DNA of 64,000 nt from an uncultured Alistipes sp. (GTDB lineage Bacteria; Bacteroidota; Bacteroidia; Bacteroidales; Rikenellaceae): assembly GCA_900546065.1 (NCBI GenBank), contig URBK01000006.1:66716-130715 (forward strand), in the 5' to 3' direction. Positions 1-64,000 of the stretch are shown one piece after another; position 1 is the first letter of the stretch, and each line of letters begins with the position of its first letter. A program made the translations under genes and the position numbers. The notes under the pieces were generated by a model. The model searched no databases, was not told the DNA's origin, and saw only the letters and a program-made list of their open reading frames with translations.

Positions 1-1472
1 ATGGCGTCGACCTCATCCGTCGAGGTGACGGCGCCGCTCTCGATCATATCGAGTATGCGCAGCGTCTCACGCCGCGTGATATACTGTCCCGCCAGATCGA
101 ACCACTCGCCGCTGCCGTCATACTCGGGATCAGTATGCCCCGTCCCGATCATGGCTCCGAGCGCCGCCGCGATAGCCTTGTTATAGAGACGCAGTCCGCG
201 GCGAAGGTCGGCCGTGCGGATCCACGTCTTGTCGTAGCGATACTCCTCGGCATCGGGGTCACGGTGGCGCAGCTCCCGTATCGTACCCACGGCACGGAGC
301 ATCGCCCCCGTAACATAAGGATTATACTCCTCGAAGTTAACCACGTCACGGAACTTGCGCCGTTTGTCGCGCGCGGGCCACTTCTCCACATCGCGCACGA
401 CACCATAGCTCGCAAGGTTCGCCCCCGGCATCAGCCGCGAACGCCCGTCCCGCTCGATAAGGTACGAATACGGAAAGACCGACGTATCGTGGTGATACGA
501 GTGGTGACCCATCACCATCGTAAAGGCCCCCTCCAACGCCGGAGACATGATATATGCGCTCGATGCGAACTTGCAGCCGCGCAGATGCACGGCCTGATGC
601 ACGGCACCGCTCTTGAAGAGGTGGTTGCTCTGATTCGAGCCGCTGCCTGCGTTGAAGAAGGAGAACATGCCCGCTATAAGCAGCGACGACTTGTGATGCG
701 AGACGGTATAGGGACCTGCGAAGATCGAGGTAGCCTCACCGTTCTCGCAATGCGAATTGGCGAAGAAGAGCGACTCGGCCGCCGTGAAGCCGTTGTCCAG
801 ACGGCAGCTCTCCCCGACGAAGCAGTGCTCCACAATGGCGCCGTTGTCGATGACGGCACCCTCGGCCGCGATGAAGTCGTACGCCTTGACGTCGACACCG
901 ACCTTCACGCCGTCGCACAGCGTCCCGTTCTCAAGGGCCGACGCCCCGTCGACCGTCACATCGTCGCCGATACGCATCTCGCGCACGAAGCGCGCACCCA
1001 CGATACGGCAGTTGCGGCCCACCTCGCCGCACGAGGCCGAACGGCGCTCGGCATAGGCCGCAATCATCGACTCCAGAGCGGCTATCATACGCGGGCGGTG
1101 ACGATAGACGGCCATTACGTATGCCACCTGCGCCGTCAGCGTATCGTATATCATGATTGCACGGCCGCCGTTCTCGTTCATGGCCGCCACCTCCACGCCG
1201 TTGCCGAACGACGTGCGGGCGCGGCATTCAAGCGCCGTGACGGTATCGACTATCGTCCCCTCCCCTATATGGTAGTTCGCCACGCGCGAGCGGTAGATCC
1301 GCACGCCCGAAGCTATCGTAACCTCACCGTCGAAATGGCTGTAAGAGAGTTGCGTGGGGGCAAAATCATCCGACACGTGCACTCCAGCCCACGACGAAGA
1401 GGTGTTCCCCCTGCGTTCCAGTTCGGCAATCTCCTCCGATGTCAAAGCTCTAAGATGTGTCATTTCCGTCAT
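1..1472 (-). CDS. DUF4954 family protein, 3' part outside the window
   Basis: The gene reads leftward off the window edge, so only about 490 N-terminal codons are visible and no stop is seen. I chose the ATG at 1472, giving a protein that starts MTEMTHLRALTSEEIAELER; an ATG three codons later is also possible. After about residue 50 the protein has the short hydrophobic turns and Gly/Asn-rich rungs of a left-handed beta-helix (for example DDVTVDGASALENGTLCDGV). This matches my recollection of Bacteroidota DUF4954 proteins. The molecular function of the family is not known to me. The long plus-strand ORF over the same bases is a GC-driven shadow. Confidence 0.8.
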   Translation of the reverse strand, partial: MTEMTHLRALTSEEIAELERRGNTSSSWAGVHVSDDFAPTQLSYSHFDGEVTIASGVRIYRSRVANYHIGEGTIVDTVTALECRARTSFGNGVEVAAMNENGGRAIMIYDTLTAQVAYVMAVYRHRPRMIAALESMIAAYAERRSASCGEVGRNCRIVGARFVREMRIGDDVTVDGASALENGTLCDGVKVGVDVKAYDFIAAEGAVIDNGAIVEHCFVGESCRLDNGFTAAESLFFANSHCENGEATSIFAGPYTVSHHKSSLLIAGMFSFFNAGSGSNQSNHLFKSGAVHQAVHLRGCKFASSAYIMSPALEGAFTMVMGHHSYHHDTSVFPYSYLIERDGRSRLMPGANLASYGVVRDVEKWPARDKRRKFRDVVNFEEYNPYVTGAMLRAVGTIRELRHRDPDAEEYRYDKTWIRTADLRRGLRLYNKAIAAALGAMIGTGHTDPEYDGSGEWFDLAGQYITRRETLRILDMIESGAVTSTDEVDA

Positions 1473-1487
1473 GTTTATTGAGCGCCG

Positions 1488-1495
1488 CAAAGATA
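1488..1495 (-). promoter_or_regulatory. Candidate -7 element for the DUF4954 gene
   Basis: On the minus strand the bases read TATCTTTG, a perfect TAnnTTTG, 15 bases before the ATG at 1472. I see no good -33 TTG at the expected distance, so support is partial. Confidence 0.4.
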
Positions 1496-1800
1496 ATAAA
1501 AATTTTTAATAACGATCATCCATCGTATCCTGCGCGTCCATCGCATCTGCAAGCACACACAAACACTTAATTATAAATATATTACACGCAAAGCACATCA
1601 TTCGGCACGATAAATCGGCCTCAGATCCAAACCCTTGGCATACAAGATGGATGAACGGACGGAGCCATGCGGCAAGATCAAAATACCAACTCCATGTGTA
1701 CATAACGCGGCAAACGTCCAAATATTATTCCACGCCGCCGACACTCGGCCGACATACCGTAAAACAACACATGAATACACCCGTCAGCAGCCTAAACATA
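1496..1800. other. Intergenic stretch without a supported gene
   Basis: Short ORFs exist on both strands but have no family resemblance and overlap one another. It separates the DUF4954 promoter from the terminator of the next minus-strand gene. Confidence 0.5.
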
Positions 1801-1830
1801 AAATCCCCCGACAATATTGTCGGGGGATTT
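1801..1830 (-). terminator. Rho-independent terminator of the esterase-like gene
   Basis: A perfect 30-base palindrome with arms AAATCCCCCGACAAT and ATTGTCGGGGGATTT lies 17 bases beyond the minus-strand stop at 1848. On the minus strand it is followed by a T-rich stretch. Confidence 0.85.
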
Positions 1831-1847
1831 TGTAATGTGTGCAGGGC

Positions 1848-2797
1848 CTATTTGAGGTGCTGCTTGATGAACTCCTCGACCAGATCGAGCATCTCGGGTG
1901 TCCAGAACTGCCAGCTGCCATGGTCGGCATTGCGCAGCGCGTGGAATTCATACTCGCGCCAGTATTTTTCGAGTTCGTTTGCCAGCGAATCCGACTGCGA
2001 GAAGGGCACCACGCGATCCTTCGTGCCGTGTGCCAGAAATACGGGCGGCAGATCATCCGCATCCTTTATATAATACAACGGGCTTGCAGCCATCGCTGCC
2101 TCGGGCGCCTCCCATACCGCCTTGCGGCCTATGAGCAGACCCTCGGGACTCTCCGCATCGCCCTTCGTGGCGGCCGTCGGGTCATCCTTCATGTGCAGCA
2201 CGTCAGTCGGCGGGAAGTATGCGATTATGCCGTTCGTTTCGGGCAGGGTGTCGTGACCGATATGCAGACCCGTAAACAGCGCAGTATGCGCTCCCGACGA
2301 ACTGCCCAGACGAAGATGTTCCTTTCGTCGACACCATATTCGTCGGCATGCTCCCTCATATACCCAATGGCCGTGATGGCATCGTCACGCTGCGCGGGGA
2401 AGGTCGCAACCTCCGAAGGACGGTACTCGACAATGGCAATGACATACCCGCGCTTGGCCATGGCCGAGATCTGCGGCACGTCTGCGTAGAGATCCTGCTT
2501 CATCCACGCCGAGCCGCGCACATACATGATGCACGGGAAACGCCGCTGCGTATCGTCGTATGGTTGCGGCATGACGATCTGCAGCTTCAGGTCGTGGCCA
2601 TCCTTCGTGGCATATACCACATCCTTCAGATAGGTCAGCTTCCAAAGCTCGTCCTTCTGATCCAACATCTGCACCCGATCGTTCGTCGGTATGGCCTCGG
2701 GGAAATCCCGGCTGTTGTTCCTCGGGACGTTCTGGGCTGCGGCCGCAACCGACATACTGCATAATGCCATGGCAATACAAAGTTTTCTTACGTTCAT
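1848..2797 (-). pseudogene. Secreted alpha/beta-hydrolase (acetyl-esterase/lipase-like), frameshifted
   Basis: The start at 2797 encodes a signal peptide (MNVRKLCIAMALCSMSVAAAAQN), then an esterase/lipase-like fold. The frame is lost within a C run at 2305-2307 (plus strand). Restoring one base turns FVWAVRRE into FVWGSSSGAHTALFTGLHIG, which restores the G-x-S-x-G nucleophile elbow and joins the two halves. The downstream half keeps the acid (GTKDRVVPFSQS) and histidine (NADHG) regions and ends at 1848. The repaired protein would be about 317 residues. As written the product is cut before the catalytic serine. Either a real loss-of-function deletion or a homopolymer error would explain it; the substrate cannot be read from sequence. 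Confidence 0.8.
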
Positions 2798-3118
2798 GAT
2801 TCAAATTCGTTACACAAATACATCCCCGCGCCGACGACTTACGTTTCTGTCATTCCACACATTTAGGATGCAGCAATGCAGAATCCCGTTCGGGGCGGGG
2901 ATCGTTCATGCAACGGAACAAACGGCTCGAAAATTGTGCCAACGGATCGTCCGCGCGCGAATTTGCCTGCTGCGGACAATCACCGCATCGTCCGCGCGGA
3001 CGCCATCCGCATACACACGGCCGGCCGAAAGGTCTCAACGGCGCGAGGACAACCGCGACCGAACGGAATGGAGTTCAGGCAATCCGATTCAAATGTGCAT
3101 TTCAGCTCTCACCCTCTG
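2798..3118. other. Intergenic stretch, no feature supported
   Basis: It lies between the start of the broken esterase gene and the stop of the permease gene. A weak -7-like TGTATTTG on the minus strand near 2813-2820 could serve the esterase gene. No hairpin with a T-run and no convincing ORF were found. Confidence 0.4.
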
Positions 3119-4027
3119 TCACAATAATATATTGAACAGATAGCCGGAGACAACGGCCGTCAGGAAAATGACCAGCACGATCATGGCCACAAGTTGCTTC
3201 TTGAAGATACTTGCCAACATGGTCATTTCGGGTATAGCCATTCCGGCGCCTCCGATAATCAGCGATATTACCGCTCCGATGCTCATTCCTTTTCCCATCA
3301 GCGCCAGACCGATCGGTATGGCCGTCTCGGCACGAATGTACAGTGGAATACCCAATACGGCAGCTACGGGAATGGCAAACGGATTGTCCGGGCCCGCTAC
3401 CTTCATGACAAAATCCTGAGGCATGTAACCGTAAATACCGGCACCCAAAGCAACACCTACAAGCAAGTATCCCATGATTGGCCGCAGGCTGTCCCATGCT
3501 CCGGCAAAGGCCACCTTCAGCTTGCTCGGGAACGGCAGCGAGTGTTTGTCAACAACCTCATGGCTACCGGCACAGCAGGATGCCGGCTTCAGACGGACAT
3601 TTTTCACATACTTTTGGGCCCCGATCTTTTCGAGCAGAAACCCGAACAGTATGGAACACAAAAAGGCAATAACAAAATAGGCAACCATCGCTTTTATTCC
3701 GACCATGGCACCAAGCATTCCGAGAATAATCGGATTAAGCAATGGCGATGCGACCAAAAAAGACATGGTCGAACCGAAAGGAACCCCTGCATTCAGGAAT
3801 CCTACGGTCATAGGTATTGTCGAGCAGGCGCAAAACGGAGTCAATGCCCCGAAGCCTGCGGCGACGATATTTCCGAAAACTCCCGCGCCCGAAAGCCTCC
3901 TGCGGATCTTCTCTTCCGGGACATACATCAGAATAATCTCCACCAGAGCGCTGATAAACACGAATAATGCAATCAGCTCGATGGTTATCAGCACAAAATA
4001 TCGGAGTGTATCAATCAGTGTATTCAT
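3119..4027 (-). CDS. YraQ/ArsP-type permease (302 aa)
   Basis: This is a polytopic membrane protein with about eight hydrophobic segments and the motif FGALTPFCACSTIPMTVGFLNAGVP, typical of the YraQ/UPF0718 permease family that includes the methylarsenite exporter ArsP. A second cysteine pair (SCCAG) lies in the central loop. I prefer the ATG at 4027 because AAAGGGGA sits just upstream; the in-frame GTG at 4045 would add six residues that read through that ribosome site. It is the last gene of the minus-strand arsenic-type cluster, 19 bases after arsC. Export of a trivalent or organic arsenical is inferred from context; a thiol or other metalloid substrate is possible. Confidence 0.75.
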   Translation of the reverse strand: MNTLIDTLRYFVLITIELIALFVFISALVEIILMYVPEEKIRRRLSGAGVFGNIVAAGFGALTPFCACSTIPMTVGFLNAGVPFGSTMSFLVASPLLNPIILGMLGAMVGIKAMVAYFVIAFLCSILFGFLLEKIGAQKYVKNVRLKPASCCAGSHEVVDKHSLPFPSKLKVAFAGAWDSLRPIMGYLLVGVALGAGIYGYMPQDFVMKVAGPDNPFAIPVAAVLGIPLYIRAETAIPIGLALMGKGMSIGAVISLIIGGAGMAIPEMTMLASIFKKQLVAMIVLVIFLTAVVSGYLFNILL

Positions 4028-4046
4028 AATCGTTCCCCTTTTCACC

Positions 4047-4502
4047 TTATTTCACGTCCACACAACCGGATACGGATGTCTGCACCTGCAAGATTTCCGA
4101 GAAGTAGAAGCTGGTAAATACCGCGCGGATCTCGTCGCGTACACGGCGGAATTCGGAATCGATGAACTCCGGAGAGCCCTCAACTTGTGAAGGGTCATCA
4201 AAACCCACATGCAGGCGGCGGCCCACCTTGCCCGTAAATGCCGGGCAGCTTTCGTTCGCTCCGCCGCATACGGTGATCACATAATCCCACGGCTGATCAA
4301 GATAGGTGTCGACATGTGTCGGGACGTGTGAACCGATGTCGATGCCGGCCTCCCGCATCACCTCCACAGCCTTGGCGTTCACCCGTGCGGCGGGTTGCGT
4401 CCCGCCCGAGAAGACCTCGAGCGACGGATCCAGCGACTGCAGGAATCCATGGGCCATCTGGCTGCGGCAACTGTTTCCAGTGCAAAGAATCAATATACTC
4501 AT
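4047..4502 (-). CDS. arsC: Arsenate reductase, low-molecular-weight phosphatase type (151 aa)
   Basis: The protein begins MSILILCTGNSCRSQMAHGF. The P-loop CTGNSCRS is the CX5R active site of thioredoxin-coupled arsenate reductases of the LMW phosphatase fold. Further cysteines occur in VCGGANESCPAF, which would supply the resolving thiols that pass the disulfide to the surface. The longer reading frame upstream (to 4607) overlaps the preceding permease gene and adds residues unlike the family, so the ATG at 4502 is the true start. It lies 13 bases after the large permease gene and 19 before the second one, consistent with one transcript. Reduction of As(V) to As(III) for export is the expected role. 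Confidence 0.9.
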   Translation of the reverse strand: MSILILCTGNSCRSQMAHGFLQSLDPSLEVFSGGTQPAARVNAKAVEVMREAGIDIGSHVPTHVDTYLDQPWDYVITVCGGANESCPAFTGKVGRRLHVGFDDPSQVEGSPEFIDSEFRRVRDEIRAVFTSFYFSEILQVQTSVSGCVDVK

Positions 4503-4515
4503 GGCGTGTGTCCGA

Positions 4516-5856
4516 TTAAAAAAGATTTCCAAACACGAATCCCGACAGCGTGGCCATGACGATGACGAGCGCCACGTAGACCACCGTCTTTTTCGTTCCC
4601 AGCACACCTCGGATGACCAGCATGTTGGGCAGCGAGAGCGACGGCCCGGCCAACAGCAGCGCCAGAGCCGGCCCCTTGCCCATACCCGAAGCGAGCAACC
4701 CCTGAATAATCGGCACCTCGGTCAGCGTAGCGAAGTACATGAAGGCGCCGGTAAAGCTGGCGAAGAAGTTCGAAAGCAGCGAATTGCCACCGACAGCCCA
4801 TTCGATCCAGCTGTTCGGGATAATGCCCGCGATGGCCGTCCGGTCGTGTGTCGATCCGAGCAGAAACCCCGCCGTGACGACACCGACGGCCAGCAACGGC
4901 AGGATCTGTTTGGCAAAGCCCCACGCCGAGAGTGCCCATTCGCGGTTTTCCGCATCACGCTTGTCAAAAAGAAGGATCAGGGCAAGTGAGGCGATGGCTG
5001 TGAGCATCGGTATGAGCGGCACAAGTTTCTCTTCGCGTATAAACATATTGGCCAGCACGACCGAAACGGCAGTTGCCACAGCGCCCAGCGCCACCCACCG
5101 CAGACGGAGCCGCAGGATCCTCACCAGCGACCAGCACAACACTATCGACAGGGCGCCTGTGATGTACCACTTCCATGCAAAGATGGCCGACCACACACCA
5201 CGGTCCGAGGCGGCCGGCGCACCCCAGTTGGCGAATACGAGGATCAGCACCAGCGTGAAGAAGTGGAACGAGGTCTGCCATATAGGCCGTTTTTCCGGAG
5301 GCGGGACGATGTTCATCTGCTCCTCGCGCTTGGCCCGCTCCTCGCGGCGGAAGATGAACGACATCAGCAGACCGATGACAACCGAGAAGAGAATGGCGCC
5401 GACCGTCCGGGCGATACCCAGTTCGACGCCCAGAATCCGCGCCGTGAGGATAATGGAGAGTATGCTGATTGCCGGTCCCGAATAGAGAAAGGCGATTGCC
5501 GGGCCCAACCCTGCGCCGCGCTTGTAGATGCTCGTGAAAAGCGGCAGGATCGTGCAGGAGCAGACGGCGAGAATGCCGCCCGAGATGGCCGCCACGCTGT
5601 ACGAAAGCCACTTCTTGGCATTGGGCCCGAAGTACTTGAGAACGGAGCCCTGACTCACGAAGACGGCAATCACACCGGCGATGAAGAAGGCTGGAAGCAG
5701 GCACAGGATAACATGCTCGCGGGCATACCACTTCGCCAGATCGAGCGTCGCATCAATGGCCGTCTGGAAACGCTCACTGTCGAGCGGCAGGAAAAATACC
5801 GCCGCAAAAACAAGAATGATCCATGCAAGGATATTCAATTCCCGTTTTGTTTCCAT
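4516..5856 (-). CDS. Large permease of the ArsP/YraQ class (446 aa)
   Basis: The sequence shows about ten to twelve hydrophobic helices. The first half contains ISGGILAVCSCTILPLFTSIYKRGAGLGPA, with the Cys-Ser-Cys motif of ArsP-like permeases; the second half contains a related hydrophobic repeat ending LLLAGPSLSLPNMLVIRGVLG. A charged cytoplasmic loop (RREERAKREEQMN) separates them. It starts 11 bases after the thioredoxin-like gene and is followed by arsC. Efflux of trivalent organoarsenicals is the family role; the real substrate here is inferred. Two different YraQ-type permeases in one cluster is a notable redundancy. Confidence 0.75.
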   Translation of the reverse strand: METKRELNILAWIILVFAAVFFLPLDSERFQTAIDATLDLAKWYAREHVILCLLPAFFIAGVIAVFVSQGSVLKYFGPNAKKWLSYSVAAISGGILAVCSCTILPLFTSIYKRGAGLGPAIAFLYSGPAISILSIILTARILGVELGIARTVGAILFSVVIGLLMSFIFRREERAKREEQMNIVPPPEKRPIWQTSFHFFTLVLILVFANWGAPAASDRGVWSAIFAWKWYITGALSIVLCWSLVRILRLRLRWVALGAVATAVSVVLANMFIREEKLVPLIPMLTAIASLALILLFDKRDAENREWALSAWGFAKQILPLLAVGVVTAGFLLGSTHDRTAIAGIIPNSWIEWAVGGNSLLSNFFASFTGAFMYFATLTEVPIIQGLLASGMGKGPALALLLAGPSLSLPNMLVIRGVLGTKKTVVYVALVIVMATLSGFVFGNLF

Positions 5857-5867
5857 CGTGGTGTCTC

Positions 5868-6263
5868 TTAAATACCCAATATCTGTTTGACCTCGCTCTC
5901 CGAGGGTACATGCCCCTTGATCTTCACCACCCCGTCCACGACAACGGCCGGAGTGCTCATGATGTTGTAACTCATGATCTCGTCAATGTCTTCGATCTTG
6001 GTGAGTTGTACGTCGAGGTTGTTTTCATCGATCACCTTCATAATGACTTGATATGTAGCCTTGCATTTCGCGCAACCCGGGCCCAAAATCTTGATCTCCT
6101 TTACCGCCGTATGGGGCATATCGAGCCGTACACTATCGAAGTCCGCGGCCGCCGGTTTTTCGACCTCTTCCACAATCAGTTTGCCGCCGCATGAACACGA
6201 GCATGGTTTCGGTGAGAAGAGCGATGCCCAAAAGCCCTTTTTCTTTTCGTTTTTCGTTTCCAT
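5868..6263 (-). CDS. Small redox-active thioredoxin-like protein (MTH895/TM0996 type) with Cys-rich N-tail (131 aa)
   Basis: The C-terminal 80 residues are a minimal thioredoxin fold with KILGPGCAKCKATY, a CxxC pair at the usual place after strand 1, and the cis-Pro region MSTPAVVVDGVVKIKGH. The N-terminal 50 residues are unusual: a basic stretch (METKNEKKKGFWASLF) is followed by PCSCSCGGK, three closely spaced cysteines. The ATG at 6263 is chosen because the in-frame extension to 6413 overlaps arsG. Its place between arsG and the permease suggests that it supplies electrons or moves a metalloid to the exporter. Confidence 0.8.
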   Translation of the reverse strand: METKNEKKKGFWASLFSPKPCSCSCGGKLIVEEVEKPAAADFDSVRLDMPHTAVKEIKILGPGCAKCKATYQVIMKVIDENNLDVQLTKIEDIDEIMSYNIMSTPAVVVDGVVKIKGHVPSESEVKQILGI

Positions 6264-6274
6264 TTTCTTTATTT

Positions 6275-6982
6275 TTAGAAATACATGATCACACAATAAT
6301 AGATGCCGATAACCGTGAACAGTCCTCCGACGATCCTGTTCAGCCACTTCTGCACGGTCTGCATCCGGCCGTAAACCAGCCCTATGCGGCGGGCGCCGAA
6401 TGCCAGAATCCACGCGACGACCAACACCGGCAGCGCCGTGGCCACGGCGAACAGCACGGGCAGCAGATATCCCGCCGTAGAGGTTGCCGACATCGGGATG
6501 AGTATCCCGAAGTAGAAGACGCCGCTCGTGGGACAGAATGCAAGCGCAAACATCACTCCGAGCAGCAGAGCGCCCCAGCCGCCCCTGCGGGCCAGACTCT
6601 CGCCGTTGCCGCGGAACCCGAACGAAGGGAGCGGCAGCCGGTCACCAAGCAGCATGAAAACACCTATGGCGATCAGCAGCGAGCCCAAAACCAATTCGCC
6701 CCAATTGCCGATGGCTTTCTGGATGCCGAACATGCTCGAGCCCTCTTTCAGAATAAGGATCAACACGATGCCCAGCAACGTATATGAGAGCGTACGTCCC
6801 AACGTATAGAGCAAGCCGTTGCGGAAGATCCGTCGACGGTCGCCGATCTCCTTGCCGATGAATCCTATGGCGGCTATGTTCGTAGCCAGCGGGCATGGTG
6901 ACAAAGCCGTCAGCAGCCCCAGCAGAAAGGCCGTCAACGGAGGTGTCGTGCCGCTTTCCAGCAGCGATTGCAACCACTCCAT
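6275..6982 (-). CDS. ArsG-like CcdA/DsbD-family membrane transporter (235 aa)
   Basis: This is a six-helix protein of the CcdA/DsbD transmembrane family. Each half carries its conserved cysteine in a Pro-containing turn: LLTALSPCPLATNIAAIGFIG and MFALAFCPTSGVFYFGILIP. Proteins of this type next to arsF are annotated as ArsG, an aromatic aminobenzylarsenical efflux permease; a thiol electron carrier is the other possibility. The start at 6982 lies 6 bases after the stop of arsF, and the next gene begins 11 bases after its end, so translational coupling is likely. Confidence 0.75.
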   Translation of the reverse strand: MEWLQSLLESGTTPPLTAFLLGLLTALSPCPLATNIAAIGFIGKEIGDRRRIFRNGLLYTLGRTLSYTLLGIVLILILKEGSSMFGIQKAIGNWGELVLGSLLIAIGVFMLLGDRLPLPSFGFRGNGESLARRGGWGALLLGVMFALAFCPTSGVFYFGILIPMSATSTAGYLLPVLFAVATALPVLVVAWILAFGARRIGLVYGRMQTVQKWLNRIVGGLFTVIGIYYCVIMYF

Positions 6983-6988
6983 GACCGT

Positions 6989-7423
6989 CTATTTTTGCAG
7001 TTCGCGGATCCGGGCCGCCAAACCGGCCTTGAATGCCTCGGGAGCCTTGCGGGCATTGCCGAAAGCAAATTCCGTCAGATTCTCCGATGTCTCCTTTCCG
7101 TCTCTCCATCGGCAGAGATAGAGCGACGACCACGTTACCTGATATTTGTCGGCAAGAGCCTAGTTCTCCGGTTGCGAGATGTCGATTACACGCGAGACAA
7201 GCGTTCCGTCTTTCAACTCGCCGGCAAATTGCTCTTCGAGCGTCTCCTTCATCCGCTGCTCGATAGCCATACAGGTCGCACATCGTTGCTTCCCATGAAA
7301 ATACAGTACCTCGATACGATCCTTCGTATTTTCTTGATCGTTGCTTTTCTGCGCTTCCGACTTGCCGCCCCCGCAGGCAACCAGCACAAGGCTCAGCGCC
7401 ATCAATAAAACAGTTCTTTTCAT
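6989..7423 (-). pseudogene. arsF: ArsF-like nitroreductase-subunit lipoprotein with in-frame TAG
   Basis: The start at 7423 gives a lipoprotein signal (MKRTVLLMALSLVLVACGGG, lipobox LVAC) followed by a thioredoxin-like segment EVLYFHGKQRCATCMAIEQRM. Translation meets TAG at 7160-7162 after ISQPEN. The same frame continues for 57 codons as ALADKYQVTWSSLYLCRWRD and ends in RIRELQK at 6989, only 6 bases before arsG. Together these give the expected length of about 144 residues, so a single substitution to TAG interrupts an otherwise intact gene. The truncated 87-residue product keeps the CxxC. The family partners with ArsE/ArsG in the handling of nitroaromatic arsenicals. Confidence 0.75.
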
Positions 7424-7638
7424 TATCGTTTTTGATTTATTGGGTTGTACAGTTTCTTTACCGGTTCAGCCTACATACAATGCCGATTGATACCCTGTAT
7501 CTGAACATCTTATTACAAATCTCAGACTGCCTGTCGGGGCCGATATACCGACCGGTACGGCCTTGCCCACACTCAAATGGATCTTCTCCTTCTGTATCAT
7601 ATATTTGTATTTCGTAAAACAACGAACATTAATCTTGG

Positions 7639-7663
7639 AAAAAAGGGCCGTTTCCTACGGCCC
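7639..7663 (-). terminator. Terminator after arsR
   Basis: On the minus strand the stem GGGCCG/CGGCCC with a 7-base loop (7645-7663) is followed by six T. It lies 11 bases past the arsR stop, so arsR may be transcribed alone. The remaining 215 bases up to arsF hold no clear promoter that I can see. Confidence 0.8.
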
Positions 7664-7674
7664 GCTGTGTAAGA

Positions 7675-8010
7675 CTATTCGCAACAGGACTCCTTCTTGC
7701 AGACCGGCCGACCCCAAAAGGCGCCGAAGAGTCGTGAAGCTATCTCCCAATTCTCGCGATTGATGCAATACCGTACTTTCGGCGTTTCAATCTCGCCCTG
7801 AATCAGCCCGGCATCCTTCAACTCCTTGAGATGCTGGGACACGGTCGCCTTCGAGATGGGCAGCACCTCGTGAATGTCGCCGAAAAAGCAGCTCTCCTGC
7901 CGGGCCAGAAAATCGAGAATCGCAATTCGCGCCGGATGCCCCATTGCTTTAGCAAACCGCGCAAGACGCTCCTGATCAACCGCATATCCCTTTTCTCTCA
8001 TGATATTCAT
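7675..8010 (-). CDS. arsR: ArsR/SmtB-family metalloid-responsive repressor (111 aa)
   Basis: The protein is a winged helix-turn-helix with the ArsR signature [19 protein letters not shown] and recognition helix [19 protein letters not shown]. Cysteines sit at ESCFFGDI, at RYCIN and in the C-terminal tail VCKKESCCE; a C-terminal cysteine cluster is a plausible As(III) site. The start may be the ATG at 8010 or the one at 8001. It heads the minus-strand arsenic cluster but has its own terminator, so it could repress its own promoter and a second one in the 7424-7638 gap. Confidence 0.88.
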
Positions 8011-8011
8011 T

Positions 8012-8039
8012 GTTTGTTGTTCGCAAAACTACAAACATA
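8012..8039 (-). promoter_or_regulatory. arsR promoter -7 box with overlapping inverted repeat
   Basis: The minus strand reads TATGTTTG at 8032-8039, a perfect TAnnTTTG, 22 bases before the ATG. Overlapping it, GTTTGT (8012-8017) and ACAAAC (8031-8036) form an inverted repeat with a 13-base spacer. A repressor bound there would block the -7 box, so this is a candidate ArsR operator. Confidence 0.5.
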
Positions 8040-8049
8040 TTTAGAATAA

Positions 8050-8395
8050 AACAAGAAAAAAATAATTTTTCTACGGCTAATCTGCATGGAGGACACGATG
8101 AATACGACAAAAAGGCTTACATTATACTCGCAATCGAATGATATTTAGGAGATTCGCCTCTATACGATGCCGAGAGATTATGGATGAACGCACATAAATA
8201 CGGCTTACCAAAATATAAATCGCAATGGACACGGTTACAGATCACCGAACAGAACAAAAAGATAAGACCCCACACAGATGATTTAAAGTCCCATCATGGG
8301 CTTGTCCAAGGAATCAGCCCCAAGAGAGTATTAAGCTACCGTCAAAATTCGAACTTCTTTAAGAACGCGGACAAAATGCAGACACGGATGGCAAA
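8050..8395. other. AT-rich intergenic stretch, no gene supported
   Basis: A 79-codon plus-strand ORF (8184-8423) runs into the tRNA terminator and has no recognisable domain or promoter. I consider it chance. Confidence 0.5.
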
Positions 8396-8434
8396 ACAAA
8401 AATCCCAAACAGTTAATTTGTAACTGTCTGGGAT
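8396..8434 (-). terminator. Terminator of tRNA-Leu
   Basis: Arms ATCCCA-ACAGTTA and TAACTGT-TGGGAT (one unpaired base each side) flank a 5-base loop at 8402-8434. The minus strand continues TTTTTGTTTT. It starts 11 bases past the tRNA 3' end. Confidence 0.85.
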
Positions 8435-8445
8435 CTTTCTCATCG

Positions 8446-8529
8446 TACCCGGAGCCGGGGTCGAACCGGCACAGGGGTGAACCTACTGGTGTTTGAGACC
8501 AGCGCGTCTACCGATTCCGCCATCCGGGC
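8446..8529 (-). tRNA. tRNA-Leu (anticodon CAA)
   Basis: The minus strand folds as a type II tRNA: acceptor GCCCGGA with TCCGGGT, D arm GCGGAATCGGTAGACGC, anticodon arm CTGGT-CTCAAAC-ACCAG (anticodon CAA), an extra arm, and T arm GCCGGTTCGACCCCGGC. The first acceptor pair is G-U and no CCA is encoded. The length of 84 bases suits tRNA-Leu. Confidence 0.95.
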
Positions 8530-8684
8530 TGATTTCGTGAAAATCGACTGCAAATGTAACCATATTTTCCCGTTTGGCAAAAAATCAGGCTAAAAAATCA
8601 CGAACCAACCGCATATCATATTGAATATGCGCATATATGCGTTCAGTGCATACCATTCCCGCCACTCGACAAAAGCTACCACGC

Positions 8685-8812
8685 AAACAACCGTTTCGAC
8701 ATCCTCGTCCGCCATCGTCCGCCAACATAGCCTCTACACAAAACGCATTTGCAGACAACCGTTTCGACATCCTCTTCCACAATTGTCCGCAATCACAGCC
8801 TCCACACAAAAG
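8685..8812. repeat. Two imperfect direct repeats, period 68 bp
   Basis: The string ACAACCGTTTCGACATCCTC begins at 8687 and recurs at 8755 with one change near its end; the similarity then continues as a diverged tract ending in CCTCTACACAAAA / CCTCCACACAAAA. The repeats lie between tRNA-Leu and the beta-galactosidase terminator, in DNA without a supported gene. Confidence 0.75.
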
Positions 8813-8856
8813 CCCCGAACAAACATCCCGTTCCTCTTCCGCACCAACCATAGCAT

Positions 8857-8896
8857 AAAAAAAGCCCCCGCCGACGTCAAAGTGTCAGCAGGGGCC
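8857..8896 (-). terminator. Terminator of the beta-galactosidase gene
   Basis: On the minus strand GGCCCCTGCTGAC pairs with GTCGGCGGGGGC across a short loop and is followed by seven T. It lies 33 bases past the stop at 8929. Confidence 0.8.
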
Positions 8897-8928
8897 ATCT
8901 TGCGCAACGTCACGCCGCCGGGATCCAG

Positions 8929-11900
8929 TTATCGCGGGTCGAGCGTGAAGCCCCACTCATAGCTGCCGTCCGTACGGAGCGTAAAGCGGGCCTCGGGACG
9001 CGAGCCCCAGCTGTCATATCCGCCAACACCCGTCTGCCGGTAGTCGAGGCACACCTCAACGAAGTCATTGATCGAGGTGTCGATATCGTTGGTATGCATC
9101 TGTCGGCGGTCGTTCTGCGTAGCCTTGTCGCCCTCGAAAAAGTTGCGCCACTGGTAATCACGCTTCGTATTCGTAGCAGGGTCATACTCCTCGATCGCAT
9201 TACACAGAACATTGAACTCCATACGGTCGTCGGCGACGATCTCAAGGCCCTTGAAGCGGATCCACTCCGTATCGGTGTGGTGTCCCGTCTCCTGCGGACG
9301 TACGTAGGGATAGTTCTCAGCGACGGCCGTCGTCGTGTAGAGTCCGGGCAGTGTACCGTTATTGCGGTCCCAATAGTTCTCCTCGGGGCCGCGGCCGTAG
9401 TAGCTGAAGCTCTCCATCGCGCGCGGCAGGCGGAAACGCATGCCCAGACGCGGCAGTTCGGGCAGGTTCTCACCCTTGCCGCCCGTATATGTGCTGCGTA
9501 CGTTGACGAAGCCTGCGGCATTGACCGTATATGTCACCTTGAGCGATGCATCGTAAGGCAGTGCGTAAACAACATCTATCACGGCAGCGCCGTTCTCTTC
9601 CGTCGACACATCCGCCTCGGCCTTGAACTCCGTACCGGCCAGACGCCACTCGACACAGCGCTTGTCCTCGCCGTTGCCGAAGTCGTTGTCCGTCGGTGCA
9701 CGCCAGAAGTTGGGGCGCAGGCCGAAGCCGTCGCTCAACAATTCGCGGCCGCCATATTTATAAGAGGTAACATAACCCTTCTTGCGGTCGAAAACGAAGT
9801 TCACCTTGCCGCCAGAGACGGTGATAGCATCATCGGTATTGGTCACCGTCAACGCCTTGCTCATGGCCCAAGCGTATGGAAGGCGCTTTGCACGCTGCAG
9901 CTCGAACGATTCGTGCGCTATGACGAAGTCGGCCGGGATGAGACGCTCCTCGGCCACAGTCACGGCCTCCAGACGCAGCGTATAGGTCTGGTCGGCGCGC
10001 ATCTTGCCCATAGAGGGTACAGGCAGCGCGGCGCGCGACTGCGGCGCTGCGTTCACTGTAAGGTAACCGCTCTTGACCTCACGCCCGTCAGCCAGATAGG
10101 CGTAGCGTATGCGGTAGTTGCTCAGATCCTTGAAATAGAAGCGATTCTCGACCTCATATCCGCCGTCGGTACGGTGGAATGCGATGTCGCTGTATGCATA
10201 CTTTACCTCGGCCATCGCCGGATGCGGACGCCGATCCGCTCCGATGATACCGTTGCAGAGGAAGTTGGCGTCACTCGGAGTCTTCTCGCCGTAGTCGCCA
10301 CCGTAGGCCCAATATTTCACGCCGTTCTCGTCCATCTCGGCAAAGCCCTGATCGATCCAGTCCCAGATGAAGGCACCCTGAAGATTCGGGTACTTGTATA
10401 TGGCCTGCCACTGCAGCCACAGACCTCCGGTCGAGTTACCCATAGCATGTGCATACTCCGACGGCACGACAGGACGGTCCGAACCGTTGCGGCCGATACT
10501 CTCCAGCCAGCTTGCACCCGGGTACTGGGGCACGAACATGTCGCTGTTCCACTCCCACTGTGCGCGCTCGTAGCATATCGGACGGTTCATACGTCCCGCG
10601 CCGTGCTCCTTGGCCGCAATCAGGTCATAGCCCAGATAGAAGTTATATCCGTTTCCGGCCTCGTTGCCAAGCGACCATATAGCCACGCACGGGTAGTTCT
10701 TCAACTGCTCGTACATGTTGTTTATACGGTCAAGGTGGGGAGCGCGCCATGCGGGGTTATTTCCGAGCGTGCCGCCCTTGTTGAGGCTGTAACCCATACC
10801 GTGAGACTCAATATTGGCCTCGCAGTAGACATATATTCCGATCTCGTCGCACAGCTCGTAGAAGCGGCGCGGCTGGGGATAGTGGCTCGTACGCACGGCA
10901 TTGATGTTGTTCTGGCGCATGATCTCCAGATCGTGGCGCAGATCCTCCTCCGAGACGTAGTGACCCGTATATTCGTTATGTTCGTGCACGTTCACGCCCT
11001 TGAACTTGACGGGCTCGCCGTTCACCAGAAGCACAGTATAGTTGCGGCCCGAAGCATCCTTCTCGTCGATCGGCACGATCTCGAAACGGCGGAAACCGAC
11101 ATTGAACGGCACATACTCCTTCGCCGCGCCGCTGCCTATGCTCATCATCAGACGGTAGAGGTTGGGCTCCTCGGCCGACCACTTCTCCACATCGGCAACC
11201 TCTCCCGTAAAGAGCACCTCGTCGCCGCCCTGCGCCTGCCTGCTCCCCGACAGCACCGTCTTGCCTGCGGCGTCGACCAGCTTGTACGCCACCTCGCACG
11301 CCCCGCTGCCCGTGGTCATAACCTTGAGCGAGAAGAGTCCGTCGGTATATGTACCGTCGAGCGTCGAGACAACGTCGAAGTCACGGATCGAGGTCCGGGC
11401 CTGAGCGCTCAGATAGACGTCGCGCTCGATACCGCTGATGCGCCAGAAATCCTGACACTCGAGATACGAACCCGTACTCCAGCGGTATATCTTCAGCACG
11501 AGCGTATTCTCGCCATCCTTCAGATAGTCGTTCAGGCGGAACTGCGCAACGTCCTTCGAGTCCTCGCTGTAACCCACCTCGCGGCCGTTCACATATACAT
11601 ATACGCCCGACTTGGCGCCCGCGATGTTGAGGAAGATATCCTTGTCGACCCACGCCCCGTCCACGGTGAACGTACGGCGGTAAACTCCCACGGGCGTAGC
11701 CTCCGGCAGCTGCGGCGGCTGCGGGTTCACGGGGCTGAACTCGTATGGGTGGTTCACGTAGATGGCCGTACCGTAGCCCTGAAGCTCCCAGTTGCCCGGA
11801 ACCTTGATCTCGTTCCACGACGAATCGTCCGTGGCGGGATCCGTCACCGACGCCGGTACATCCTTGTATGAGTCGTAATAGAGGAATTTCCAGTTGCCGT

Positions 11901-12093
11901 TGAGAAGCTGGTAGTTCTCCGACGACGAGAAGTCGCGCGTCAATGCCTTCTCCTCGCTCGTGTAGGTGACGAATTCGGTGCGGGGAGCCTCGCGGTTCAC
12001 CTCCACCGTCGACACATCCTGCCAATAGGGGGTCTGGCAGAGACCTGCGGCCGAGAATCCGAGCATCACGACCGACATAAGGGTTCTTTTCAT
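8929..12093 (-). CDS. Secreted GH2 beta-galactosidase (1054 aa)
   Basis: This is a full-length LacZ-type enzyme. From the ATG at 12093 it has a signal peptide (MKRTLMSVVMLGFSAAGLCQ), the sugar-binding jelly roll (about 60-215), an Ig-like domain, the TIM barrel, and the C-terminal small-chain domain (about 755-1050). Barrel motifs are GVNVHEHNEYTGHYVSEEDL and AVRTSHYPQPRRFYELCDE, the acid/base Glu in SLGNEAGNG (about residue 476), and the nucleophile Glu in VPSEYAHAMGNSTGG (about 546). The frame stays open to 12213, but the extension would read through the promoter, so 12093 is the start. It shares strand with the GH76 gene upstream but has its own promoter. Terminal beta-linked galactose in host or plant glycans is the likely substrate. 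Confidence 0.93.
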   Translation of the reverse strand: MKRTLMSVVMLGFSAAGLCQTPYWQDVSTVEVNREAPRTEFVTYTSEEKALTRDFSSSENYQLLNGNWKFLYYDSYKDVPASVTDPATDDSSWNEIKVPGNWELQGYGTAIYVNHPYEFSPVNPQPPQLPEATPVGVYRRTFTVDGAWVDKDIFLNIAGAKSGVYVYVNGREVGYSEDSKDVAQFRLNDYLKDGENTLVLKIYRWSTGSYLECQDFWRISGIERDVYLSAQARTSIRDFDVVSTLDGTYTDGLFSLKVMTTGSGACEVAYKLVDAAGKTVLSGSRQAQGGDEVLFTGEVADVEKWSAEEPNLYRLMMSIGSGAAKEYVPFNVGFRRFEIVPIDEKDASGRNYTVLLVNGEPVKFKGVNVHEHNEYTGHYVSEEDLRHDLEIMRQNNINAVRTSHYPQPRRFYELCDEIGIYVYCEANIESHGMGYSLNKGGTLGNNPAWRAPHLDRINNMYEQLKNYPCVAIWSLGNEAGNGYNFYLGYDLIAAKEHGAGRMNRPICYERAQWEWNSDMFVPQYPGASWLESIGRNGSDRPVVPSEYAHAMGNSTGGLWLQWQAIYKYPNLQGAFIWDWIDQGFAEMDENGVKYWAYGGDYGEKTPSDANFLCNGIIGADRRPHPAMAEVKYAYSDIAFHRTDGGYEVENRFYFKDLSNYRIRYAYLADGREVKSGYLTVNAAPQSRAALPVPSMGKMRADQTYTLRLEAVTVAEERLIPADFVIAHESFELQRAKRLPYAWAMSKALTVTNTDDAITVSGGKVNFVFDRKKGYVTSYKYGGRELLSDGFGLRPNFWRAPTDNDFGNGEDKRCVEWRLAGTEFKAEADVSTEENGAAVIDVVYALPYDASLKVTYTVNAAGFVNVRSTYTGGKGENLPELPRLGMRFRLPRAMESFSYYGRGPEENYWDRNNGTLPGLYTTTAVAENYPYVRPQETGHHTDTEWIRFKGLEIVADDRMEFNVLCNAIEEYDPATNTKRDYQWRNFFEGDKATQNDRRQMHTNDIDTSINDFVEVCLDYRQTGVGGYDSWGSRPEARFTLRTDGSYEWGFTLDPR

Positions 12094-12182
12094 AGGTGTA
12101 GTATAGGTTTTCAAATTAAGTTGTCCGTTCCGGCAAGGTGGCCGGACTCGCGCCACGCACCATGCCGCACATGTAACAGATA

Positions 12183-12213
12183 CAAATATAATAACATATC
12201 GGGTGATTTGCAA
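12183..12213 (-). promoter_or_regulatory. Promoter of the beta-galactosidase gene
   Basis: On the minus strand TTG (12211-12213) is followed after exactly 20 bases by TATATTTG (12183-12190). It begins just past the GH76 stop and leaves a leader of roughly 80 bases. Confidence 0.75.
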
Positions 12214-12230
12214 CTCTCCGCGCCCGACAG

Positions 12231-13478
12231 CTACCGACGGTCCGTCGCAAAGAGCAGCATCAGCGCCGGTATGCCCGAAGCCGAATAGCTGTCAACGGTC
12301 TGCCCGCGCTCTACTCTGCGCGCATACTCCCCGCCGCAGATGTCGCGTACAGCGTCACGGTTGGCCCACCCCGCGGCCATGTTATGCCGCAGGAAGGGAA
12401 GGTACTGCCGCTGCCCGCAGTCGTAGACCAGCATGGCCATGTATTGTGCATAGATGGCCGTATAGATACCCTGCTCGATGCCGCTCTCGAAGGGAAGGAT
12501 CCCATCCTTCGACATATCCCGCATGACGTAGTCGGCCGCCAGAAGCGCATTCGTCAGATAACGCCCCTCGCCCGTGGCGCGGTACAACAGAACCGAGGCC
12601 CCGATAAAGGTACCCTGATTGTAGACGTGGCTCTTCCAGTCGGGCTCGCCATCGCCGTGGCGGCTGTCGGCAACACGCCCCGTCGCCGCATCGAATAGAT
12701 TCTCGACACCCCACTCGTATATCTCGCGCCCCATCTCGAAGTAACGCTCGCGCGTATGCGTCACGGGCCGCTCCCCCGCCGGCTCCGTACGCCCCTCGGG
12801 GACACACTCCGCCAGCGTCAACGCCGCCACCGCCGCAGGGAAGTTGATACATGCCATCTTGCCGTCGCCCGGGCGGTTGGGCTCGGGATTGGATATGGGG
12901 TACCACCGCCAGAACATGCCTCCGTCAGTCTCGTCATAAGAGCCCGTATCGCCCACACGCTCCGACCCGTACCATACGCGCGAGAAACTCTGCTCCGAAA
13001 GGCGCAGATACTCCTCATCGCCGAAGGCCGCATAGGCACGCGCCAGCGATATCGTCCACCACATGATGTCGTCATAGATGAACCACCCCGTATTCTCGTT
13101 GTTGTCCTCGAAGTCGAATCCCGCATAGTGCGCCCGCTCGCCCTCGAATATGCGGCGGCAAAGCTCGCGATACTCCCGCGCACGGCGCCGCTCCCCGCAC
13201 CGCCCGGCCAGCGCCGCGGCGTTCATCGCCATGTCCCAATATATCGGCTGGCACCATATAGCCGCCGCCCCGTTGAAGCGGTCGACCGCCGCCGGAACCG
13301 CCGAGTCGCTCTTATAGATATATTTCGCACGGTCGAGATATACCTCATTAAAGGCGTCGTAGGCACGCCACACGTCACGTATGCCGATACGGGCATCCTC
13401 CCCGCCACCGACACCGCTCCATCCCGACACGGGCCAAGCGGCCGCCAACAGCAGCACAAACAAGATTCGTACGTTCAT
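12231..13478 (-). CDS. Secreted GH76 family protein, putative alpha-1,6-mannanase (415 aa)
   Basis: A signal peptide (MNVRILFVLLLAAAWPVSGW) precedes an (alpha/alpha)6 barrel. The paired catalytic aspartates of GH76 are visible in TGWFIYDDIMWWTISLARAY (about residue 138). GGMFWRW and, later, YNQGTFIGASVLLYRATGEGRY are also typical of the family. The length fits a single GH76 domain without extra modules. GH76 enzymes cut alpha-1,6-mannan such as the yeast mannan backbone; here there is no SusC/SusD pair, so it may act on released oligosaccharides. It lies upstream of the beta-galactosidase gene on the same strand. Confidence 0.85.
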   Translation of the reverse strand: MNVRILFVLLLAAAWPVSGWSGVGGGEDARIGIRDVWRAYDAFNEVYLDRAKYIYKSDSAVPAAVDRFNGAAAIWCQPIYWDMAMNAAALAGRCGERRRAREYRELCRRIFEGERAHYAGFDFEDNNENTGWFIYDDIMWWTISLARAYAAFGDEEYLRLSEQSFSRVWYGSERVGDTGSYDETDGGMFWRWYPISNPEPNRPGDGKMACINFPAAVAALTLAECVPEGRTEPAGERPVTHTRERYFEMGREIYEWGVENLFDAATGRVADSRHGDGEPDWKSHVYNQGTFIGASVLLYRATGEGRYLTNALLAADYVMRDMSKDGILPFESGIEQGIYTAIYAQYMAMLVYDCGQRQYLPFLRHNMAAGWANRDAVRDICGGEYARRVERGQTVDSYSASGIPALMLLFATDRR

Positions 13479-13613
13479 ATTCGTATATTTTCAGTTGTTT
13501 CTCAGAGTATTCTTACGATCATGTTTCACGGTACGGCCTTCCGACAATTCGCGCCCCGGCCCTCACTTAACGGACTCCGGCGCGATGCCGCAACGCCTGA
13601 AGCACGCGAATCA

Positions 13614-13621
13614 CAAATGTA
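13614..13621 (-). promoter_or_regulatory. Candidate -7 box for the GH76 gene
   Basis: The minus strand reads TACATTTG, 135 bases before the ATG at 13478. No TTG is seen at the usual 19-20 bp upstream, so this is a partial match. Confidence 0.35.
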
Positions 13622-13786
13622 CGAAATAAAGTCCGAGATCATGTCACAAATCGGTCACACCGGCACCCGACTCTATAATTATACCGCAAAATTGTTCGTT
13701 CCGATGAATAAAAAGTAATATTAGCCAACAAAAATGTTCTATTTGCCTCATAATATTTTTTCTTCCGAAAATAATTTCCATCTTTG

Positions 13787-13957
13787 ACCCATCGGAATCG
13801 GCACGCACGGCAAATGGCCGACTCCGGCATGAAGAATGGCAACAACCCTATTTTACAATCTATTCCCTCTATAATTAGGGCCGTGCACATCTTTAGCGGC
13901 CCGTTTCTTTTGTCTGCCGTAAGGTCGGAAATCCACCTTACGGCTTCTTTTTTACCC
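13787..13957 (+). ncRNA. Candidate small structured RNA
   Basis: A 750-base gap between divergent genes holds a compact set of structures ending in a strong plus-strand terminator (13916-13953), about 280 bases before the next gene. A hairpin GGGCCG/CGGCCC lies at 13878-13902, a stem CGGAATCGGC/GCCGACTCCG near 13791-13827, and GCACGGC near 13802 can pair with GCCGTGC near 13879. A -7-like CATCTTTG (13779-13786) sits at the 5' end with no good -33. No coding sequence fits. The boundaries are estimates, and I do not recognise a named RNA family. Confidence 0.4.
13916..13953 (+). terminator. Intrinsic terminator in the 13.5-14.2 kb gap
   Basis: Arms GCCGTAAGGT and ACCTTACGGC with a 9-base loop are followed by TTCTTTTTT on the plus strand. 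No plus-strand protein gene lies upstream, so it implies an unannotated transcript. Confidence 0.8.
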
Positions 13958-14094
13958 CTGCACCGCCGCCCCGCCGAGTCACGACACACCCCGCATACGC
14001 GCACGCTGGCCCCACCGCGAAAAGTCCCGACGACAGTATGACAATCGCAACGGCGGCAACGGCCCGAAACGGTCTTTTTTTCCTCGCCGCAAAG

Positions 14095-14125
14095 TTGGAT
14101 TTATCGCCAAAAATTCATATTTTCG
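14095..14125 (+). promoter_or_regulatory. Promoter of the DPP-IV-like gene
   Basis: TTG (14095-14097), a 20-base spacer and TATTTTCG (14118-14125; seven of eight matches to TAnnTTTG) lie about 107 bases before the ATG. Confidence 0.5.
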
Positions 14126-14231
14126 CACGGGAATTAGACATTGAACCACGCCGCCGCAAAACCTCGACGAATCGTGTGCGATATATGCCGCAACGGCACT
14201 GTCGGGCGCAGCGGCCCAACCCGAACCAACA

Positions 14232-16391
14232 ATGAAACGACACATCATAACATTCGCTATCATGGCGTTGACCGCAACGATACCGGCCGCGGCTCAGCAG
14301 CCCCAAGGCAAACTCCTCACCATGGAGGAGACCATTCTCAGCCGCGCCCTCTCACCCGCATCATACCCCGTACGGTGGGTCGGACAGAGCGACAGCTACT
14401 CGGTGGTCGAGGGTTCCGACATGATCGCCGTCAATGCCCGCACCGGCAAACGCACGACCCTCATCACGCTCGACGAACTGAACCGTCTGCTCTCGGCCGA
14501 CTTCAAGAGCTTCCCGCCCTACGCCTTCGAGGACGAGAATACGCTCGCGGTAACGGCCAACGGCGTGCGCAGCAGCATCGACCTTCGCCGCCGCAGCATC
14601 ATCGCCTCGAGCCGCGTACCCACGGGGGCCAACCTCACGCGCCAGCCCGGCAAGGGCGGCCGATACGCATACACGCGTGACAACAACCTCTACTACTTCG
14701 ACGGCACGGCCGAACACCCCATAACCTCGTACGAGGACCGCAACATAGTCTGCGGACAGAGCGTCAGCCGCAACGAGTTCGGCATCACGGGCGGCATATT
14801 CTTCGCCCCCGACGCCTCGAAGATAGCCTTCTACCGCAAGGACGAATCGCGCGTTACGGACTTCCCGCTCGTGGACATAACCACCCGTACCGGCACACTG
14901 CGCAACATCAAGTACCCGATGAACGGCATGGCTTCGGAGCATGTCGATCTCGGCATCTACGACATCGCCACCGGCCGCACCGTATATCTCACCGTCACGG
15001 ATTTCGACGAGGAGCGATACCTTACGAACATCACGTGGTCGCCCGACGCCAAGCATATATTCGTGCAGGTGCTCGACCGCCGGCAGAAGAACATGCACCT
15101 CAACATGTACGACGTCGAGACGGGACGTCTGGTAAAGCAGCTGCTCACGGAGCATAACGACCGCTTCGTCGAGCCGCAGCACCCGCTCGTATTCCTGCGC
15201 AACGACCCCACGCGCTTCATCTACACCACCGACAACCGCGACGGATACTACAATCTCTACCTCTGCGACCTCGACGGCGGCATCAAACGCCTCACGGCCA
15301 CCGACGCCGACGTGAAGTACGTCGCGCAGAACGACCGTTACGTATTCTACACCTCGGCCGAGGTCTCGCCCGTGGACAACCACCTCTTCAAGGTGGAGAT
15401 AGCCACCGGCCGTGCGACGCGCCTCACCCCCGCCGAAGGGTGGCACAACGTCTCGGTGAGCCACAGCGGACGATACTTCCTCGATGACTACTCGTCGCTC
15501 AAGGTGCCCCGGGTCGTGGAGCTGCGCTCGACCGACAACCGCATCAAGCGCGAGCTCTTCCGCGCGCCCGACCCCACCGAGGACTATGCATACGCAGACA
15601 TCGAGCTGGGCACTGTGAAGAGCGCCGACGGCAAATACGACAACTACTACCGCCTGATCAAGCCCCTCGGCTTCGACCCCGCAAAAAAATACCCCGTCAT
15701 ACTCTATGTCTACGGCGGCCCCCACTCGCAGATGGTGCGCAACAGCTATCAGGCACAGCTGCGCCGCTGGGAGATGTACATGGCACAGCGCGGATACGTG
15801 GTCTTCGTCATGGACAACCGCGGCACATCGAACCGCGGCGCCGAGTACGAGAAGGCCATACACAAACAGTGCGGGCAGAGCGAAATGCAGGACCAGATGG
15901 CCGGCATGCGCTGGCTCATGTCGCACCCGTGGGTCGACAGCAACCGCATCGGCGTCCACGGCTGGAGCTACGGCGGATACATGACCATATCGCTCATGAC
16001 AAACTACCCCGACGTCTTCAAGGTAGGCGTTGCGGGCGGTCCGGTAATCGACTGGCAGTGGTATGAGGTGATGTACGGCGAACGGTACATGGAGACGCAG
16101 CAGACCAACGCCGACGGATTCGAGAAGGTGAGCCTGCTCAACCGCGCCGCCGACCTTAAGGGCAAGCTGCTAATATGTCAGGGTGCGATGGACGCAACGG
16201 TGGTATGGCAGCACTCACTGAACTTCGTGCGCAAGTGCATCGAGAACAACGTTCAGGTCGACTACTTCCCCTATCCGCTTGCCGAGCACAACGTCTTCGG
16301 CAAGGATGCCGTGCACCTGCACAACAAGATTACCGACTATTTCGAACTGCACCTTAAGCCCATCAAAAGCGACAACGCACAGGCGCAATAA
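14232..16391 (+). CDS. Dipeptidyl peptidase IV-like S9 peptidase (719 aa)
   Basis: After a signal peptide (MKRHIITFAIMALTATIPAAAQ) comes a beta-propeller (about 40-470) with RKDESRVTDFPLVDI, the region that holds the substrate N-terminus in DPP-IV. The C-terminal alpha/beta-hydrolase domain has the nucleophile in HGWSYGGYMTISLM (Ser about 579), the acid in CQGAMDATVVWQHS and the histidine in YPLAEHNVFG. The length suits S9B enzymes, which release X-Pro or X-Ala dipeptides from N-termini in the periplasm. It has its own promoter and a possible terminator hairpin after it. Confidence 0.93.
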   Translation: MKRHIITFAIMALTATIPAAAQQPQGKLLTMEETILSRALSPASYPVRWVGQSDSYSVVEGSDMIAVNARTGKRTTLITLDELNRLLSADFKSFPPYAFEDENTLAVTANGVRSSIDLRRRSIIASSRVPTGANLTRQPGKGGRYAYTRDNNLYYFDGTAEHPITSYEDRNIVCGQSVSRNEFGITGGIFFAPDASKIAFYRKDESRVTDFPLVDITTRTGTLRNIKYPMNGMASEHVDLGIYDIATGRTVYLTVTDFDEERYLTNITWSPDAKHIFVQVLDRRQKNMHLNMYDVETGRLVKQLLTEHNDRFVEPQHPLVFLRNDPTRFIYTTDNRDGYYNLYLCDLDGGIKRLTATDADVKYVAQNDRYVFYTSAEVSPVDNHLFKVEIATGRATRLTPAEGWHNVSVSHSGRYFLDDYSSLKVPRVVELRSTDNRIKRELFRAPDPTEDYAYADIELGTVKSADGKYDNYYRLIKPLGFDPAKKYPVILYVYGGPHSQMVRNSYQAQLRRWEMYMAQRGYVVFVMDNRGTSNRGAEYEKAIHKQCGQSEMQDQMAGMRWLMSHPWVDSNRIGVHGWSYGGYMTISLMTNYPDVFKVGVAGGPVIDWQWYEVMYGERYMETQQTNADGFEKVSLLNRAADLKGKLLICQGAMDATVVWQHSLNFVRKCIENNVQVDYFPYPLAEHNVFGKDAVHLHNKITDYFELHLKPIKSDNAQAQ

Positions 16392-16494
16392 ACCGATGCG
16401 GGCTTACGTTTTATAACGACGCTGTCCAGAGATCGCCACGGCGACATGCGGCCGCGGCAGCAAGGGAATAATAACACTGATTTACAACAATATG

Positions 16495-16537
16495 TGCCGA
16501 GTGCAGCCACGCGCCACGGCATGGCGGCCGCTCGGCA
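16495..16537 (+). terminator. Large hairpin after the peptidase gene
   Basis: TGCCGAG pairs with CTCGGCA and an inner GCCA with TGGC. It is followed by an A-rich rather than T-rich run, so termination is uncertain. Confidence 0.35.
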
Positions 16538-16562
16538 CGGCAAAATAAAAAAGACAGCAAAG

Positions 16563-16593
16563 TTGTACGGATGAAATATTATTCGTAACTTTG
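16563..16593 (+). promoter_or_regulatory. Promoter of tatA-tatC
   Basis: TTG (16563-16565), a 20-base spacer and TAACTTTG (16586-16593) match the Bacteroidota consensus. The ATG of tatA is 64 bases further on. Confidence 0.75.
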
Positions 16594-16657
16594 GAATGAA
16601 AAACGGAGTACGTTTATTTTACTCCATATTTACTCATAACACTAAAAAAGTACCGCT

Positions 16658-16876
16658 ATGGAACAACTTTTCATCGGAGGACTGGGCACGAGCGAAATTC
16701 TGCTTATCGTCGTGGTTCTGCTGCTGCTTTTCGGAGGCAAGAAACTCCCCGAACTGATGCGTGGCGCCGGCCGCGGCATCAAGGAGTTCAAGGATGCCGT
16801 CAACAAGCCTATCGAGGAGGATGACGACAAGCCCGAAGCCAAGAAAACCACAACTACTACCAACACCAAAGAGTAA
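16658..16876 (+). CDS. tatA: Twin-arginine translocase subunit TatA/E (72 aa)
   Basis: One N-terminal hydrophobic helix (SEILLIVVVLLLLFGGKKLPEL, about 12-33) is followed by an amphipathic helix (MRGAGRGIKEFKDAV) and a charged, Thr-rich tail. The FGGKKLPEL hinge is the TatA hallmark. tatC follows after 18 bases and no tatB is present, so this is a minimal TatAC system that moves folded proteins across the inner membrane. Confidence 0.95.
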   Translation: MEQLFIGGLGTSEILLIVVVLLLLFGGKKLPELMRGAGRGIKEFKDAVNKPIEEDDDKPEAKKTTTTTNTKE

Positions 16877-16894
16877 TTTCGGATCGGAATATAT

Positions 16895-17881
16895 ATGAGC
16901 ACTCAAACTGCCAACGACAGCGCGGAGATGACATTCGGGGAACACCTCGATGAACTCCGGAAGATACTTATCCGCGTAGCTTTGGTCTTTGCCCTGCTCT
17001 TCATCGTTCTGTTCACAATGAAGGGAGTGGTGCTGAAGGTGGTATTCGCTCCCATAACGCCGGAATTCCCGACGAACAGGCTCTTTACATGGTTGGCCAC
17101 GGCCATGGGCTCCGACGCCCTGAACATACACCCCGAAAACGTGCAGCTGTTCAACAACAAGATGGCCGGACAGTTCATGCTCCACATCAAGAGCTCCGTC
17201 GTCGGAGCTCTCGTTGTGGCGTTCCCATTCCTGATATGGCAGTTGTGGCTTTTCGTCAAACCCGCACTGCCGCCACATCAGCGCAAGCAGAGCATACGTT
17301 ATGTCCTCGAGACGCCAATATGGTTCATTCTCGGACTGCTGTTCGGTTACTACGTCATAGCGCCGCTGGCCATTAACTTCCTCGGAAACTACTCCGTAAG
17401 CGAAGAGATAAGCAACATCATCGACGTAGGATCGTACATGAGTACCGTCCTCGGCGTAACCTTTGCCGCAGCCCTCGCATTCCAGCTGCCGCTGCTCATA
17501 CGTCTGCTCGCGACAATAGGCCTGATCACCTCCGAGTCGATGCGTCAGTACCGCAAGGTTGCCGTCGTGGCGCTGCTCGTATTCGCTGCCATAATAACAC
17601 CGCCCGACGTGGTGAGTCAGATACTCATATTCGTACCCTGCTACGCCCTCTACGAGTACGGCATAACGATAGCCAAGCACATAGAGGCCCGCAAGGAGAA
17701 GGAGGAGGCCGAATATCTCGCCATGCAGGCAGCCGAAGCTGAGGCCAAGGCTAAAGCCGAGGCCGAACAACAGGCCGAAGCCGCAAAGCAAGCGAATGTA
17801 GAAGCCGAAGCCGACACGGAAGTCGAGACCGTCGCAGATAATACAGCCGAAGCCGACACGGACAAGGCCGACAAGAACTGA
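16895..17881 (+). CDS. tatC: Sec-independent translocase TatC with long charged tail (328 aa)
   Basis: The protein begins with FGEHLDELRKILIRVALVFA, the TatC N-terminal signature, and has about six membrane helices to residue 265; FPFLIWQLWLFVKPAL and FQLPLLIRLLATIGLIT are characteristic. A tail of about 60 residues rich in Ala, Glu and Lys (EAEAKAKAEAEQQAEAAKQ) follows and resembles a coiled coil or low-complexity segment; standard TatC ends near residue 260. With tatA it would export twin-arginine proteins; the gene set 2 kb downstream includes a Tat-like signal with one arginine missing. Confidence 0.93.
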   Translation: MSTQTANDSAEMTFGEHLDELRKILIRVALVFALLFIVLFTMKGVVLKVVFAPITPEFPTNRLFTWLATAMGSDALNIHPENVQLFNNKMAGQFMLHIKSSVVGALVVAFPFLIWQLWLFVKPALPPHQRKQSIRYVLETPIWFILGLLFGYYVIAPLAINFLGNYSVSEEISNIIDVGSYMSTVLGVTFAAALAFQLPLLIRLLATIGLITSESMRQYRKVAVVALLVFAAIITPPDVVSQILIFVPCYALYEYGITIAKHIEARKEKEEAEYLAMQAAEAEAKAKAEAEQQAEAAKQANVEAEADTEVETVADNTAEADTDKADKN

Positions 17882-18267
17882 GAAAGTCGTCCCCGACGAT
17901 AAATCGGAGGCAACGGATACACCCAAGCAGACGCCCCGCATTGGAGCGTCTGCTCTCCCCCAAGGGGCCAATCTCAATCTATTGAGAGGTAGCAATGATG
18001 GTGGGGGCCGAGGCAAGGTGAAGTGAAGCAAGGCGAGGCTAAGTGAGGCGAGGCGATAATGCGAAGGGAGGAAGATACAGAGAGAGTGTATGCGAGAGAT
18101 ATAGAGAGGAGAGAGCGCATAGGCCGTATGCTATGAATCCGGACGAGAGTCTGGGAAGCGAGAGAAGGAAGACAAGAGAAGAGAGATTGGGCGAGAGTAT
18201 TGAGACGGAAGATAAAGACAATAATATGCGGACGGCACGGCCGTACGCACATGTAGGAGCAAGGCAC
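17882..18267. other. Intergenic stretch with hairpin and purine-rich tract
   Basis: A 9-bp hairpin (AGCAGACGC/GCGTCTGCT, 17926-17954) follows tatC but lacks a T-run. From about 18010 to 18220 the plus strand is almost pure A/G with scattered GAGAGA-like runs. An open frame continues upstream of the isomerase here (from 18043), but its charged composition and the ribosome site at 18254 argue that it is not translated. Confidence 0.5.
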
Positions 18268-19383
18268 ATGGACAGGCTTACGTTTTTCAAACAGGGGTTA
18301 TCCTCGGCGATGGATGCCGTCAGTGCGGTCGTCGGACTCAAGAAAGCCGTGAACACATTCACGGAAGCTGTCGACGAAGCCCTTGGTGACATCAAGAGCG
18401 ACATGGGCCTCTATCTGAAATCCGTCGAGTCCGACATGTACGAAGGTGTCGGCAGCACCCTCAAGGAGATGGCCCGCATGGGTTACACCACCATTGAGAC
18501 CGACTCCTACTTTGGAGGCAAGATATACGATCTCAAGCCCGACGATTTCCGACGCGCTGCCGATGAGGCGGGATTGAAGATCACATCGGCGCACCTGCGC
18601 AAGTATTACGCCGACGACATGCCCGAGGGGCCCGAGAAAGAGGGGGTCGAAAAGGAAGGGGGCGAGAAAGAGAGGAGCGACACAAAGGAAAACAAGACAG
18701 ACGGGGCTGAGACAAAGGGGAAGACAAAAGATATAAAGGCCGAGAGGTCAGAGGATAGAGAGACTGAGGCCGAAGAGACTGTGGAAGTCGAAGCAAAAGG
18801 AGCCGAGGAAGCTGAGGCAAAATCAGCGGATGCGGCCAAGGCTGAAGACCCTGTAATGAAGTGGTGGGACGAAGCGCTCGACGTCCAGAAGGCGATGGGA
18901 TGTCGCTACATAGTCATCTCACGTCTGCCCGATGCACTCACGCCGCTCACGGCTGCCCGTTACGCCGACTACTACACCCGCATAGGCGACAAGGCGTTGC
19001 AGCGCGGGATGAAGTTATGCATACACCCCGAGCGCCGTGTGCTCACGGCTACGGACGGGGCTTCGATCTTCGATATAATGGCTCTGCACATGCCGCAGGA
19101 AAAGGTATGGTTCGAGATCGACACACGCGAGGCACACGAGGCTGGCGTCGATATCGTATCGATGCTCAAGCGATACAAGGGACGTGTCATGCTGCTGCAC
19201 CTGCAGGACTACGGCATCGTTACCGAAAGCGGTCTTATCGACTTCGACAAGATCATCAACACGGCCATAGCCTCGGGTGTGAAAGATATATTTGTCGAAG
19301 TGCGCAGCTACACGCTGCCGCCGCGGAACTGTGTCGAGCGCAGCATGTACAATCTCGAATCGCTGCCGAGCCTGAGATACTGA
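18268..19383 (+). CDS. Sugar isomerase/epimerase TIM-barrel protein with inserted E/K-rich segment (371 aa)
   Basis: I chose the ATG at 18268 because GGAG lies 10 bases upstream. The N-terminus (MDRLTFFKQGLSSAMDAVSA) is followed by a xylose-isomerase-like barrel: EMARMGYTTIETDSYFGGKIY, GLKITSAHLRKYY, AMGCRYIVISRLP, KVWFEIDTREAHEAGVDIVSML, MLLHLQDYG and IFVEVRSY. Between the second and third of these, residues about 120-195 (18627-18852) are an extremely charged Glu/Lys/Asp segment with low-GC codons unlike the rest. Relatives bridge this point with about ten residues, from memory. The gene precedes a Gfo/Idh oxidoreductase and a DUF1080 hydrolase, so it may be the lyase or isomerase of a 3-keto-glycoside pathway. 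Confidence 0.8.
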   Translation: MDRLTFFKQGLSSAMDAVSAVVGLKKAVNTFTEAVDEALGDIKSDMGLYLKSVESDMYEGVGSTLKEMARMGYTTIETDSYFGGKIYDLKPDDFRRAADEAGLKITSAHLRKYYADDMPEGPEKEGVEKEGGEKERSDTKENKTDGAETKGKTKDIKAERSEDRETEAEETVEVEAKGAEEAEAKSADAAKAEDPVMKWWDEALDVQKAMGCRYIVISRLPDALTPLTAARYADYYTRIGDKALQRGMKLCIHPERRVLTATDGASIFDIMALHMPQEKVWFEIDTREAHEAGVDIVSMLKRYKGRVMLLHLQDYGIVTESGLIDFDKIINTAIASGVKDIFVEVRSYTLPPRNCVERSMYNLESLPSLRY

Positions 19384-19652
19384 CTCTGACGTCTGCAAGG
19401 CTCCGACAATGCTGACGCCCGTATAAGCGGGGGAAGAAATGAAAGGTGAACCGCAACGGGACGCCACAAAAAAACGAAGACCGAAAAAGATACAGAACTG
19501 ACTATATTGAAACTGAGTATATTGAGAAAGGGATAGACGTAGTAAAGAATCAGGAAACTATATAGACAGAAGTAACCGTATACAAAAAGATGACGCTACG
19601 GACAACCCGTATAATTAAAATAACTCTTTATTAACCTTAAACACCAACAACA

Positions 19653-21131
19653 ATGTCAAAGAAAATCTCAAGAGCTGACTTTCTGAAGACCTCTGCAGCT
19701 GGTCTGGCAGCTATGACTGTTGTTCCCGGCAACGTAATGGGTTCAGCCTTCGGACACAAGCCCCCCTCGGACAAACTTAACATCGCAGGTGTAGGTATCG
19801 GCGGACGTGGATCGGCCGTGCTGGACGACCTCAAGGAGGAGAATATCGTGGCCCTCTGCGACACGGACTGGAACTATGCCAAGGGCACGTTCGACCGTTT
19901 CTCGAAGGCACAGCGCTTCTGGGACTGGCGCGAGATGTACGACAAGATCGCAAACCAGATCGATGCCGTAATGTGCGCTACGCCTGACCACACGCACGCA
20001 CTTGTTGCTGCCAACGCCATGGAGCTCGGCAAGCACGTATATTGCGAGAAGCCTCTGACGCACACCGTTTACGAGTCGCGTCTGCTCACCAAGCTCGCTG
20101 CCAAGAACGGCGTGGCTACCCAGATGGGTAACCAAGGATCGTCGGGCGAGGGCGTACAGAAGGTGTGCGACTGGATCTGGAACGGCGAAATCGGCGAGGT
20201 TACCCGTGTGGATGCCTTCACCGACCGTCCCATCTGGCCGCAGGGTCTGATGCGTCCCTCGCAGGTTGACCCCATACCCGAGACCCTGAACTGGGATCTC
20301 TTCCTCGGATCGGCCCCCTATCGTCCCTACAACAAGATCTATCAGCCGTGGAACTGGCGTGGATGGTGGGACTTCGGTACCGGTGCTCTGGGCGATATGG
20401 CCTGCCATATCCTCCACCCCGTATTCAAGGCTCTGCAGCTGGGCTACCCCACCAAGGTACAGGGTTCGTCGACGGCACTGCTCACCGACTGCGCTCCGCA
20501 GGCTCAGATGGTAACATACGTATTCCCCGAGCGCGGCAAGAAGGACAAGGTCAAGCTGCCCGAGGTTACCGTTACGTGGTATGACGGAGGTCTGACGCCC
20601 CCGCGTCCGGATGGACTCGAGCCCGGCAAGAACCTCAACGACAACGGTGGCGGATGTATCTTCTACGGCACCAAGGATGTCCTCATCTGCGGATGCTACG
20701 GTGTCAATCCCTACCTGCTGTCTGGCCGTGTGCCCAACGCTCCCGCACGTGCCCGCAAGGTCGAGCTCTCGCACGGAAAGGACTGGGTTCGCGCCTGCAA
20801 GGAGGACAAGGCTACCCGCGTAAAGTCGAATTCGGACTTCTCGGAGGCAGGTCCCTTCAACGAGATGGTCGTAATGGGTGTTCTGGGCGTACGTCTGCAG
20901 AGCCTCAACAAGACCCTCGAGTGGGACGGCGCAAACATGCGCTTCACCAATATCGGCGACGACGAGACGCTGCGCATCATGATCGAGGACGGATTCTCGG
21001 TACACGACGGTCACCCGACCTTCAACAAGACCTACACCGACCCCATCAACGCAAAGCAGTTCGCCGAGGAGATGATCAAGCACAACTATCGCAAGGGTTG
21101 GGACACTTTGCTCCCCGCCATGCCCAAATAA
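19653..21131 (+). CDS. Gfo/Idh/MocA-family oxidoreductase (492 aa)
   Basis: A Tat-like leader (SRADFLKTSAAGLAAMTVVPG) precedes a Rossmann domain with GVGIGGRGSAVLDDL and the catalytic motif KHVYCEKPLTHTVYE, followed by the C-terminal Gfo/Idh sheet with WNWRGWWDFGTGALGDMACH. Only one arginine of the twin pair is present (S-R-A-D-F-L-K), so Tat export is uncertain. Family members with this N-terminus oxidise sugar hydroxyls with NAD, for example at C3 of glucosides. It lies between the isomerase-like gene and the DUF1080 gene (33 bases downstream), consistent with the first step of 3-keto-glycoside breakdown. Confidence 0.85.
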   Translation: MSKKISRADFLKTSAAGLAAMTVVPGNVMGSAFGHKPPSDKLNIAGVGIGGRGSAVLDDLKEENIVALCDTDWNYAKGTFDRFSKAQRFWDWREMYDKIANQIDAVMCATPDHTHALVAANAMELGKHVYCEKPLTHTVYESRLLTKLAAKNGVATQMGNQGSSGEGVQKVCDWIWNGEIGEVTRVDAFTDRPIWPQGLMRPSQVDPIPETLNWDLFLGSAPYRPYNKIYQPWNWRGWWDFGTGALGDMACHILHPVFKALQLGYPTKVQGSSTALLTDCAPQAQMVTYVFPERGKKDKVKLPEVTVTWYDGGLTPPRPDGLEPGKNLNDNGGGCIFYGTKDVLICGCYGVNPYLLSGRVPNAPARARKVELSHGKDWVRACKEDKATRVKSNSDFSEAGPFNEMVVMGVLGVRLQSLNKTLEWDGANMRFTNIGDDETLRIMIEDGFSVHDGHPTFNKTYTDPINAKQFAEEMIKHNYRKGWDTLLPAMPK

Positions 21132-21164
21132 TCTAACATCACTTTTATCTAAACCGATAAGGAA

Positions 21165-21935
21165 ATGAAAAAGGTATTATTCATGGCTGCTTTGGCATCG
21201 GCTGCGATGCTTGCAAGCTGCGGCGGCAACGCCACCAAGAAGACTGCCGAGAAAGAGGCCGAGGACGACGCCAATACCGTTGTCCTGTTCGACGGCACCA
21301 GCCTCAAGGGTTGGAGAGGATACAACAAGACCGAGGTGCCCTCACGTTGGGTCATCGAGGACGGCTGCCTGAAATTCAACGGCTCGGGCGGCGGTGAGGC
21401 TCAGGCCGGCGACGGCGGCGACCTCATCTTCGACCAGAAGTTCAAGAACTTCGAGCTGGAGCTCGAGTACAAGGTTGCCAAAGGCTCTAACTCTGGTATA
21501 TTCTATCTGGCACAGGAGGTTCCCAATCAGCCTATCTACATCTCGGCTCCCGAGTATCAGGTTCTCGACAACGAGAATCACCCCGACGCCAAGTTGGGCG
21601 TAGACGGCAACCGCATGTCGGCATCACTCTACGACATGATCCCCGCAAAGCCGCAGAACGCAAAGCCCTACGGCGAGTGGAACAAGGTCAAGATCCTCTG
21701 CTACAAGGGTACGGTTGTTCACTACCAGAACGACGTAGCCGTTGTTGAGTATCACTTGTGGACTCCCCAGTGGAAGGAGCTGCTCGACAAGTCGAAGTTC
21801 AGCAAGGACAAGTGGCCCGAGGCATACGATCTGCTGCTCAACTGCGGCGGTGAGAACCACGAGGGTTACATCGGCCTGCAGGATCACGGCGACGATGTGT
21901 GGTTCCGCAACATCAAGGTCAAGATCCTCGAGTAA
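21165..21935 (+). CDS. DUF1080 lipoprotein, putative 3-keto-disaccharide hydrolase (256 aa)
   Basis: The lipoprotein signal ends in MLASCGGN (lipobox LASC). The rest is one concanavalin-like sandwich of the DUF1080 family: VVLFDGTSLKGWRGY near the N-terminus, FELELEYKVAKGSNSGIFYLAQEV in the middle, and GYIGLQDHGDDVWFRNIKVKIL at the end. DUF1080 proteins are now annotated as 3-keto-disaccharide hydrolases. The gene follows the Gfo/Idh oxidoreductase closely and is closed by a terminator, so the two likely share a transcript and act in sequence in the periplasm. Confidence 0.88.
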   Translation: MKKVLFMAALASAAMLASCGGNATKKTAEKEAEDDANTVVLFDGTSLKGWRGYNKTEVPSRWVIEDGCLKFNGSGGGEAQAGDGGDLIFDQKFKNFELELEYKVAKGSNSGIFYLAQEVPNQPIYISAPEYQVLDNENHPDAKLGVDGNRMSASLYDMIPAKPQNAKPYGEWNKVKILCYKGTVVHYQNDVAVVEYHLWTPQWKELLDKSKFSKDKWPEAYDLLLNCGGENHEGYIGLQDHGDDVWFRNIKVKILE

Positions 21936-21958
21936 GACCTGACAAGCCGAAACGAAAG

Positions 21959-21987
21959 GAGCTGCCCTATTCGGGCGGCTCTTTTTT
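21959..21987 (+). terminator. Terminator after the DUF1080 gene
   Basis: GAGCTGCCC pairs with GGGCGGCTC (one G-U) around TATTC and is followed by six T. Confidence 0.85.
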
Positions 21988-22038
21988 ATCGGCACGCATT
22001 AACCGCACGCAAAGCGACGACGGGAAATCTTTTATCGC

Positions 22039-22046
22039 TACATTTG
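22039..22046 (+). promoter_or_regulatory. -7 box of the two-TM protein gene
   Basis: TACATTTG is a perfect TAnnTTTG, 28 bases before the ATG at 22074. The TTG start that opens a longer frame lies inside this box and is therefore rejected. Confidence 0.6.
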
Positions 22047-22073
22047 CAACAGTACTACACAAATCCCATATAC

Positions 22074-22808
22074 ATGACCAGAATACTCCTATACGCCACT
22101 CTCATATCGTGCCTCGTCTCGGCCATACTGTATGTATACATACGTTTCCACCGAACCCCGAAAGAGGACAAATGGTACGACACGATAGTCTACATACTGT
22201 GGCCCCTGCTGGCCACTTGCGTAGGTGTCGTGTTCGCCCTGTGGATCGACCGCGACGAGACCTCCCGACGTCAACGCGAGGCTACAGTGAAGACGCTGAC
22301 CCTATGCGTACTCGACGCCAACAACACATTGGAACTGATCGGCCGCGCCGCCGATACGGCCGCAAAGCACAACGACGGCACACCGTCTCTCGACACATAC
22401 AGGAAGGCGCGCACGCTGCTCGAACGCTTCGGAATGCCATATCCTGACGTGATACAGAGCCTGCTGCTGAGCGAAAGTACACTTACGAACTGCTCCACGG
22501 CATACCTCGAGACCGTCATGCGCGAGTTGAACAAATTGAAACAGCTGAAGGCAACGATGAACAGGGAGATGCCGGACGAGATGTTTTTCCGCTGCATCGA
22601 CAGCTACCACATAGCGCTTGAGGAGATACTGGACCTCACGTGCAACGAAATAAACTACATCAACGGACTGATGTCGCAAAGTTCCCATGACCGCCAGATA
22701 GATATAGTCATGCAAGGGGAACGGCGTACCAAACTGCTCGACAGCAATGCCCGACTTCGGAGCCAGATACTTGAGCAGGACGTGGCACAACCCGACAGCA
22801 GCAGATAG
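22074..22808 (+). CDS. Unknown inner-membrane protein with two TM helices (244 aa)
   Basis: I do not recognise this protein. The first helix (LLYATLISCLVSAILYVYI, about 5-23) and the second (TIVYILWPLLATCVGVVFALWI, about 40-61) are joined by a short charged loop. The remaining 180 residues are hydrophilic and look all-helical, with repeated Leu/Glu patterns (YLETVMRELNKLKQLKATMNRE) that could form a coiled coil. There is no signal peptide cleavage site. It has its own -7 box and shares a bidirectional terminator with the TonB receptor gene that converges on it. A membrane-bound sensor or scaffold is possible but unsupported. Confidence 0.65.
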   Translation: MTRILLYATLISCLVSAILYVYIRFHRTPKEDKWYDTIVYILWPLLATCVGVVFALWIDRDETSRRQREATVKTLTLCVLDANNTLELIGRAADTAAKHNDGTPSLDTYRKARTLLERFGMPYPDVIQSLLLSESTLTNCSTAYLETVMRELNKLKQLKATMNREMPDEMFFRCIDSYHIALEEILDLTCNEINYINGLMSQSSHDRQIDIVMQGERRTKLLDSNARLRSQILEQDVAQPDSSR

Positions 22809-22834
22809 CAGCCCGTATCTTCACCGCCAAAACA

Positions 22835-22869
22835 TCTGACGTGCAGGCCATCATGGTCTGCACGTCAGA
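22835..22869. terminator. Bidirectional terminator between convergent genes
   Basis: Arms TCTGACGTGCAG and CTGCACGTCAGA (12 bp, perfect) enclose an 11-base loop. It lies between the convergent stops at 22808 and 22886; T-runs on both sides are short. Confidence 0.65.
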
Positions 22870-22885
22870 CTTATACAGCCACACC

Positions 22886-25138
22886 CTACATGGCGTAACT
22901 CAGCGTCAGACCCAGTTGACGGGGTTTGCCGTGGCTGAAGAAACTGTTGCCTACCGACTTGAAATAGAAGGTATAGAAATCCGTTCCCGTGAGGTTGCGG
23001 CCCCAAAGCGAAAGCGTGAAATCCCCCTTGCGCAACTCGACCGACGCCCCGAGCTGGGAATAGAAATTCTGGTACAGCGAGTTGCTCTCGTTCCAATAAA
23101 TCTTGCCCGCACCCTGCCATGAGCAGTTCACAACCACATCGTCCAGCATACGCGCCCCGACATGCAGGCGATAGGTCGCACCCAGAGAGACGGTATTGCG
23201 CGGAGCGTAAGGCAGTACGTTGCCAGCATAGTCGGCCTCGCCATCGTCGAACTTCACAAAACGTGCATCCGTAAATCCGTAGCTGCCCCATACGCCCAGA
23301 CGTGTCGTCGGGTTCCACGAAAGCGACACCTCGACACCGCGGCTGCGCGAGCGGCCAGCGTTAGACATCATACGTCCCGTCGTGGTACCCTCGGGAAAGA
23401 CCGTGAGCTGCTGGTCGCGACACTCTATCCAGAAGAGCGAAAAATCCGTCCTCACGCGCCCCTCGGCAAAGGCAAGGTGTCCGCCCGCCTCGTAATTCCA
23501 GCTGTATTCGGGCTTGTATGTGGTAGCCGAAGCCTCGTTGTATGGCGACGGCTGCGCAGGCATACCCATATCCTCCATCATGGCCGCCATCAGGCGGTTC
23601 TGGAGTATGTCGGAGAAGATCTGGGTGTTGAATCCGCCCGCCTTGTATCCGCGCGAGGCCGCAACATAAAGCTCACCGGCGCCCGTCGAGAAGTTGACGG
23701 CGAACTTCGGCAACAGCTCCAGAAAATCCATACGCTCGCGTCCCGCAAAGGGCATCGACAGCTCCTTGAACTGCGGCATCATGGGGCTCAGACGATAATG
23801 TATCGAGGTGTAGTTGTCGTAATCCATACGCGAAGCCTCATAGTCCAGACGCAGGCCCGCCGTAAAGCGCCAACGCCCCGCACGCAGCGACGACTCGTGA
23901 TAGAGGGCCAGACCGTAGGTCGGGATCTTGAAGTTGCTCGCTATGTCGAACGCGCTCTCCTCGATCATAAGCTCCGCCCACGGCATTACGCTCTGTATGC
24001 CGGCATTTGCCGCACCGAGTATCAGATCGCCGATGCCGTCCTCGAGGAAGGTTACGGGAGCCTCCATACGCAGACGCTTGTAGAAACCGTAGGCACCCGT
24101 GATCCACTGCCAGCGGCGGCTGTCGTCATTGCTGCGCAGCACGATATCCTCAGTCAGGGCGTGCTCGCGCTGCTGCTGCACGAGCGTAAATAGCGACCGC
24201 GGCGTGAAGTCGTTGTCGATAAGCATACGGTCATAAAGGTACTGGTATCCCGTAGCCGAGGTGAAGAGCATCTTCTCTCCCTCGTGCTTGACAACGAAGC
24301 CGTCCGTGACATTCACACGCTCGTAGCTGTTGGGGCCGTTGTAGTTTACGGGCGAGACCGTACCGCTCTCCTCGTCATAGAGGCAATAGGCATATCCCCC
24401 CTCGAGACTCGATCCGACAGAGGCGACGTTGTCTATCGACCAGCCGTCAGCCCCCTGCCATACCATACGCACACGTCCGCCAGCGCTGTGTCCGCGGTCG
24501 CAGTCGCTGCCGTCGTATGCGTTGTCGAAGAAGCCGTCGGTGCGGGTATAGAATCCTCCGACCGAGATGCCGAAATTGTCCGACACGCGCCCGTAATACG
24601 AAGCCTTGGCCCGAACCGTATTACCCGTACCGTACTCGGCAGAGGCACGCACGCCACTATATCCCAACGGCGAGAGTGTATAGATGTTCAGTTGGCCCCC
24701 GATGGTATTGCGGCCGTAGAGCGTACCCTGAGGGCCGCGCAGAACCTCGATGCGAGCGATATCGAAGAGATCGAAATCGTAGCTGTTCTTATTGAGGTAA
24801 GGTATCTCGTCGACATTGACCCCCACGACCGGTTGGTCGATGCGGGCGCCGAAGCCGCGAACATATATCGACGAGGTCATACGCGAACCGTAGTCGGGCT
24901 GGTAGAAGTTCGGAACCACGGCCGAGAGATCCTTCACCGAGAGCACCCGCTCGCGCTCGATGGCCGCAGGGCTCAATACCGTTGAAGAGATCGGCTGCCG
25001 CCGAAGTGAGAAAGTTTGTTTGGCGGCCGGCGCCACCACCGTCACCTGCTCGATATTCTGGAGCGTATCGACGGGTTCGGGCGCAAGGTCATCGGGACCG
25101 CCGCCCGCAAGGGTCAGTAGTGCTAAAAGTAATTTCAT
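22886..25138 (-). CDS. TonB-dependent outer-membrane receptor (750 aa)
   Basis: A short signal peptide is followed by a plug domain: IEQVTVVAPAAKQTF (TonB-box-like region), SVKDLSAVVPNFYQPDYGSRMTSSIYVRGFG, and the plug hallmark IEVLRGPQGTLYGRNTIGGQLNIYT. About 550 residues of alternating aromatic beta-barrel strands follow, ending RQLGLTLSYAM. The C-terminal residue is Met rather than the usual aromatic. It has no SusC-type N-terminal extension and no SusD partner, so a siderophore, haem, vitamin B12 or similar small ligand is more likely than a glycan. It is divergent from a LuxR-type regulator, with 86 bases between the two starts. Confidence 0.92.
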   Translation of the reverse strand: MKLLLALLTLAGGGPDDLAPEPVDTLQNIEQVTVVAPAAKQTFSLRRQPISSTVLSPAAIERERVLSVKDLSAVVPNFYQPDYGSRMTSSIYVRGFGARIDQPVVGVNVDEIPYLNKNSYDFDLFDIARIEVLRGPQGTLYGRNTIGGQLNIYTLSPLGYSGVRASAEYGTGNTVRAKASYYGRVSDNFGISVGGFYTRTDGFFDNAYDGSDCDRGHSAGGRVRMVWQGADGWSIDNVASVGSSLEGGYAYCLYDEESGTVSPVNYNGPNSYERVNVTDGFVVKHEGEKMLFTSATGYQYLYDRMLIDNDFTPRSLFTLVQQQREHALTEDIVLRSNDDSRRWQWITGAYGFYKRLRMEAPVTFLEDGIGDLILGAANAGIQSVMPWAELMIEESAFDIASNFKIPTYGLALYHESSLRAGRWRFTAGLRLDYEASRMDYDNYTSIHYRLSPMMPQFKELSMPFAGRERMDFLELLPKFAVNFSTGAGELYVAASRGYKAGGFNTQIFSDILQNRLMAAMMEDMGMPAQPSPYNEASATTYKPEYSWNYEAGGHLAFAEGRVRTDFSLFWIECRDQQLTVFPEGTTTGRMMSNAGRSRSRGVEVSLSWNPTTRLGVWGSYGFTDARFVKFDDGEADYAGNVLPYAPRNTVSLGATYRLHVGARMLDDVVVNCSWQGAGKIYWNESNSLYQNFYSQLGASVELRKGDFTLSLWGRNLTGTDFYTFYFKSVGNSFFSHGKPRQLGLTLSYAM

Positions 25139-25142
25139 ACGG

Positions 25143-25173
25143 CAAAGGTAGTCACACGACCCATGCGGCGCAA
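25143..25173 (-). promoter_or_regulatory. Promoter of the TonB receptor gene, apparently leaderless
   Basis: On the minus strand TTG (25171-25173), a 20-base spacer and TACCTTTG (25143-25150) match the consensus exactly. The ATG begins at 25138, only four bases after the -7 box, so transcription should start at or next to the A of the ATG. Confidence 0.7.
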
Positions 25174-25191
25174 CTATAACATTTTATAGTT
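25172..25191. promoter_or_regulatory. Palindrome between divergent promoters, candidate operator
   Basis: AACTATAA and TTATAGTT form a perfect 8-bp inverted repeat with a 4-base spacer. It touches the -33 elements of both divergent promoters, so a protein bound here could control both genes. Confidence 0.55.
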
Positions 25192-25220
25192 TTGGCATAA
25201 CGGCGGAATCACTATCTTTG
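25191..25220 (+). promoter_or_regulatory. Promoter of the LuxR-type regulator gene, apparently leaderless
   Basis: TTTG (25191-25194), an 18-base spacer and TATCTTTG (25213-25220). The ATG at 25225 is four bases downstream of the -7 box. Confidence 0.65.
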
Positions 25221-25224
25221 TAAC

Positions 25225-25833
25225 ATGGAAACGAAGCCCAAAATAGTGGTCATACACCCCAATTCGTTGTGCTGCATGGCCATGCGCACCATTATCACCG
25301 ACATCGCCCCCTTCATCGGGGCCTTCCGCTCGGTCGAGACGGCCACGTACAACTCCATGGAGGAGTTCCGCGCCGACAATCAGTGCCATGCCATACACTA
25401 TTTTGTCGCGGCCGAGGTTCTGGTCGAGAACCTGCCATTCTTCGCCCCGCAATACCGCCGCTGCATCGTCCTCACCGAGGGCGGTAATCCGGCCGATGTC
25501 CCGTCAGAGTTCCGTACGGTGGATATCACACGCCCCGAGCGCGAACTGCTCAAGGCGTTCCTCTCGTTGCAGGGCGCCGCACACGCCGCACACGGCATAA
25601 TGCCCCACCCCGCCCCAGACTATGCCGAGCTGCTCTCGCAACGCGAAAAGGATGTGCTGGCCCTCACCGTAAAGGGATATATAAACAAGGAGATCGCCGA
25701 CACGCTCAACATATCCACCGCAACCGTCATATTCCACCGCCGCAACATTGCCGAAAAACTCGGCACACGCTCCGTCGGCCGCATGACCATATATGCCGTC
25801 ATGAACGGTATTGTCGACATGCACGAACTTTGA
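25225..25833 (+). CDS. LuxR-type helix-turn-helix transcription regulator (202 aa)
   Basis: Residues about 138-200 are a LuxR/GerE DNA-binding domain: LLSQREKDVLALTVKGYINKEIADTLNISTATVIFHRRNIAEKLGTRS. The N-terminal 125 residues start like a receiver (KIVVIHPNSLCCMAMRTII) but I see no clear phospho-acceptor Asp in the usual DxxMP context, and it is Cys- and His-rich (CCMAM, NQCHAIHYF). It may sense a ligand or a metal rather than phosphate. Divergent orientation from the TonB receptor, with a shared palindrome, suggests that it controls the receptor gene. Similar regulators sit next to iron or haem receptors in Bacteroidales, so an iron link is plausible but unproven. Confidence 0.83.
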   Translation: METKPKIVVIHPNSLCCMAMRTIITDIAPFIGAFRSVETATYNSMEEFRADNQCHAIHYFVAAEVLVENLPFFAPQYRRCIVLTEGGNPADVPSEFRTVDITRPERELLKAFLSLQGAAHAAHGIMPHPAPDYAELLSQREKDVLALTVKGYINKEIADTLNISTATVIFHRRNIAEKLGTRSVGRMTIYAVMNGIVDMHEL

Positions 25834-25888
25834 TATACGGGTGCCATTAATCCACTAATGATATATTACGGCGAAGGCATCCTGCCGA

Positions 25889-26041
25889 GCCAAATCCTAA
25901 AAAACTGCGTTTTTCTATTTGTCTCTGCGCTCGGCTTTTCGTATCTTTGACTTCGTCTTAGATAGGAGGCGCCTCGGCATAGCCAAATCTGAAAAACTGC
26001 GTTTTTCTATTTGTCTCTGCGCTCGGCTTTCACTATCTTTG
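25889..26041 (+). repeat. Duplicated promoter segment upstream of the nitroreductase gene
   Basis: Two copies (25889-25949 and 25982-26041), offset 92 bp, share AAAACTGCGTTTTTCTATTT and then GTCTCTGCGCTCGGCTTT. Each ends in a complete promoter: TTTG (25918 and 26010), a 20-base spacer, TATCTTTG (25942-25949 and 26034-26041). The AAAAACtgCGTTTTT part is itself a near palindrome in both copies, and GAGGCGCCTC lies between the copies. Confidence 0.8.
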
Positions 26042-26094
26042 TAAAGATCGATCGCCGCAGAGGCATCGACAACGTCAACCAATACCCTACGACT

Positions 26095-26739
26095 ATGAAA
26101 AGACTATTGATGATTACGGCATTCACGGCCTTCGCCGCCGCAGGATGCGACGCCCAGCAGACCCCGTCGGGCGACGCCGCAGCTCCGCAGAAGAATCAGG
26201 TCATAGAGACCATCATGGCACGCCGCAGCATCCGTGCCTACAAACCCGAACCCGTCCCGCACGATATACTCGACCAGATACTCGAGTGCGGCATCAACGC
26301 CCCCAACGGCATGAACGCCCAGCAATGGGAGGTGCGCGTGGTAGACTCGAAAGAGTGGCTAGACAATGCCACCGCCGCGTACAAGAAGACCGTCGCCGGA
26401 ACTCCGGCCGAGAAGTCGGTAGCCGACCCCTCGTTCGTCAACATGTTCCGCAACGCCCCAACCGTCATCTTCATCGCCCACAAGCCCGGAGGCTGCACAC
26501 AGGTCGACTGCGGACTTATGGCCGGCAACATGGTCACGGCGGCACAATCGCTCGGCATAGGCTCGGTCTGCATGATGGGCCCGCTCGGATTCTTCTCCAC
26601 GCCCGAAGGCAAGCCGTTCCTCGAATCGCTGCAACTGAGTGAGGGATACGAACTTCTACTCTGTATAGGCATGGGATATGCCAACGAACAGCCTGCCGCA
26701 AAGCCCCGAAACCGCGACGTTATTAAATATATTAAGTAA
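26095..26739 (+). CDS. Nitroreductase-family lipoprotein (214 aa)
   Basis: The ATG at 26095 gives a lipoprotein signal (MKRLLMITAFTAFAAAGCDAQ, lipobox AAGC); the frame upstream runs through the promoters and is rejected. The domain is a nitroreductase fold: ETIMARRSIRAYKPEPVPHDILDQILECGINAPNGMNAQQWEVRVV holds the FMN-binding Arg-Arg-Ser, and the C-terminal part has AAQSLGIGSVCMMGPLGF and LLLCIGMGYA. Such enzymes reduce nitro compounds, quinones or flavins with NAD(P)H; an exported lipid-anchored form is less usual because cytosolic cofactor would be absent. Two identical promoters precede it. Confidence 0.85.
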   Translation: MKRLLMITAFTAFAAAGCDAQQTPSGDAAAPQKNQVIETIMARRSIRAYKPEPVPHDILDQILECGINAPNGMNAQQWEVRVVDSKEWLDNATAAYKKTVAGTPAEKSVADPSFVNMFRNAPTVIFIAHKPGGCTQVDCGLMAGNMVTAAQSLGIGSVCMMGPLGFFSTPEGKPFLESLQLSEGYELLLCIGMGYANEQPAAKPRNRDVIKYIK

Positions 26740-26766
26740 ATACCCGCATATTTATGCGCCCGAAAT

Positions 26767-26797
26767 TTTGAATTCTCCGCAAATAGCGATATATTTG
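26767..26797 (+). promoter_or_regulatory. Promoter of the aromatic amino acid operon
   Basis: TTTG (26767-26770), a 19-base spacer and TATATTTG (26790-26797). Transcription would start near 26804, about 36 bases before the leader peptide. Confidence 0.75.
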
Positions 26798-26839
26798 TCG
26801 TCGAATAAAAGGTTCCACAAATTACGAGCGAAAACGGAT

Positions 26840-26905
26840 ATGAATTCTTTCTTTTATAAGCGATTTTATCACTACCGTGTGAACGGTCAGGAGGTCGCGT
26901 GTTAA
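26840..26905 (+). CDS. Phe/Tyr-rich leader peptide of the pheA operon (21 aa)
   Basis: ATG at 26840, TAA at 26903. The peptide begins MNSFFYKRFYHYR and carries three Phe and three Tyr within residues 4-12 out of 21. The codons run TTC TTT TAT ... TTT TAT CAC TAC. It lies between the operon promoter and an attenuator, directly upstream of genes that make phenylalanine and tyrosine. This is the arrangement of PheL-type leaders: the ribosome stalls when charged tRNA-Phe or tRNA-Tyr is scarce. Its 3' end (26885-26892) also encodes the antiterminator arm, so translation and folding are coupled. Confidence 0.8.
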   Translation: MNSFFYKRFYHYRVNGQEVAC

Positions 26906-26970
26906 AAAAGAAGAGTTTATGAACGATGATATTGATCCTGACCTGTGCGAACAAGGTCAGGATTTTTTTT
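26874..26970 (+). promoter_or_regulatory. pheA: Transcription attenuator upstream of pheA
   Basis: Four pairing segments are visible. Segments 1-2: ACCGT/ACGGT hairpin (26874-26887). Segment 2: GGTCAGGA (26885-26892). Segment 3: TCCTGACC (26936-26943). Segment 4: GGTCAGGA (26955-26962). Segments 3-4 form a 9-bp terminator stem (ATCCTGACC/GGTCAGGAT) followed by eight T; segments 2-3 pair over 8 bp as the antiterminator. A ribosome stalled at residues 9-12 of the leader peptide would cover segment 1 and free segment 2; one that reaches the stop codon would cover segment 2 and let the terminator form. Confidence 0.85.
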
Positions 26971-26983
26971 AACGCAATTTTTT

Positions 26984-27793
26984 ATGCTGAAAGTAGCCAT
27001 ACAGGGATACGAGGGTTGTTTCCACCAGATCGCGGCCAATAAATATTTCGGCCGCCAGATAGAGATCCTGCCGAACAACACCTTCCGAGGCGTGGCCGCC
27101 GCCGTCAAGAACGGTACGGCCGATATGGGCGTCATGGCCATCGAGAACTCTATCGCCGGATCGATCATCGCAAACTACAGCATCCTGCAAGATGCGAACC
27201 TGCAGGTCGCTGGCGAAGTCTACCTGCCCGTGATGCAGAACCTCATGGCCCTGCCCGGAGTATCGATGGACGACATCCGCGAGGTGGAATCACATCCCAT
27301 GGCCCTGCTGCAGTGTGTCGATTTCCTCGACCGCCATCCGTGGAAGCTCATCGAAAGCGAGGACACGGCTCTCAGTGCCCGACACATCGCCGAAAAGGGT
27401 CTGCGCCACACCGCCGCCATAGCCAGCGAGTTGGCCGCCGAGATGTTCGGGCTGCAGATCCTCGCCCCCGAGATAAATACAATAAAGAGCAACTATACGC
27501 GTTTTATGATCCTCAAGCGGCACGACCACAACATCGACCCCCATGCCAACAAGGCGTCGCTCTACTTCAAGACCGACCACCGCGAAGGGTCGCTGCTGCG
27601 GGCGCTGAGCCAGCTCAACGGCATAAACCTCTCGAAGTTGCAGTCGTACCCCATACCGAGCGAACCGTGGCACTACCTCTTCCACATAGACCTCGAGTTC
27701 CGCTGTCTGGACGACTACATCTCGAATCTCGACCGTCTGCAGCAAGCAACCGAAGAGGTACACGTGTACGGGGTCTACCGCAGCGGCAAATAG
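26984..27793 (+). CDS. pheA: Prephenate dehydratase with ACT domain (269 aa)
   Basis: The ATG at 26984 follows the attenuator by 14 bases. The first 180 residues are the dehydratase: VAIQGYEGCFHQIAANKYF, GTADMGVMAIENSIAGSIIANY, and SNYTRFMIL with the catalytic Thr-Arg-Phe. The last 75 residues are an ACT domain (SLYFKTDHREGSLLRALSQLNGINLSKLQSYPI), the site of phenylalanine feedback in this family. The enzyme converts prephenate to phenylpyruvate. No chorismate mutase is fused here; that activity is carried by the fourth gene of the operon. Control is therefore expected at two levels: attenuation and allosteric inhibition. Confidence 0.95.
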   Translation: MLKVAIQGYEGCFHQIAANKYFGRQIEILPNNTFRGVAAAVKNGTADMGVMAIENSIAGSIIANYSILQDANLQVAGEVYLPVMQNLMALPGVSMDDIREVESHPMALLQCVDFLDRHPWKLIESEDTALSARHIAEKGLRHTAAIASELAAEMFGLQILAPEINTIKSNYTRFMILKRHDHNIDPHANKASLYFKTDHREGSLLRALSQLNGINLSKLQSYPIPSEPWHYLFHIDLEFRCLDDYISNLDRLQQATEEVHVYGVYRSGK

Positions 27794-27958
27794 CCCCGCC
27801 GGCTGACTTATAAATACAGGAACGGCGCACGGACGCCGCTGCAAATATATAATGGGCAAGACCGGAAAGCACGGACACGAATGGCCGCCCGCCGATGGAA
27901 TGATAAGGAAAAACAACGAAAAGCTTAAACGAAATATTAACTCTAAAAACTGAAGATT

Positions 27959-29137
27959 ATGGCAAAGGTTGAAATTGCTCCCTCGCACAGAATGGACTGC
28001 ATCAAGGAGTATTACTTCTCAAAGAAGAACCGCGAAATCGCCGAGCTGCGCAAGGCCGGCCGCGACATCATAAGCCTCGGCATCGGCAGCCCCGACATGC
28101 CGCCCCACAAGAGCGTCATCGACCGTCTGGGCAAGGAGGCGCAGCGTCCCGACGTACACGCATACCAGCCCTACAACGGCAGCGACCTGCTGCGTCAGGC
28201 ATACGCCGACTGGTATGATAAGTGGTACGGCGTAACGCTCAACCCCAAGAACGAGGTTCTGCCCCTGCTGGGATCGAAGGAGGGTATCATGCACATCTGC
28301 ATGGCATTCCTCAACGCCGGAGATCAGGTTCTGGTGCCCAACCCGGGATATCCTACATACCGTGCCGCCGTCACCCTTTCGGGAGGTGAGGTCGTGGATT
28401 ACAAGCTCAAGGCCGAGAACGGTTTCCTGCCCGACTTCGACGAGTTGGAGAAGATGGATCTGAGCCGCGTGAAGCTCATGTTCGCCAACTATCCCAACAT
28501 GCCGACCGGTACACACCCCACCAAGGAGCTCTTCGAGAAGCTGGTCGACTTCGCCGGACGCCACAACATCCTGCTCGTACACGACAACCCCTACAGCTTC
28601 GTGCGCAACAACCTCCGTCTGAGCATCCTCGCCATACCGGGCGCCAAGGACGTCGCCCTTGAGATGAACTCTACCAGCAAGGGCCACAGCATGGCCGGCT
28701 GGCGTGTGGGTGTGGTAGTCGGCCGCGCCGACCTGCTGAGCGACATCCTGCGTTTCAAGAGCAACATGGACTCGGGTATGTTCTATCCCGTACAGGCTGC
28801 CGCAGCCGAGGCCCTCTCGCTGGGAGAGGATTGGTTTGAGGCCCTCAACAAGGTATACTACGCACGTGAGGCAAAGGGTTACGAACTGCTCGACGCGCTG
28901 GGATGCAAGTACCAGAAGGGACAGGCCGGACTCTTCATCTGGGCCGAGATCCCCGACTGGTTCGACGGCGACTGCTTCGCCTTCTCGGACAAGATCCTCG
29001 ACGAGTGCGACGTCTTCGCTACGCCGGGCGGCATCTTCGGCAGCGAGGGCAACCACTTCATCCGCATATCGCTCTGTATGCCTGAGGAGCGTCTGGCCGA
29101 GGCCGCACAGCGCGTCAAGACCCGTCTGAAGAGATAA
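27959..29137 (+). CDS. Class I/II PLP aminotransferase, probably aromatic (392 aa)
   Basis: This is a fold-type I aminotransferase. DIISLGIGSPDMPPHKSVID lies at the N-terminus, VPNPGYPTYRAAVTLSGGEV in the cofactor domain, and the PLP lysine in EMNSTSKGHSMAGWRVGVVVG (about residue 240). The family includes LL-diaminopimelate and aromatic aminotransferases. Its place between prephenate dehydratase and prephenate dehydrogenase argues that it transaminates phenylpyruvate and hydroxyphenylpyruvate to phenylalanine and tyrosine. A 165-base gap separates it from pheA; I see no terminator or promoter there. Confidence 0.9.
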   Translation: MAKVEIAPSHRMDCIKEYYFSKKNREIAELRKAGRDIISLGIGSPDMPPHKSVIDRLGKEAQRPDVHAYQPYNGSDLLRQAYADWYDKWYGVTLNPKNEVLPLLGSKEGIMHICMAFLNAGDQVLVPNPGYPTYRAAVTLSGGEVVDYKLKAENGFLPDFDELEKMDLSRVKLMFANYPNMPTGTHPTKELFEKLVDFAGRHNILLVHDNPYSFVRNNLRLSILAIPGAKDVALEMNSTSKGHSMAGWRVGVVVGRADLLSDILRFKSNMDSGMFYPVQAAAAEALSLGEDWFEALNKVYYAREAKGYELLDALGCKYQKGQAGLFIWAEIPDWFDGDCFAFSDKILDECDVFATPGGIFGSEGNHFIRISLCMPEERLAEAAQRVKTRLKR

Positions 29138-29150
29138 GACATCGCAAGCG

Positions 29151-29993
29151 ATGAAGACCACCGTCATAGGTTTGGGCCTTATCGGAGGATCGTTTGCCCT
29201 GAGTCTCAAGGACAAGGGACTGAGTGACCATATCATGGGCATCGAGCGCTCGGAAGCGAGCGCCCGACGCGCCCTTGAATTGGGGCTCGTGGACGAAATG
29301 GTCGATCTGGATCAGGCACTCGAGAAGAGTGACCTCATCGTGTTGGCCACGCCCGTGGACACCATACCCACTCTTGCGCTCAAGATCCTCAACCGCATAC
29401 GCCATGACCAGATAGTCATGGATATGGGTTCCATCAAGCAGGAGCTGTGCGAGATGACCATGATGCACCCCAATCGCGGGCGTCTGGTCGCCACGCACCC
29501 AATGTGGGGTACCGAGAACAGCGGTCCCGACGCCGCACAACACGGCGGATTCGCCGGTCGCACGGTCGTTATATGCGAACGCGAGCGTTCGGACGATGAC
29601 GCCGCCGCCGCGGTCGAGAAGATCTACCGCACGCTGGGTATGCCCATACGCTACATGTCGGCCGAGGAGCAGGACATGCACTGCGCCTACGTGTCGCATA
29701 TCTCGCACATCACATCCTTCGCACTGGCGCTGACCGTGCTGGAGAAGGAGCGCGAGGAGGAGCACATATTCGACCTTGCGGGTGGCGGTTTCGAGAGCAC
29801 GGTGCGTCTGGCCAAGAGTCTGCCGCAGACGTGGGCCCCGATATTTCTGGGCAACAAGTACAACATACTGGACGTGTTGCGCGAGCATATCCACCAGCTG
29901 CAGATCATGCGTCGCATGATCGAACGCGACGACCGCGAGGGACTCATCGAGATGATGCACCGGGCCAACAAGATAAGGAACATACTCAAATAA
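29151..29993 (+). CDS. tyrA: Prephenate dehydrogenase (280 aa)
   Basis: The N-terminal Rossmann motif GLGLIGGSFALSLKDKGL binds NAD(P). GTENSGPDAAQHGGFAGRTVVI and CAYVSHISHITSFALALTV carry the substrate region and the conserved histidine pair of TyrA, and the C-terminal helical dimer domain has AGGGFESTVRLAKSLPQTWAPIFLGN. It oxidatively decarboxylates prephenate to hydroxyphenylpyruvate for tyrosine. There is no ACT or chorismate mutase fusion. The gene starts 13 bases after the aminotransferase and ends 18 before the DAHP synthase gene, consistent with a single operon. Confidence 0.94.
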   Translation: MKTTVIGLGLIGGSFALSLKDKGLSDHIMGIERSEASARRALELGLVDEMVDLDQALEKSDLIVLATPVDTIPTLALKILNRIRHDQIVMDMGSIKQELCEMTMMHPNRGRLVATHPMWGTENSGPDAAQHGGFAGRTVVICERERSDDDAAAAVEKIYRTLGMPIRYMSAEEQDMHCAYVSHISHITSFALALTVLEKEREEEHIFDLAGGGFESTVRLAKSLPQTWAPIFLGNKYNILDVLREHIHQLQIMRRMIERDDREGLIEMMHRANKIRNILK

Positions 29994-30011
29994 CACCCTA
30001 AACGTACTCAA

Positions 30012-31085
30012 ATGGGAAAATTCGTACTCGGGGCCAAACGGCCCCTCATCATAGCGGGGCCGTGCAGCGCCGAAACCCGTGAACAGACCGTCGAGACGGC
30101 CATGCAGCTGGCCCGTTCGGGACGTGTGGACGTCATACGCGCCGGCGTATGGAAACCCCGCACGCAGCCCGGCACCTTCGAGGGTGTGGGCGAGCCGGCA
30201 CTCGAATGGCTCAACGAGGTCAAGGCGGCAACGGGTCTGCCCATAGCCGTCGAGGTAGCCAACCGCGCTCACGTCGAGTGCGCCCTGCGCCACGGTGTGG
30301 ACCTGTTGTGGATAGGCGCCCGCACCACCGTCTCGCCCTTCGCCGTACAGGAGATCGCCGAGAGCCTGCGCGGCAACAAGGATGTGGCCGTGCTCATAAA
30401 GAACCCCATGGTGCCTGACATCAACCTCTGGGCCGGCGCCGTCAACCGTCTCATCAAAGAGGGCATCCCCGCCGAGAACATAGGACTCATACACCGCGGA
30501 TTCTCATATTTCGGCCGCAGCAAATACCGCAACCCGCCGATGTGGCACATGATCTTCGAGATGCGCAGCCGCTTCCCCGACATGATGATGATATGCGACC
30601 CGTCGCACATTTGCGGCTGTCGCCCCCTGCTCTACGGCATCTCGCAGCAGGCGGCCGACCTCTGCTATGACGGTCTCATAATCGAGAGCCACATCAACCC
30701 CGACAAGGCATGGAGCGACGCCTCGCAGCAACTCACGCCGCAGGATTGCATCACGATGCTCGATAATGTGATGTGGCGCGCCAAGACGGCCAACGACCCC
30801 GAATATACGAGTGAATTGAACGTCTGCCGCCAGCAGATCGACCAGATCGACGCCGAGCTGTTCGAGCTTCTGTGCGAGCGCATGAAGACCAGCGAGAAGA
30901 TCGGCCGCATAAAGAAGGCCAACAACGTGGCCATCCTCCAGAGCAACCGCTGGGAGGATATCTGCCGCCGCATGCTCTCGCTCACGCGCGGCATGGGCCT
31001 GAGCGAGGACTTCGTACGCACGGTGCTCGAGGCCATACATATCGAGAGCATCAACCACCAGAACGAGGTGATGAACAAACAGTAA
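30012..31085 (+). CDS. Bifunctional DAHP synthase/chorismate mutase type II (357 aa)
   Basis: Residues 1-260 are a KDO8P-synthase-like DAHP synthase: PLIIAGPCSAETREQTVETA, DVIRAGVWKPRTQPGTFEGVG, DLLWIGARTTVSPFAVQEIAE, VLIKNPMVPDINLWAGAVNRL, and MICDPSHICG. From about residue 262 a type II chorismate mutase domain follows (LNVCRQQIDQIDAELFELLCERMKTSEKIGRIKKANNVAIL). One protein thus supplies the first shikimate step and chorismate to prephenate, feeding the two prephenate enzymes encoded upstream. It is the last gene before a strong terminator. Fusion of the mutase here may allow feedback by prephenate on DAHP formation, as reported for other such fusions. Confidence 0.94.
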   Translation: MGKFVLGAKRPLIIAGPCSAETREQTVETAMQLARSGRVDVIRAGVWKPRTQPGTFEGVGEPALEWLNEVKAATGLPIAVEVANRAHVECALRHGVDLLWIGARTTVSPFAVQEIAESLRGNKDVAVLIKNPMVPDINLWAGAVNRLIKEGIPAENIGLIHRGFSYFGRSKYRNPPMWHMIFEMRSRFPDMMMICDPSHICGCRPLLYGISQQAADLCYDGLIIESHINPDKAWSDASQQLTPQDCITMLDNVMWRAKTANDPEYTSELNVCRQQIDQIDAELFELLCERMKTSEKIGRIKKANNVAILQSNRWEDICRRMLSLTRGMGLSEDFVRTVLEAIHIESINHQNEVMNKQ

Positions 31086-31107
31086 GCCTTCGAGACGCAT
31101 ACTTCGG

Positions 31108-31139
31108 GGAGTCTGCCACAAGTGGCAGACTCCTTTTTT
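31108..31139 (+). terminator. Terminator of the aromatic amino acid operon
   Basis: GGAGTCTGCCAC and GTGGCAGACTCC (12 bp, perfect) with a 2-base centre are followed by six T, 22 bases past the stop at 31085. Confidence 0.92.
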
Positions 31140-31216
31140 GTTCCCTGCGGTGAGCTTTTTACTGCCGGGCGAGGAAATGTCGCCCCGGGCAAATCGTATA
31201 TATGCGAAAAAATATG

Positions 31217-31224
31217 TACATTTG
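31217..31224 (+). promoter_or_regulatory. -7 box of the alpha/beta-hydrolase gene
   Basis: TACATTTG lies nine bases before the ATG at 31234; a -33 TTG is not evident. It explains why the longer upstream frame should not be used. Confidence 0.5.
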
Positions 31225-31233
31225 CCTATCGAA

Positions 31234-32043
31234 ATGGACAGAGACTATACATACGAAGGCATACGCCTCCACTGCACCGTGGAGGGATCGGGACGACCGC
31301 TGATGCTGCTGCACGGCTGGGGCTGCGACGGCAAGATATTCGACAGCGTGCGCGCACTCTTCGTCGCGCACTTTTGTGTCTATACGTTCGACTTCGCGGG
31401 CTTCGGCCGCAGCGAGGAGCCCCGTGAGGTGTGGGGCGTGGAGCAATACACCCGTTCGATTGAGGCCTTCGCCCGCGAGAACGGCATACGCCGTCCGATC
31501 CTTATCGGGCACTCGTTCGGCGGACGTGTAGCCATACTATACGCCTCGCGCAACGACGTGGAGAAGGTAATGCTGGTGGATGCTGCAGGCGTCAAGCCGC
31601 GGCGCTCGGCCCGCTACTACTGGAAGGTCTACTCATACAAGATAGCCAAACGCCTGCTCCCGATCGCCGTGGGCAAGCCGCGCGCACAACGTATGATCGA
31701 GCGTTACCGCGCCAAGACGGGATCGTCGGACTACAATAACGCCACGCCCATGATGCGCGCCATACTGTCGAAGTGCGTGAACGAGGATCTATGCCACGTA
31801 ATGCCTCAGATAAAGGCGCCGACGCTGCTCTTCTGGGGCGAGCGCGACACCGCAACACCCGTAGCCGACGCCCGCCGCATGGAGAGTCTCATACCCGATG
31901 CCGGCGTAGTCATAGTCAAGGGTGGCAGCCACTTCTCGTTTCTCGACAATCCGGACCTCTTCCTGCGCGTCGCGGAGAGTTTTCTCGTAGACCATGACGC
32001 GAAGGATGCAACCGCCACCGCCGAACCGAATAAAACCGAGTAG
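31234..32043 (+). CDS. Alpha/beta-fold hydrolase (269 aa)
   Basis: From the ATG at 31234 the protein has no signal peptide and all catalytic elements: oxyanion region LMLLHGWGCDGKIF, nucleophile in ILIGHSFGGRVAILYA (Ser about 98), acid in LFWGERDTATPVADA and histidine in VKGGSHFSFLDNPDLF. It belongs to the broad hydrolase family that includes esterases and C-C hydrolases, so no substrate can be named. The next gene, a MurF-like ligase, starts 3 bases after its stop, and D-Ala-D-Ala ligase follows, which hints at a role near cell-wall metabolism, by context only. Confidence 0.85.
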   Translation: MDRDYTYEGIRLHCTVEGSGRPLMLLHGWGCDGKIFDSVRALFVAHFCVYTFDFAGFGRSEEPREVWGVEQYTRSIEAFARENGIRRPILIGHSFGGRVAILYASRNDVEKVMLVDAAGVKPRRSARYYWKVYSYKIAKRLLPIAVGKPRAQRMIERYRAKTGSSDYNNATPMMRAILSKCVNEDLCHVMPQIKAPTLLFWGERDTATPVADARRMESLIPDAGVVIVKGGSHFSFLDNPDLFLRVAESFLVDHDAKDATATAEPNKTE

Positions 32044-32046
32044 ACA

Positions 32047-33609
32047 ATGAACAAGATCCTCGTACTGATATTTCTTGCGGCCTACGCCACGCTGTGGTTC
32101 GCCATGCTGCGATACGACATCATGATGTATCAGCAGAACTCCTACCGTTTTTCGCGCTACCGCCGCTGGCTGTTCAAGTCCTACAAGCCGCAGTGGGCCG
32201 CCACAATCGCCGCGCTGGCCATTGCCTGCTGGATCCTTACGGACAACGTTACGGGTCTGGCCATAATCTTCATGCTCTACCTCTCGTGGCAGGAGCTCAA
32301 GGTCAAGTACAAGAAACCGCTCGCCTACACGATGCGCGTAAAGCGACTCTTCACGACGGCGGCAATCATAACCCTTGCGGCCATCGTCTTGTCGTTCATC
32401 TACATTCCGCACTATATGCCGGCCATAGCGTTGGGACTGCTGGCACTGCCCGTGCTGATGCTCGCGGCGGACGTGATAAACAAGCCCATAGAGAAATATA
32501 TCGTGCGCCGCTACTACCGCGAAGCGCAGCAGATACTCGCCTCGATGCCCCGGCTCAAGGTCATAGGCGTCACGGGCAGTTTCGGCAAGACCTCCACAAA
32601 GAACTATCTCTACCGCATACTCTCCGAGAAGTACAACGTGCTGATGACCCCCGGCAACTACAACACCACGCTGGGCGTCGTGCGCACGGTGCGCGAGCAG
32701 CTCAAGCCCTACCACGACATCTTCATCGTCGAGATGGGGGCCAAGCAGCCGGGCGACATACGCGAGATATGCGATCTGGTGCACCCGACGATAGGTATCG
32801 TCACGGCTGTCGGGGAGATGCACCTCGAAACGTTCCATACCGTAGAAAATATCCTTCATACGAAGTTCGAACTGCTGGATGCGCTGCCCGAAGATGGCCT
32901 CGGCGTAGTTAATCTCGATTCGCAACCCATCGCCGCGAGCGACGCCCCGCATGACAAACGTATCGTCACATACGCCGTACACAATACTGCGGCCGACTAC
33001 CTCGCCGTCGACATAAACTACACCTCGAAGCTGACCGACTTCTCGGTAGCCACGCGCGAGGGAGTGCGTACTGGATATGCGACGCAGCTTGCCGGCCGCG
33101 GCAATATCCTCAACCTGCTGGCGGCCATCGTCGTGGCCGACCGTCTGGGTGTGGAGGAGGCGCTGCAGAAGCGTGCCATGCGCCGCATCGAGCAGATCGA
33201 ACACCGTCTGAGCATCAACCGCGCCTCGGGCGGCGTCACGGTCATCGACGACGCCTACAACTCAAACCCCGCGGGGGCAAGGATGGCTCTCGAAGTGCTG
33301 CGCGACTTTGCCGTCGACGTGGGCGGCCGCCGCATCGTCGTCACCCCGGGTTTCGTCGAGCTGGGCGAGCGTCAGGCTGAACTAAACCGTCAGTTCGGGC
33401 GCGACATGGCCAAGGCGTGCGACATAGCCGTCGTGGTCAACCTCACAAACCGCGAGGCCATAACCCAAGGACTCACCGAGGCGGGATTCCCCGCCGAGTG
33501 CATCCACCAGACGGCATCATTTACCGAGGCGTCGGCCTTCCTGCTGCGCACGCTTACGCAGGGCGACGTAATCCTCTACGAGAACGACCTCCCCGACTCG
33601 TTCCGTTAG
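32047..33609 (+). CDS. Membrane-anchored MurF-like Mur ligase (520 aa)
   Basis: The first 150 residues contain about five hydrophobic segments (for example ILVLIFLAAYATLWFAML, WAATIAALAIACWIL, MPAIALGLLALPVLMLAADV). After them comes a Mur ligase: P-loop VIGVTGSFGKTSTKNYLYRI (about 175-194), IFIVEMGAKQPGDIREICDLVHP, LAGRGNILNLLAAIVVADRLG and VIDDAYNSNPAGARMALEVL. The last two are typical of MurF, which adds D-Ala-D-Ala to the UDP-MurNAc tripeptide, but canonical MurF is soluble. The following gene is D-Ala-D-Ala ligase. A membrane-bound MurF variant acting on lipid-linked precursors or on another amide bond is possible. Confidence 0.78.
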   Translation: MNKILVLIFLAAYATLWFAMLRYDIMMYQQNSYRFSRYRRWLFKSYKPQWAATIAALAIACWILTDNVTGLAIIFMLYLSWQELKVKYKKPLAYTMRVKRLFTTAAIITLAAIVLSFIYIPHYMPAIALGLLALPVLMLAADVINKPIEKYIVRRYYREAQQILASMPRLKVIGVTGSFGKTSTKNYLYRILSEKYNVLMTPGNYNTTLGVVRTVREQLKPYHDIFIVEMGAKQPGDIREICDLVHPTIGIVTAVGEMHLETFHTVENILHTKFELLDALPEDGLGVVNLDSQPIAASDAPHDKRIVTYAVHNTAADYLAVDINYTSKLTDFSVATREGVRTGYATQLAGRGNILNLLAAIVVADRLGVEEALQKRAMRRIEQIEHRLSINRASGGVTVIDDAYNSNPAGARMALEVLRDFAVDVGGRRIVVTPGFVELGERQAELNRQFGRDMAKACDIAVVVNLTNREAITQGLTEAGFPAECIHQTASFTEASAFLLRTLTQGDVILYENDLPDSFR

Positions 33610-33700
33610 CAGAGACGTGAGGGGGATCACATACAATACAAGGCAACATATATAAACGATTAAATAGGGCCGCCGCGAGGCGGATCGAAACACATCGGAT

Positions 33701-34927
33701 ATGAACAAGAACGGAAAGACCAATATCGGCGTCGTCTTCGGCGGCCGCTCGGTCGAGAACGAGATCTCGGTCATAACGGCCATACAGGCCATGGAGGCCG
33801 TCGACACCGAAAAGTACGACGTCACGCCCATATATATCTCCAAGCAGGGCCATTGGTACACGGGCGAGGCGCTGCGCCACAGCGAGAACTACAAACACAT
33901 GGATCAGCTCTTCGCCTCGTGCGAGGAGGTATATCTGCGTCCCATATACGGCGACAACCGTCTCTACAAGGTTCGCAAGGGGCTCTTCGGCAGCGACGTG
34001 GCGGCCGAAATCGACGTCATACTGCCCGCACTGCACGGCACCAATTGCGAGGACGGATCGGTACAGGGCGCCTTCGAGATGACGGGCATACCCTACGCCG
34101 GATGTAATGTTCTGGCCTCGGCAAACGGCATGGACAAGATCACCATGAAGATGATCCTCGCGCAAAGCGGTATCCCCGTCGTAGATTACGTATGGCTTAC
34201 CGACAAGGAGTGGTACGACCGTCAGGAGCAGGTCGTCGAGCGCATCGAGAGCCGTCTGCACTACCCCGTCATCGTCAAGCCCGCCGACTCGGGTTCGAGC
34301 GTCGGCATCGAGGCGGTGCACGACCGCGAACACCTCGTCGAGGCCATAGAGAATGCCGCAGCATATTCAAAGCGCATAATCGTCGAGCACCTTGTCGAGC
34401 AGCTGCGCGAGATCAACTGCTCGGTGCTGGGCGACTACTACGAGTGCGAGGCGTCGGTATGCGAGGCCCCGCTGCGCAGCGGCGAGATCCTCAGCTATCA
34501 GGACAAGTATCTCGGCGGCGGAGGCAAGGGCGGCGCCAAACGCGGCGGCACCAAGTCGCAGGGCATGCGCTCGACCGTACGCGAGATACCGGCACGCCTG
34601 CCGCAGCAGACGACGGATCTGATCCGCACAACCGCCGTCGAAACATTCAAGACGCTCGGATGCGACGGTGTGGCACGTATCGACTTCATGATAGACGATG
34701 CTACCGGCAAGGTCTATGTCAACGAGATAAACACCATCCCGGGATCGTTGTCGTTCTATCTGTGGGAGGCGTCGGGCGTATCGTTCGACCGTCTCATAGG
34801 CCGTCTCATAGACATCGCGCTGCGCCGCAGCCGCGAGGCGTCGTTCAAGATCACAAGCTACAAGCAGAATATATTCAACTACTCGACCGGCGGCGGCACC
34901 AAGGGCGCCAAGGGCACGAAAGCCTGA
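33701..34927 (+). CDS. ddl: D-alanine--D-alanine ligase (408 aa)
   Basis: This is an ATP-grasp enzyme with the Ddl signatures GVVFGGRSVENEISVITA, ALHGTNCEDGSVQGAFEMTGIPYAG, YPVIVKPADSGSSVGIEAV and VARIDFMIDDATGKVYVNEINTIPG. The omega loop region carries a Gly/Lys/Arg-rich insert (DKYLGGGGKGGAKRGGTKS, about residue 270-287); short glycine-rich inserts there are, from memory, common in Bacteroidota. The C-terminal tail is again Gly/Lys-rich (STGGGTKGAKGTKA). It makes the dipeptide used by MurF; the preceding gene is a MurF-like ligase, 91 bases upstream. Confidence 0.93.
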   Translation: MNKNGKTNIGVVFGGRSVENEISVITAIQAMEAVDTEKYDVTPIYISKQGHWYTGEALRHSENYKHMDQLFASCEEVYLRPIYGDNRLYKVRKGLFGSDVAAEIDVILPALHGTNCEDGSVQGAFEMTGIPYAGCNVLASANGMDKITMKMILAQSGIPVVDYVWLTDKEWYDRQEQVVERIESRLHYPVIVKPADSGSSVGIEAVHDREHLVEAIENAAAYSKRIIVEHLVEQLREINCSVLGDYYECEASVCEAPLRSGEILSYQDKYLGGGGKGGAKRGGTKSQGMRSTVREIPARLPQQTTDLIRTTAVETFKTLGCDGVARIDFMIDDATGKVYVNEINTIPGSLSFYLWEASGVSFDRLIGRLIDIALRRSREASFKITSYKQNIFNYSTGGGTKGAKGTKA

Positions 34928-35099
34928 CACGGCAGCACCCCGCGCGGAGTCCTGCAGAGAGCGAAGAGCAAGACTTGAATATTGAGACATGCGGCTCGCA
35001 CAAGGCCGCAGATACGGACGACGACAGTACCTACGCGACGCGACACGGTGCCGTTGCCGTCCGTATCGGTTTCAGACTGCCACCAAACACCATACAATA

Positions 35100-36992
35100 A
35101 TGAAGACAAGAATATTTTTAGCAAGCATCATTACGATAATGGGCATCATATCATGCAACAACCCGACGGCCGACACTGCGGTCGAGGCAGCCGGAGACCG
35201 TATCATTCGCGCCGAGCCGCTCTCGTGGTGGGTCGGCATGCGCACACCTCTGCAACTGATGGTGCAGGGGAAGGATATATCCTCGTGCGAGGTAGAGATG
35301 GCGCGCGGCACGCGCGGCGTCAGGGTCACGGCCACGCACAAGGCCGACAACGCCGATTTTCTCTTTATCGACATCGATATAGCCCCCGATGCCGCGGCGG
35401 GAGAGTATGAGATAATCTTCACACGCGGGGAGGAGCGCTTCGTGCTTCCATACCGCATAGACAGCCGCCGTGAAGGCTCGGCCGCACGTCAGAGTTTCAC
35501 CACGGCCGACATGATCTACCTGCTCATGCCCGACCGCTTTGCCAACGGCGACCCCGCGAACGACGCTACGGAAGATACGCGCGAGAAGCCCGACCGCGCG
35601 GGGTTCTTCTCACGTCACGGCGGCGACATACAGGGTATGATCGACCACCTCGACTACATCGCCTCGACGGGTGCAACGGCCGTATGGAGCACGCCGCTGC
35701 TGCTCGACGACGAGCCCCACGGATCGTATCACGGATATGCCTGTGCCGACTACTACCATATCGACCCGCGTTTCGGCACGAACGATCTGTACCGTACGTT
35801 CGTTGCGGAGAGCCACCGTCGCGGCCTGAAGGTGATAATGGATATAGTCACGAACCACTGCGGCAGCGCCCACTGGTGGATGCGCGACATGCCCTTCGAG
35901 GACTGGGTACACCGCTTCCCGCAATATACGCGCACCAACAACCTCTTCTCCACAAACATGGACCCCAACGCATCGCACGCCGATCTCGAGATACAGGAGA
36001 GCGGCTGGTTCGACCGCTCGATGCCCGACATGAACCTCGACAACCCATACCTGCTGCAATACTTCAAGCAGTGGGCCGTATGGTGGATCGAATATGCCGA
36101 TCTGGACGGGCTGCGTGTGGATACCTATCCCTACAACGAGAAGGAGCCTATGAGCGAGTGGTGCCGCGCCGTGCGCGAGGAGTATCCCGACATCAATATC
36201 GTAGGCGAGTGCTGGACGGGCAACATCCCGCAGCTCGCATACTGGCAGGGCGGCAACGCGAACCGCGACGGCTTCGACTCGCACCTGCCCTCGATCATGG
36301 ACTTCCCGCTGCGCGACGCCATCTGCGAGGCGCTGTCGGGCGACTCGCTCCGTGCGGGGCGCGGGATGTCGCGCGTCTACGAGACCCTCTCGAACGACTT
36401 CGTATATCACGACCTCTCGCACATGATGATCTTCACGGCCAACCATGACACCGACCGCATAGGTGACGTCGTACGCCGCAACCCCGACCGCATGAAGCTC
36501 TCGATGACGCTGCTGGCAACCATGCGCGGCATCCCGCAGATATTCGCCGGGGACGAGATGATGTTCACGTCGAAAGACCGCTCGCAGGGTCACGGCGGCC
36601 TGAGGGTCGATTTCCCGGGCGGCTGGGCCGATGACAAGGTGTCGCTGTTCGACGCCTCGCAGCGCGATTCGGTGCAGAGCGACCTGTTCGACTACACGCA
36701 GCGTCTGTTCGAGTGGCGCAAGACCAAGCGCGTGATCCACACGGGCCGCACGCTCCACTTCGCACCCCACGGCAACACATACGCCTACTTCCGCTATGAC
36801 GACACGGATGCCGTCTTCGTCTTCATAAACAACTCGCGCGGCGCCAAGTCCATCGAGTGGAGCCGCTATACCGAGATCACACAGAGCCTCCATAACGGCC
36901 GCAACGTCCTGACGGGCGAAGCCTTTGAGCCAAGCGACTCGACCCGAGTCGGGGCGCGGCAGGCCCTTATAGTGGAGTTCGAAAGACGTTAA
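35100..36992 (+). CDS. GH13 alpha-amylase/neopullulanase-type lipoprotein (630 aa)
   Basis: The ATG at 35100 gives a lipoprotein signal (MKTRIFLASIITIMGIISCN, lipobox IISC). An N-terminal beta-sandwich (about 30-125) precedes the GH13 barrel: MIYLLMPDRFANGDPAND, GLKVIMDIVTNHCGSAHWWM, DGLRVDTYPYNEKE (nucleophile Asp), NIVGECWTGN (acid/base Glu) and IFTANHDTDRIGD (third Asp). These place it among neopullulanase and cyclomaltodextrinase enzymes, with the expected three catalytic residues. The protein would be anchored in the outer or inner membrane and degrade starch or maltodextrin. No SusC/D genes are nearby. It begins 172 bases after ddl. Confidence 0.92.
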   Translation: MKTRIFLASIITIMGIISCNNPTADTAVEAAGDRIIRAEPLSWWVGMRTPLQLMVQGKDISSCEVEMARGTRGVRVTATHKADNADFLFIDIDIAPDAAAGEYEIIFTRGEERFVLPYRIDSRREGSAARQSFTTADMIYLLMPDRFANGDPANDATEDTREKPDRAGFFSRHGGDIQGMIDHLDYIASTGATAVWSTPLLLDDEPHGSYHGYACADYYHIDPRFGTNDLYRTFVAESHRRGLKVIMDIVTNHCGSAHWWMRDMPFEDWVHRFPQYTRTNNLFSTNMDPNASHADLEIQESGWFDRSMPDMNLDNPYLLQYFKQWAVWWIEYADLDGLRVDTYPYNEKEPMSEWCRAVREEYPDINIVGECWTGNIPQLAYWQGGNANRDGFDSHLPSIMDFPLRDAICEALSGDSLRAGRGMSRVYETLSNDFVYHDLSHMMIFTANHDTDRIGDVVRRNPDRMKLSMTLLATMRGIPQIFAGDEMMFTSKDRSQGHGGLRVDFPGGWADDKVSLFDASQRDSVQSDLFDYTQRLFEWRKTKRVIHTGRTLHFAPHGNTYAYFRYDDTDAVFVFINNSRGAKSIEWSRYTEITQSLHNGRNVLTGEAFEPSDSTRVGARQALIVEFERR

Positions 36993-37005
36993 GGCGGCCA
37001 ATGGC

Positions 37006-37163
37006 CCCACCCGACAGGGGTCTGAGCATAGAATAAAATGGGCCCACGCCGGCGCGGGACAGACAAGAGAATAACAATAGACCGATGCCGGTGCGGGACA
37101 GACATGGAAGTAAGAATAAGCCCTCGCCGGCGCGAGCCATACAAGAGGGTAAAAGATTAAAAC
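37006..37163. repeat. 39-bp tandem repeat, three clear copies plus a degenerate one
   Basis: The core GCCGGCGCGGGACAGACA begins at 37048, recurs at 37087 (GCCGGTGCGGGACAGACA) and, more diverged, at 37126 (GCCGGCGCGAGCCATACA), each 39 bases apart and followed by an A-rich half. A weaker copy precedes them from about 37006. It lies between the GH13 gene and the acyltransferase gene. Confidence 0.8.
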
Positions 37164-37182
37164 CATACGACATAATTACAAA

Positions 37183-38298
37183 ATGAACCCACAAACCCAA
37201 ACACAGCAGCCGCGGATCGTCTTTCTGGACTATCTGCGCATCTTCGCATGCTTTCTTGTGATGCTGGTACACGCCAGCGAGAACTTCTACGGCGCAGCCG
37301 GCTCGACCGACATGGCGGGCCCGCAATCGTTTCTGGCCAACGAGACAGACCGTCTCTGGGTATCGCTTTACGACGGTTTCTCGCGCATGTCGGTGCCGCT
37401 GTTCATAATCGTCTCGGCATATCTGCTCATGCCCATGCCCGCCGCACAGACCTCGTGGCAGTTCTACCGCCGCCGCGCAAAACGCATACTGCCTCCGTTC
37501 TTTGTCTTCATGATACTATACAGCACCCTGCCGCTGCTCTGGGGTCAGATCGACACCGCAACATCGACACGCGACCTCTCGCGGCTGCTGTTGAACTTCC
37601 CCACGCTCGCAGGACATCTGTGGTTCATGTACCCGCTCATAAGCATATATCTCTTCATCCCCATAATCTCGCCGTGGCTCGAACGCGCCACCGCACGCGA
37701 AGAGCGGTTCTTCATCCTGCTGTTCCTCATCTCTACATGCATACCCTATCTTCACCGCTGGTGCGGCGAGGTGTGGGGCGAGTGCTTCTGGAACGAATAC
37801 CACATGCTGTGGTATTTCTCGGGATACCTCGGATACTCCGTCATAGCCCACTACATACGCAAACACCTCACGTGGAGCCGCCGTCGCCGCTTCGTCACGG
37901 GACTCATACTCATGGCGGCAGGCGCCGTGGCTACGATACTCTCGTTCTACGTGCAGGCCGTGCCGGGCGTTATACACCCGACACCCGTAATAGAGATCGG
38001 ATGGTCGATGTGTACAATCAACTGCGTCGCCCTCACCACAGGCACCTTCCTGCTCTTCACATGCATACGCAGCACCTCGGCCCCGGCATTCATAACCCGT
38101 ATGTCGAAACTCAGCTACGGCGTCTACCTGATGCATATATTCTGGCTCGGATTTTGGGTCGGAATATTCAAGGGTGCGCTTGCCCTGCCTACCGTCGCCG
38201 CCATCCCGGCCATAGCCGCAGCCACATACATAAGCTGCTTCGTGACGGCTCGGATCATAGCATTTATCCCCGGCAGCAAGTGGGTTATAGGAGATTAA
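37183..38298 (+). CDS. Membrane acyltransferase (acyltransferase_3 family, 371 aa)
   Basis: The protein has about ten hydrophobic helices and the N-terminal family motif RIVFLDYLRIFACFLVMLVHASENFYG with the conserved histidine (about residue 30). FYRRRAKRILPPFFVFMILYS and HLWFMYPLISIYLFIPIISP are further marks of the acyltransferase_3/OafB family, which moves O-acetyl or other acyl groups onto surface sugars from the inner membrane. The next gene is a separate lipoprotein. The target glycan cannot be read from sequence, but the rhamnose and polysaccharide genes a few kilobases away are candidates. Confidence 0.88.
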   Translation: MNPQTQTQQPRIVFLDYLRIFACFLVMLVHASENFYGAAGSTDMAGPQSFLANETDRLWVSLYDGFSRMSVPLFIIVSAYLLMPMPAAQTSWQFYRRRAKRILPPFFVFMILYSTLPLLWGQIDTATSTRDLSRLLLNFPTLAGHLWFMYPLISIYLFIPIISPWLERATAREERFFILLFLISTCIPYLHRWCGEVWGECFWNEYHMLWYFSGYLGYSVIAHYIRKHLTWSRRRRFVTGLILMAAGAVATILSFYVQAVPGVIHPTPVIEIGWSMCTINCVALTTGTFLLFTCIRSTSAPAFITRMSKLSYGVYLMHIFWLGFWVGIFKGALALPTVAAIPAIAAATYISCFVTARIIAFIPGSKWVIGD

Positions 38299-38338
38299 TC
38301 GTCCGAAGCGCGGCGACAAGGTCGATAATGATTGATTT

Positions 38339-38372
38339 TTTGTGGTAATTACGGCCTTTTTTCGTAAGTTTG
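38339..38372 (+). promoter_or_regulatory. Promoter of the 226-aa lipoprotein gene
   Basis: TTTG (38339-38342), a 22-base spacer and TAAGTTTG (38365-38372); the spacer is slightly long. The ATG follows 69 bases later. Confidence 0.55.
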
Positions 38373-38441
38373 TAAAGTGGCGGCGGAGAGCCTAACAAAC
38401 GGCTGCCGTAGCCGCACACCGAAAACAAAACCTTAACGACC

Positions 38442-39122
38442 ATGAAACGATTCATCGTACTGTTGGTTCTGGCCGCGAGTCTCGCCTCATGCAGCGTCAT
38501 GATGCAGGGCTCGCGCGAGGGCGTCTCGGTAGGTGCCGCAGTAAACATATCGGCACAGCCGCCGTGGGGACCCGCAGGGTATGCCTGCGCGCCATACTAC
38601 TACTTTCCCGACTTCAACATCTACTACGACGTAAACCGCGCCCTCTTCTATTACCACAGCTACGGACGTTGGGTCTCGGCACACAAGCTGCCGCCGGGGA
38701 TCGGCCCGCGCGACTTCTACAAATTCTACAAGGTTGTGCTCGACGTACGCGACCCGTGGCTCTACAACCGCGCACACCGCAGCAAATACAGAAAGTATCG
38801 CGGCATACACACTCAGCCCGTACTGCGTGATGCGCCCGGCTATAAACATAATCCCCGACCTGTGGCTCCGCCGCAGCGGCCCGGACGCGGGGCGGCAACG
38901 CCACACCGCAACAATGGCAACACGGTGCGTGACATGCGCAACAACAACGTCCGGCCCGACTACGGACAAGGCTCACGCCGAAACAACTTCACACAGCCAA
39001 ACAAACAGCAAAAGCAACAGAAGGTAGCGCCCCAGCGTCCGAAAAAGGAGCAGCAAAGCTCGCGCGGCAACGGCAATGCCAACGTCTCGGGCAAGCGTTC
39101 AACGGGATCTCGCGGCAGATAG
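38442..39122 (+). CDS. Unknown lipoprotein with basic Asn/Gln-rich tail (226 aa)
   Basis: I do not recognise a family. A lipoprotein signal (MKRFIVLLVLAASLASCSVM, lipobox LASC) is followed by a Tyr/Pro-rich middle (PPWGPAGYACAPYYYFPDFNIYYD, YYHSYGRWVSAHKLPPGIGP) and, from about residue 125, a disordered tail rich in Arg, Asn, Gln and Lys (NNNVRPDYGQGSRRNNFTQ, NKQQKQQKVAPQRPKKEQQ). A basic tail could bind peptidoglycan, LPS or nucleic acid. The beta-barrel gene 64 bases downstream may be co-transcribed. Confidence 0.7.
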   Translation: MKRFIVLLVLAASLASCSVMMQGSREGVSVGAAVNISAQPPWGPAGYACAPYYYFPDFNIYYDVNRALFYYHSYGRWVSAHKLPPGIGPRDFYKFYKVVLDVRDPWLYNRAHRSKYRKYRGIHTQPVLRDAPGYKHNPRPVAPPQRPGRGAATPHRNNGNTVRDMRNNNVRPDYGQGSRRNNFTQPNKQQKQQKVAPQRPKKEQQSSRGNGNANVSGKRSTGSRGR

Positions 39123-39186
39123 CAGTTAAGATCGAAGCGGTCGCAATGCAAAGGCCGCAGATATAAAAAATGTAAAACCACAAAAA

Positions 39187-39768
39187 ATGAAGATCATGAA
39201 GAGGTTCATATTGTTATTGGCGGTGCTCTGCATCAGTGTGCAGGCACATGCGGGTCTTGTACCGAAGGCCAAGATAGGTCTCAAGGCAGGATGGAACTAT
39301 CAGGCCAACAAGCTCAAGGGGGCGAAGGATTTCGATTTCAACTCCGATTCGGGATGGTATGCAGGCTTGCAGAGCGAACTCACATGGGGCATGCTGGGCA
39401 TACGCCCCGAGCTCATATATTCGCGCAACACGTTCGACGTGGCAGGCCCGACGGGTATCGACGGCAGCGTCAAGATGAATACGCTCGATCTGCCCGTACT
39501 GTTGCAACTGCGTTTTCTCGGATTTCTGGCCGTACAGGTCGGCCCGACGTTCAACCTTATGACCGATGTCGGGGGCTCGACACAGGATACCAAGTGGAGA
39601 ATCGACCGCCCCACGATGGGATATGCTGCAGGTGTGGATGTACGTCTGTGGAAGCTCAACGTCACGGCCCGCTACAACGGCTCCTTCAAGAAGAGCGAGG
39701 TGCTCGGCATAACCACCGGCGAGAACCGTATCTCGACATTCCAGCTCGGTCTTGGATTCTTCTTCTGA
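39187..39768 (+). CDS. Small outer-membrane beta-barrel protein (PorT/OmpW-like, 193 aa)
   Basis: A signal peptide (MKRFILLLAVLCISVQAHA, from an ATG at 39187 or 39196) precedes a barrel of about eight strands with alternating aromatic residues. It starts AKIGLKAGWNYQANKL and has WGMLGIRPELIYSRN and LDLPVLLQLRFLGFLAVQVGPTFNLM, the pattern of the Bacteroidota outer-membrane-protein domain. It ends STFQLGLGFFF with a terminal Phe suited to BAM recognition. No transport function can be assigned. The preceding lipoprotein may be its partner. Confidence 0.85.
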   Translation: MKIMKRFILLLAVLCISVQAHAGLVPKAKIGLKAGWNYQANKLKGAKDFDFNSDSGWYAGLQSELTWGMLGIRPELIYSRNTFDVAGPTGIDGSVKMNTLDLPVLLQLRFLGFLAVQVGPTFNLMTDVGGSTQDTKWRIDRPTMGYAAGVDVRLWKLNVTARYNGSFKKSEVLGITTGENRISTFQLGLGFFF

Positions 39769-39789
39769 TTATCCCCAAAAAGGCATACA

Positions 39790-39820
39790 AAGGCGGCGGA
39801 AGAGACTCTTCCGCCGCCTT
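39790..39820. terminator. Bidirectional terminator between convergent genes
   Basis: AAGGCGGCGGAAGAG pairs with CTCTTCCGCCGCCTT around a single A. It serves the plus gene ending at 39768 (then TTTT) and possibly the minus gene ending at 39873. Confidence 0.85.
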
Positions 39821-39872
39821 TTACATCTTTACCGCATCATTGCAGGTCACGCCTACTCCATCATCTCTATCC

Positions 39873-40757
39873 CTATCGGTTCGAGAGGCGGATCTTCTCG
39901 TGATAGAAGAAGTTCACCACGACGGGGCGGCCCTTCTCCGAGCGTCCGTACGGCAGGTCATTCACGCGATACGGCAGTCCGTTTGCTGCGGCATAGGAGG
40001 CAATCCGAGCCTCAAGCGTCTGCCAGTAACCCATGTCCTTACGGTTGTATATCGCTTCATAAAGAGGCACGAGTTCGGGGTATTTTTCACGTATGTATGA
40101 CATGATCGTCGGCTTGAACTGCCCGCGCAGATTGAGATTCTCCAGCCACACCAGATCGCATATATCCCTCACCCGGTCAATGATGGCCTCGGCATCGGTG
40201 ATACCGGGAAAGATGGGCGATACGAAACATACGGTGCGGATACCCGCCTCGTAGACCTTCCGCATGGCCTCCAGCCGCCGCTCGATGCTAACCGCACGGT
40301 CCATATCGGCACGGAAAGCCTCATCGAGCGTATTGACCGACCACGACACCGTCATGCGCGGGAACTCGCGCAGCAGATCCAGATCGCGCAGCACAAGGTC
40401 GGACTTGGTGCATATCATGATCTCGGCCGTCGTGCCGCGCAGCTGCTCCAGCAGGCGGCGCGTACGCTGGAAATGCTCCTCATATGGGTTGTAACCGTCC
40501 GTCACGGATCCGATGACAACCCGCTGGCCGTCATATTTGTGAGGGTCGGTTATCGGCTTCCAATGTTTCACGTCGAGGAATGTGCCCCACGGCTCCGTGT
40601 GGCCCGTAAAACGCTTCATGAACGAAGCGTAACAATACTTGCATGCGTGGGGACACCCCACGTAGGGGTTGACCGAATAGCCGCCCACGGGCAGCGACGA
40701 TCGGGTCATGACGCTCTGCACGTCGATGTCGCGAATTATCTCCTGACTCTCATCCAT
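39873..40757 (-). CDS. Radical SAM protein of the spore photoproduct lyase-like family (294 aa)
   Basis: The iron-sulfur motif is in VNPYVGCPHACKYCYASFMKRF (CxxxCxxC, about residue 34-41). EPWGTFLDVKHWKP, VVIGSVTDGYNPYEEHFQRTR, TVSWSVNTLDEAFRADMDRAVSIERRLEAM and VCFVSPIFPGITD are typical of the Rv2578c/SPL-like radical SAM group found in non-spore-formers. The reaction is not known to me. I start at the ATG at 40757 (MDESQEIIRDIDVQ), in line with relatives; a GTG at 40787 would add ten residues. It is separated from rfbB by 92 bases. Confidence 0.85.
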   Translation of the reverse strand: MDESQEIIRDIDVQSVMTRSSLPVGGYSVNPYVGCPHACKYCYASFMKRFTGHTEPWGTFLDVKHWKPITDPHKYDGQRVVIGSVTDGYNPYEEHFQRTRRLLEQLRGTTAEIMICTKSDLVLRDLDLLREFPRMTVSWSVNTLDEAFRADMDRAVSIERRLEAMRKVYEAGIRTVCFVSPIFPGITDAEAIIDRVRDICDLVWLENLNLRGQFKPTIMSYIREKYPELVPLYEAIYNRKDMGYWQTLEARIASYAAANGLPYRVNDLPYGRSEKGRPVVVNFFYHEKIRLSNR

Positions 40758-40849
40758 ACTCTTCAAACCCAATATATCACCCCTCACGGTTTATTCCGAC
40801 AGCGGCATCACCCCGCCTGAAACTTATGCAACAGGCGCAAATACCCTCT

Positions 40850-41977
40850 CTAACGGTTCTTATACATCTCGTCGTAATACTTCTCGTACTCGCCAGAGGT
40901 GATGTTATCCATCCACGCCTGATTGTCCAGATACCACCGCACAGTCTTCTCGATGCCCTCCTCGAACTGCAGGCTCGGCTCCCAGCCAAGCTCCCGTTGC
41001 AGTTTCGACGAGTCGATCGCATAGCGCAGATCGTGTCCCGCGCGGTCCGTAACGTAGGTAATAAGGTGCTCACTCGTACCCTCCGGATTGCCCAGCAGAC
41101 GGTCTACCGTCTTGATGATAACCTTGATCAGGTCGATATTCTTCCACTCGTTGAAGCCCCCGATATTGTAGGTATCGGCCACACGCCCCTTATGGAATAT
41201 GAGGTCGATGGCACGTGCGTGATCCTCCACATAGAGCCAGTCGCGCACGTTCTCGCCCTTGCCGTAAACGGGCAGAGGACGACCGTGGCGGATGTTGTTT
41301 ATGAAGAGCGGGATCAACTTCTCGGGGAACTGGTAGGGCCCGTAGTTGTTCGAGCAGTTGGTCACGATCGTCGGCATGCCGTACGTGTCGTGGGACGCAC
41401 GCACGAAGTGATCCGACGAGGCCTTCGATGCCGAATAGGGCGAATGGGGATTATATTTGGTATCCTCGTAGAAGAAGTCGCGGCCGTAGGCAAGGTGATG
41501 CTCGCTCGACGAGGCCGTTGTCGTGAACGGCGGCTTGATGCCCTCGGGATTGGTCAGCTCCAGAGCTCCGTAGACCTCGTCCGTCGAGATGTGGTAGAAT
41601 AGTTTGCCGTCCCACGCCCCGTCCCAATACTCGCGCGCTGCCTGCAACAGAGACAGCGTACCCAGCACGTTCGTGCGCGCAAAGGTGAAGGGATCCTTGA
41701 TCGAACGGTCCACGTGGCTCTCGGCAGCAAGGTGGATTACGCCGTCGATCGAATACTTGCGCATGATCTCCCGAACGCGGTCGAAGTCACAGATGTCAGC
41801 CCGTTCGAAGACGTAGTTCGGACGGTCCTCAATGTCCTTCAGGTTGGCAAGATTGCCGGCGTAGGTCAGTTTGTCGAGGTTGACGATACGGTAATCGGGA
41901 TACTTGTTTACGAAGAGGCGCACGACATGGCTCCCGATAAAGCCCGCACCGCCCGTGATCAATATGTTGCGTTTCAT
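40850..41977 (-). CDS. rfbB: dTDP-glucose 4,6-dehydratase (375 aa)
   Basis: This is an extended SDR with ILITGGAGFIGSHVVRLFV for NAD, the catalytic region HISTDEVYGALE (Asp-Glu) and YSASKASSDHFVRA (Tyr-x3-Lys), and VTNCSNNYGPYQFPEKLIPLFINN. It turns dTDP-glucose into the 4-keto-6-deoxy sugar, the second step toward dTDP-L-rhamnose. It is last in the gene order A-C-D-B; its ATG overlaps the TGA of rfbD, which implies translational coupling. All four enzymes are present, so the cell can make rhamnose for a surface polysaccharide. Confidence 0.96.
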   Translation of the reverse strand: MKRNILITGGAGFIGSHVVRLFVNKYPDYRIVNLDKLTYAGNLANLKDIEDRPNYVFERADICDFDRVREIMRKYSIDGVIHLAAESHVDRSIKDPFTFARTNVLGTLSLLQAAREYWDGAWDGKLFYHISTDEVYGALELTNPEGIKPPFTTTASSSEHHLAYGRDFFYEDTKYNPHSPYSASKASSDHFVRASHDTYGMPTIVTNCSNNYGPYQFPEKLIPLFINNIRHGRPLPVYGKGENVRDWLYVEDHARAIDLIFHKGRVADTYNIGGFNEWKNIDLIKVIIKTVDRLLGNPEGTSEHLITYVTDRAGHDLRYAIDSSKLQRELGWEPSLQFEEGIEKTVRWYLDNQAWMDNITSGEYEKYYDEMYKNR

Positions 41978-42864
41978 TGTTGCTCTGCCTTTTTCAATCT
42001 ACCTATACAATACTCCATCGACTCGCGCCAATGGGGAATATCCAGACCGAAGGTCTGCTTGATCTTGCTCTTGTCCAGAACCGAATAAGCCGGACGCTTC
42101 ACCTTCGATGGGAACTCGTCGCTGTGGCACGGATGGATCACACACGCGTCGTGTCCTGCCGCGCGGGCAATCTCCACGGCGAAGTCATACCACGAGCATA
42201 CTCCCTCATTCGAGAAGTGGTAAACCCCCTCGCGGCCCTCATACAGGCCTCCCTCGATGATCGAGAACAGCGCGATGGCCAGATCCCCGGCATAGGTCGG
42301 GCTACCCACCTGATCGAACACCACGTTCAACTCGGGCCGCTCCGCCGTCAATCGAAGCATCGTCTTGAGGAAATTGTTGCCGTACTCCGAATAGAGCCAC
42401 GCCGTACGGACTATCACGGCACGGCATCCCGTTGCCTCTACGGCCTGCTCGCCGTGCAGTTTCGTACGTCCATACGCACCAAGCGGTGAGAGCGGCATAT
42501 CCTCCCGACGCGGGGTATTCCCCTCGCCGCCGAAGACATAATCCGTCGACACGTGAAACAGCACGGCTCCCGTCTGCTTAGCCGCCTCCGCAAGATTGCG
42601 CACGGCGTCGCAGTTGATCTTCTCGGCCGCAGCCTCGTCATCCTCCGCACGGTCGACGTTCGTATAGGCCGCGCAGTTAAGTATAACGTCATAACCCCCG
42701 GCCTTGACGCTCGCCATCACGGCCGCTGCATCCGTTATGTCCAGCTCCGCGACATCCGTAAAGGTATATTCGTTGGGCGACGCCGCTCCCAAACGGCGCA
42801 TCTCGCGGCCCAACTGTCCGTTGGCACCCGTAACAAGCACCCGCTTTATTCCGTTATTCTGCAT
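41974..42864 (-). CDS. rfbD: dTDP-4-dehydrorhamnose reductase (296 aa)
   Basis: The protein reads RVLVTGANGQLGREMRRLGA, NCAAYTNVDRAEDDEAAAEKIN, LFHVSTDYVFGGEGNTPRRE, YGRTKLHGEQAVEA (catalytic Tyr/Lys) and RTAWLYSEYGNNFLKTML, all RmlD signatures. It reduces dTDP-4-keto-L-rhamnose to dTDP-L-rhamnose. The ATG at 42864 overlaps the last codons of rfbC, and the TGA overlaps rfbB. The frame upstream to 42900 is within rfbC and is not used. Confidence 0.95.
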   Translation of the reverse strand: MQNNGIKRVLVTGANGQLGREMRRLGAASPNEYTFTDVAELDITDAAAVMASVKAGGYDVILNCAAYTNVDRAEDDEAAAEKINCDAVRNLAEAAKQTGAVLFHVSTDYVFGGEGNTPRREDMPLSPLGAYGRTKLHGEQAVEATGCRAVIVRTAWLYSEYGNNFLKTMLRLTAERPELNVVFDQVGSPTYAGDLAIALFSIIEGGLYEGREGVYHFSNEGVCSWYDFAVEIARAAGHDACVIHPCHSDEFPSKVKRPAYSVLDKSKIKQTFGLDIPHWRESMEYCIGRLKKAEQQ

Positions 42865-43429
42865 AGTAGTCAATATTATAGTCGAACAAATCCTCGGCAT
42901 CGCGCAACAGAGGGTGTGCGCTGTCCTTGGCCGAGAGAATCACATCCTCGGGCGCAATACGCCAATCGATACCGATCTGCGGATCATTCCAAGCGATGGC
43001 CCCCTCCGACTGCGGAGCATAGAGATTGTCACACTTGTATTGGAACACAGCCTCCGCGCTCAACACCGAGAAACCGTGTGCAAAGCCGCGCGGCACGAAC
43101 AGCTGACGCTTGTTCTCGGCCGTAAGCTCCACGGCCACATAATGCCCGAACGTAGGCGAGCCGCGACGTATGTCTACGGCCACGTCCAGCACCGCACCCT
43201 GAACTACACGTACGAGTTTCGACTGCGCATGGCGTCCCTTCTGATAGTGGAGGCCGCGCAGCACGCCGTAACGCGACTTGCTCTCGTTGTCCTGAACAAA
43301 ACGTACGGGACGAACCGCCGCATCGAACTTGGCCTGCGACCAGCTCTCGAAGAAATATCCGCGTGCGTCGCCGAAGACATCCGGCTCGACGATAACCACG
43401 CCCTCGATATCCGTCTTTATAACATTCAT
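42854..43429 (-). CDS. rfbC: dTDP-4-dehydrorhamnose 3,5-epimerase (191 aa)
   Basis: This cupin has EPDVFGDARGYFFESWSQAKFDA, SKSRYGVLRGLHYQKGRHAQSKLVRVVQGAVLDVAVDIRRGSPTFG (with the catalytic His) and QLFVPRGFAHGFSVLSAEAVFQYKCDNLYAP, the complete RmlC pattern at the usual length. It epimerises C3 and C5 of the 4-keto sugar. It lies 3 bases after rfbA and overlaps rfbD by 11 bases. Confidence 0.96.
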   Translation of the reverse strand: MNVIKTDIEGVVIVEPDVFGDARGYFFESWSQAKFDAAVRPVRFVQDNESKSRYGVLRGLHYQKGRHAQSKLVRVVQGAVLDVAVDIRRGSPTFGHYVAVELTAENKRQLFVPRGFAHGFSVLSAEAVFQYKCDNLYAPQSEGAIAWNDPQIGIDWRIAPEDVILSAKDSAHPLLRDAEDLFDYNIDYYAE

Positions 43430-43432
43430 ACC

Positions 43433-44320
43433 CTACTCCTCCCGCTTAAGTTCATCGATAACCTTCAACAGATACTGTCCGTACTGGTTCTTTATCATGG
43501 GCTGCGCCAGCGAGCGCATCTTCTCCTCCGTAATCCAGCCGTTGCGATAGGCTATGCCCTCGAGGCAGGCGATCTTCAGCCCCTGACGCTTCTCGATAAC
43601 CTCGACGAAGATCGAAGCATCCGCCAGAGAGTCGTGTGTACCCGTATCGAGCCACGCAAAGCCGCGCTTAAGCGTACATACCTTCAGCTCGCCATCCTCC
43701 AGAAACCGCTGGTTCACCGTAGTGATCTCCAGCTCGCCGCGAGCCGAGGGCTTGATATGCTTGGCCACATCCACAACCTTGTTGGGATAGAAGTACAACC
43801 CCACAACCGCATAATTCGACTTCGGGTGCTGCGGCTTCTCCTCGATCGAAAGACAGTTGCCATTCTTGTCGAACTCGGCAACGCCATAACGCTCCGGATC
43901 GTCCACCCAATAGCCGAATACGGTAGCCTTGCCCCGCTCGGCATTCTGCACGGCGTCATGCAGCAAATCCGACAGTCCCGCGCCATGGAAGATGTTGTCT
44001 CCCAGCACCAGACATACGGAGTCGTCGCCCACGAACTCCTCGCCTATGATGAACGCCTGCGCCAGACCGTCGGGTGACGGTTGCTCGGCATAGGTGAAGT
44101 GCACGCCGTAATCCGACCCGTCGCCCAAAAGACGACGGAACGACGGCAGATCCTGCGGCGTCGATATTATCAATATCTCCCTGATGCCCGCAAGCATCAA
44201 AACCGATATGGGATAATAGACCATCGGTTTGTCATAGATGGGCAGCAACTGCTTGCTCACTCCCTTCGTTATGGGATAGAGACGCGTGCCGCTGCCGCCT
44301 GCCAATACGATTCCTTTCAT
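43433..44320 (-). CDS. rfbA: Glucose-1-phosphate thymidylyltransferase (295 aa)
   Basis: [20 protein letters not shown] is the nucleotide-binding loop, [20 protein letters not shown] follows, and [38 protein letters not shown] and the C-terminal [16 protein letters not shown] complete RmlA. The length is standard. It forms dTDP-glucose, the first committed step, and is the first gene of the A-C-D-B set. The aminotransferase gene ends 54 bases upstream; no separate promoter is obvious, so the set may belong to a long polysaccharide transcript. Confidence 0.96.
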
Positions 44321-44374
44321 AGCCTATAATTTAATAATAAATAATCAGCACCGATATATACTTAACTTATACAC

Positions 44375-45574
44375 TTACTCCGTACGTCCGGGATAGGCCT
44401 CCAGCGCCCGGCCCAAGATATACAATGCGCGGCGCAGGTCATGTTTGTTCAGCACGTAGGCTATACGCACCTCATTGCGCCCCTTCGTAGGGTCGGTGTA
44501 GAATCCCGACGCCGGCGCCAGCATCACCGTCTCGCCCTCGTAAGAGAACTCCGACAGGCACCACGCACAGAATCTGTCGCTGTCATCCACCGGCAGCCGC
44601 GCCACCGTATAGAACGCACCCATCGGGATGGGCGAATAGACGCCCGGAATCCTGTTCAGGCCGTCTATAAGGCAGTTGCGGCGCTCGATGTACTCCTCGT
44701 ACGTATGTATCATGTACGAACGCGGCGCATCTATCGACGCCTCGGCCACAATCTGGCCTATGAGCGGCGGGCTCAGACGCGCCTGACAGAACTTCATCAC
44801 CGCATTGCGCAGCTCGCGGTTCTTCGTTATCAGCGCGCCGATACGTATTCCGCACTCCGAGTAACGTTTCGACACCGAATCTATAAGTACGACGTTCTGC
44901 TCGATACCCTCCAGATGGCAGGCCGATATGTAGGGCGAGCCCGTATATATGAACTCGCGGTAAACCTCGTCCGAAAAGAGGAACAGATCGTACTTCTTCA
45001 CCATGTCGCGTATGCGGTACATCTCCTTGCGCGTATAGAGATATCCCGTCGGGTTGTTCGGGTTGCATATCAATATGCCGCGAGTACGCTCGTTTATCAG
45101 CTCCTCGAACCGCTCCACCTTCGGCAGCGCAAAGCCCTCCTCGATCGAGGTCGAGATAGTACGTATGACCGCACCCGCCGAGATCGCAAAGGCCATGTAA
45201 TTGGCATACGCCGGTTCAGGAACTATGATTTCGTCTCCCGGGTTCAGACACGACATGAAGGCGAACAGCACAGCCTCCGACCCTCCCGTCGTGATTATGA
45301 TATCCTCTGGCGTGAGCTTTATCTGGTACTGGTCGTAATACCCCACCAGCCTCTCGCGCAGCGACCGGTAACCGTCGCTCGGACTGTATTCCAACACCTT
45401 GCGGTCTATGTTACGCAGCGCATCCAGTCCCTGCTGCGGCGTCGCCAGATCGGGCTGGCCTATATTGAGGTGGTAAACCTTTACGCCGCGGCGTTTGGCG
45501 GCATCGGCCAGAGGTACCAACTTGCGGATCGGTGACTCGGGCATCGCAACCGCTCTGTTCGATATTTCGGGCAT
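44375..45574 (-). CDS. Aspartate-aminotransferase-like PLP enzyme (399 aa)
   Basis: This is a fold-type I aminotransferase with KVYHLNIGQPDLATPQQGLDAL, ITTGGSEAVLFAFMSCLNPGDEIIVPEPAYANYMAF, GILICNPNNPTGYLYTRKEM and the PLP-lysine region VVLIDSVSKRYSECGIRIGALI (Lys about 236). The set of motifs fits general aspartate or aromatic aminotransferases of Bacteroidota. It is on the same strand as the polysaccharide genes but need not act in that pathway; sugar aminotransferases belong to a different (DegT) family. A 151-base gap lies between it and the dehydrogenase gene. Confidence 0.88.
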   Translation of the reverse strand: MPEISNRAVAMPESPIRKLVPLADAAKRRGVKVYHLNIGQPDLATPQQGLDALRNIDRKVLEYSPSDGYRSLRERLVGYYDQYQIKLTPEDIIITTGGSEAVLFAFMSCLNPGDEIIVPEPAYANYMAFAISAGAVIRTISTSIEEGFALPKVERFEELINERTRGILICNPNNPTGYLYTRKEMYRIRDMVKKYDLFLFSDEVYREFIYTGSPYISACHLEGIEQNVVLIDSVSKRYSECGIRIGALITKNRELRNAVMKFCQARLSPPLIGQIVAEASIDAPRSYMIHTYEEYIERRNCLIDGLNRIPGVYSPIPMGAFYTVARLPVDDSDRFCAWCLSEFSYEGETVMLAPASGFYTDPTKGRNEVRIAYVLNKHDLRRALYILGRALEAYPGRTE

Positions 45575-45725
45575 AAATAAAACTCTAATCCGTTAATAAA
45601 AAACTCGGTGCCGAAACTCTCTCCGTTCTGCCATACGCTCGGATCCTCACGGTCCGTCTCCAGTCACCTGTATCTGTTTACACTCTTTTAACTGTTTCTA
45701 TCCTATACGGTCATATCCCGCAACA

Positions 45726-47036
45726 CTATCCTATGCGGTGATACTCTATGCCGTACTCCGCCAGTTCGCGACCGTCATATATATTGCGGCCGTCGAACAC
45801 CACGGCACGGTGCATCGCCTCACGGACGTTGCGCCAGTCGGGCATACGGAACTCCTTCCACTCGGTCAGCATCATCAGCGCATCCGCCCCCGACACGACA
45901 TCATACATGTCGCTGCCGTAATATACGGCCGTGCCGAGTCTGCGGCGGCACTCCGCCATCGCCACGGGATCATATACTCTCACGTGACACCCCGCCTTAA
46001 GCAGCAGGTCGATGGTCACAAGCGACGGTGCCTCGCGCATGTCATCGGTCTCGGGCTTGAAGGCAAGCCCCCACAGCGCCACGGTACGTCCCGCAAGGTT
46101 TCCCTCGTAAAAGGCATCCAGTTTACGGAACAGGAGACCCTTCTGACGTTCATTCACGCGCTCGACAGCCTCCAGCACCTCCATGCGGCAGCCATGCTCC
46201 GCGGCCGTACGTATCAGGGCCTTCACATCCTTCGGGAAGCACGACCCGCCATAGCCGCAACCCGCATAGAGGAACTTGTTGCCTATGCGCGTATCCGTCC
46301 CGACACCCTTGCGCACCATATTCACATCGGCACCGACCTTTTCACAAAGGTTCGCAACGTCATTCATGAACGATATCCTCGTTGCGAGCATAGAGTTCGA
46401 GGCATACTTTATCATCTCGGCCGACGCTATGTCGGTAAATATCAGGCGGTCGCTTACCAGCATGAAGGGTTTGTACAGGCGGGCCATGATGGCACGCGCA
46501 CGCGGGCTCTCGACACCCACCACGACCCTGTCGGGCGACATGAAATCCTTGACGGCGACACCCTCCTTCAGGAACTCGGGGTTCGACGCCACATCAAACT
46601 CAACCTCCACACCACGACGAGACAGCTCTTCGGCAATCGTACGCTCCACAAGACGCGTCGTACCTACGGGGACGGTACTTTTGGTTGCGATAACGGCGTA
46701 ATGGTCCAATACCTCGCCCACACGGCGGGCCACAGCCATCACATTGCCCAGATCGGCGCTGCCATCCTCCGCAGGAGGGGTATCCACACAGCAGAAGATA
46801 ACCTCGGCATCCGACTCACACTCCGCCAAATCGGTGGCGAAGTGCAGTCGTCCGGCACGGACATTGCGCGTCACGGCCTCCTCGAGACCCGCCTCATATA
46901 TCGGCATCACGCCGCGGCGCAGTCGGGCGATCTTCTCGACATTGGTATCGACACACGTAACGGTAATACCCATATCGGAGAAACATGCTCCCGATACCAA
47001 CCCGACATAACCCGTACCGACGATGACTATATTCAT
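45726..47036 (-). CDS. UDP-glucose/UDP-N-acetylhexosamine 6-dehydrogenase (436 aa)
   Basis: The protein has the NAD site NIVIVGTGYVGLVSGACFSDMGITVTCVDTN, the central segment ASNPEFLKEGVAVKDFMSPDRVVVGVES, and the active-site cysteine in FLYAGCGYGGSCFPKDVKALIRTA (Cys about 265), then VALWGLAFKPETDDMREAPSLVTID. This is the UDP-glucose dehydrogenase family; UDP-glucose is the likely substrate because of the NPEFLKEG and GYGGSCFPKD forms. It supplies a uronic acid for surface glycan. It lies 31 bases after the WecA/MraY-like gene on the same strand. Confidence 0.92.
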   Translation of the reverse strand: MNIVIVGTGYVGLVSGACFSDMGITVTCVDTNVEKIARLRRGVMPIYEAGLEEAVTRNVRAGRLHFATDLAECESDAEVIFCCVDTPPAEDGSADLGNVMAVARRVGEVLDHYAVIATKSTVPVGTTRLVERTIAEELSRRGVEVEFDVASNPEFLKEGVAVKDFMSPDRVVVGVESPRARAIMARLYKPFMLVSDRLIFTDIASAEMIKYASNSMLATRISFMNDVANLCEKVGADVNMVRKGVGTDTRIGNKFLYAGCGYGGSCFPKDVKALIRTAAEHGCRMEVLEAVERVNERQKGLLFRKLDAFYEGNLAGRTVALWGLAFKPETDDMREAPSLVTIDLLLKAGCHVRVYDPVAMAECRRRLGTAVYYGSDMYDVVSGADALMMLTEWKEFRMPDWRNVREAMHRAVVFDGRNIYDGRELAEYGIEYHRIG

Positions 47037-47067
47037 ATCCGCAATTGAGCATCCTTCGGCCCGGCCG

Positions 47068-48225
47068 TCAGATGCTGTCCAACATATTCTGTACCTTCAA
47101 CAGCACGCCCGAACGATGTACACTGTGCTTTGCCACCCATGCCTGCATACGGCCGTAAAACTCCGGATGGCGGCGTTCGATATAATCCACGCCGTAATAG
47201 AGTCCCCACGTCAGCACGATGGCCGTTGCGGCCGTAACGTACAGCTGTGCCTCCGCGCTCAGGTCAAACGTATTGCAGAAATGCCATGCCACAACCACAA
47301 GCCCGTTGAGAATCAGTATATTCACCGTCGTCATCACATGGCTGCAGCCCAGCTTTATGAACATGTGGTGCAGGTGAGTCTTGTCGGGGCTGAAGGGCGA
47401 CCGGCGCTTTGCCATGCGCGCCGTCATTACTCGCAGCGTATCGAATACGGGTATGGCTAGCACGGCAAGCGTAAAACTGATGGTGCTGCCCGTAATGTAG
47501 TCGCTGCCCGACTGTATCACACGCATCACATAGAGCGAACAGATGAAACCCAGCACCAGCGAACCACCATCGCCGAGGAACATCTTGTATTTCTTGCCGA
47601 AGACGTTGTGCAGCAGGAACGGGATCAGACTGCCGAAAAGCGAAAAGGCCAATACGGCATACGACACGTCGCCCATACGAAGGAAACATATTCCGTACAG
47701 CAGCGAAGCGAACATTCCGTAACCCGAACACAAGCCGTCCACGCCGTCGATAAGGTTTATCGAGTTGATGATACCGACACACGAGACAAGTGTCAGGGCT
47801 ATTGCCACGCCGAGCGGCAGCTTGTATACGCCCCACAATCCGTGGAAGTTGTCGATATATATGCCGCAGAGGAACATCATCATGCAGACGGTGAATATCT
47901 GCAGCGCAAAACGTGTCGTCGGTGACAGGTCGAGGATATCGTCCCCGACACCGGTATAGAGCATGACCATCATCGCTACGATCAATTCGAACTGTATGTT
48001 CATACCCTTGGTATAATACCCGGCGACGCCTATGCCGAACATAAGGCCGAAGAAGACGCCCACGCCGCCCAATACGGGAACCGGCACCTTGTTCAGTTTG
48101 CGGGCATTGGGATTATCCACGATCATCTTCATTTTGGCGATCTTCACCAAATGAGGATGGATGATAAACACCACGAGCGATGCGATGAATATCGGCAGCG
48201 CCACCGTCAATAACATACTCTCCAT
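47068..48225 (-). CDS. WecA/MraY-family polyprenyl-phosphate sugar-1-phosphate transferase (385 aa)
   Basis: About ten to eleven membrane helices are present. Family motifs are GVGDDILDLSPTTRFALQI (Asp pair), INSINLIDGVDGLCSGYGM, KMFLGDGGSLVLGFICSLYV and the cytoplasmic loop RRSPFSPDKTHLHHMFIKLG (His pair). MraY itself makes peptidoglycan lipid I; this gene sits among surface-polysaccharide genes and resembles WecA, so it probably starts a glycan on undecaprenyl phosphate with GlcNAc-1-P or a related sugar. The MraY role is not excluded but unlikely. Confidence 0.9.
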   Translation of the reverse strand: MESMLLTVALPIFIASLVVFIIHPHLVKIAKMKMIVDNPNARKLNKVPVPVLGGVGVFFGLMFGIGVAGYYTKGMNIQFELIVAMMVMLYTGVGDDILDLSPTTRFALQIFTVCMMMFLCGIYIDNFHGLWGVYKLPLGVAIALTLVSCVGIINSINLIDGVDGLCSGYGMFASLLYGICFLRMGDVSYAVLAFSLFGSLIPFLLHNVFGKKYKMFLGDGGSLVLGFICSLYVMRVIQSGSDYITGSTISFTLAVLAIPVFDTLRVMTARMAKRRSPFSPDKTHLHHMFIKLGCSHVMTTVNILILNGLVVVAWHFCNTFDLSAEAQLYVTAATAIVLTWGLYYGVDYIERRHPEFYGRMQAWVAKHSVHRSGVLLKVQNMLDSI

Positions 48226-48291
48226 AATTAACCCCCGTTATTATATCGAATATAATATCCTAACGACTAATAATATGATTAATTAACAAAT

Positions 48292-49488
48292 CTAATTTAC
48301 CGAATCTGCCGACTCGTCTACGCCCTCCTTGACTATACCTTTAAGCCGTTTGCTTCCGGTGATCTCGGCAACGGATGGCAACACCAGAACGGCTCCCATA
48401 CCCAGCACTATGCCAAAGAACGTCCATCCGAAAAGAATCATCGCGCGCCGCGGCTTGCTCTTCTGTAACGGCACGGTAACGGGATTTATAACTGTAAGTA
48501 TCGGGGTCGTCTCCTTGACGTTGATCTTCGCCTGCTCGAGCTTCGATGCCAGCTCGCTGTAGAGATTCAACGCTAGAGTATATTCGGCATCGAGCTTCTC
48601 CAACTGCGTGCGGGCCGAATACTTCGTGGTGTTCAGGTTGGCGTCGCGGAAGCGCGCACGACGGTCCTGTATATCCTCGAACTCGGCCTTGGCCTCGTTG
48701 TAACGCTCCTGCACGAAGTCGAGATTCGACTGCACCTTCTCGATCTTGAACTCGGTGATATACTTCTGCAACAGCGTCACCGCAGCCTCGGCCATCTCCG
48801 CGGCAACAATGGCCTCGGGCATTGTCACCGTCAATGTCAGATAGCCGTTCTTGTCATCGAGCGTCATCGAGATACACTCCGACAACATCCTGTTACAACG
48901 ATCCTCCTCCTTTGTCAAGGTCACGATCTTGGCCCCCTCACCGTCCGAAGCCAAAGCCGAGTAGTCGGGTTCGGGCTGCTCTCCACGGATGGCATTCAGA
49001 ATAAGAAAAGGCAACCCAATGGTGTACTTCTTAAGGATCGAGCCAACTCCCGGTTTATTGAACTCTTTGCTGGTATTGTACTCGTAGAAGCTGACGGGAC
49101 GATCAGCCTTCTCATACGACAACTTCGTCTGCATCAACTCCTTGCGGAACGCCGTGCTGTTGAGAATATTCTCATAAACATACGGCGAGAGAGCCTTCAC
49201 GTCATCCATCTGGTTGAGATTTATACCGGCCAGTGCCGCCAGTGAGCTCATGCGCGAGGTTGATGAAGAACTTGTTTGCGGCACAAAATCACAGCCCGCA
49301 GTATATGCCTTGGAACTGAAGAGTGCAATCAACAGACCGAGAACAAAGCACACACCCGTAACCTTAAGTATAAGTCTACGGTTTACCCACATCCGCTTTA
49401 TGAGTTCTATCAAATCTATCTCCTGCTCCTGCGAAGAGTCTATATTCTGATTTTCCATCTGCTCCTTCATGATATCCGTATTTCTCAT
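48292..49488 (-). CDS. Wzz-type polysaccharide chain-length regulator (398 aa)
   Basis: The protein has one TM helix near the N-terminus (LILKVTGVCFVLGLLIALFSSKAY), a long periplasmic helical part (VQSNLDFVQERYNEAKAEFEDIQDRRARFRD) and a second TM helix near the C-terminus (PRRAMILFGWTFFGIVLGMGAVLVLP). That is the Wzz topology, without a C-terminal kinase domain. Possible starts are 49488, 49470 and 49458; I use 49488 as a compromise. It begins about 20 bases after the export gene and probably shares its transcript. Confidence 0.9.
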   Translation of the reverse strand: MRNTDIMKEQMENQNIDSSQEQEIDLIELIKRMWVNRRLILKVTGVCFVLGLLIALFSSKAYTAGCDFVPQTSSSSTSRMSSLAALAGINLNQMDDVKALSPYVYENILNSTAFRKELMQTKLSYEKADRPVSFYEYNTSKEFNKPGVGSILKKYTIGLPFLILNAIRGEQPEPDYSALASDGEGAKIVTLTKEEDRCNRMLSECISMTLDDKNGYLTLTVTMPEAIVAAEMAEAAVTLLQKYITEFKIEKVQSNLDFVQERYNEAKAEFEDIQDRRARFRDANLNTTKYSARTQLEKLDAEYTLALNLYSELASKLEQAKINVKETTPILTVINPVTVPLQKSKPRRAMILFGWTFFGIVLGMGAVLVLPSVAEITGSKRLKGIVKEGVDESADSVN

Positions 49489-49507
49489 ATGATCCGACAA
49501 CACTCTA

Positions 49508-51955
49508 CTACTTTGTAAGGTTGAGCACCGATATTATCACGGCCGCCGTCGATGCTGTCGACGAGAGCAGACCCACGGCCTCAGCCCACGAGATCGGTTC
49601 ACGCTGGTTCTTCGATGGCACGATAATGATACTTCCCGGGCGTATCTCGGCCGATTTACCCGAGGCAACCATACCGTTCATATATATCACGAATGATTTG
49701 TCCTTGCGGGCGCGGGTGTCGAAACCTCCGGCCGCCTCGACATAGTACTTGAGCTTCTTGCCTTCGTTGAAGGTCACGGAGTTGGGATATAGGACGGCGC
49801 CCATGACTCTTACGGTACCGTTGTACATCGGCACCGAAATGACATCGCCGTCACGCAGCACGATATCGGCATCCGAACCGGGATTATTCAACGCCTCCTC
49901 AAGATTGATACCCACGGGATATACCGACTGTATCTCCACACCTGTCATGTTGAGCGAGTCCGTACTTCCGGCATTGGCCTGCGCCGCGATCATATCCTGC
50001 AATGCCTGATTCTGAATCTGCTCCTGCTCGGTCATGCGGCGCAGAAGATAGGCCCCCTCGACGAAAGCGCCGGGCGTAACATTTCCCGCAGCCGATATCA
50101 CCTCCGATATGCGCATATTGCGGTGCGCCAAAGGATAGTTACCCTCGAAGGCTACCTCGCCGTTCACGGTCACGCTGCTCTGGGTGATATAGACGGGGGA
50201 ACGACGTACATAGACCTGATCGAATGGTTCGAGCACGAACTCGCGGCCGTCTGCAACCGAAAGGCTGTCGTTCACATTGACCGTAAATGTCTCGAAGAGC
50301 TGATCGTTTACATTGAGGCTCTTGGGATCCTTTATACGGCGCGTCACAGCCACATTTGCCGTCGATGCCGACTCAAGCAGGCCACCGGCTGCTACCAACA
50401 GATCCTCGACGGTCATATTCTCGGCATAGGGGTACGTATCGGGGCGGCTTACCGAACCCAATATCGAAACCGTATATGCTTCGCGCATTCCCGACTCTGC
50501 AGCCACGACAAGATAGTCATTGGGGCGGAGCGTTATGTCGGCTATTTCGCCCGACATCAACTTACCCAGATCGACGCTCTTCACCTCCAGCGACCAGTCG
50601 GGCTTCTCGCGATATAGTATGGCGCGGGGCATGAAGGCATCCTCACGCAGGCCGTCCGCACGCTCGATAAGCTGCCGGAGCGTCTTGGTCGTACCGTCTA
50701 TGGCATAATATCCCGGACGGTAGACGGCCCCCTCGACACCGACACGGTTCTCATAGCGGTCGATGCTGCCGCCGACGGAAACCACATCCCCATCCTCCAG
50801 AACGAAGTTCCCGAAATCGGCCTTGTCGACGGTAAACGAGTCATATTTTCCGCCCTGACGGCGTGTCACGCTCACCATATTGCGATTGGCCTCACCGTTA
50901 AAGTCACCCGCAAAACGGATCAGGTCGGCAACCGTCTCGCCGCCCTTCATCTCGTAGAACATCGGACGCTTGACATTGCCCGTAATCTCGACCAGCTTAC
51001 CGTAAGGGGCTACCGTGATCAGGTCACCGTCACGCAGCGCTATGTCACGGCTGCTGTTGCCGTTGAGTATATAGTCATATACGTCCACCTCCGAGAAGAG
51101 CTTCCCGCCGCGATATATCTTGACACTGCGCAGCGTACCCAGATCATTCACTCCGCCGGCCACATGCAGCGCATGGAACAGCGTCGCCAGCGACGGCAGC
51201 GTATATGTACCAGATGACGTCACCTCGCCCGTGATGTTGACCTGTATGCTTCGGATGCTGCCCAGCGAGAGCTTCATCTGCACCGAACCATCCGCAAGAC
51301 CTGCATATATGCTCGACAGAACGCTGCGCAGACGCTGCGACGCCTCCGCCACGGACAATCCGGCCAAGGTCACGGGCCCAACGTTCGAGATGAATATCTT
51401 GCCGTCGGGCGATATTGTGCTCTCGACCGTCATCTGCGAGTCGCCCCATACGTCCACAATCACCTCATCGCCCGGGCCGAGAACATAGTTGTCGGGGGTG
51501 GCGATATTCAAATTGGGCTCGAACGTAAGTTGCTCGTTGGTGAACATATCGTGGCCGAAGATGCGCGAGCGGTTCTGACCTTCGGCTGGCAGGATATATG
51601 CCATCGTGGTAGAGTCACTGCCCAGCGAATCGGGCATCATATATACAAAACGCCCGCCGGCAGGCAGCTGCTGCATATCCGTGCGGCCGCGCATCATCAT
51701 ATCGGTCTGCGACATGCGCATCTGGTTGAGCTTGTCGGCAGCCTCAGTTCCCGAGCGGCGTTCCGTGCCGTTATTCGAACGGCGCGTACGGTTGACATCC
51801 TTCACGCCATCCGCCTCCTTCTCCTTAAGTTGGTCTATCTGACTCTGCGACAGAGTACCGTTCCTATAAGCCTCGATAAGCTCCTGAGTGCTTTGCGCCT
51901 GCGCGGATACGGCCACGGCCGCCGTCATCAACAGCGACAAAATCGTCTTTCTCAT
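49508..51955 (-). CDS. Wza-like polysaccharide export protein with SLBB repeats (815 aa)
   Basis: The signal peptide (MRKTILSLLMTAAVAVSAQAQ) is followed by an unusual 110-residue region that contains the phrase TQELIEAYRNGTLSQSQIDQ, repeated in many Bacteroidota export proteins. The Poly_export domain is ATPDNYVLGPGDEVIVDVWG to about residue 245. At least five SLBB-like domains follow, each with a G-x-V-x-x-P core (ITGEVTSSGTYTLPSLATL, ITGNVKRPMFYEMKGG, VEGAVYRPGYYAIDGT, ILGSVSRPDTYPY, VNGEVAFEGNYPL). A C-terminal hydrophobic segment (AVGLLSSTASTAAVIISVLNL) ends it. It is first of the minus-strand glycan operon. Confidence 0.92.
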   Translation of the reverse strand: MRKTILSLLMTAAVAVSAQAQSTQELIEAYRNGTLSQSQIDQLKEKEADGVKDVNRTRRSNNGTERRSGTEAADKLNQMRMSQTDMMMRGRTDMQQLPAGGRFVYMMPDSLGSDSTTMAYILPAEGQNRSRIFGHDMFTNEQLTFEPNLNIATPDNYVLGPGDEVIVDVWGDSQMTVESTISPDGKIFISNVGPVTLAGLSVAEASQRLRSVLSSIYAGLADGSVQMKLSLGSIRSIQVNITGEVTSSGTYTLPSLATLFHALHVAGGVNDLGTLRSVKIYRGGKLFSEVDVYDYILNGNSSRDIALRDGDLITVAPYGKLVEITGNVKRPMFYEMKGGETVADLIRFAGDFNGEANRNMVSVTRRQGGKYDSFTVDKADFGNFVLEDGDVVSVGGSIDRYENRVGVEGAVYRPGYYAIDGTTKTLRQLIERADGLREDAFMPRAILYREKPDWSLEVKSVDLGKLMSGEIADITLRPNDYLVVAAESGMREAYTVSILGSVSRPDTYPYAENMTVEDLLVAAGGLLESASTANVAVTRRIKDPKSLNVNDQLFETFTVNVNDSLSVADGREFVLEPFDQVYVRRSPVYITQSSVTVNGEVAFEGNYPLAHRNMRISEVISAAGNVTPGAFVEGAYLLRRMTEQEQIQNQALQDMIAAQANAGSTDSLNMTGVEIQSVYPVGINLEEALNNPGSDADIVLRDGDVISVPMYNGTVRVMGAVLYPNSVTFNEGKKLKYYVEAAGGFDTRARKDKSFVIYMNGMVASGKSAEIRPGSIIIVPSKNQREPISWAEAVGLLSSTASTAAVIISVLNLTK

Positions 51956-52032
51956 ATAATGTATATTCTTTTTCTTAAACTGTTTGTTTTGTTTTCAACG
52001 TCGGCCGACGCCGCAGCCGACAGCACAATATA

Positions 52033-52064
52033 CAAATGTACGAAATTTTATCGTACAAGCCAAA
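52033..52064 (-). promoter_or_regulatory. Promoter of the polysaccharide export operon with internal palindrome
   Basis: On the minus strand TTTG (52061-52064), a 20-base spacer and TACATTTG (52033-52040). The spacer carries an inverted repeat TGTACGA / TCGTACA (52037-52057, 7-base centre) that overlaps the -7 box, so a bound protein would control initiation. Confidence 0.65.
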
Positions 52065-52170
52065 CTCCGCAAGGCAAAGCCTTCCCGCTTTGCCGGCCTT
52101 AGCCACGCCAAAACGCCTGCATGACATCCGCAAGACCCGAATCCGAGAGCAAAACGTACAATAAAAAGGT

Positions 52171-52773
52171 CTATTTCTTACGTTTCGTGCTCTTCTTTCG
52201 TTTGCGCACCGACCATCCGAAGTGGCCGATCACATCTCCCAAACGGAAATACTCCCCGTGGCAGTATGCCATCAGCCCCGCGCGCTCCAGATCCAGACGG
52301 CCGCTCACACTGTCGACATAGCGCGCGTCGACCAGAACATTCACCACATCGGCCACGAACATGTCGTGCGAGCCGAGATGCATCACCTCGCGCACACGGC
52401 ACTCTATCGACACCGGAGCCTCGGCTATGGCCGGAGCCTGCACCACGCGTGCCGCCACGGGTGTAAGGCCCATCTCGGCAAACTTGTCATGGTCGCGTCC
52501 CGACCGCACGCCGCACCAGTCCGTAGCGCGCGCCAGCGACCTCGTCGTCAGGTTGATGACGAACTCGCCCGTGCGAGAGATGATTCCGTGCGACAGCCGC
52601 TCGGGCCGCAGCGAGATGTAACACATCGGCGGGTCGGTGCAGACGGTACCCGTCCACGCCACAGTCACAATGTTGTACTCCTCGGGCGAAGCGCCGCAAC
52701 TGACCATCACCGCCGGCAGCGGATATATCATCGTGCCGGGTTTCCAGCTCAATTTTTCGGGAACGCGATCCAT
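52171..52773 (-). CDS. Flavin reductase-like FMN-binding protein (200 aa)
   Basis: The chain is a split-barrel flavin reductase: MIYPLPAVMVSCGASPEEYNIVTVAWTGTVCTDPPMCYISLRPERLSHGII, with the FMN-binding region TGEFVINLTTRSLARATDWCGVRSGRD. It ends in a lysine-rich tail (VRKRKKSTKRKK). Such proteins reduce FMN with NAD(P)H or act as small flavoproteins. The -7 box lies nine bases before its ATG. It is divergent from GH16 and not part of the glycan operon. Confidence 0.88.
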   Translation of the reverse strand: MDRVPEKLSWKPGTMIYPLPAVMVSCGASPEEYNIVTVAWTGTVCTDPPMCYISLRPERLSHGIISRTGEFVINLTTRSLARATDWCGVRSGRDHDKFAEMGLTPVAARVVQAPAIAEAPVSIECRVREVMHLGSHDMFVADVVNVLVDARYVDSVSGRLDLERAGLMAYCHGEYFRLGDVIGHFGWSVRKRKKSTKRKK

Positions 52774-52781
52774 TTCGGCGG

Positions 52782-52789
52782 CAAATATA
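52782..52789 (-). promoter_or_regulatory. -7 box of the flavin reductase gene
   Basis: The minus strand reads TATATTTG, nine bases before the ATG at 52773. This gives a very short leader. Confidence 0.5.
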
Positions 52790-52809
52790 TGAATTTAATA
52801 TCTTTTATT

Positions 52810-52817
52810 TAAATTTG
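52810..52817 (+). promoter_or_regulatory. -7 box of the GH16 gene
   Basis: TAAATTTG lies 24 bases before the ATG at 52841. Confidence 0.55.
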
Positions 52818-52840
52818 CAACAACCGAAATCGCACAAAAT

Positions 52841-53725
52841 ATGAAATTTACACTATTCCCGCTTCTGCTGTTGCTGGCCGCAGCCGAAGTGCACGCGCAA
52901 ACCCCGCGACGCGATGCCAATGCCTATCGCCGTGAGGGCTACCGCCTTGTCTGGAGCGACGAGTTCACCACGGACGGACGTCCCGATCCCCGCCGCTGGG
53001 GATACGAGGAGGGCTTCGAGCGCAACCACGAGGCACAATACTACCAACGTGACAACGCCCTCTGCCGCGACGGCATCCTCACCATCGAGGCTCGCCGCGA
53101 GAGACGCCCCAGCGCCGAATACGACCCCGACGGCAGGAACTGGGACCAGAAGGCGCCATACGCCGAATATACCTCCTCGTCGATAAATACCCGCGGCCGC
53201 TTCGCCTTCCGCTACGGACGCCTCGAGGTGCGCGCGCGTATCCCCGTCGCCAAAGGTGCATGGCCTGCGATATGGCTTCTGGGAACGTCCCTTCCGTGGC
53301 CGCATAACGGCGAGATCGACGTCATGGAGTATTACCACACCGACGGCATACCATACATTCTGGCCAATGCGGCATGGGGCGGCGAAAAACGGCATCAGGC
53401 CGTATGGAATACGGGCAAGATACCCTATTCACACTTCCTTGAGGCCGATCCCGACTGGGCCGACAAGTTCCACACGTGGCGAATGGATTGGGACGAGACG
53501 GCCATAAGCATATATCTCGACGGCGAGCTTCTCAACCGTATCGACCTCTCCAAGACGGTCAACCGTGGCGGAGATGGTACCGGCATCAACCCCTTCCACC
53601 GCGAGCAGTTCATCCTTCTGAACCTCGCACTGGGCGGCGACAACGGCGGCCCGATAGACGACAGCGCCATGCCCATGCGATACGAGATAGACTACGTCAG
53701 AGTCTACCAGAAAGCGGACAAATAA
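52841..53725 (+). CDS. Secreted GH16 endo-beta-glucanase/galactanase-type enzyme (294 aa)
   Basis: A signal peptide (MKFTLFPLLLLLAAAEVHAQ) precedes one GH16 jelly roll: YRLVWSDEFTTDGRPDPRRWGYEEG, NTRGRFAFRYGRLEVRARIPVAKGAWPAIWLLG, the catalytic motif NGEIDVMEYY (ExDxxE, about residue 157) and NLALGGDNGGPIDDSAMPMRYEIDYVRVYQ. The motif fits laminarinase-type (beta-1,3-glucan) members best; agarase- or carrageenase-like members are less likely. No other polysaccharide utilization genes are adjacent. Confidence 0.92.
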   Translation: MKFTLFPLLLLLAAAEVHAQTPRRDANAYRREGYRLVWSDEFTTDGRPDPRRWGYEEGFERNHEAQYYQRDNALCRDGILTIEARRERRPSAEYDPDGRNWDQKAPYAEYTSSSINTRGRFAFRYGRLEVRARIPVAKGAWPAIWLLGTSLPWPHNGEIDVMEYYHTDGIPYILANAAWGGEKRHQAVWNTGKIPYSHFLEADPDWADKFHTWRMDWDETAISIYLDGELLNRIDLSKTVNRGGDGTGINPFHREQFILLNLALGGDNGGPIDDSAMPMRYEIDYVRVYQKADK

Positions 53726-53779
53726 ACCACAGGCGGCGGGCCATACAGCCCGCCGCCTGCATATATTGCGTCTTTGCCG

Positions 53780-54688
53780 TCACCCGCGCCACGACTCATC
53801 TGCCAGCCATGCGTCGCGATCCTCCAGAACAGGGAACTTGCGGCGGAATGCCGCAAGACGATCCATATCAATATCACCCGTAACAACCCGCTCTCCCTCG
53901 CCGCACGAGACCGCCACACGCCCGTAAGGGTCTATCAGCGCCGTACGGCCGCAATAGTCGCACCACGGATCCCGCCCCGCACGATTCACGCCAGCAACAT
54001 AACACTGGTTCTCGATGGCACGCGCCAGCAGAAGCGTATCCCATACAGCGATGCGCGGTGTTGGCCAGTTGGCCGCATAGACGATCATGTCGTAGTCGCC
54101 GCGGCTGCGCGCAAAGACCGGAAAGCGTAGATCGTAACACACCTGCAGCAGGATCCTCACGCCGCGCCACGCGACAACAACACGCCGACAGCCTGCAGTA
54201 TAGTGGTCGGCCTCGCCACCCATGGCAAACAGATGCCGCTTGTCATAATATTCCACTCAGCCGTCGGGCCGCACGAAATACATACGGTTAAAGTATCGTC
54301 CCGCGTCGGCTAACGCCACGCTTCCAGTAACGGCCGCATCATATCGTTCGGCCATGCGCCGCATCCACGCCACAGTCTCCGCTCCGTCATCAATCACACC
54401 CTCCGCATGCGACGGATCGACACAGAATCCCGTTGTGAACATCTCGGGCAGAACGATAAGATCGACACACCCCACATCACCCGAAACCACCTTAGACAGC
54501 GTTTGGAGCGACGACGTTTGAGGCGACGGTACATCTCCCGATATATCGTTCACACTACATTTTTCCTTATGATATGAGGCATTATCCTCGCCGCAACCCA
54601 AAGCCTCAGCCAAGGCCGTCTCCGCCCGACGCATATTCTCCCACGGCGAGCCCCATACGATATCCTGCTGAAAAAGCGCTACTTTCAT
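53780..54688 (-). pseudogene. Nitrilase-family amidohydrolase (Nit2/omega-amidase-like) with in-frame TGA and 44-aa insert
   Basis: From the ATG at 54688 (MKVALFQQDIVWGSPWENMR) the frame reads through to 53780 except for a TGA at 54257-54259, between YFVRPDG and VEYYDKRHLF. The catalytic residues are all encoded: Glu in LIVLPEMFTTGF, Lys in YYDKRHLF (just after the TGA) and Cys in LLQVCYDLRFPVF. A second anomaly is an insert of about 44 residues (54464-54595) before DLIVLPEM, Ser/Cys-rich and with lower GC. Without the insert the protein is about 257 residues, the usual length. The TGA truncates it before the lysine and cysteine, so the gene product should be inactive. Confidence 0.8.
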
Positions 54689-54907
54689 TGCAATACATCT
54701 TTTTGGCGGATACGGTCGGCAAATGAGTAAAGCTCCGCATCCGCACTGTAAAGATACTAAACAAATCGCGATTTCGAGCTCTACCGTCCGAGACGGTTCC
54801 CGCGTTATACGCATTACAAACAGTTACCGCACACTTGATTAACCCCGACAAGACAAATCGGCATTCATAAAATGCCCGACAGCGCGATACCGACACGATA
54901 TTTACGC

Positions 54908-54915
54908 TACATTTG
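54908..54915 (+). promoter_or_regulatory. -7 box of the GIN-domain gene
   Basis: TACATTTG lies 24 bases before the ATG at 54939. The bases upstream are AT-rich without a clear -33. Confidence 0.55.
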
Positions 54916-54938
54916 CCGACGGATTAAACACTTGTATC

Positions 54939-55649
54939 ATGAAACGAAGTCTAATTGCAATAGCTGTCAGCCTGCTGACGCTGACATCATGCGCCGACTA
55001 CCTGACACCCGACGGCGAGATCACGGAACGCGAGATCGAGCTTCCCGCTGCAGCCGAGGGCATAGAGATAACCAACGGCATGCGCCTCGTGCTGGATGAG
55101 TCTATTCCATCAGGCACTGCCATAATACGCACACACGAAAATATCCAGCCATATATCAAGGCCGAGACCAACCGCAACCGTACAATCTTCACGGTCGACG
55201 CCCGCCGCTTCAAGAACCTTGAGGTCACCATAACGACATCTCCCGCATCATACCGTACGTTTATCGCCTCGGGCGGCAGCGAGATATACTCACCCGAGAG
55301 ACAGGACCTTGCCAAGGCCTCATTCATAATATCCGGAGGTTCTCATGCCAAGATATCGGCAACATGCGACACGGCATCCATAGAGTGCTCAGGCGGCTCG
55401 GAAATAGACCTCACGGGCGCAAGCGCCAATGCCAATATCATCTGCTCTGGCGGCTCGCGCTGCTACGCCTATGATTTTGCTGCACAGACGGCGACGGTAG
55501 ACATCTCTGGCGGCAGCCACCTCGAGATCACCGTAACGGAGTCGCTCACTGGCGACAACTCGGGCGGCTCACACATCCGCTACAAGGGCACCCCCTCGTA
55601 CCTCAACATCAACAACACCGGCGGCTCAACAACTTCGGCCGCGGAGTAA
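54939..55649 (+). CDS. GIN-domain (DUF2807) lipoprotein (236 aa)
   Basis: A lipoprotein signal (MKRSLIAIAVSLLTLTSCAD, lipobox LTSC) is followed by a right-handed beta-helix-like domain. After ITNGMRLVLDESIPSGTAII come repeated Ser-Gly-Gly-Ser turns: FIASGGSEIYSPE, FIISGGSHAKISA, IECSGGSEIDLTG, IICSGGSRCYAYD, VDISGGSHLEITV, GDNSGGSHIRYKG. This is the putative auto-transporter adhesin head GIN family of Bacteroidota. Function is unknown to me; surface or periplasmic binding is plausible. It is the last clearly GC-rich gene before the AT-rich block. Confidence 0.87.
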   Translation: MKRSLIAIAVSLLTLTSCADYLTPDGEITEREIELPAAAEGIEITNGMRLVLDESIPSGTAIIRTHENIQPYIKAETNRNRTIFTVDARRFKNLEVTITTSPASYRTFIASGGSEIYSPERQDLAKASFIISGGSHAKISATCDTASIECSGGSEIDLTGASANANIICSGGSRCYAYDFAAQTATVDISGGSHLEITVTESLTGDNSGGSHIRYKGTPSYLNINNTGGSTTSAAE

Positions 55650-55783
55650 CGCAGAAAAAACCTGCAGGTGTATCCAATTACAAGACGCGCATTATTTTGT
55701 TTCCACTTTTAGCATCATTACCATATTTTTGTATTGCTTATATAAATTGCTTGAGTAGACAACAACAAAATTATACGAAACAA

Positions 55784-55828
55784 TAAACATACACGCCTGT
55801 AAGGAATCCTTACAGGCGTGTATGTTTA
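55784..55828. terminator. 45-base perfect palindrome between convergent genes
   Basis: Arms of 22 bases (outer parts TAAACATACACGCC and GGCGTGTATGTTTA, inner parts TGTAAGGA and TCCTTACA) flank one central base. It lies between stops at 55649 and 55910 and may terminate both transcripts, though T-runs are poor. The rest of 55650-55909 is AT-rich with no supported gene. Confidence 0.6.
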
Positions 55829-55909
55829 CTTATCCAACTATCCTACAAGAAAAAAAGATAGTATAACTCTTAATCTTTTGTATATCGGCATCTGAGCAAA
55901 ATACAAAAA

Positions 55910-57037
55910 CTATAATTTCAACGACTTTGGTTTCATCAGATGACTTCGTAACTGTACAAAGAACGTCGACACCAAACCTTCGCGGTAAACAATGCGATGC
56001 TTCCAACGATTCGCCCACCACCGGCGGAATTTATAACTCAAAGATCGCAATATACCGGCATTTTGAGGCTTCGCCTCAGAAAACTCTGGCTCAAAAATCT
56101 CCGCAAGAACGCGCTTCTCTAAATTTACATCTCGCTCGAATGAAGGCAAAAGGCCATCAGACATACCAAGATAATCAATGCATATACCGTTTAAGCAATG
56201 CAGAAACTTATGCATATTCAACTCTTTCGCAAACGTCTCCAAAGACACCCAATCTACACTCGCCGAATTTCGCTCGACAAAATACTTCCAATCCAACAAA
56301 TGCCTGAGTCCTATGTTCTCTGCCGCAAAATGCGCAGCAGCATGCCGCAACAGGAAAAGAGCATTGAAATCAGCTGACGGCAGATATACAGTCTCGCCAT
56401 CGACCGTAACGCTCTCCATTTCCTCTCTTACTAGAGACTGTAAGCGCTTCTCAATAACACGATTTGAAGCGTGCGCATGAATGTTCAGAAAATCGTAATG
56501 GTTCTCAACCATAACACCATCAAAATAAAATACCGTATGATGGTGTTCATCCTCATCTATTTTAATCTTTAACTCATTACGCAGGAGATCATCGGCCTTT
56601 GTTTGGACATTGACAATATGCGACTTGCCGGCGGGATCGGTTTCGACACCAAAAAGCCAAATATCAATATCACCACATGGCCGATGTTCAGGAATCGGAT
56701 AATTAAGACTTAATCCGTATCCCTTCAATATCATCATGCGAATACCATGACTCGCAAAAAAATGAGCCATGGCAACTATGGCCGCCTTCTGCTTGGCATA
56801 TTTCTGCTCTATATGCTCGACATTTATTGCCCATCGAATCTTCAAAGACCGATCAGACAAAAACACTGATCTTACTTTATCAGACTCATAATGCGAAATA
56901 GAATCCCATACAACCGCAAGGACGCCCTGCTCTGATGCACAAAAATATAACCCATCTAACGAAGCAATATGCAAATCCACTAATGGGAATTTATCATTGG
57001 ATAATAACGATAATATGCATATTGGGTAATTATTCAT
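55910..57037 (-). CDS. Nucleotidyltransferase-like protein (NTP_transf_5 type, 375 aa)
   Basis: The central motif MMILKGYGLSLNYPIPEHRPCGDIDIWL, with Gly-Asp-x-Asp in a beta-strand context, is the signature of an uncharacterised nucleotidyltransferase family often found in surface-polysaccharide loci. The second half holds VENHYDFLNIHAHASN and LLRHAAAHFAAENIGLRHLLDW, also typical. The natural reaction is not known to me. The gene closes the visible glycan cluster: its ATG overlaps the stop of the upstream glycosyltransferase by four bases, so the two are coupled. Confidence 0.8.
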   Translation of the reverse strand: MNNYPICILSLLSNDKFPLVDLHIASLDGLYFCASEQGVLAVVWDSISHYESDKVRSVFLSDRSLKIRWAINVEHIEQKYAKQKAAIVAMAHFFASHGIRMMILKGYGLSLNYPIPEHRPCGDIDIWLFGVETDPAGKSHIVNVQTKADDLLRNELKIKIDEDEHHHTVFYFDGVMVENHYDFLNIHAHASNRVIEKRLQSLVREEMESVTVDGETVYLPSADFNALFLLRHAAAHFAAENIGLRHLLDWKYFVERNSASVDWVSLETFAKELNMHKFLHCLNGICIDYLGMSDGLLPSFERDVNLEKRVLAEIFEPEFSEAKPQNAGILRSLSYKFRRWWANRWKHRIVYREGLVSTFFVQLRSHLMKPKSLKL

Positions 57038-58248
57038 AACAGATGATGCAACTTATGAACCAAATTATCGATGCAATTATCAAAGTCATAATATTTCTGA
57101 CTATAAAGTTTACCATTAAGTCCCATTTGCTGTAATACAGACTTATCTTCTTCACTCAGACGAATCAACAAATCAGCCAAAGACTTATAATCGCCAGCAC
57201 GGACACTATAGCCACATTTAGAATCAGATACAACTCTTTCCCCCTCTCCATTTATCATCGCAACTATAGGTTTGCCTGCATACATATAAGCCTGCAGTCT
57301 TGAAGGAACTGTCAAACTAAAAATCTCACTATCTTTCAATGATAGCAACAATACATCTGCTTTATCAAATAAATTAGGCATAACAGATAAAGGGAACCTC
57401 CCTAAGCAATGGACGGTCTTCCCCAATTCGTGCTCCTGAACGTAAGATTCTACCCAAGATTTTTTCCTACCTTCACCTACAAAAACAAAATGAATATTCG
57501 CATGATCCTTAATTCTATAAGCTGCCTGCAAAACATTTGGTAAGTCCTGTGCATCGCCCATATTTCCAGCCATCATCACAATAAACCCAGTTGGGAAACT
57601 AGGTATCTCAAAATTTTCCTTCGGCCTATTACATAACACAGCATCAATCCAATTCGGGAAATAATCTATCTTAGGAGCGAAGTTACCTTTATTGCATATT
57701 GATTGCTTAAAACCCTTAGAACTGATTAAAATCCTATCCGAATTTTTGTATATCCATGTGGTTAGCGTCTCAAATATAGATAATATACGTTTATTCCTTA
57801 TACCTCCTGCCGCAGAAAGGCTCTCGGGCCAAAGATCTTGTACCCAGAACAACAATGGAATATGCTGCATTTTTTTCACAATCACAGCTGGTATACCGAC
57901 CATAATAGGAGAAGTCTCATATACAAATATAGCACCATATTTTCTTGTAAGTCCTATCCATAGAGACAATAACGAGGAAAATATAGTATAACTTATATAG
58001 TTCAAAGACAGTCGTATTGCTCCACCTTTTCCTCTGGGAATAATAAAGGACCTATATATTTTGACCCCTTCCACTATTTCCCTGCGACGTCTAAAAATGC
58101 CGTATCCTTTAAAATAATGACCTATAGGATAATCAGGGATCGCAGTCATGACCTCAACCTCAAATCCTCGATGCAATAATTCAAATGCCATATCATTACA
58201 TTTGAAGCTCTCCGGATAGAAATGAGGTGTTACAATCAAGATTCGCAT
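57034..58248 (-). CDS. GT4 glycosyltransferase, WbuB-like (404 aa)
   Basis: The N-terminus ILIVTPHFYPESFKCNDMAFELLHRGFEVEVMTAIPDYPIG and IPLLFWVQDLWPESLSAAGG match the WbuB group of GT-B glycosyltransferases, and LLLSLKDSEIFSLTVPSRLQAYMYAGKPIVAMINGEGERVV is the sugar-nucleotide site. WbuB-type enzymes are found with the fnlABC genes and are thought to transfer N-acetyl-L-fucosamine. Here fnlC-like, reductase, cupin and fnlA-like genes are directly upstream, which supports that assignment. Codon use is AT-rich. Confidence 0.82.
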   Translation of the reverse strand: MRILIVTPHFYPESFKCNDMAFELLHRGFEVEVMTAIPDYPIGHYFKGYGIFRRRREIVEGVKIYRSFIIPRGKGGAIRLSLNYISYTIFSSLLSLWIGLTRKYGAIFVYETSPIMVGIPAVIVKKMQHIPLLFWVQDLWPESLSAAGGIRNKRILSIFETLTTWIYKNSDRILISSKGFKQSICNKGNFAPKIDYFPNWIDAVLCNRPKENFEIPSFPTGFIVMMAGNMGDAQDLPNVLQAAYRIKDHANIHFVFVGEGRKKSWVESYVQEHELGKTVHCLGRFPLSVMPNLFDKADVLLLSLKDSEIFSLTVPSRLQAYMYAGKPIVAMINGEGERVVSDSKCGYSVRAGDYKSLADLLIRLSEEDKSVLQQMGLNGKLYSQKYYDFDNCIDNLVHKLHHLL

Positions 58249-58252
58249 AATA

Positions 58253-59380
58253 TTATTTTCTCCACACCATAGTGTTTATAATAGGCGTATAAGATTGAAT
58301 TATTTTAACTACAGTATCAGAAACGTTTTTATCAGAATATGCCGGGACATTAAACCTGCATGGCTTAATCCTAACTGCCATATCTACAGCCTGTATAACA
58401 TGTTCGGCGGCAATAGAACCTATGATAAACACACCTTTATCCATAGCCTCAGGACGTTCTGTAGATGTCCGAACCGATACTGCAGGGAAACCAAGACATG
58501 CGCTTTCTTCAGGCAATGTACCACTATCTGATACTACACAGAATGCATTAAGTTGTAACTTGTTGTAATCGAAAAAACCTAACGGCTTATGCTGAATAAC
58601 TCTATGGTCAAACTTAAAATCTCGAGCTTTTATATACTTCTCCGATCTAGGATGGCATGAATACAATATAGGCATGTCATATTTCTCCGCCAAAGCATTA
58701 ACCGCAGACATCAATGAGAAGAAATTCTTTTCTATGTCGATGTTTTCTTCTCTGTGCGCTGACAACAATATATATTTTCCGGGCTCAAGTCCTAGTTGCT
58801 CCAAAACATCACTTTTTTCTATATCGTCGATATTACTTGACAACACTTCAGCCATGGGAGATCCAACCACATACGTATACTCTGGTCTTACGCCTGAGGC
58901 TAAGATATAACGTCTCGCATGCTCCGAGTAACACAAATTAACGTCACTCGTAACGTCTACAATTCGCCTTATTACCTCCTCGGGCAGATTCTCGTCTTTA
59001 CACCTGTTTCCTGCCTCCATATGAAATATGGGTATTTTCAATCTTTTAGCAGATATTACCGACAAACAGGAATTCGTATCACCAAGCACAATAACTGCGT
59101 CTGGTTTTACCGTAGCCATTAGCTCATACGACTTTGCTATGACATTACCCATTGTTTGACCTATATTGTCACCTACTACACCCAAGTAATGATCCGGAGC
59201 TCTTAATCCGAGTTCCTTAAAAAAAATCTCGTTTAACTGATAATCATAATTCTGTCCAGTATGAACAAGTATGTGATCAAAAAATAAATCACACTTCTGT
59301 ATTATAGCAGACATTTTTATTATTTCAGGACGTGTCCCGACTATTGTCATCAATCTCAATCTATTCATATGACTTTCCAT
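58253..59380 (-). CDS. fnlC: UDP-N-acetylglucosamine 2-epimerase family, FnlC/CapG-like (375 aa)
   Basis: The protein is a WecB-family non-hydrolysing epimerase: MTIVGTRPEIIKMSAIIQK, HILVHTGQNYDYQLNEIFFKELGL, VIVLGDTNSCLSVISAKRLKIPIFHMEAGNRCKDENLPEEVIRRIVD and FCVVSDSGTLPEESACLGFPAVSVRTSTERPEA. The YDYQLNEIFF and EAGNRCKDENLPEE forms are those of FnlC/WbjD/CapG rather than WecB proper. It would perform the last step to UDP-L-FucNAc. Start 59380 or 59368. It abuts the reductase gene with no gap. Confidence 0.82.
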   Translation of the reverse strand: MESHMNRLRLMTIVGTRPEIIKMSAIIQKCDLFFDHILVHTGQNYDYQLNEIFFKELGLRAPDHYLGVVGDNIGQTMGNVIAKSYELMATVKPDAVIVLGDTNSCLSVISAKRLKIPIFHMEAGNRCKDENLPEEVIRRIVDVTSDVNLCYSEHARRYILASGVRPEYTYVVGSPMAEVLSSNIDDIEKSDVLEQLGLEPGKYILLSAHREENIDIEKNFFSLMSAVNALAEKYDMPILYSCHPRSEKYIKARDFKFDHRVIQHKPLGFFDYNKLQLNAFCVVSDSGTLPEESACLGFPAVSVRTSTERPEAMDKGVFIIGSIAAEHVIQAVDMAVRIKPCRFNVPAYSDKNVSDTVVKIIQSYTPIINTMVWRK

Positions 59381-60235
59381 TTACAAATGATAATGAGGAT
59401 ATAAATCTTTATGATCAAATATCCATTTTGCGAGCTCCGATACCATTATCTCATAGTCCGGAATAATATAATCGAAATCAAATCTGGTTCTCTTAAGAGA
59501 TTTATCTGCCTTTATACCATCAACCGGGTGTATTATTACCTTGTTATTTCTCATATACTTATTAAATAAGCACAATAAATCATATTTGGATATTGATGTA
59601 GCCGGAACAGTATTATATAAACCACATGCATGTACCTTGATAGCAGCCTCCATTGTTTTAGCTAATTGCAATGTGGTTTGACCTGTCCACATAGACATCG
59701 TGTAACCATTAACATCCCCATTCTGTTGCATAAACCAATTTAAAAGGCCTATTCCTTTAGGATTGATATCAGGACCAACAATAGAGTTCCTAAGTGTGAT
59801 ATTCTTATTATCGATAATCTCTCCCAGAGCTTTCGATCTATCATAAAAAGTCTCTCCATCAGGAAAATCGTCCTCCTTATACTGTCCTTTCTTCCCCGAG
59901 AAAACACAATCTGTACTCATATGTACAATCTGTGTACTTGTACCAGAAGTTACATCAGCCAAGAAATGCGGGAAATACGAATTTAAGAATGTTGCAAGAG
60001 CTTTATTCTGCTCCGCAAACTGGTTAAGGATTCCTATACAATTAATAACAGCATCAAAATGTCCATTCGCAATAATATCTCGTATTTCATCTATATTCCT
60101 CGCATCTCCTGCAATACTATTAAAAAACTTCGATTGAGTTCTGTCAAAGCCTAAAATAGTATGTCCCTGCTTCAGCATATACAATGAAATAGTATGTCCA
60201 GCCATTCCATTGCATCCCAATATAAAAAGATTCAT
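59381..60235 (-). CDS. RmlD-like SDR reductase, probable FnlB (284 aa)
   Basis: The N-terminal NAD(P) motif is NLFILGCNGMAGHTISLYML; INCIGILNQFAEQNKAL, IVHMSTDCVFSGKKGQYKED and FYDRSKALGE (Tyr-x3-Lys) complete an RmlD-type reductase. In UDP-L-FucNAc synthesis this step reduces the C4 ketone. It sits between the cupin gene (16 bases upstream) and the FnlC-like gene, so its role follows from context. It matches the N-terminal half of CapF; the C-terminal cupin half is encoded by the neighbouring gene. Confidence 0.78.
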   Translation of the reverse strand: MNLFILGCNGMAGHTISLYMLKQGHTILGFDRTQSKFFNSIAGDARNIDEIRDIIANGHFDAVINCIGILNQFAEQNKALATFLNSYFPHFLADVTSGTSTQIVHMSTDCVFSGKKGQYKEDDFPDGETFYDRSKALGEIIDNKNITLRNSIVGPDINPKGIGLLNWFMQQNGDVNGYTMSMWTGQTTLQLAKTMEAAIKVHACGLYNTVPATSISKYDLLCLFNKYMRNNKVIIHPVDGIKADKSLKRTRFDFDYIIPDYEIMVSELAKWIFDHKDLYPHYHL

Positions 60236-60251
60236 TTGTAATATTTAATTA

Positions 60252-60686
60252 TTAATATTTACTCCAATCCACCCACATATCCTTATCATATCGCCAACTA
60301 TCAGATAGTGCTTCAGATAAGATCTTATCAGAAAAAACGACCATCACAGAATCTACCACATTGGCTTTTAGACAATTTGCATATCCTGATGGCACAGCAA
60401 CAATACAACTATGAGACTCATCAAGATGGAATATTTCAGGCTTTAAATCAGGACTCGGATGATCCCAATCATCTACCTTTACAAGGGCCAACGTAAAACC
60501 TCCTTTTACACAATAAAACCACTTTCGTTCATACTGATGAGCATGCCATCCTCGAACGATCGAAACATCCGAATGATGTAATACATAACACCTGCGAACT
60601 CCATCGAAATGAAATGAATTCAACGAACCAATCCAACCTCGATAGTCCTTAAAAACTTCGCCGTCAATAACCTTAATCTGTGACAT
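60252..60686 (-). CDS. Single-domain cupin, sugar 3-epimerase/ketoisomerase-like (144 aa)
   Basis: This is a small RmlC-like cupin: VFKDYRGWIGSLNSFHFDGVRRCYVLHHSDVSIVRGWHAHQYERKWFYCVKGGFTLALVKVDDW. The histidines of RGWHAHQYERKW fit a metal or catalytic site, and FHLDESHSCIVAVPSGYANCLKA is the second cupin motif. It lies 5 bases after the fnlA-like gene. CapF carries a cupin at its C-terminus that acts at C3 of the keto sugar; here the cupin is a free protein beside the reductase. A WxcM/QdtA ketoisomerase role is the alternative. Confidence 0.75.
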   Translation of the reverse strand: MSQIKVIDGEVFKDYRGWIGSLNSFHFDGVRRCYVLHHSDVSIVRGWHAHQYERKWFYCVKGGFTLALVKVDDWDHPSPDLKPEIFHLDESHSCIVAVPSGYANCLKANVVDSVMVVFSDKILSEALSDSWRYDKDMWVDWSKY

Positions 60687-60691
60687 AAATA

Positions 60692-61765
60692 TTATTCTGA
60701 ACGAATGTCCTTGGCCTTAGCCTTAGGTAATAAACCCAAATCCTCTCGAATAAATCTCAAACGCAACAGCAATTCCTTCATTTCATCAACATTCAAGCGT
60801 TGAGTATTATGTGAATGGTAATCCTCTATTTTCGATACGTCCTCATTCCCTTCTGTGAAATATTTATCGTAATTAAGATCTCGGGTATCGCAAGGAATAC
60901 GATAATACTTTCCCATATCAATGGCCTTAGCCATTTCTTCTCGCGTTACAAGCGTTTCATATAGCTTCTCCCCATGTCGTGTTCCTATTACTCGGACTTC
61001 CGTTTCACCGTACTTAGGATCCACGCGTGAATATACCTCTTTCAAAGCTTGAGCTAAGGTAGACAAAGTTGCTGCAGGCGCTTTTTGCACGAACAAATCA
61101 CCATTATGCGCATGTTCAAAAGCATAAACGACCAAATCAACCGCATCATCCAAAGTCATCATAAAACGAGTCATATTTGGATCGGTAATCGTAATACTCT
61201 TCCCATCAGTAATCTGTTCTACCCATAATGGGATAACGCTGCCTCTACTACCCATAACATTTCCGTAACGAGTACAGCATATTACTGTATCCGAATTATC
61301 GCCCAACTCCCGACCTTTAGCTATTGCAACCTTTTCCATCAAGGCTTTGGATATACCCATTGCATTTATCGGATAAGCGGCCTTGTCCGTAGACAACACA
61401 ACAACGTTCTTTACATGATGCTCTATGGCTGAAGCCAACACATTGTTAGTCCCTATTACATTTGTACGCGTAGCTTCCATTGGGAAGAATTCACAACTAG
61501 GAACCTGCTTTAATGCCGCAGCCGAGAATACATAATCGACTCCATTCATAGCAACATCAATAGATGACTTGTCACGTACATCACCAATGTAAAACTTCAC
61601 TTTGGGGTTTTGTAATGCATGACGCATATCATCCTGCTTTTTCTCATCACGCGAGAATATACGAATCTCCTTAATATCTCCATCAAGGAATCTTCTGAGC
61701 ACGGCATTTCCGAAACTACCTGTACCACCTGTTATCAGCAGGATTTTATCTTTAAATATTGACAT
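60692..61765 (-). CDS. fnlA: UDP-GlcNAc 4,6-dehydratase/5-epimerase, FnlA/CapE-like (357 aa)
   Basis: This is a soluble extended SDR: ILLITGGTGSFGNAVLRRFL, IRIFSRDEKKQDDMRHAL, VDYVFSAAALKQVPSCEFFPMEATRTNVIGT, VVLSTDKAAYPINAMGISKALMEKV. The active site reads Met where many SDRs have Tyr (NAMGISK), as in the FlaA1/PglF/CapE relatives. Its lack of N-terminal helices separates it from membrane-bound CapD/PglF. It begins the UDP-L-FucNAc pathway from UDP-GlcNAc. The glycosyltransferase gene ends 3 bases upstream. Confidence 0.87.
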   Translation of the reverse strand: MSIFKDKILLITGGTGSFGNAVLRRFLDGDIKEIRIFSRDEKKQDDMRHALQNPKVKFYIGDVRDKSSIDVAMNGVDYVFSAAALKQVPSCEFFPMEATRTNVIGTNNVLASAIEHHVKNVVVLSTDKAAYPINAMGISKALMEKVAIAKGRELGDNSDTVICCTRYGNVMGSRGSVIPLWVEQITDGKSITITDPNMTRFMMTLDDAVDLVVYAFEHAHNGDLFVQKAPAATLSTLAQALKEVYSRVDPKYGETEVRVIGTRHGEKLYETLVTREEMAKAIDMGKYYRIPCDTRDLNYDKYFTEGNEDVSKIEDYHSHNTQRLNVDEMKELLLRLRFIREDLGLLPKAKAKDIRSE

Positions 61766-61768
61766 AGC

Positions 61769-62851
61769 TTATACGTTAGATATTTTAGTTTGAATAATAT
61801 TAAACAATTTACTCCATGAATTCCGGTTTTGAATAGACAACGGTTTATATCTAATACCTTTACGCAAATTTCCTATAGCCTTTTCCCATGCTATTACGTC
61901 ATTATAAGGGACATATGTAACTCCGTCATATCCAGCTAGCACCTCTTTAGCATAGGGTAAATCAGACACTATAATTGGGACACCCATAGAAGCAGCCTCC
62001 AACAAAGGTAAACCATAAGTTTCTATATAGCTAGGGAAAACTAATCCGTCGCAGGACTTATACATAGACAACACCTTACTATATGGGATTCTTCCCATGT
62101 ATACTACGTCAACATTGCTTGTTACGTGAATATCATCACGATTTACCGTTAAATACAACGCCACCTTTATATCTACAATATGCGACATTGCCTTTATGAC
62201 AATATCATGGTTTTTATAGAAGACAGATGTCGCAGGATAAAAAATATTAATCTTATCTCCAGGCAGATTGAAATCTAATGATTCATTACGAGTCCCCACT
62301 ATTATAGATGGAGATACAACATAAATATTCGATAATGGAACTTTAAATTTATCATGGAATTTCGCCCTTATATACTCAAGCTGAACAAAAACATTCGTAT
62401 CAGAATTGATAAATAATCTCACAATGAATGGATAAATATTCTTATAAAACCACAAATTTCGTTGATTCCGAATCCATGGATTCCACTGTTTTTTAACAAA
62501 TGGTATAGACTGATGATAATAAATAAAGCAAGGGATATTAAACCCTGTCCTAAAGCCGGTATTCTGTAGCGAAACAGCTGCAATAGGTCTAATGCCATGT
62601 TTTCGCAACCATGCACTAATACCAAAAGCATCCCACAAAAAGCGTCTAAACATAGACTTGACACCTTTAATGGGAATAATTTCTACATTACGATTACTCG
62701 TTGTCAATGAGATTTTGCTACTGACAAAAATAGTCCACTTAAATCCGGTACCCGGTAAATTATCTACGAACTGGTATAATATATTTAAAGCTCCACTAGA
62801 ATCTAACGCGGTTGCATTAACGACAATTCGATCTTTGCGTTTGTTCTTCAT
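61769..62851 (-). CDS. GT4-like glycosyltransferase (360 aa)
   Basis: The C-terminal half has the GT-B nucleotide-sugar site: INIFYPATSVFYKNHDIVIKAM, VVYMGRIPYSKVLSMYKSCDGLVFPSYIETYGLPLLEAASMGVPIIVSDLPYAKEVL. The N-terminal half has no strong motif. The sugar transferred cannot be predicted. It overlaps the WbsX-like gene by 35 bases and is followed by fnlA. Base use is AT-rich, as in the whole block. Confidence 0.85.
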   Translation of the reverse strand: MKNKRKDRIVVNATALDSSGALNILYQFVDNLPGTGFKWTIFVSSKISLTTSNRNVEIIPIKGVKSMFRRFLWDAFGISAWLRKHGIRPIAAVSLQNTGFRTGFNIPCFIYYHQSIPFVKKQWNPWIRNQRNLWFYKNIYPFIVRLFINSDTNVFVQLEYIRAKFHDKFKVPLSNIYVVSPSIIVGTRNESLDFNLPGDKINIFYPATSVFYKNHDIVIKAMSHIVDIKVALYLTVNRDDIHVTSNVDVVYMGRIPYSKVLSMYKSCDGLVFPSYIETYGLPLLEAASMGVPIIVSDLPYAKEVLAGYDGVTYVPYNDVIAWEKAIGNLRKGIRYKPLSIQNRNSWSKLFNIIQTKISNV

Positions 62852-63917
62852 AAATAGCCTCTCTTAAAGCATCAATATATCCTTTACCATATCTTAAATC
62901 TGGTTCCATATAATTACCTTCACCCCATTCATTCCATGATTTTAGGAATATTATTTTATTCTTTTTATTTGATACACAATTTATAACCGAAATAACATGA
63001 TCCTTAAACAAACCAGGCGTGGAATTATGATACAAATATCCCCTAGCACCACTTCTTGGAGTATGATCCCAATTTGGAATAATTGTTGGAAATATATCTT
63101 CTTGTTTTTCCTCTTCTCCGACCAAGTGTTTTATCATTGATTTATATGAGAAAATACGCGGAATTTTAAACACTATGCTAAGCAGCTTACATAGCCCGCG
63201 CGCGATAAAAGATTGATTCCCATACCCTAGTCTACAAGAATCAATCGCATCAAACCCCAATGCCTTTATGTCATAATATTCATGTTTTATATCTAATGAG
63301 TATCCTATAAAATAAAATCCTTTCAGTCCATTTGCCTTTGCTAAGCTATTCCACTCTTTTATAAAATCATCAACATGTGGAAATTTCAACGGCCTATAGA
63401 TCATGAATACCGGTTTACCAGCAACCTTAATATACCTATCATCTTTAAAAGCCTTCAAAAGATAGTAAAAATGATTGACATTATCTTCTGACCCCAAATA
63501 CTCTTGTTCTACCAATAATTTACTTTGGCTGTTCATAGCCCCATCTTTATTCCAAAACTTCTTATGCCAACTTTCATTTGCCCAACATAAGCAAAATGGG
63601 AAATCGGGCTTTCCTGAATTAAGGACAGACTCAAACGGTAATTCCAACTCCTTGCGGCCATTACCAAACCAATAATGATAATAACAAAATCCTGTTACAC
63701 CTGCTTTTTTAGCAAGTTCTACTTGTTTTTCTCGCACTTCAGCCAATCTCAGATCATAAAACCCCAAATCCGCCGGAATCTTAGGTTGATAATGTCCAGG
63801 AAAAAGAGGTTTAGCTTTTGCCACATTAGTCCATTCAGTAAAACCCTCTCCCCACCATTTATTATTATGTTCCGTAGGGTAGTATTGTGGTAGATAGAAA
63901 GCGATAATGTCCATCAT
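62817..63917 (-). CDS. WbsX/GH99-like domain protein (366 aa)
   Basis: The start MMDIIAFYLPQYYPTEHNNKWWGEGFTEWTNVAKAKPLFPGHYQPKIPADLGFYDLR is the WbsX signature. GFCYYHYWFGNGRKELELPFE, FCLCWANESWHKKFWN and IIFLKSWNEWGEGNYMEPDLRYGKGY are typical of the GH99-like TIM barrels found in O-antigen and capsule clusters. No signal peptide is present, so it probably works in the cytosol on lipid-linked or nucleotide sugars. Its ATG overlaps the TGA of an upstream frame. Confidence 0.9.
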   Translation of the reverse strand: MMDIIAFYLPQYYPTEHNNKWWGEGFTEWTNVAKAKPLFPGHYQPKIPADLGFYDLRLAEVREKQVELAKKAGVTGFCYYHYWFGNGRKELELPFESVLNSGKPDFPFCLCWANESWHKKFWNKDGAMNSQSKLLVEQEYLGSEDNVNHFYYLLKAFKDDRYIKVAGKPVFMIYRPLKFPHVDDFIKEWNSLAKANGLKGFYFIGYSLDIKHEYYDIKALGFDAIDSCRLGYGNQSFIARGLCKLLSIVFKIPRIFSYKSMIKHLVGEEEKQEDIFPTIIPNWDHTPRSGARGYLYHNSTPGLFKDHVISVINCVSNKKNKIIFLKSWNEWGEGNYMEPDLRYGKGYIDALREAIYEEQTQRSNCR

Positions 63918-64000
63918 AATGTATAATGATATTTATTACAAGCAGTCACTACTGTCCAATAAAAGTTGGCTAATCGGTCTTTGAAATTATTGAAATACAG
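63914..64000 (-). CDS. C-terminal end of a further glycan-cluster gene (partial)
   Basis: Only one minus-strand frame is open from the window edge: 28 codons ending KYHYTL and a TGA that overlaps the WbsX ATG (ATGA). The overlap style matches the rest of the cluster. Nothing can be said of its function. Confidence 0.45.
   Translation of the reverse strand: MYFNNFKDRLANFYWTVVTACNKYHYTL

Follow-up and report, generated by a model that had tools for sequence, protein, structure and literature searches.

Introduction

Among described systems, the regulator analysed here most resembles pheL-pheA of Escherichia coli, in which a leader ORF holding a cluster of cognate codons is followed by a terminator ahead of pheA. 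The E. coli leader is rich in Phe codons and has no Tyr, and tyrA-aroF is a separate, oppositely oriented unit; control by Phe and Tyr is shared in that species between pheL and the TyrR repressor. Leaders that carry codons for several products of one operon are known from ilvGMEDA and thrABC of enterobacteria, where the same multi-codon logic applies to amino acids other than Phe and Tyr.

For the Bacteroidota, the accessible text of a study of Flavobacterium psychrophilum reports signs that leader peptides attenuate operons for amino acids, as well as a structured element 5' of pheA in Flavobacteriaceae that is conserved in other genera and has no Rfam match (PMC9723704). This element stands before the same gene, in the same phylum, as the leader described below, and very probably belongs to the same family; the accessible parts of that report contain no pheA codon analysis, no dual Phe/Tyr reading and no claim outside Flavobacteriaceae. 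According to the available portions of two other papers, Bacteroides thetaiotaomicron has short, leader-peptide-like ORFs in long 5' UTRs (PMC7366714), and Bacteroidia ribosomes fail to recognize Shine-Dalgarno sequences (PMC9976891). The Bacteroid-trp motif (RF01692), presented as a cis-regulatory candidate of Bacteroidetes in the part of its report available to us (PMC2864571), comes from the same phylum, is linked to trp by name alone, and was unmatched at gathering threshold in the DNA studied here. A 2010 survey states, in its accessible sections, that Proteobacteria and Actinobacteria were the only groups with demonstrated ribosome-mediated attenuation until the survey's own Firmicutes case (PMC2965389). 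Our literature search, which mostly did not extend to subscription journals, recognised no description of a mixed Phe/Tyr leader. A comparative paper by Lopatovskaya and others from 2010 may cover Bacteroidetes.

Here we describe a leader region ahead of the pheA operon of an uncultured Alistipes sp. The regulator is of a known kind, and is a variant of it by its dual input, by leader codons that go with the gene content of the operon, and by an often missing protector hairpin.

Results

Layout of the leader region and the downstream operon

The stretch of DNA that was analysed, 64,000 nucleotides in all, is referred to as the window. Its leader region and operon comprise the following features, all on the forward strand.

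26767–26797, forward: promoter of the Bacteroidota type, TTTG (-33), N19, TATATTTG (-7), from sequence reading
26840–26905, forward: leader peptide ORF, MNSFFYKRFYHYRVNGQEVAC, 21 codons plus TAA, kept in the 19-row alignment A1
26849–26875, forward: regulatory codons, Phe 4, 5 and 9 and Tyr 6, 10 and 12, from stall folding
26874–26887, forward: 1:2 protector hairpin, ACCG(N6)CGGT, 4 bp, predicted pairing
26885–26892, forward: segment 2, the antiterminator 5' arm GGTCAGGA, within the leader ORF, from sequence reading and folding
26936–26943, forward: segment 3, TCCTGACC, common to antiterminator and terminator, from folding and alignment A1
26934–26970, forward: intrinsic terminator, -18.2 kcal/mol, found by script, 96.7% of cells paired in A1
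26984–27793, forward: pheA, prephenate dehydratase, from prephenate dehydratase models (E 7.2e-59, under curated cut-offs)
27959–29137, forward: aminotransferase, best models LL-diaminopimelate aminotransferases, under cut-off
29151–29993, forward: tyrA, prephenate dehydrogenase, NF006307, 334.5 bits (cut-off 295)
30012–31085, forward: DAHP synthase (DAHPS)/chorismate mutase fusion, from profile models, all under cut-off
31106–31135, forward: operon-end terminator, 13-bp stem and T tail, from hairpin reading

The preliminary description had listed most parts of this region, and each was found at the position claimed, among them a 21-residue peptide with three Phe and three Tyr in residues 4–12; an antiterminator arm that is an exact copy of the terminator 3' arm (26885–26892 is identical to 26955–26962); and a terminator with eight T ahead of the pheA start (ATG at 26984). 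The terminator consists of a stem at 26934–26964, in which segment 4 (GGTCAGGA) occupies 26955–26962, followed by the T run at 26963–26970. The predicted fold of RNA 26838–26984 lies 5.1 standard deviations below that of dinucleotide shuffles.

The promoter was also present at the place claimed and is of the Bacteroidota type. TTTG at 26767–26770 and TATATTTG at 26790–26797, separated by 19 bases, fit the sigma-ABfr consensus of Bacteroidota (TTTG / TAnnTTTG, as given in the accessible text of PMC7366714) and not the full sigma-70 consensus, to which the window promoter has 9/12 matches. Of 108 leader loci, 78 have TAnnTTTG in the 130 nt that precede the codon cluster (8.9% of mononucleotide shuffles), and 38 have it together with TTTG at N18–20 (0.14% of such shuffles).

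Among the four operon genes, tyrA alone exceeds a curated cut-off. The position of the aminotransferase gene suggests that its product acts in Phe/Tyr synthesis. DAHPS models cover residues ~4–255 of the fusion, and chorismate mutase models cover residues ~262–356.

The leader recurs ahead of pheA in many Bacteroidia

Loci were scored for an ORF upstream of pheA in which Phe and Tyr make up 6 or more of 12 residues. A contig scan with the window's PheA gave 49 loci, of which the first 48 were taken and 47 had at least 200 nt upstream. Such an ORF was found at 45 of these 47, compared to 3.6% of 940 dinucleotide shuffles. In a sample of 60 Bacteroidales genomes, 28 had a PheA match, and 27 of the 28 loci with upstream sequence carried the ORF, compared to 6.6% of 560 shuffles. 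The Phe/Tyr richness that the preliminary description proposed to look for in relatives is kept. Overall, 3.5% of 4280 shuffled upstream regions contained a Phe/Tyr-rich ORF. Two named strains, Zobellia uliginosa DSM 2061 (L041) and Pricia antarctica DSM 23421 (L047), carry the leader. Three loci (L012, L049 and L110) were dropped for want of upstream room.

In a sample of the class, the ORF was present at 11/19 loci, including 10 of 17 with the operon-type arrangement (7/17 without); the PheA match figure of 21/80 is not a count of absence, as the protein query probably misses distant PheA. A phylum sample taken around a Zobellia genome comprised 148 genomes, 128 of them with a prephenate dehydratase match (129 matches). 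The 120 loci analysed exclude five genomes already present in other sets (G003, G006, G025, G053 and G076), the matches of G057, G100 and G141, and the second match of G034. The Phe/Tyr-rich ORF occurred at 26/29 of these loci where pheA lies in an aminotransferase/TyrA/DAHPS operon, and at 3/91 others, which were judged to be chance and have no terminator. Most of the 120 loci represent distant PheA lineages without the leader.

A terminator was located by script between ORF and pheA in 108 of 113 cases (the window and 112 loci), and two more (L016 and L115) were recognised by eye. The ORFs at L154, L164 and L199 were rejected as leaders, as they look like chance and lack a terminator. It should be noted that L001/L094 and L082/L123 come from the same genomes, so that the 113, and likewise the 114 leaders compared below, include both members of each pair.

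The preliminary description took the locus for a clear Bacteroidota case. It is not an isolated one, given its recurrence in many Bacteroidia and the earlier notes on Flavobacteriaceae in the accessible text of PMC9723704. We conclude that the attenuator is real and very probably functional, and a member of a family present in many Bacteroidia. This would extend ribosome-mediated attenuation to a regulator found in many members of that class.

At two loci, from Tidjanibacter and a Tidjanibacter-like genome (L026 and L027), the pheA operon is present and no Phe/Tyr leader was seen within 360–420 nt. This may reflect loss or another form of control.

Leader codons track operon content

Both Phe and Tyr are present in 106 of the 108 leaders with a script-found terminator, and among close relatives (alignment A1) the two residues interchange at codons 5, 6, 11 and 12. 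In three leaders (L109, L115 and L117) the cluster consists of Phe only; the 9-kb stretches around these loci contain neither an aminotransferase nor a tyrA or DAHPS gene next to pheA.

We compared the leaders of pheA genes with such partners to those of solitary pheA genes, excluding L025 and L122, whose neighbours are hidden by contig ends and whose leaders have Tyr. Tyr is present in the best 8-residue window of 114/114 leaders of partnered pheA, whereas, of the 12 Phe-rich leaders that precede a solitary pheA, 11 have none there; nine of the twelve come from one family and hence are not independent. The twelfth (L257) has a Tyr just past the Phe run, and a few other solitary-pheA leaders have single Tyr codons further off. 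The twelve include L280 and L281, whose terminators were missed by the script and recognised by eye. In the G169 family, all 16 partnered loci have Phe+Tyr leaders and the one solitary pheA has a Phe-only leader; nine of these 16 entered the comparison, the other seven leaders being identical to those entered. As three different families are involved, the codon change probably arose more than once.

Some solitary pheA genes (L261–L264 and L282–L287) were not counted as leader-bearing. At L263 the script ORF had a count of 5 and no terminator followed. At L282–L287, which are six of eight loci in the G179 family, script ORFs reached up to 6 with Trp counted and were judged to be chance readings. 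L261 has a terminator and no Phe run in its leader ORF, and is perhaps a decayed sensor. In G179, a terminator-like hairpin comes after the reading SVFAYFYYYFYF in the aminotransferase-DAHPS region.

Separate tyrA genes can have leaders of their own. Among the 13 genomes of the G189 family in which 195 nt or more precede tyrA, 12 have an aromatic leader and a terminator before this gene; L269, with 195 nt, is the exception. The tyrA loci with a Phe/Tyr leader and terminator are L265–L268, L270–L274, L276–L278 and L229, several of them with a Trp codon. Since Phe outnumbers Tyr in the best window of 7/12 tyrA leaders, and L270 has no Tyr there, the match between codons and gene is loose for tyrA.

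For pheA, the tracking of operon content by codon content (Tyr in 114/114 partnered leaders, no Tyr in 11/12 solitary ones) supports the earlier proposal that one leader senses both Phe and Tyr for a joint operon. Leader codons that change with operon content are unusually direct comparative evidence of what a leader senses. Phe and Tyr would enter through one leader here; E. coli splits this input between pheL and TyrR.

Antiterminator, terminator and protector hairpin

The antiterminator pairs segment 2 with segment 3, which is also the 5' arm of the terminator, so the two structures are mutually exclusive; in the window the antiterminator helix is GGTCAGGA:TCCTGACC. At 75 of 107 loci, segment 2 matches the complement of segment 3 exactly over 6 nt or more, compared to 5.0% of shuffles, and the remaining 32/107 had no such match. 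Measured from the first base of the final Phe/Tyr codon, segment 2 starts at a median of 12 nt (9–20, n = 75), in a search that itself began 6 nt from that base. E. coli pheL is similar in this respect, with a distance of 11 nt between the first base of its final Phe codon and the antiterminator segment. The two differ relative to the stop codon: the E. coli segment starts 2 nt past the stop, whereas here segment 2 is within the ORF at 63/75 loci, at a median of 9 nt before the stop.

The preliminary description had named compensatory changes among segments 2, 3 and 4 as a check, and the outcome was mixed. Between lineages, segment 2 varies with the match kept (GGTCAGGA, GACCGGGA, AGCGGGA, CGAGGCTTT and AAGGTGAGGC). 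Within A1, which holds 19 rows of the Alistipes-type group, the antiterminator is 100% paired and 6/8 of the segment 2:3 pairs are invariant, so that no antiterminator covariation was found. The terminator is paired at 96.7% in A1, where two of its pairs have changed on both sides, as many as in 73/500 shuffles or fewer; its covariation score was reached by 1/500. These alignments suggest that the terminator covaries a little, and weakly, within the Alistipes-type group. The protector hairpin showed no covariation in A1, where 96.1% of its cells are paired and 3/4 pairs are invariant.

The 1:2 hairpin noted earlier does exist at 26874–26887, with 4 bp, but the four-segment picture built on it appears not to be a rule for the family. 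A protector effect was predicted for 19 of 107 loci, by equilibrium folds that deserve little trust for single loci. In the same kind of fold, mean segment-3 uptake without a ribosome is 0.65 over the 107 loci. The window, one of the 19, has a value of 0.23, versus 0.73, with the 4-bp hairpin plus a longer pairing; its close relative L001 has no predicted protector effect and a value of 0.85. These values differ from that of E. coli pheL, for which placing the ribosome at codon 1 gives a segment-3 uptake of 0.00.

A predicted switch at the last Phe/Tyr codon

For each codon, a stalled ribosome was placed on the leader and the RNA beyond it was folded; the leading edge was set 12 nt from the start of the A-site codon, and the transcript ended before segment 4. 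Three loci were excluded from this analysis: L125, where the distance from stop to terminator exceeds 65 nt, and L016 and L115, where the script had missed the terminator. For the window, the predicted probability of the GGTCAGGA:TCCTGACC helix is 0.85–0.98 with stalls at codons 1–12 and 0 from codon 13; the last regulatory codon, Tyr12, is at this simulated edge. Over 107 loci, mean segment-3 uptake is 0.77 and 0.76 at three and two codons before the last Phe/Tyr codon and 0.65 at it, then 0.47, 0.29 and 0.20 at the three codons that follow. A control with shuffled spacers (mononucleotide shuffles, two copies per locus) gave 0.47 at -3, 0.46 at -2, 0.43 at +3 and 0.37 at +8 codons. The same simulation of E. 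coli pheL has the same switch point, with values of 0.84 and 0.64 at Thr13 and Phe14 and 0.06 at Pro15.

At 81/107 loci the half-maximum edge falls in the interval from one codon before to three codons after the last Phe/Tyr codon; it is later at the other 26, which include the window. There, weaker alternative pairings persist and keep generic segment-3 uptake above half until nine codons past the last Phe/Tyr codon, and the sharp edge is shown by the specific helix alone. In these predicted folds, then, a stalled ribosome frees the antiterminator and a ribosome at the stop codon blocks it. Full-length RNA at equilibrium always prefers the terminator, a preference that would allow kinetic control and is not proof of it.

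Proposed mechanism and alternative explanations

Ribosome-mediated transcription attenuation that senses Phe-tRNA and Tyr-tRNA is, on the sequence evidence, very probably the best explanation of these data (probability about 0.93). The preliminary description had read the region this way, and the reading is supported by the recurrence of leader, antiterminator and terminator and by a predicted switch at the last Phe/Tyr codon. The support obtained comprises the parts themselves, their conservation, the fit between codon run and ribosome footprint in folding, and leader codons that match operon content; from these we infer stalling, termination and the response to Phe and Tyr themselves.

RNA polymerase would start at the TAnnTTTG promoter, with a ribosome trailing on the leader ORF. 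When charged tRNA-Phe or tRNA-Tyr is scarce, the ribosome would stall with a Phe or Tyr codon in its A site and its leading edge just short of segment 2. Segments 2 and 3 could then pair, which would block the terminator and allow the pheA-aminotransferase-tyrA-DAHPS/CM operon to be transcribed. With both charged tRNAs ample, the ribosome would reach the stop codon and cover segment 2; segments 3 and 4 would pair, and transcription would end near 26970.

The TnaC peptide arrests its own ribosome in response to Trp, and the leader peptide might likewise stall its ribosome on free Phe or Tyr and not through a shortage of charged tRNA. Such nascent-peptide arrest would agree with the good conservation of the peptide in the Alistipes-type group, including its C-terminal NGQ(D/E)V(V/A)C. 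However, the conserved C-terminal part overlaps the nucleotides of segment 2, the wider set keeps mainly Phe/Tyr richness, and Phe and Tyr swap at codons 5, 6, 11 and 12. The logic would also be inverted, with excess amino acid causing the stall and hence read-through, and we consider arrest very improbable.

Slightly less probable again is a T-box, a riboswitch or a protein-bound RNA attenuator in which the ORF is incidental. A terminator and an antiterminator do exist and the fold has a z of -5.1, but no Rfam leader was matched, and what is conserved is the codon run and its footprint distance. At gathering threshold over the whole window, the sole Rfam match was a tRNA elsewhere, with no T-box or leader family; at relaxed threshold over 26700–27050, there was one chance-level match only. 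We give equally little credence to the terminator being the 3' end of the upstream nitroreductase-like gene, with the Phe/Tyr ORF arising by chance or encoding a small functional protein. That gene stops at 26739 on the same strand. A promoter-like element nevertheless lies between it and the ORF; the ORF, repeat and terminator recur before pheA in many genomes; and leader codons track the content of the pheA operon, all of which argue against this alternative.

Wider reading and additional observations

A broader reading, which we hold tentatively and at somewhat less than even odds, is that Bacteroidia have an old family of aromatic attenuators with an exchangeable Phe:Tyr sensor, mostly without a protector, and with coupled ribosome and polymerase. 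As part of this tentative reading, the codon mix would be Phe+Tyr where the operon is joint, Phe alone where pheA is solitary, and Phe+Tyr+Trp for some tyrA-DAHPS operons. If it is true, an untranslated leader would read through by default in most members, those without a protector, unlike in E. coli. It would also imply close coupling of ribosome and RNA polymerase in a phylum in which ribosomes do not make use of Shine-Dalgarno pairing. Since a phased attenuator needs a ribosome close behind the polymerase, these leaders can report transcription-translation coupling in Bacteroidota.

Near hisG, His-rich leader ORFs (e.g. MIRFNHIHHHHILRKVR) with a terminator-like hairpin were seen in 4 of 6 genomes (L224, L225, L226 and L227). 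Attenuation in these genomes may not be limited to aromatic amino acids.

Two further observations concern other pheA loci. A conserved stretch around TATGATAATAGATTTATTTTCTTTAAA lies ~40–80 nt upstream of pheA at L071, L085, L086, L205, L213 and others, in a distant PheA lineage with 32–37% identity to the window's PheA. It can be read as ...YDNRFIFFK; this was rejected as a second leader, the stretch being one of conserved DNA. At nine loci (L143, L162, L173, L176, L181, L182, L186, L193 and L221), PheA lies in an open frame of ~670–740 codons that has no leader of at least 6 Phe/Tyr. A DAHPS-like match occurs ~1.3 kb past the PheA start at these loci, which possibly encode a PheA-DAHPS fusion protein.
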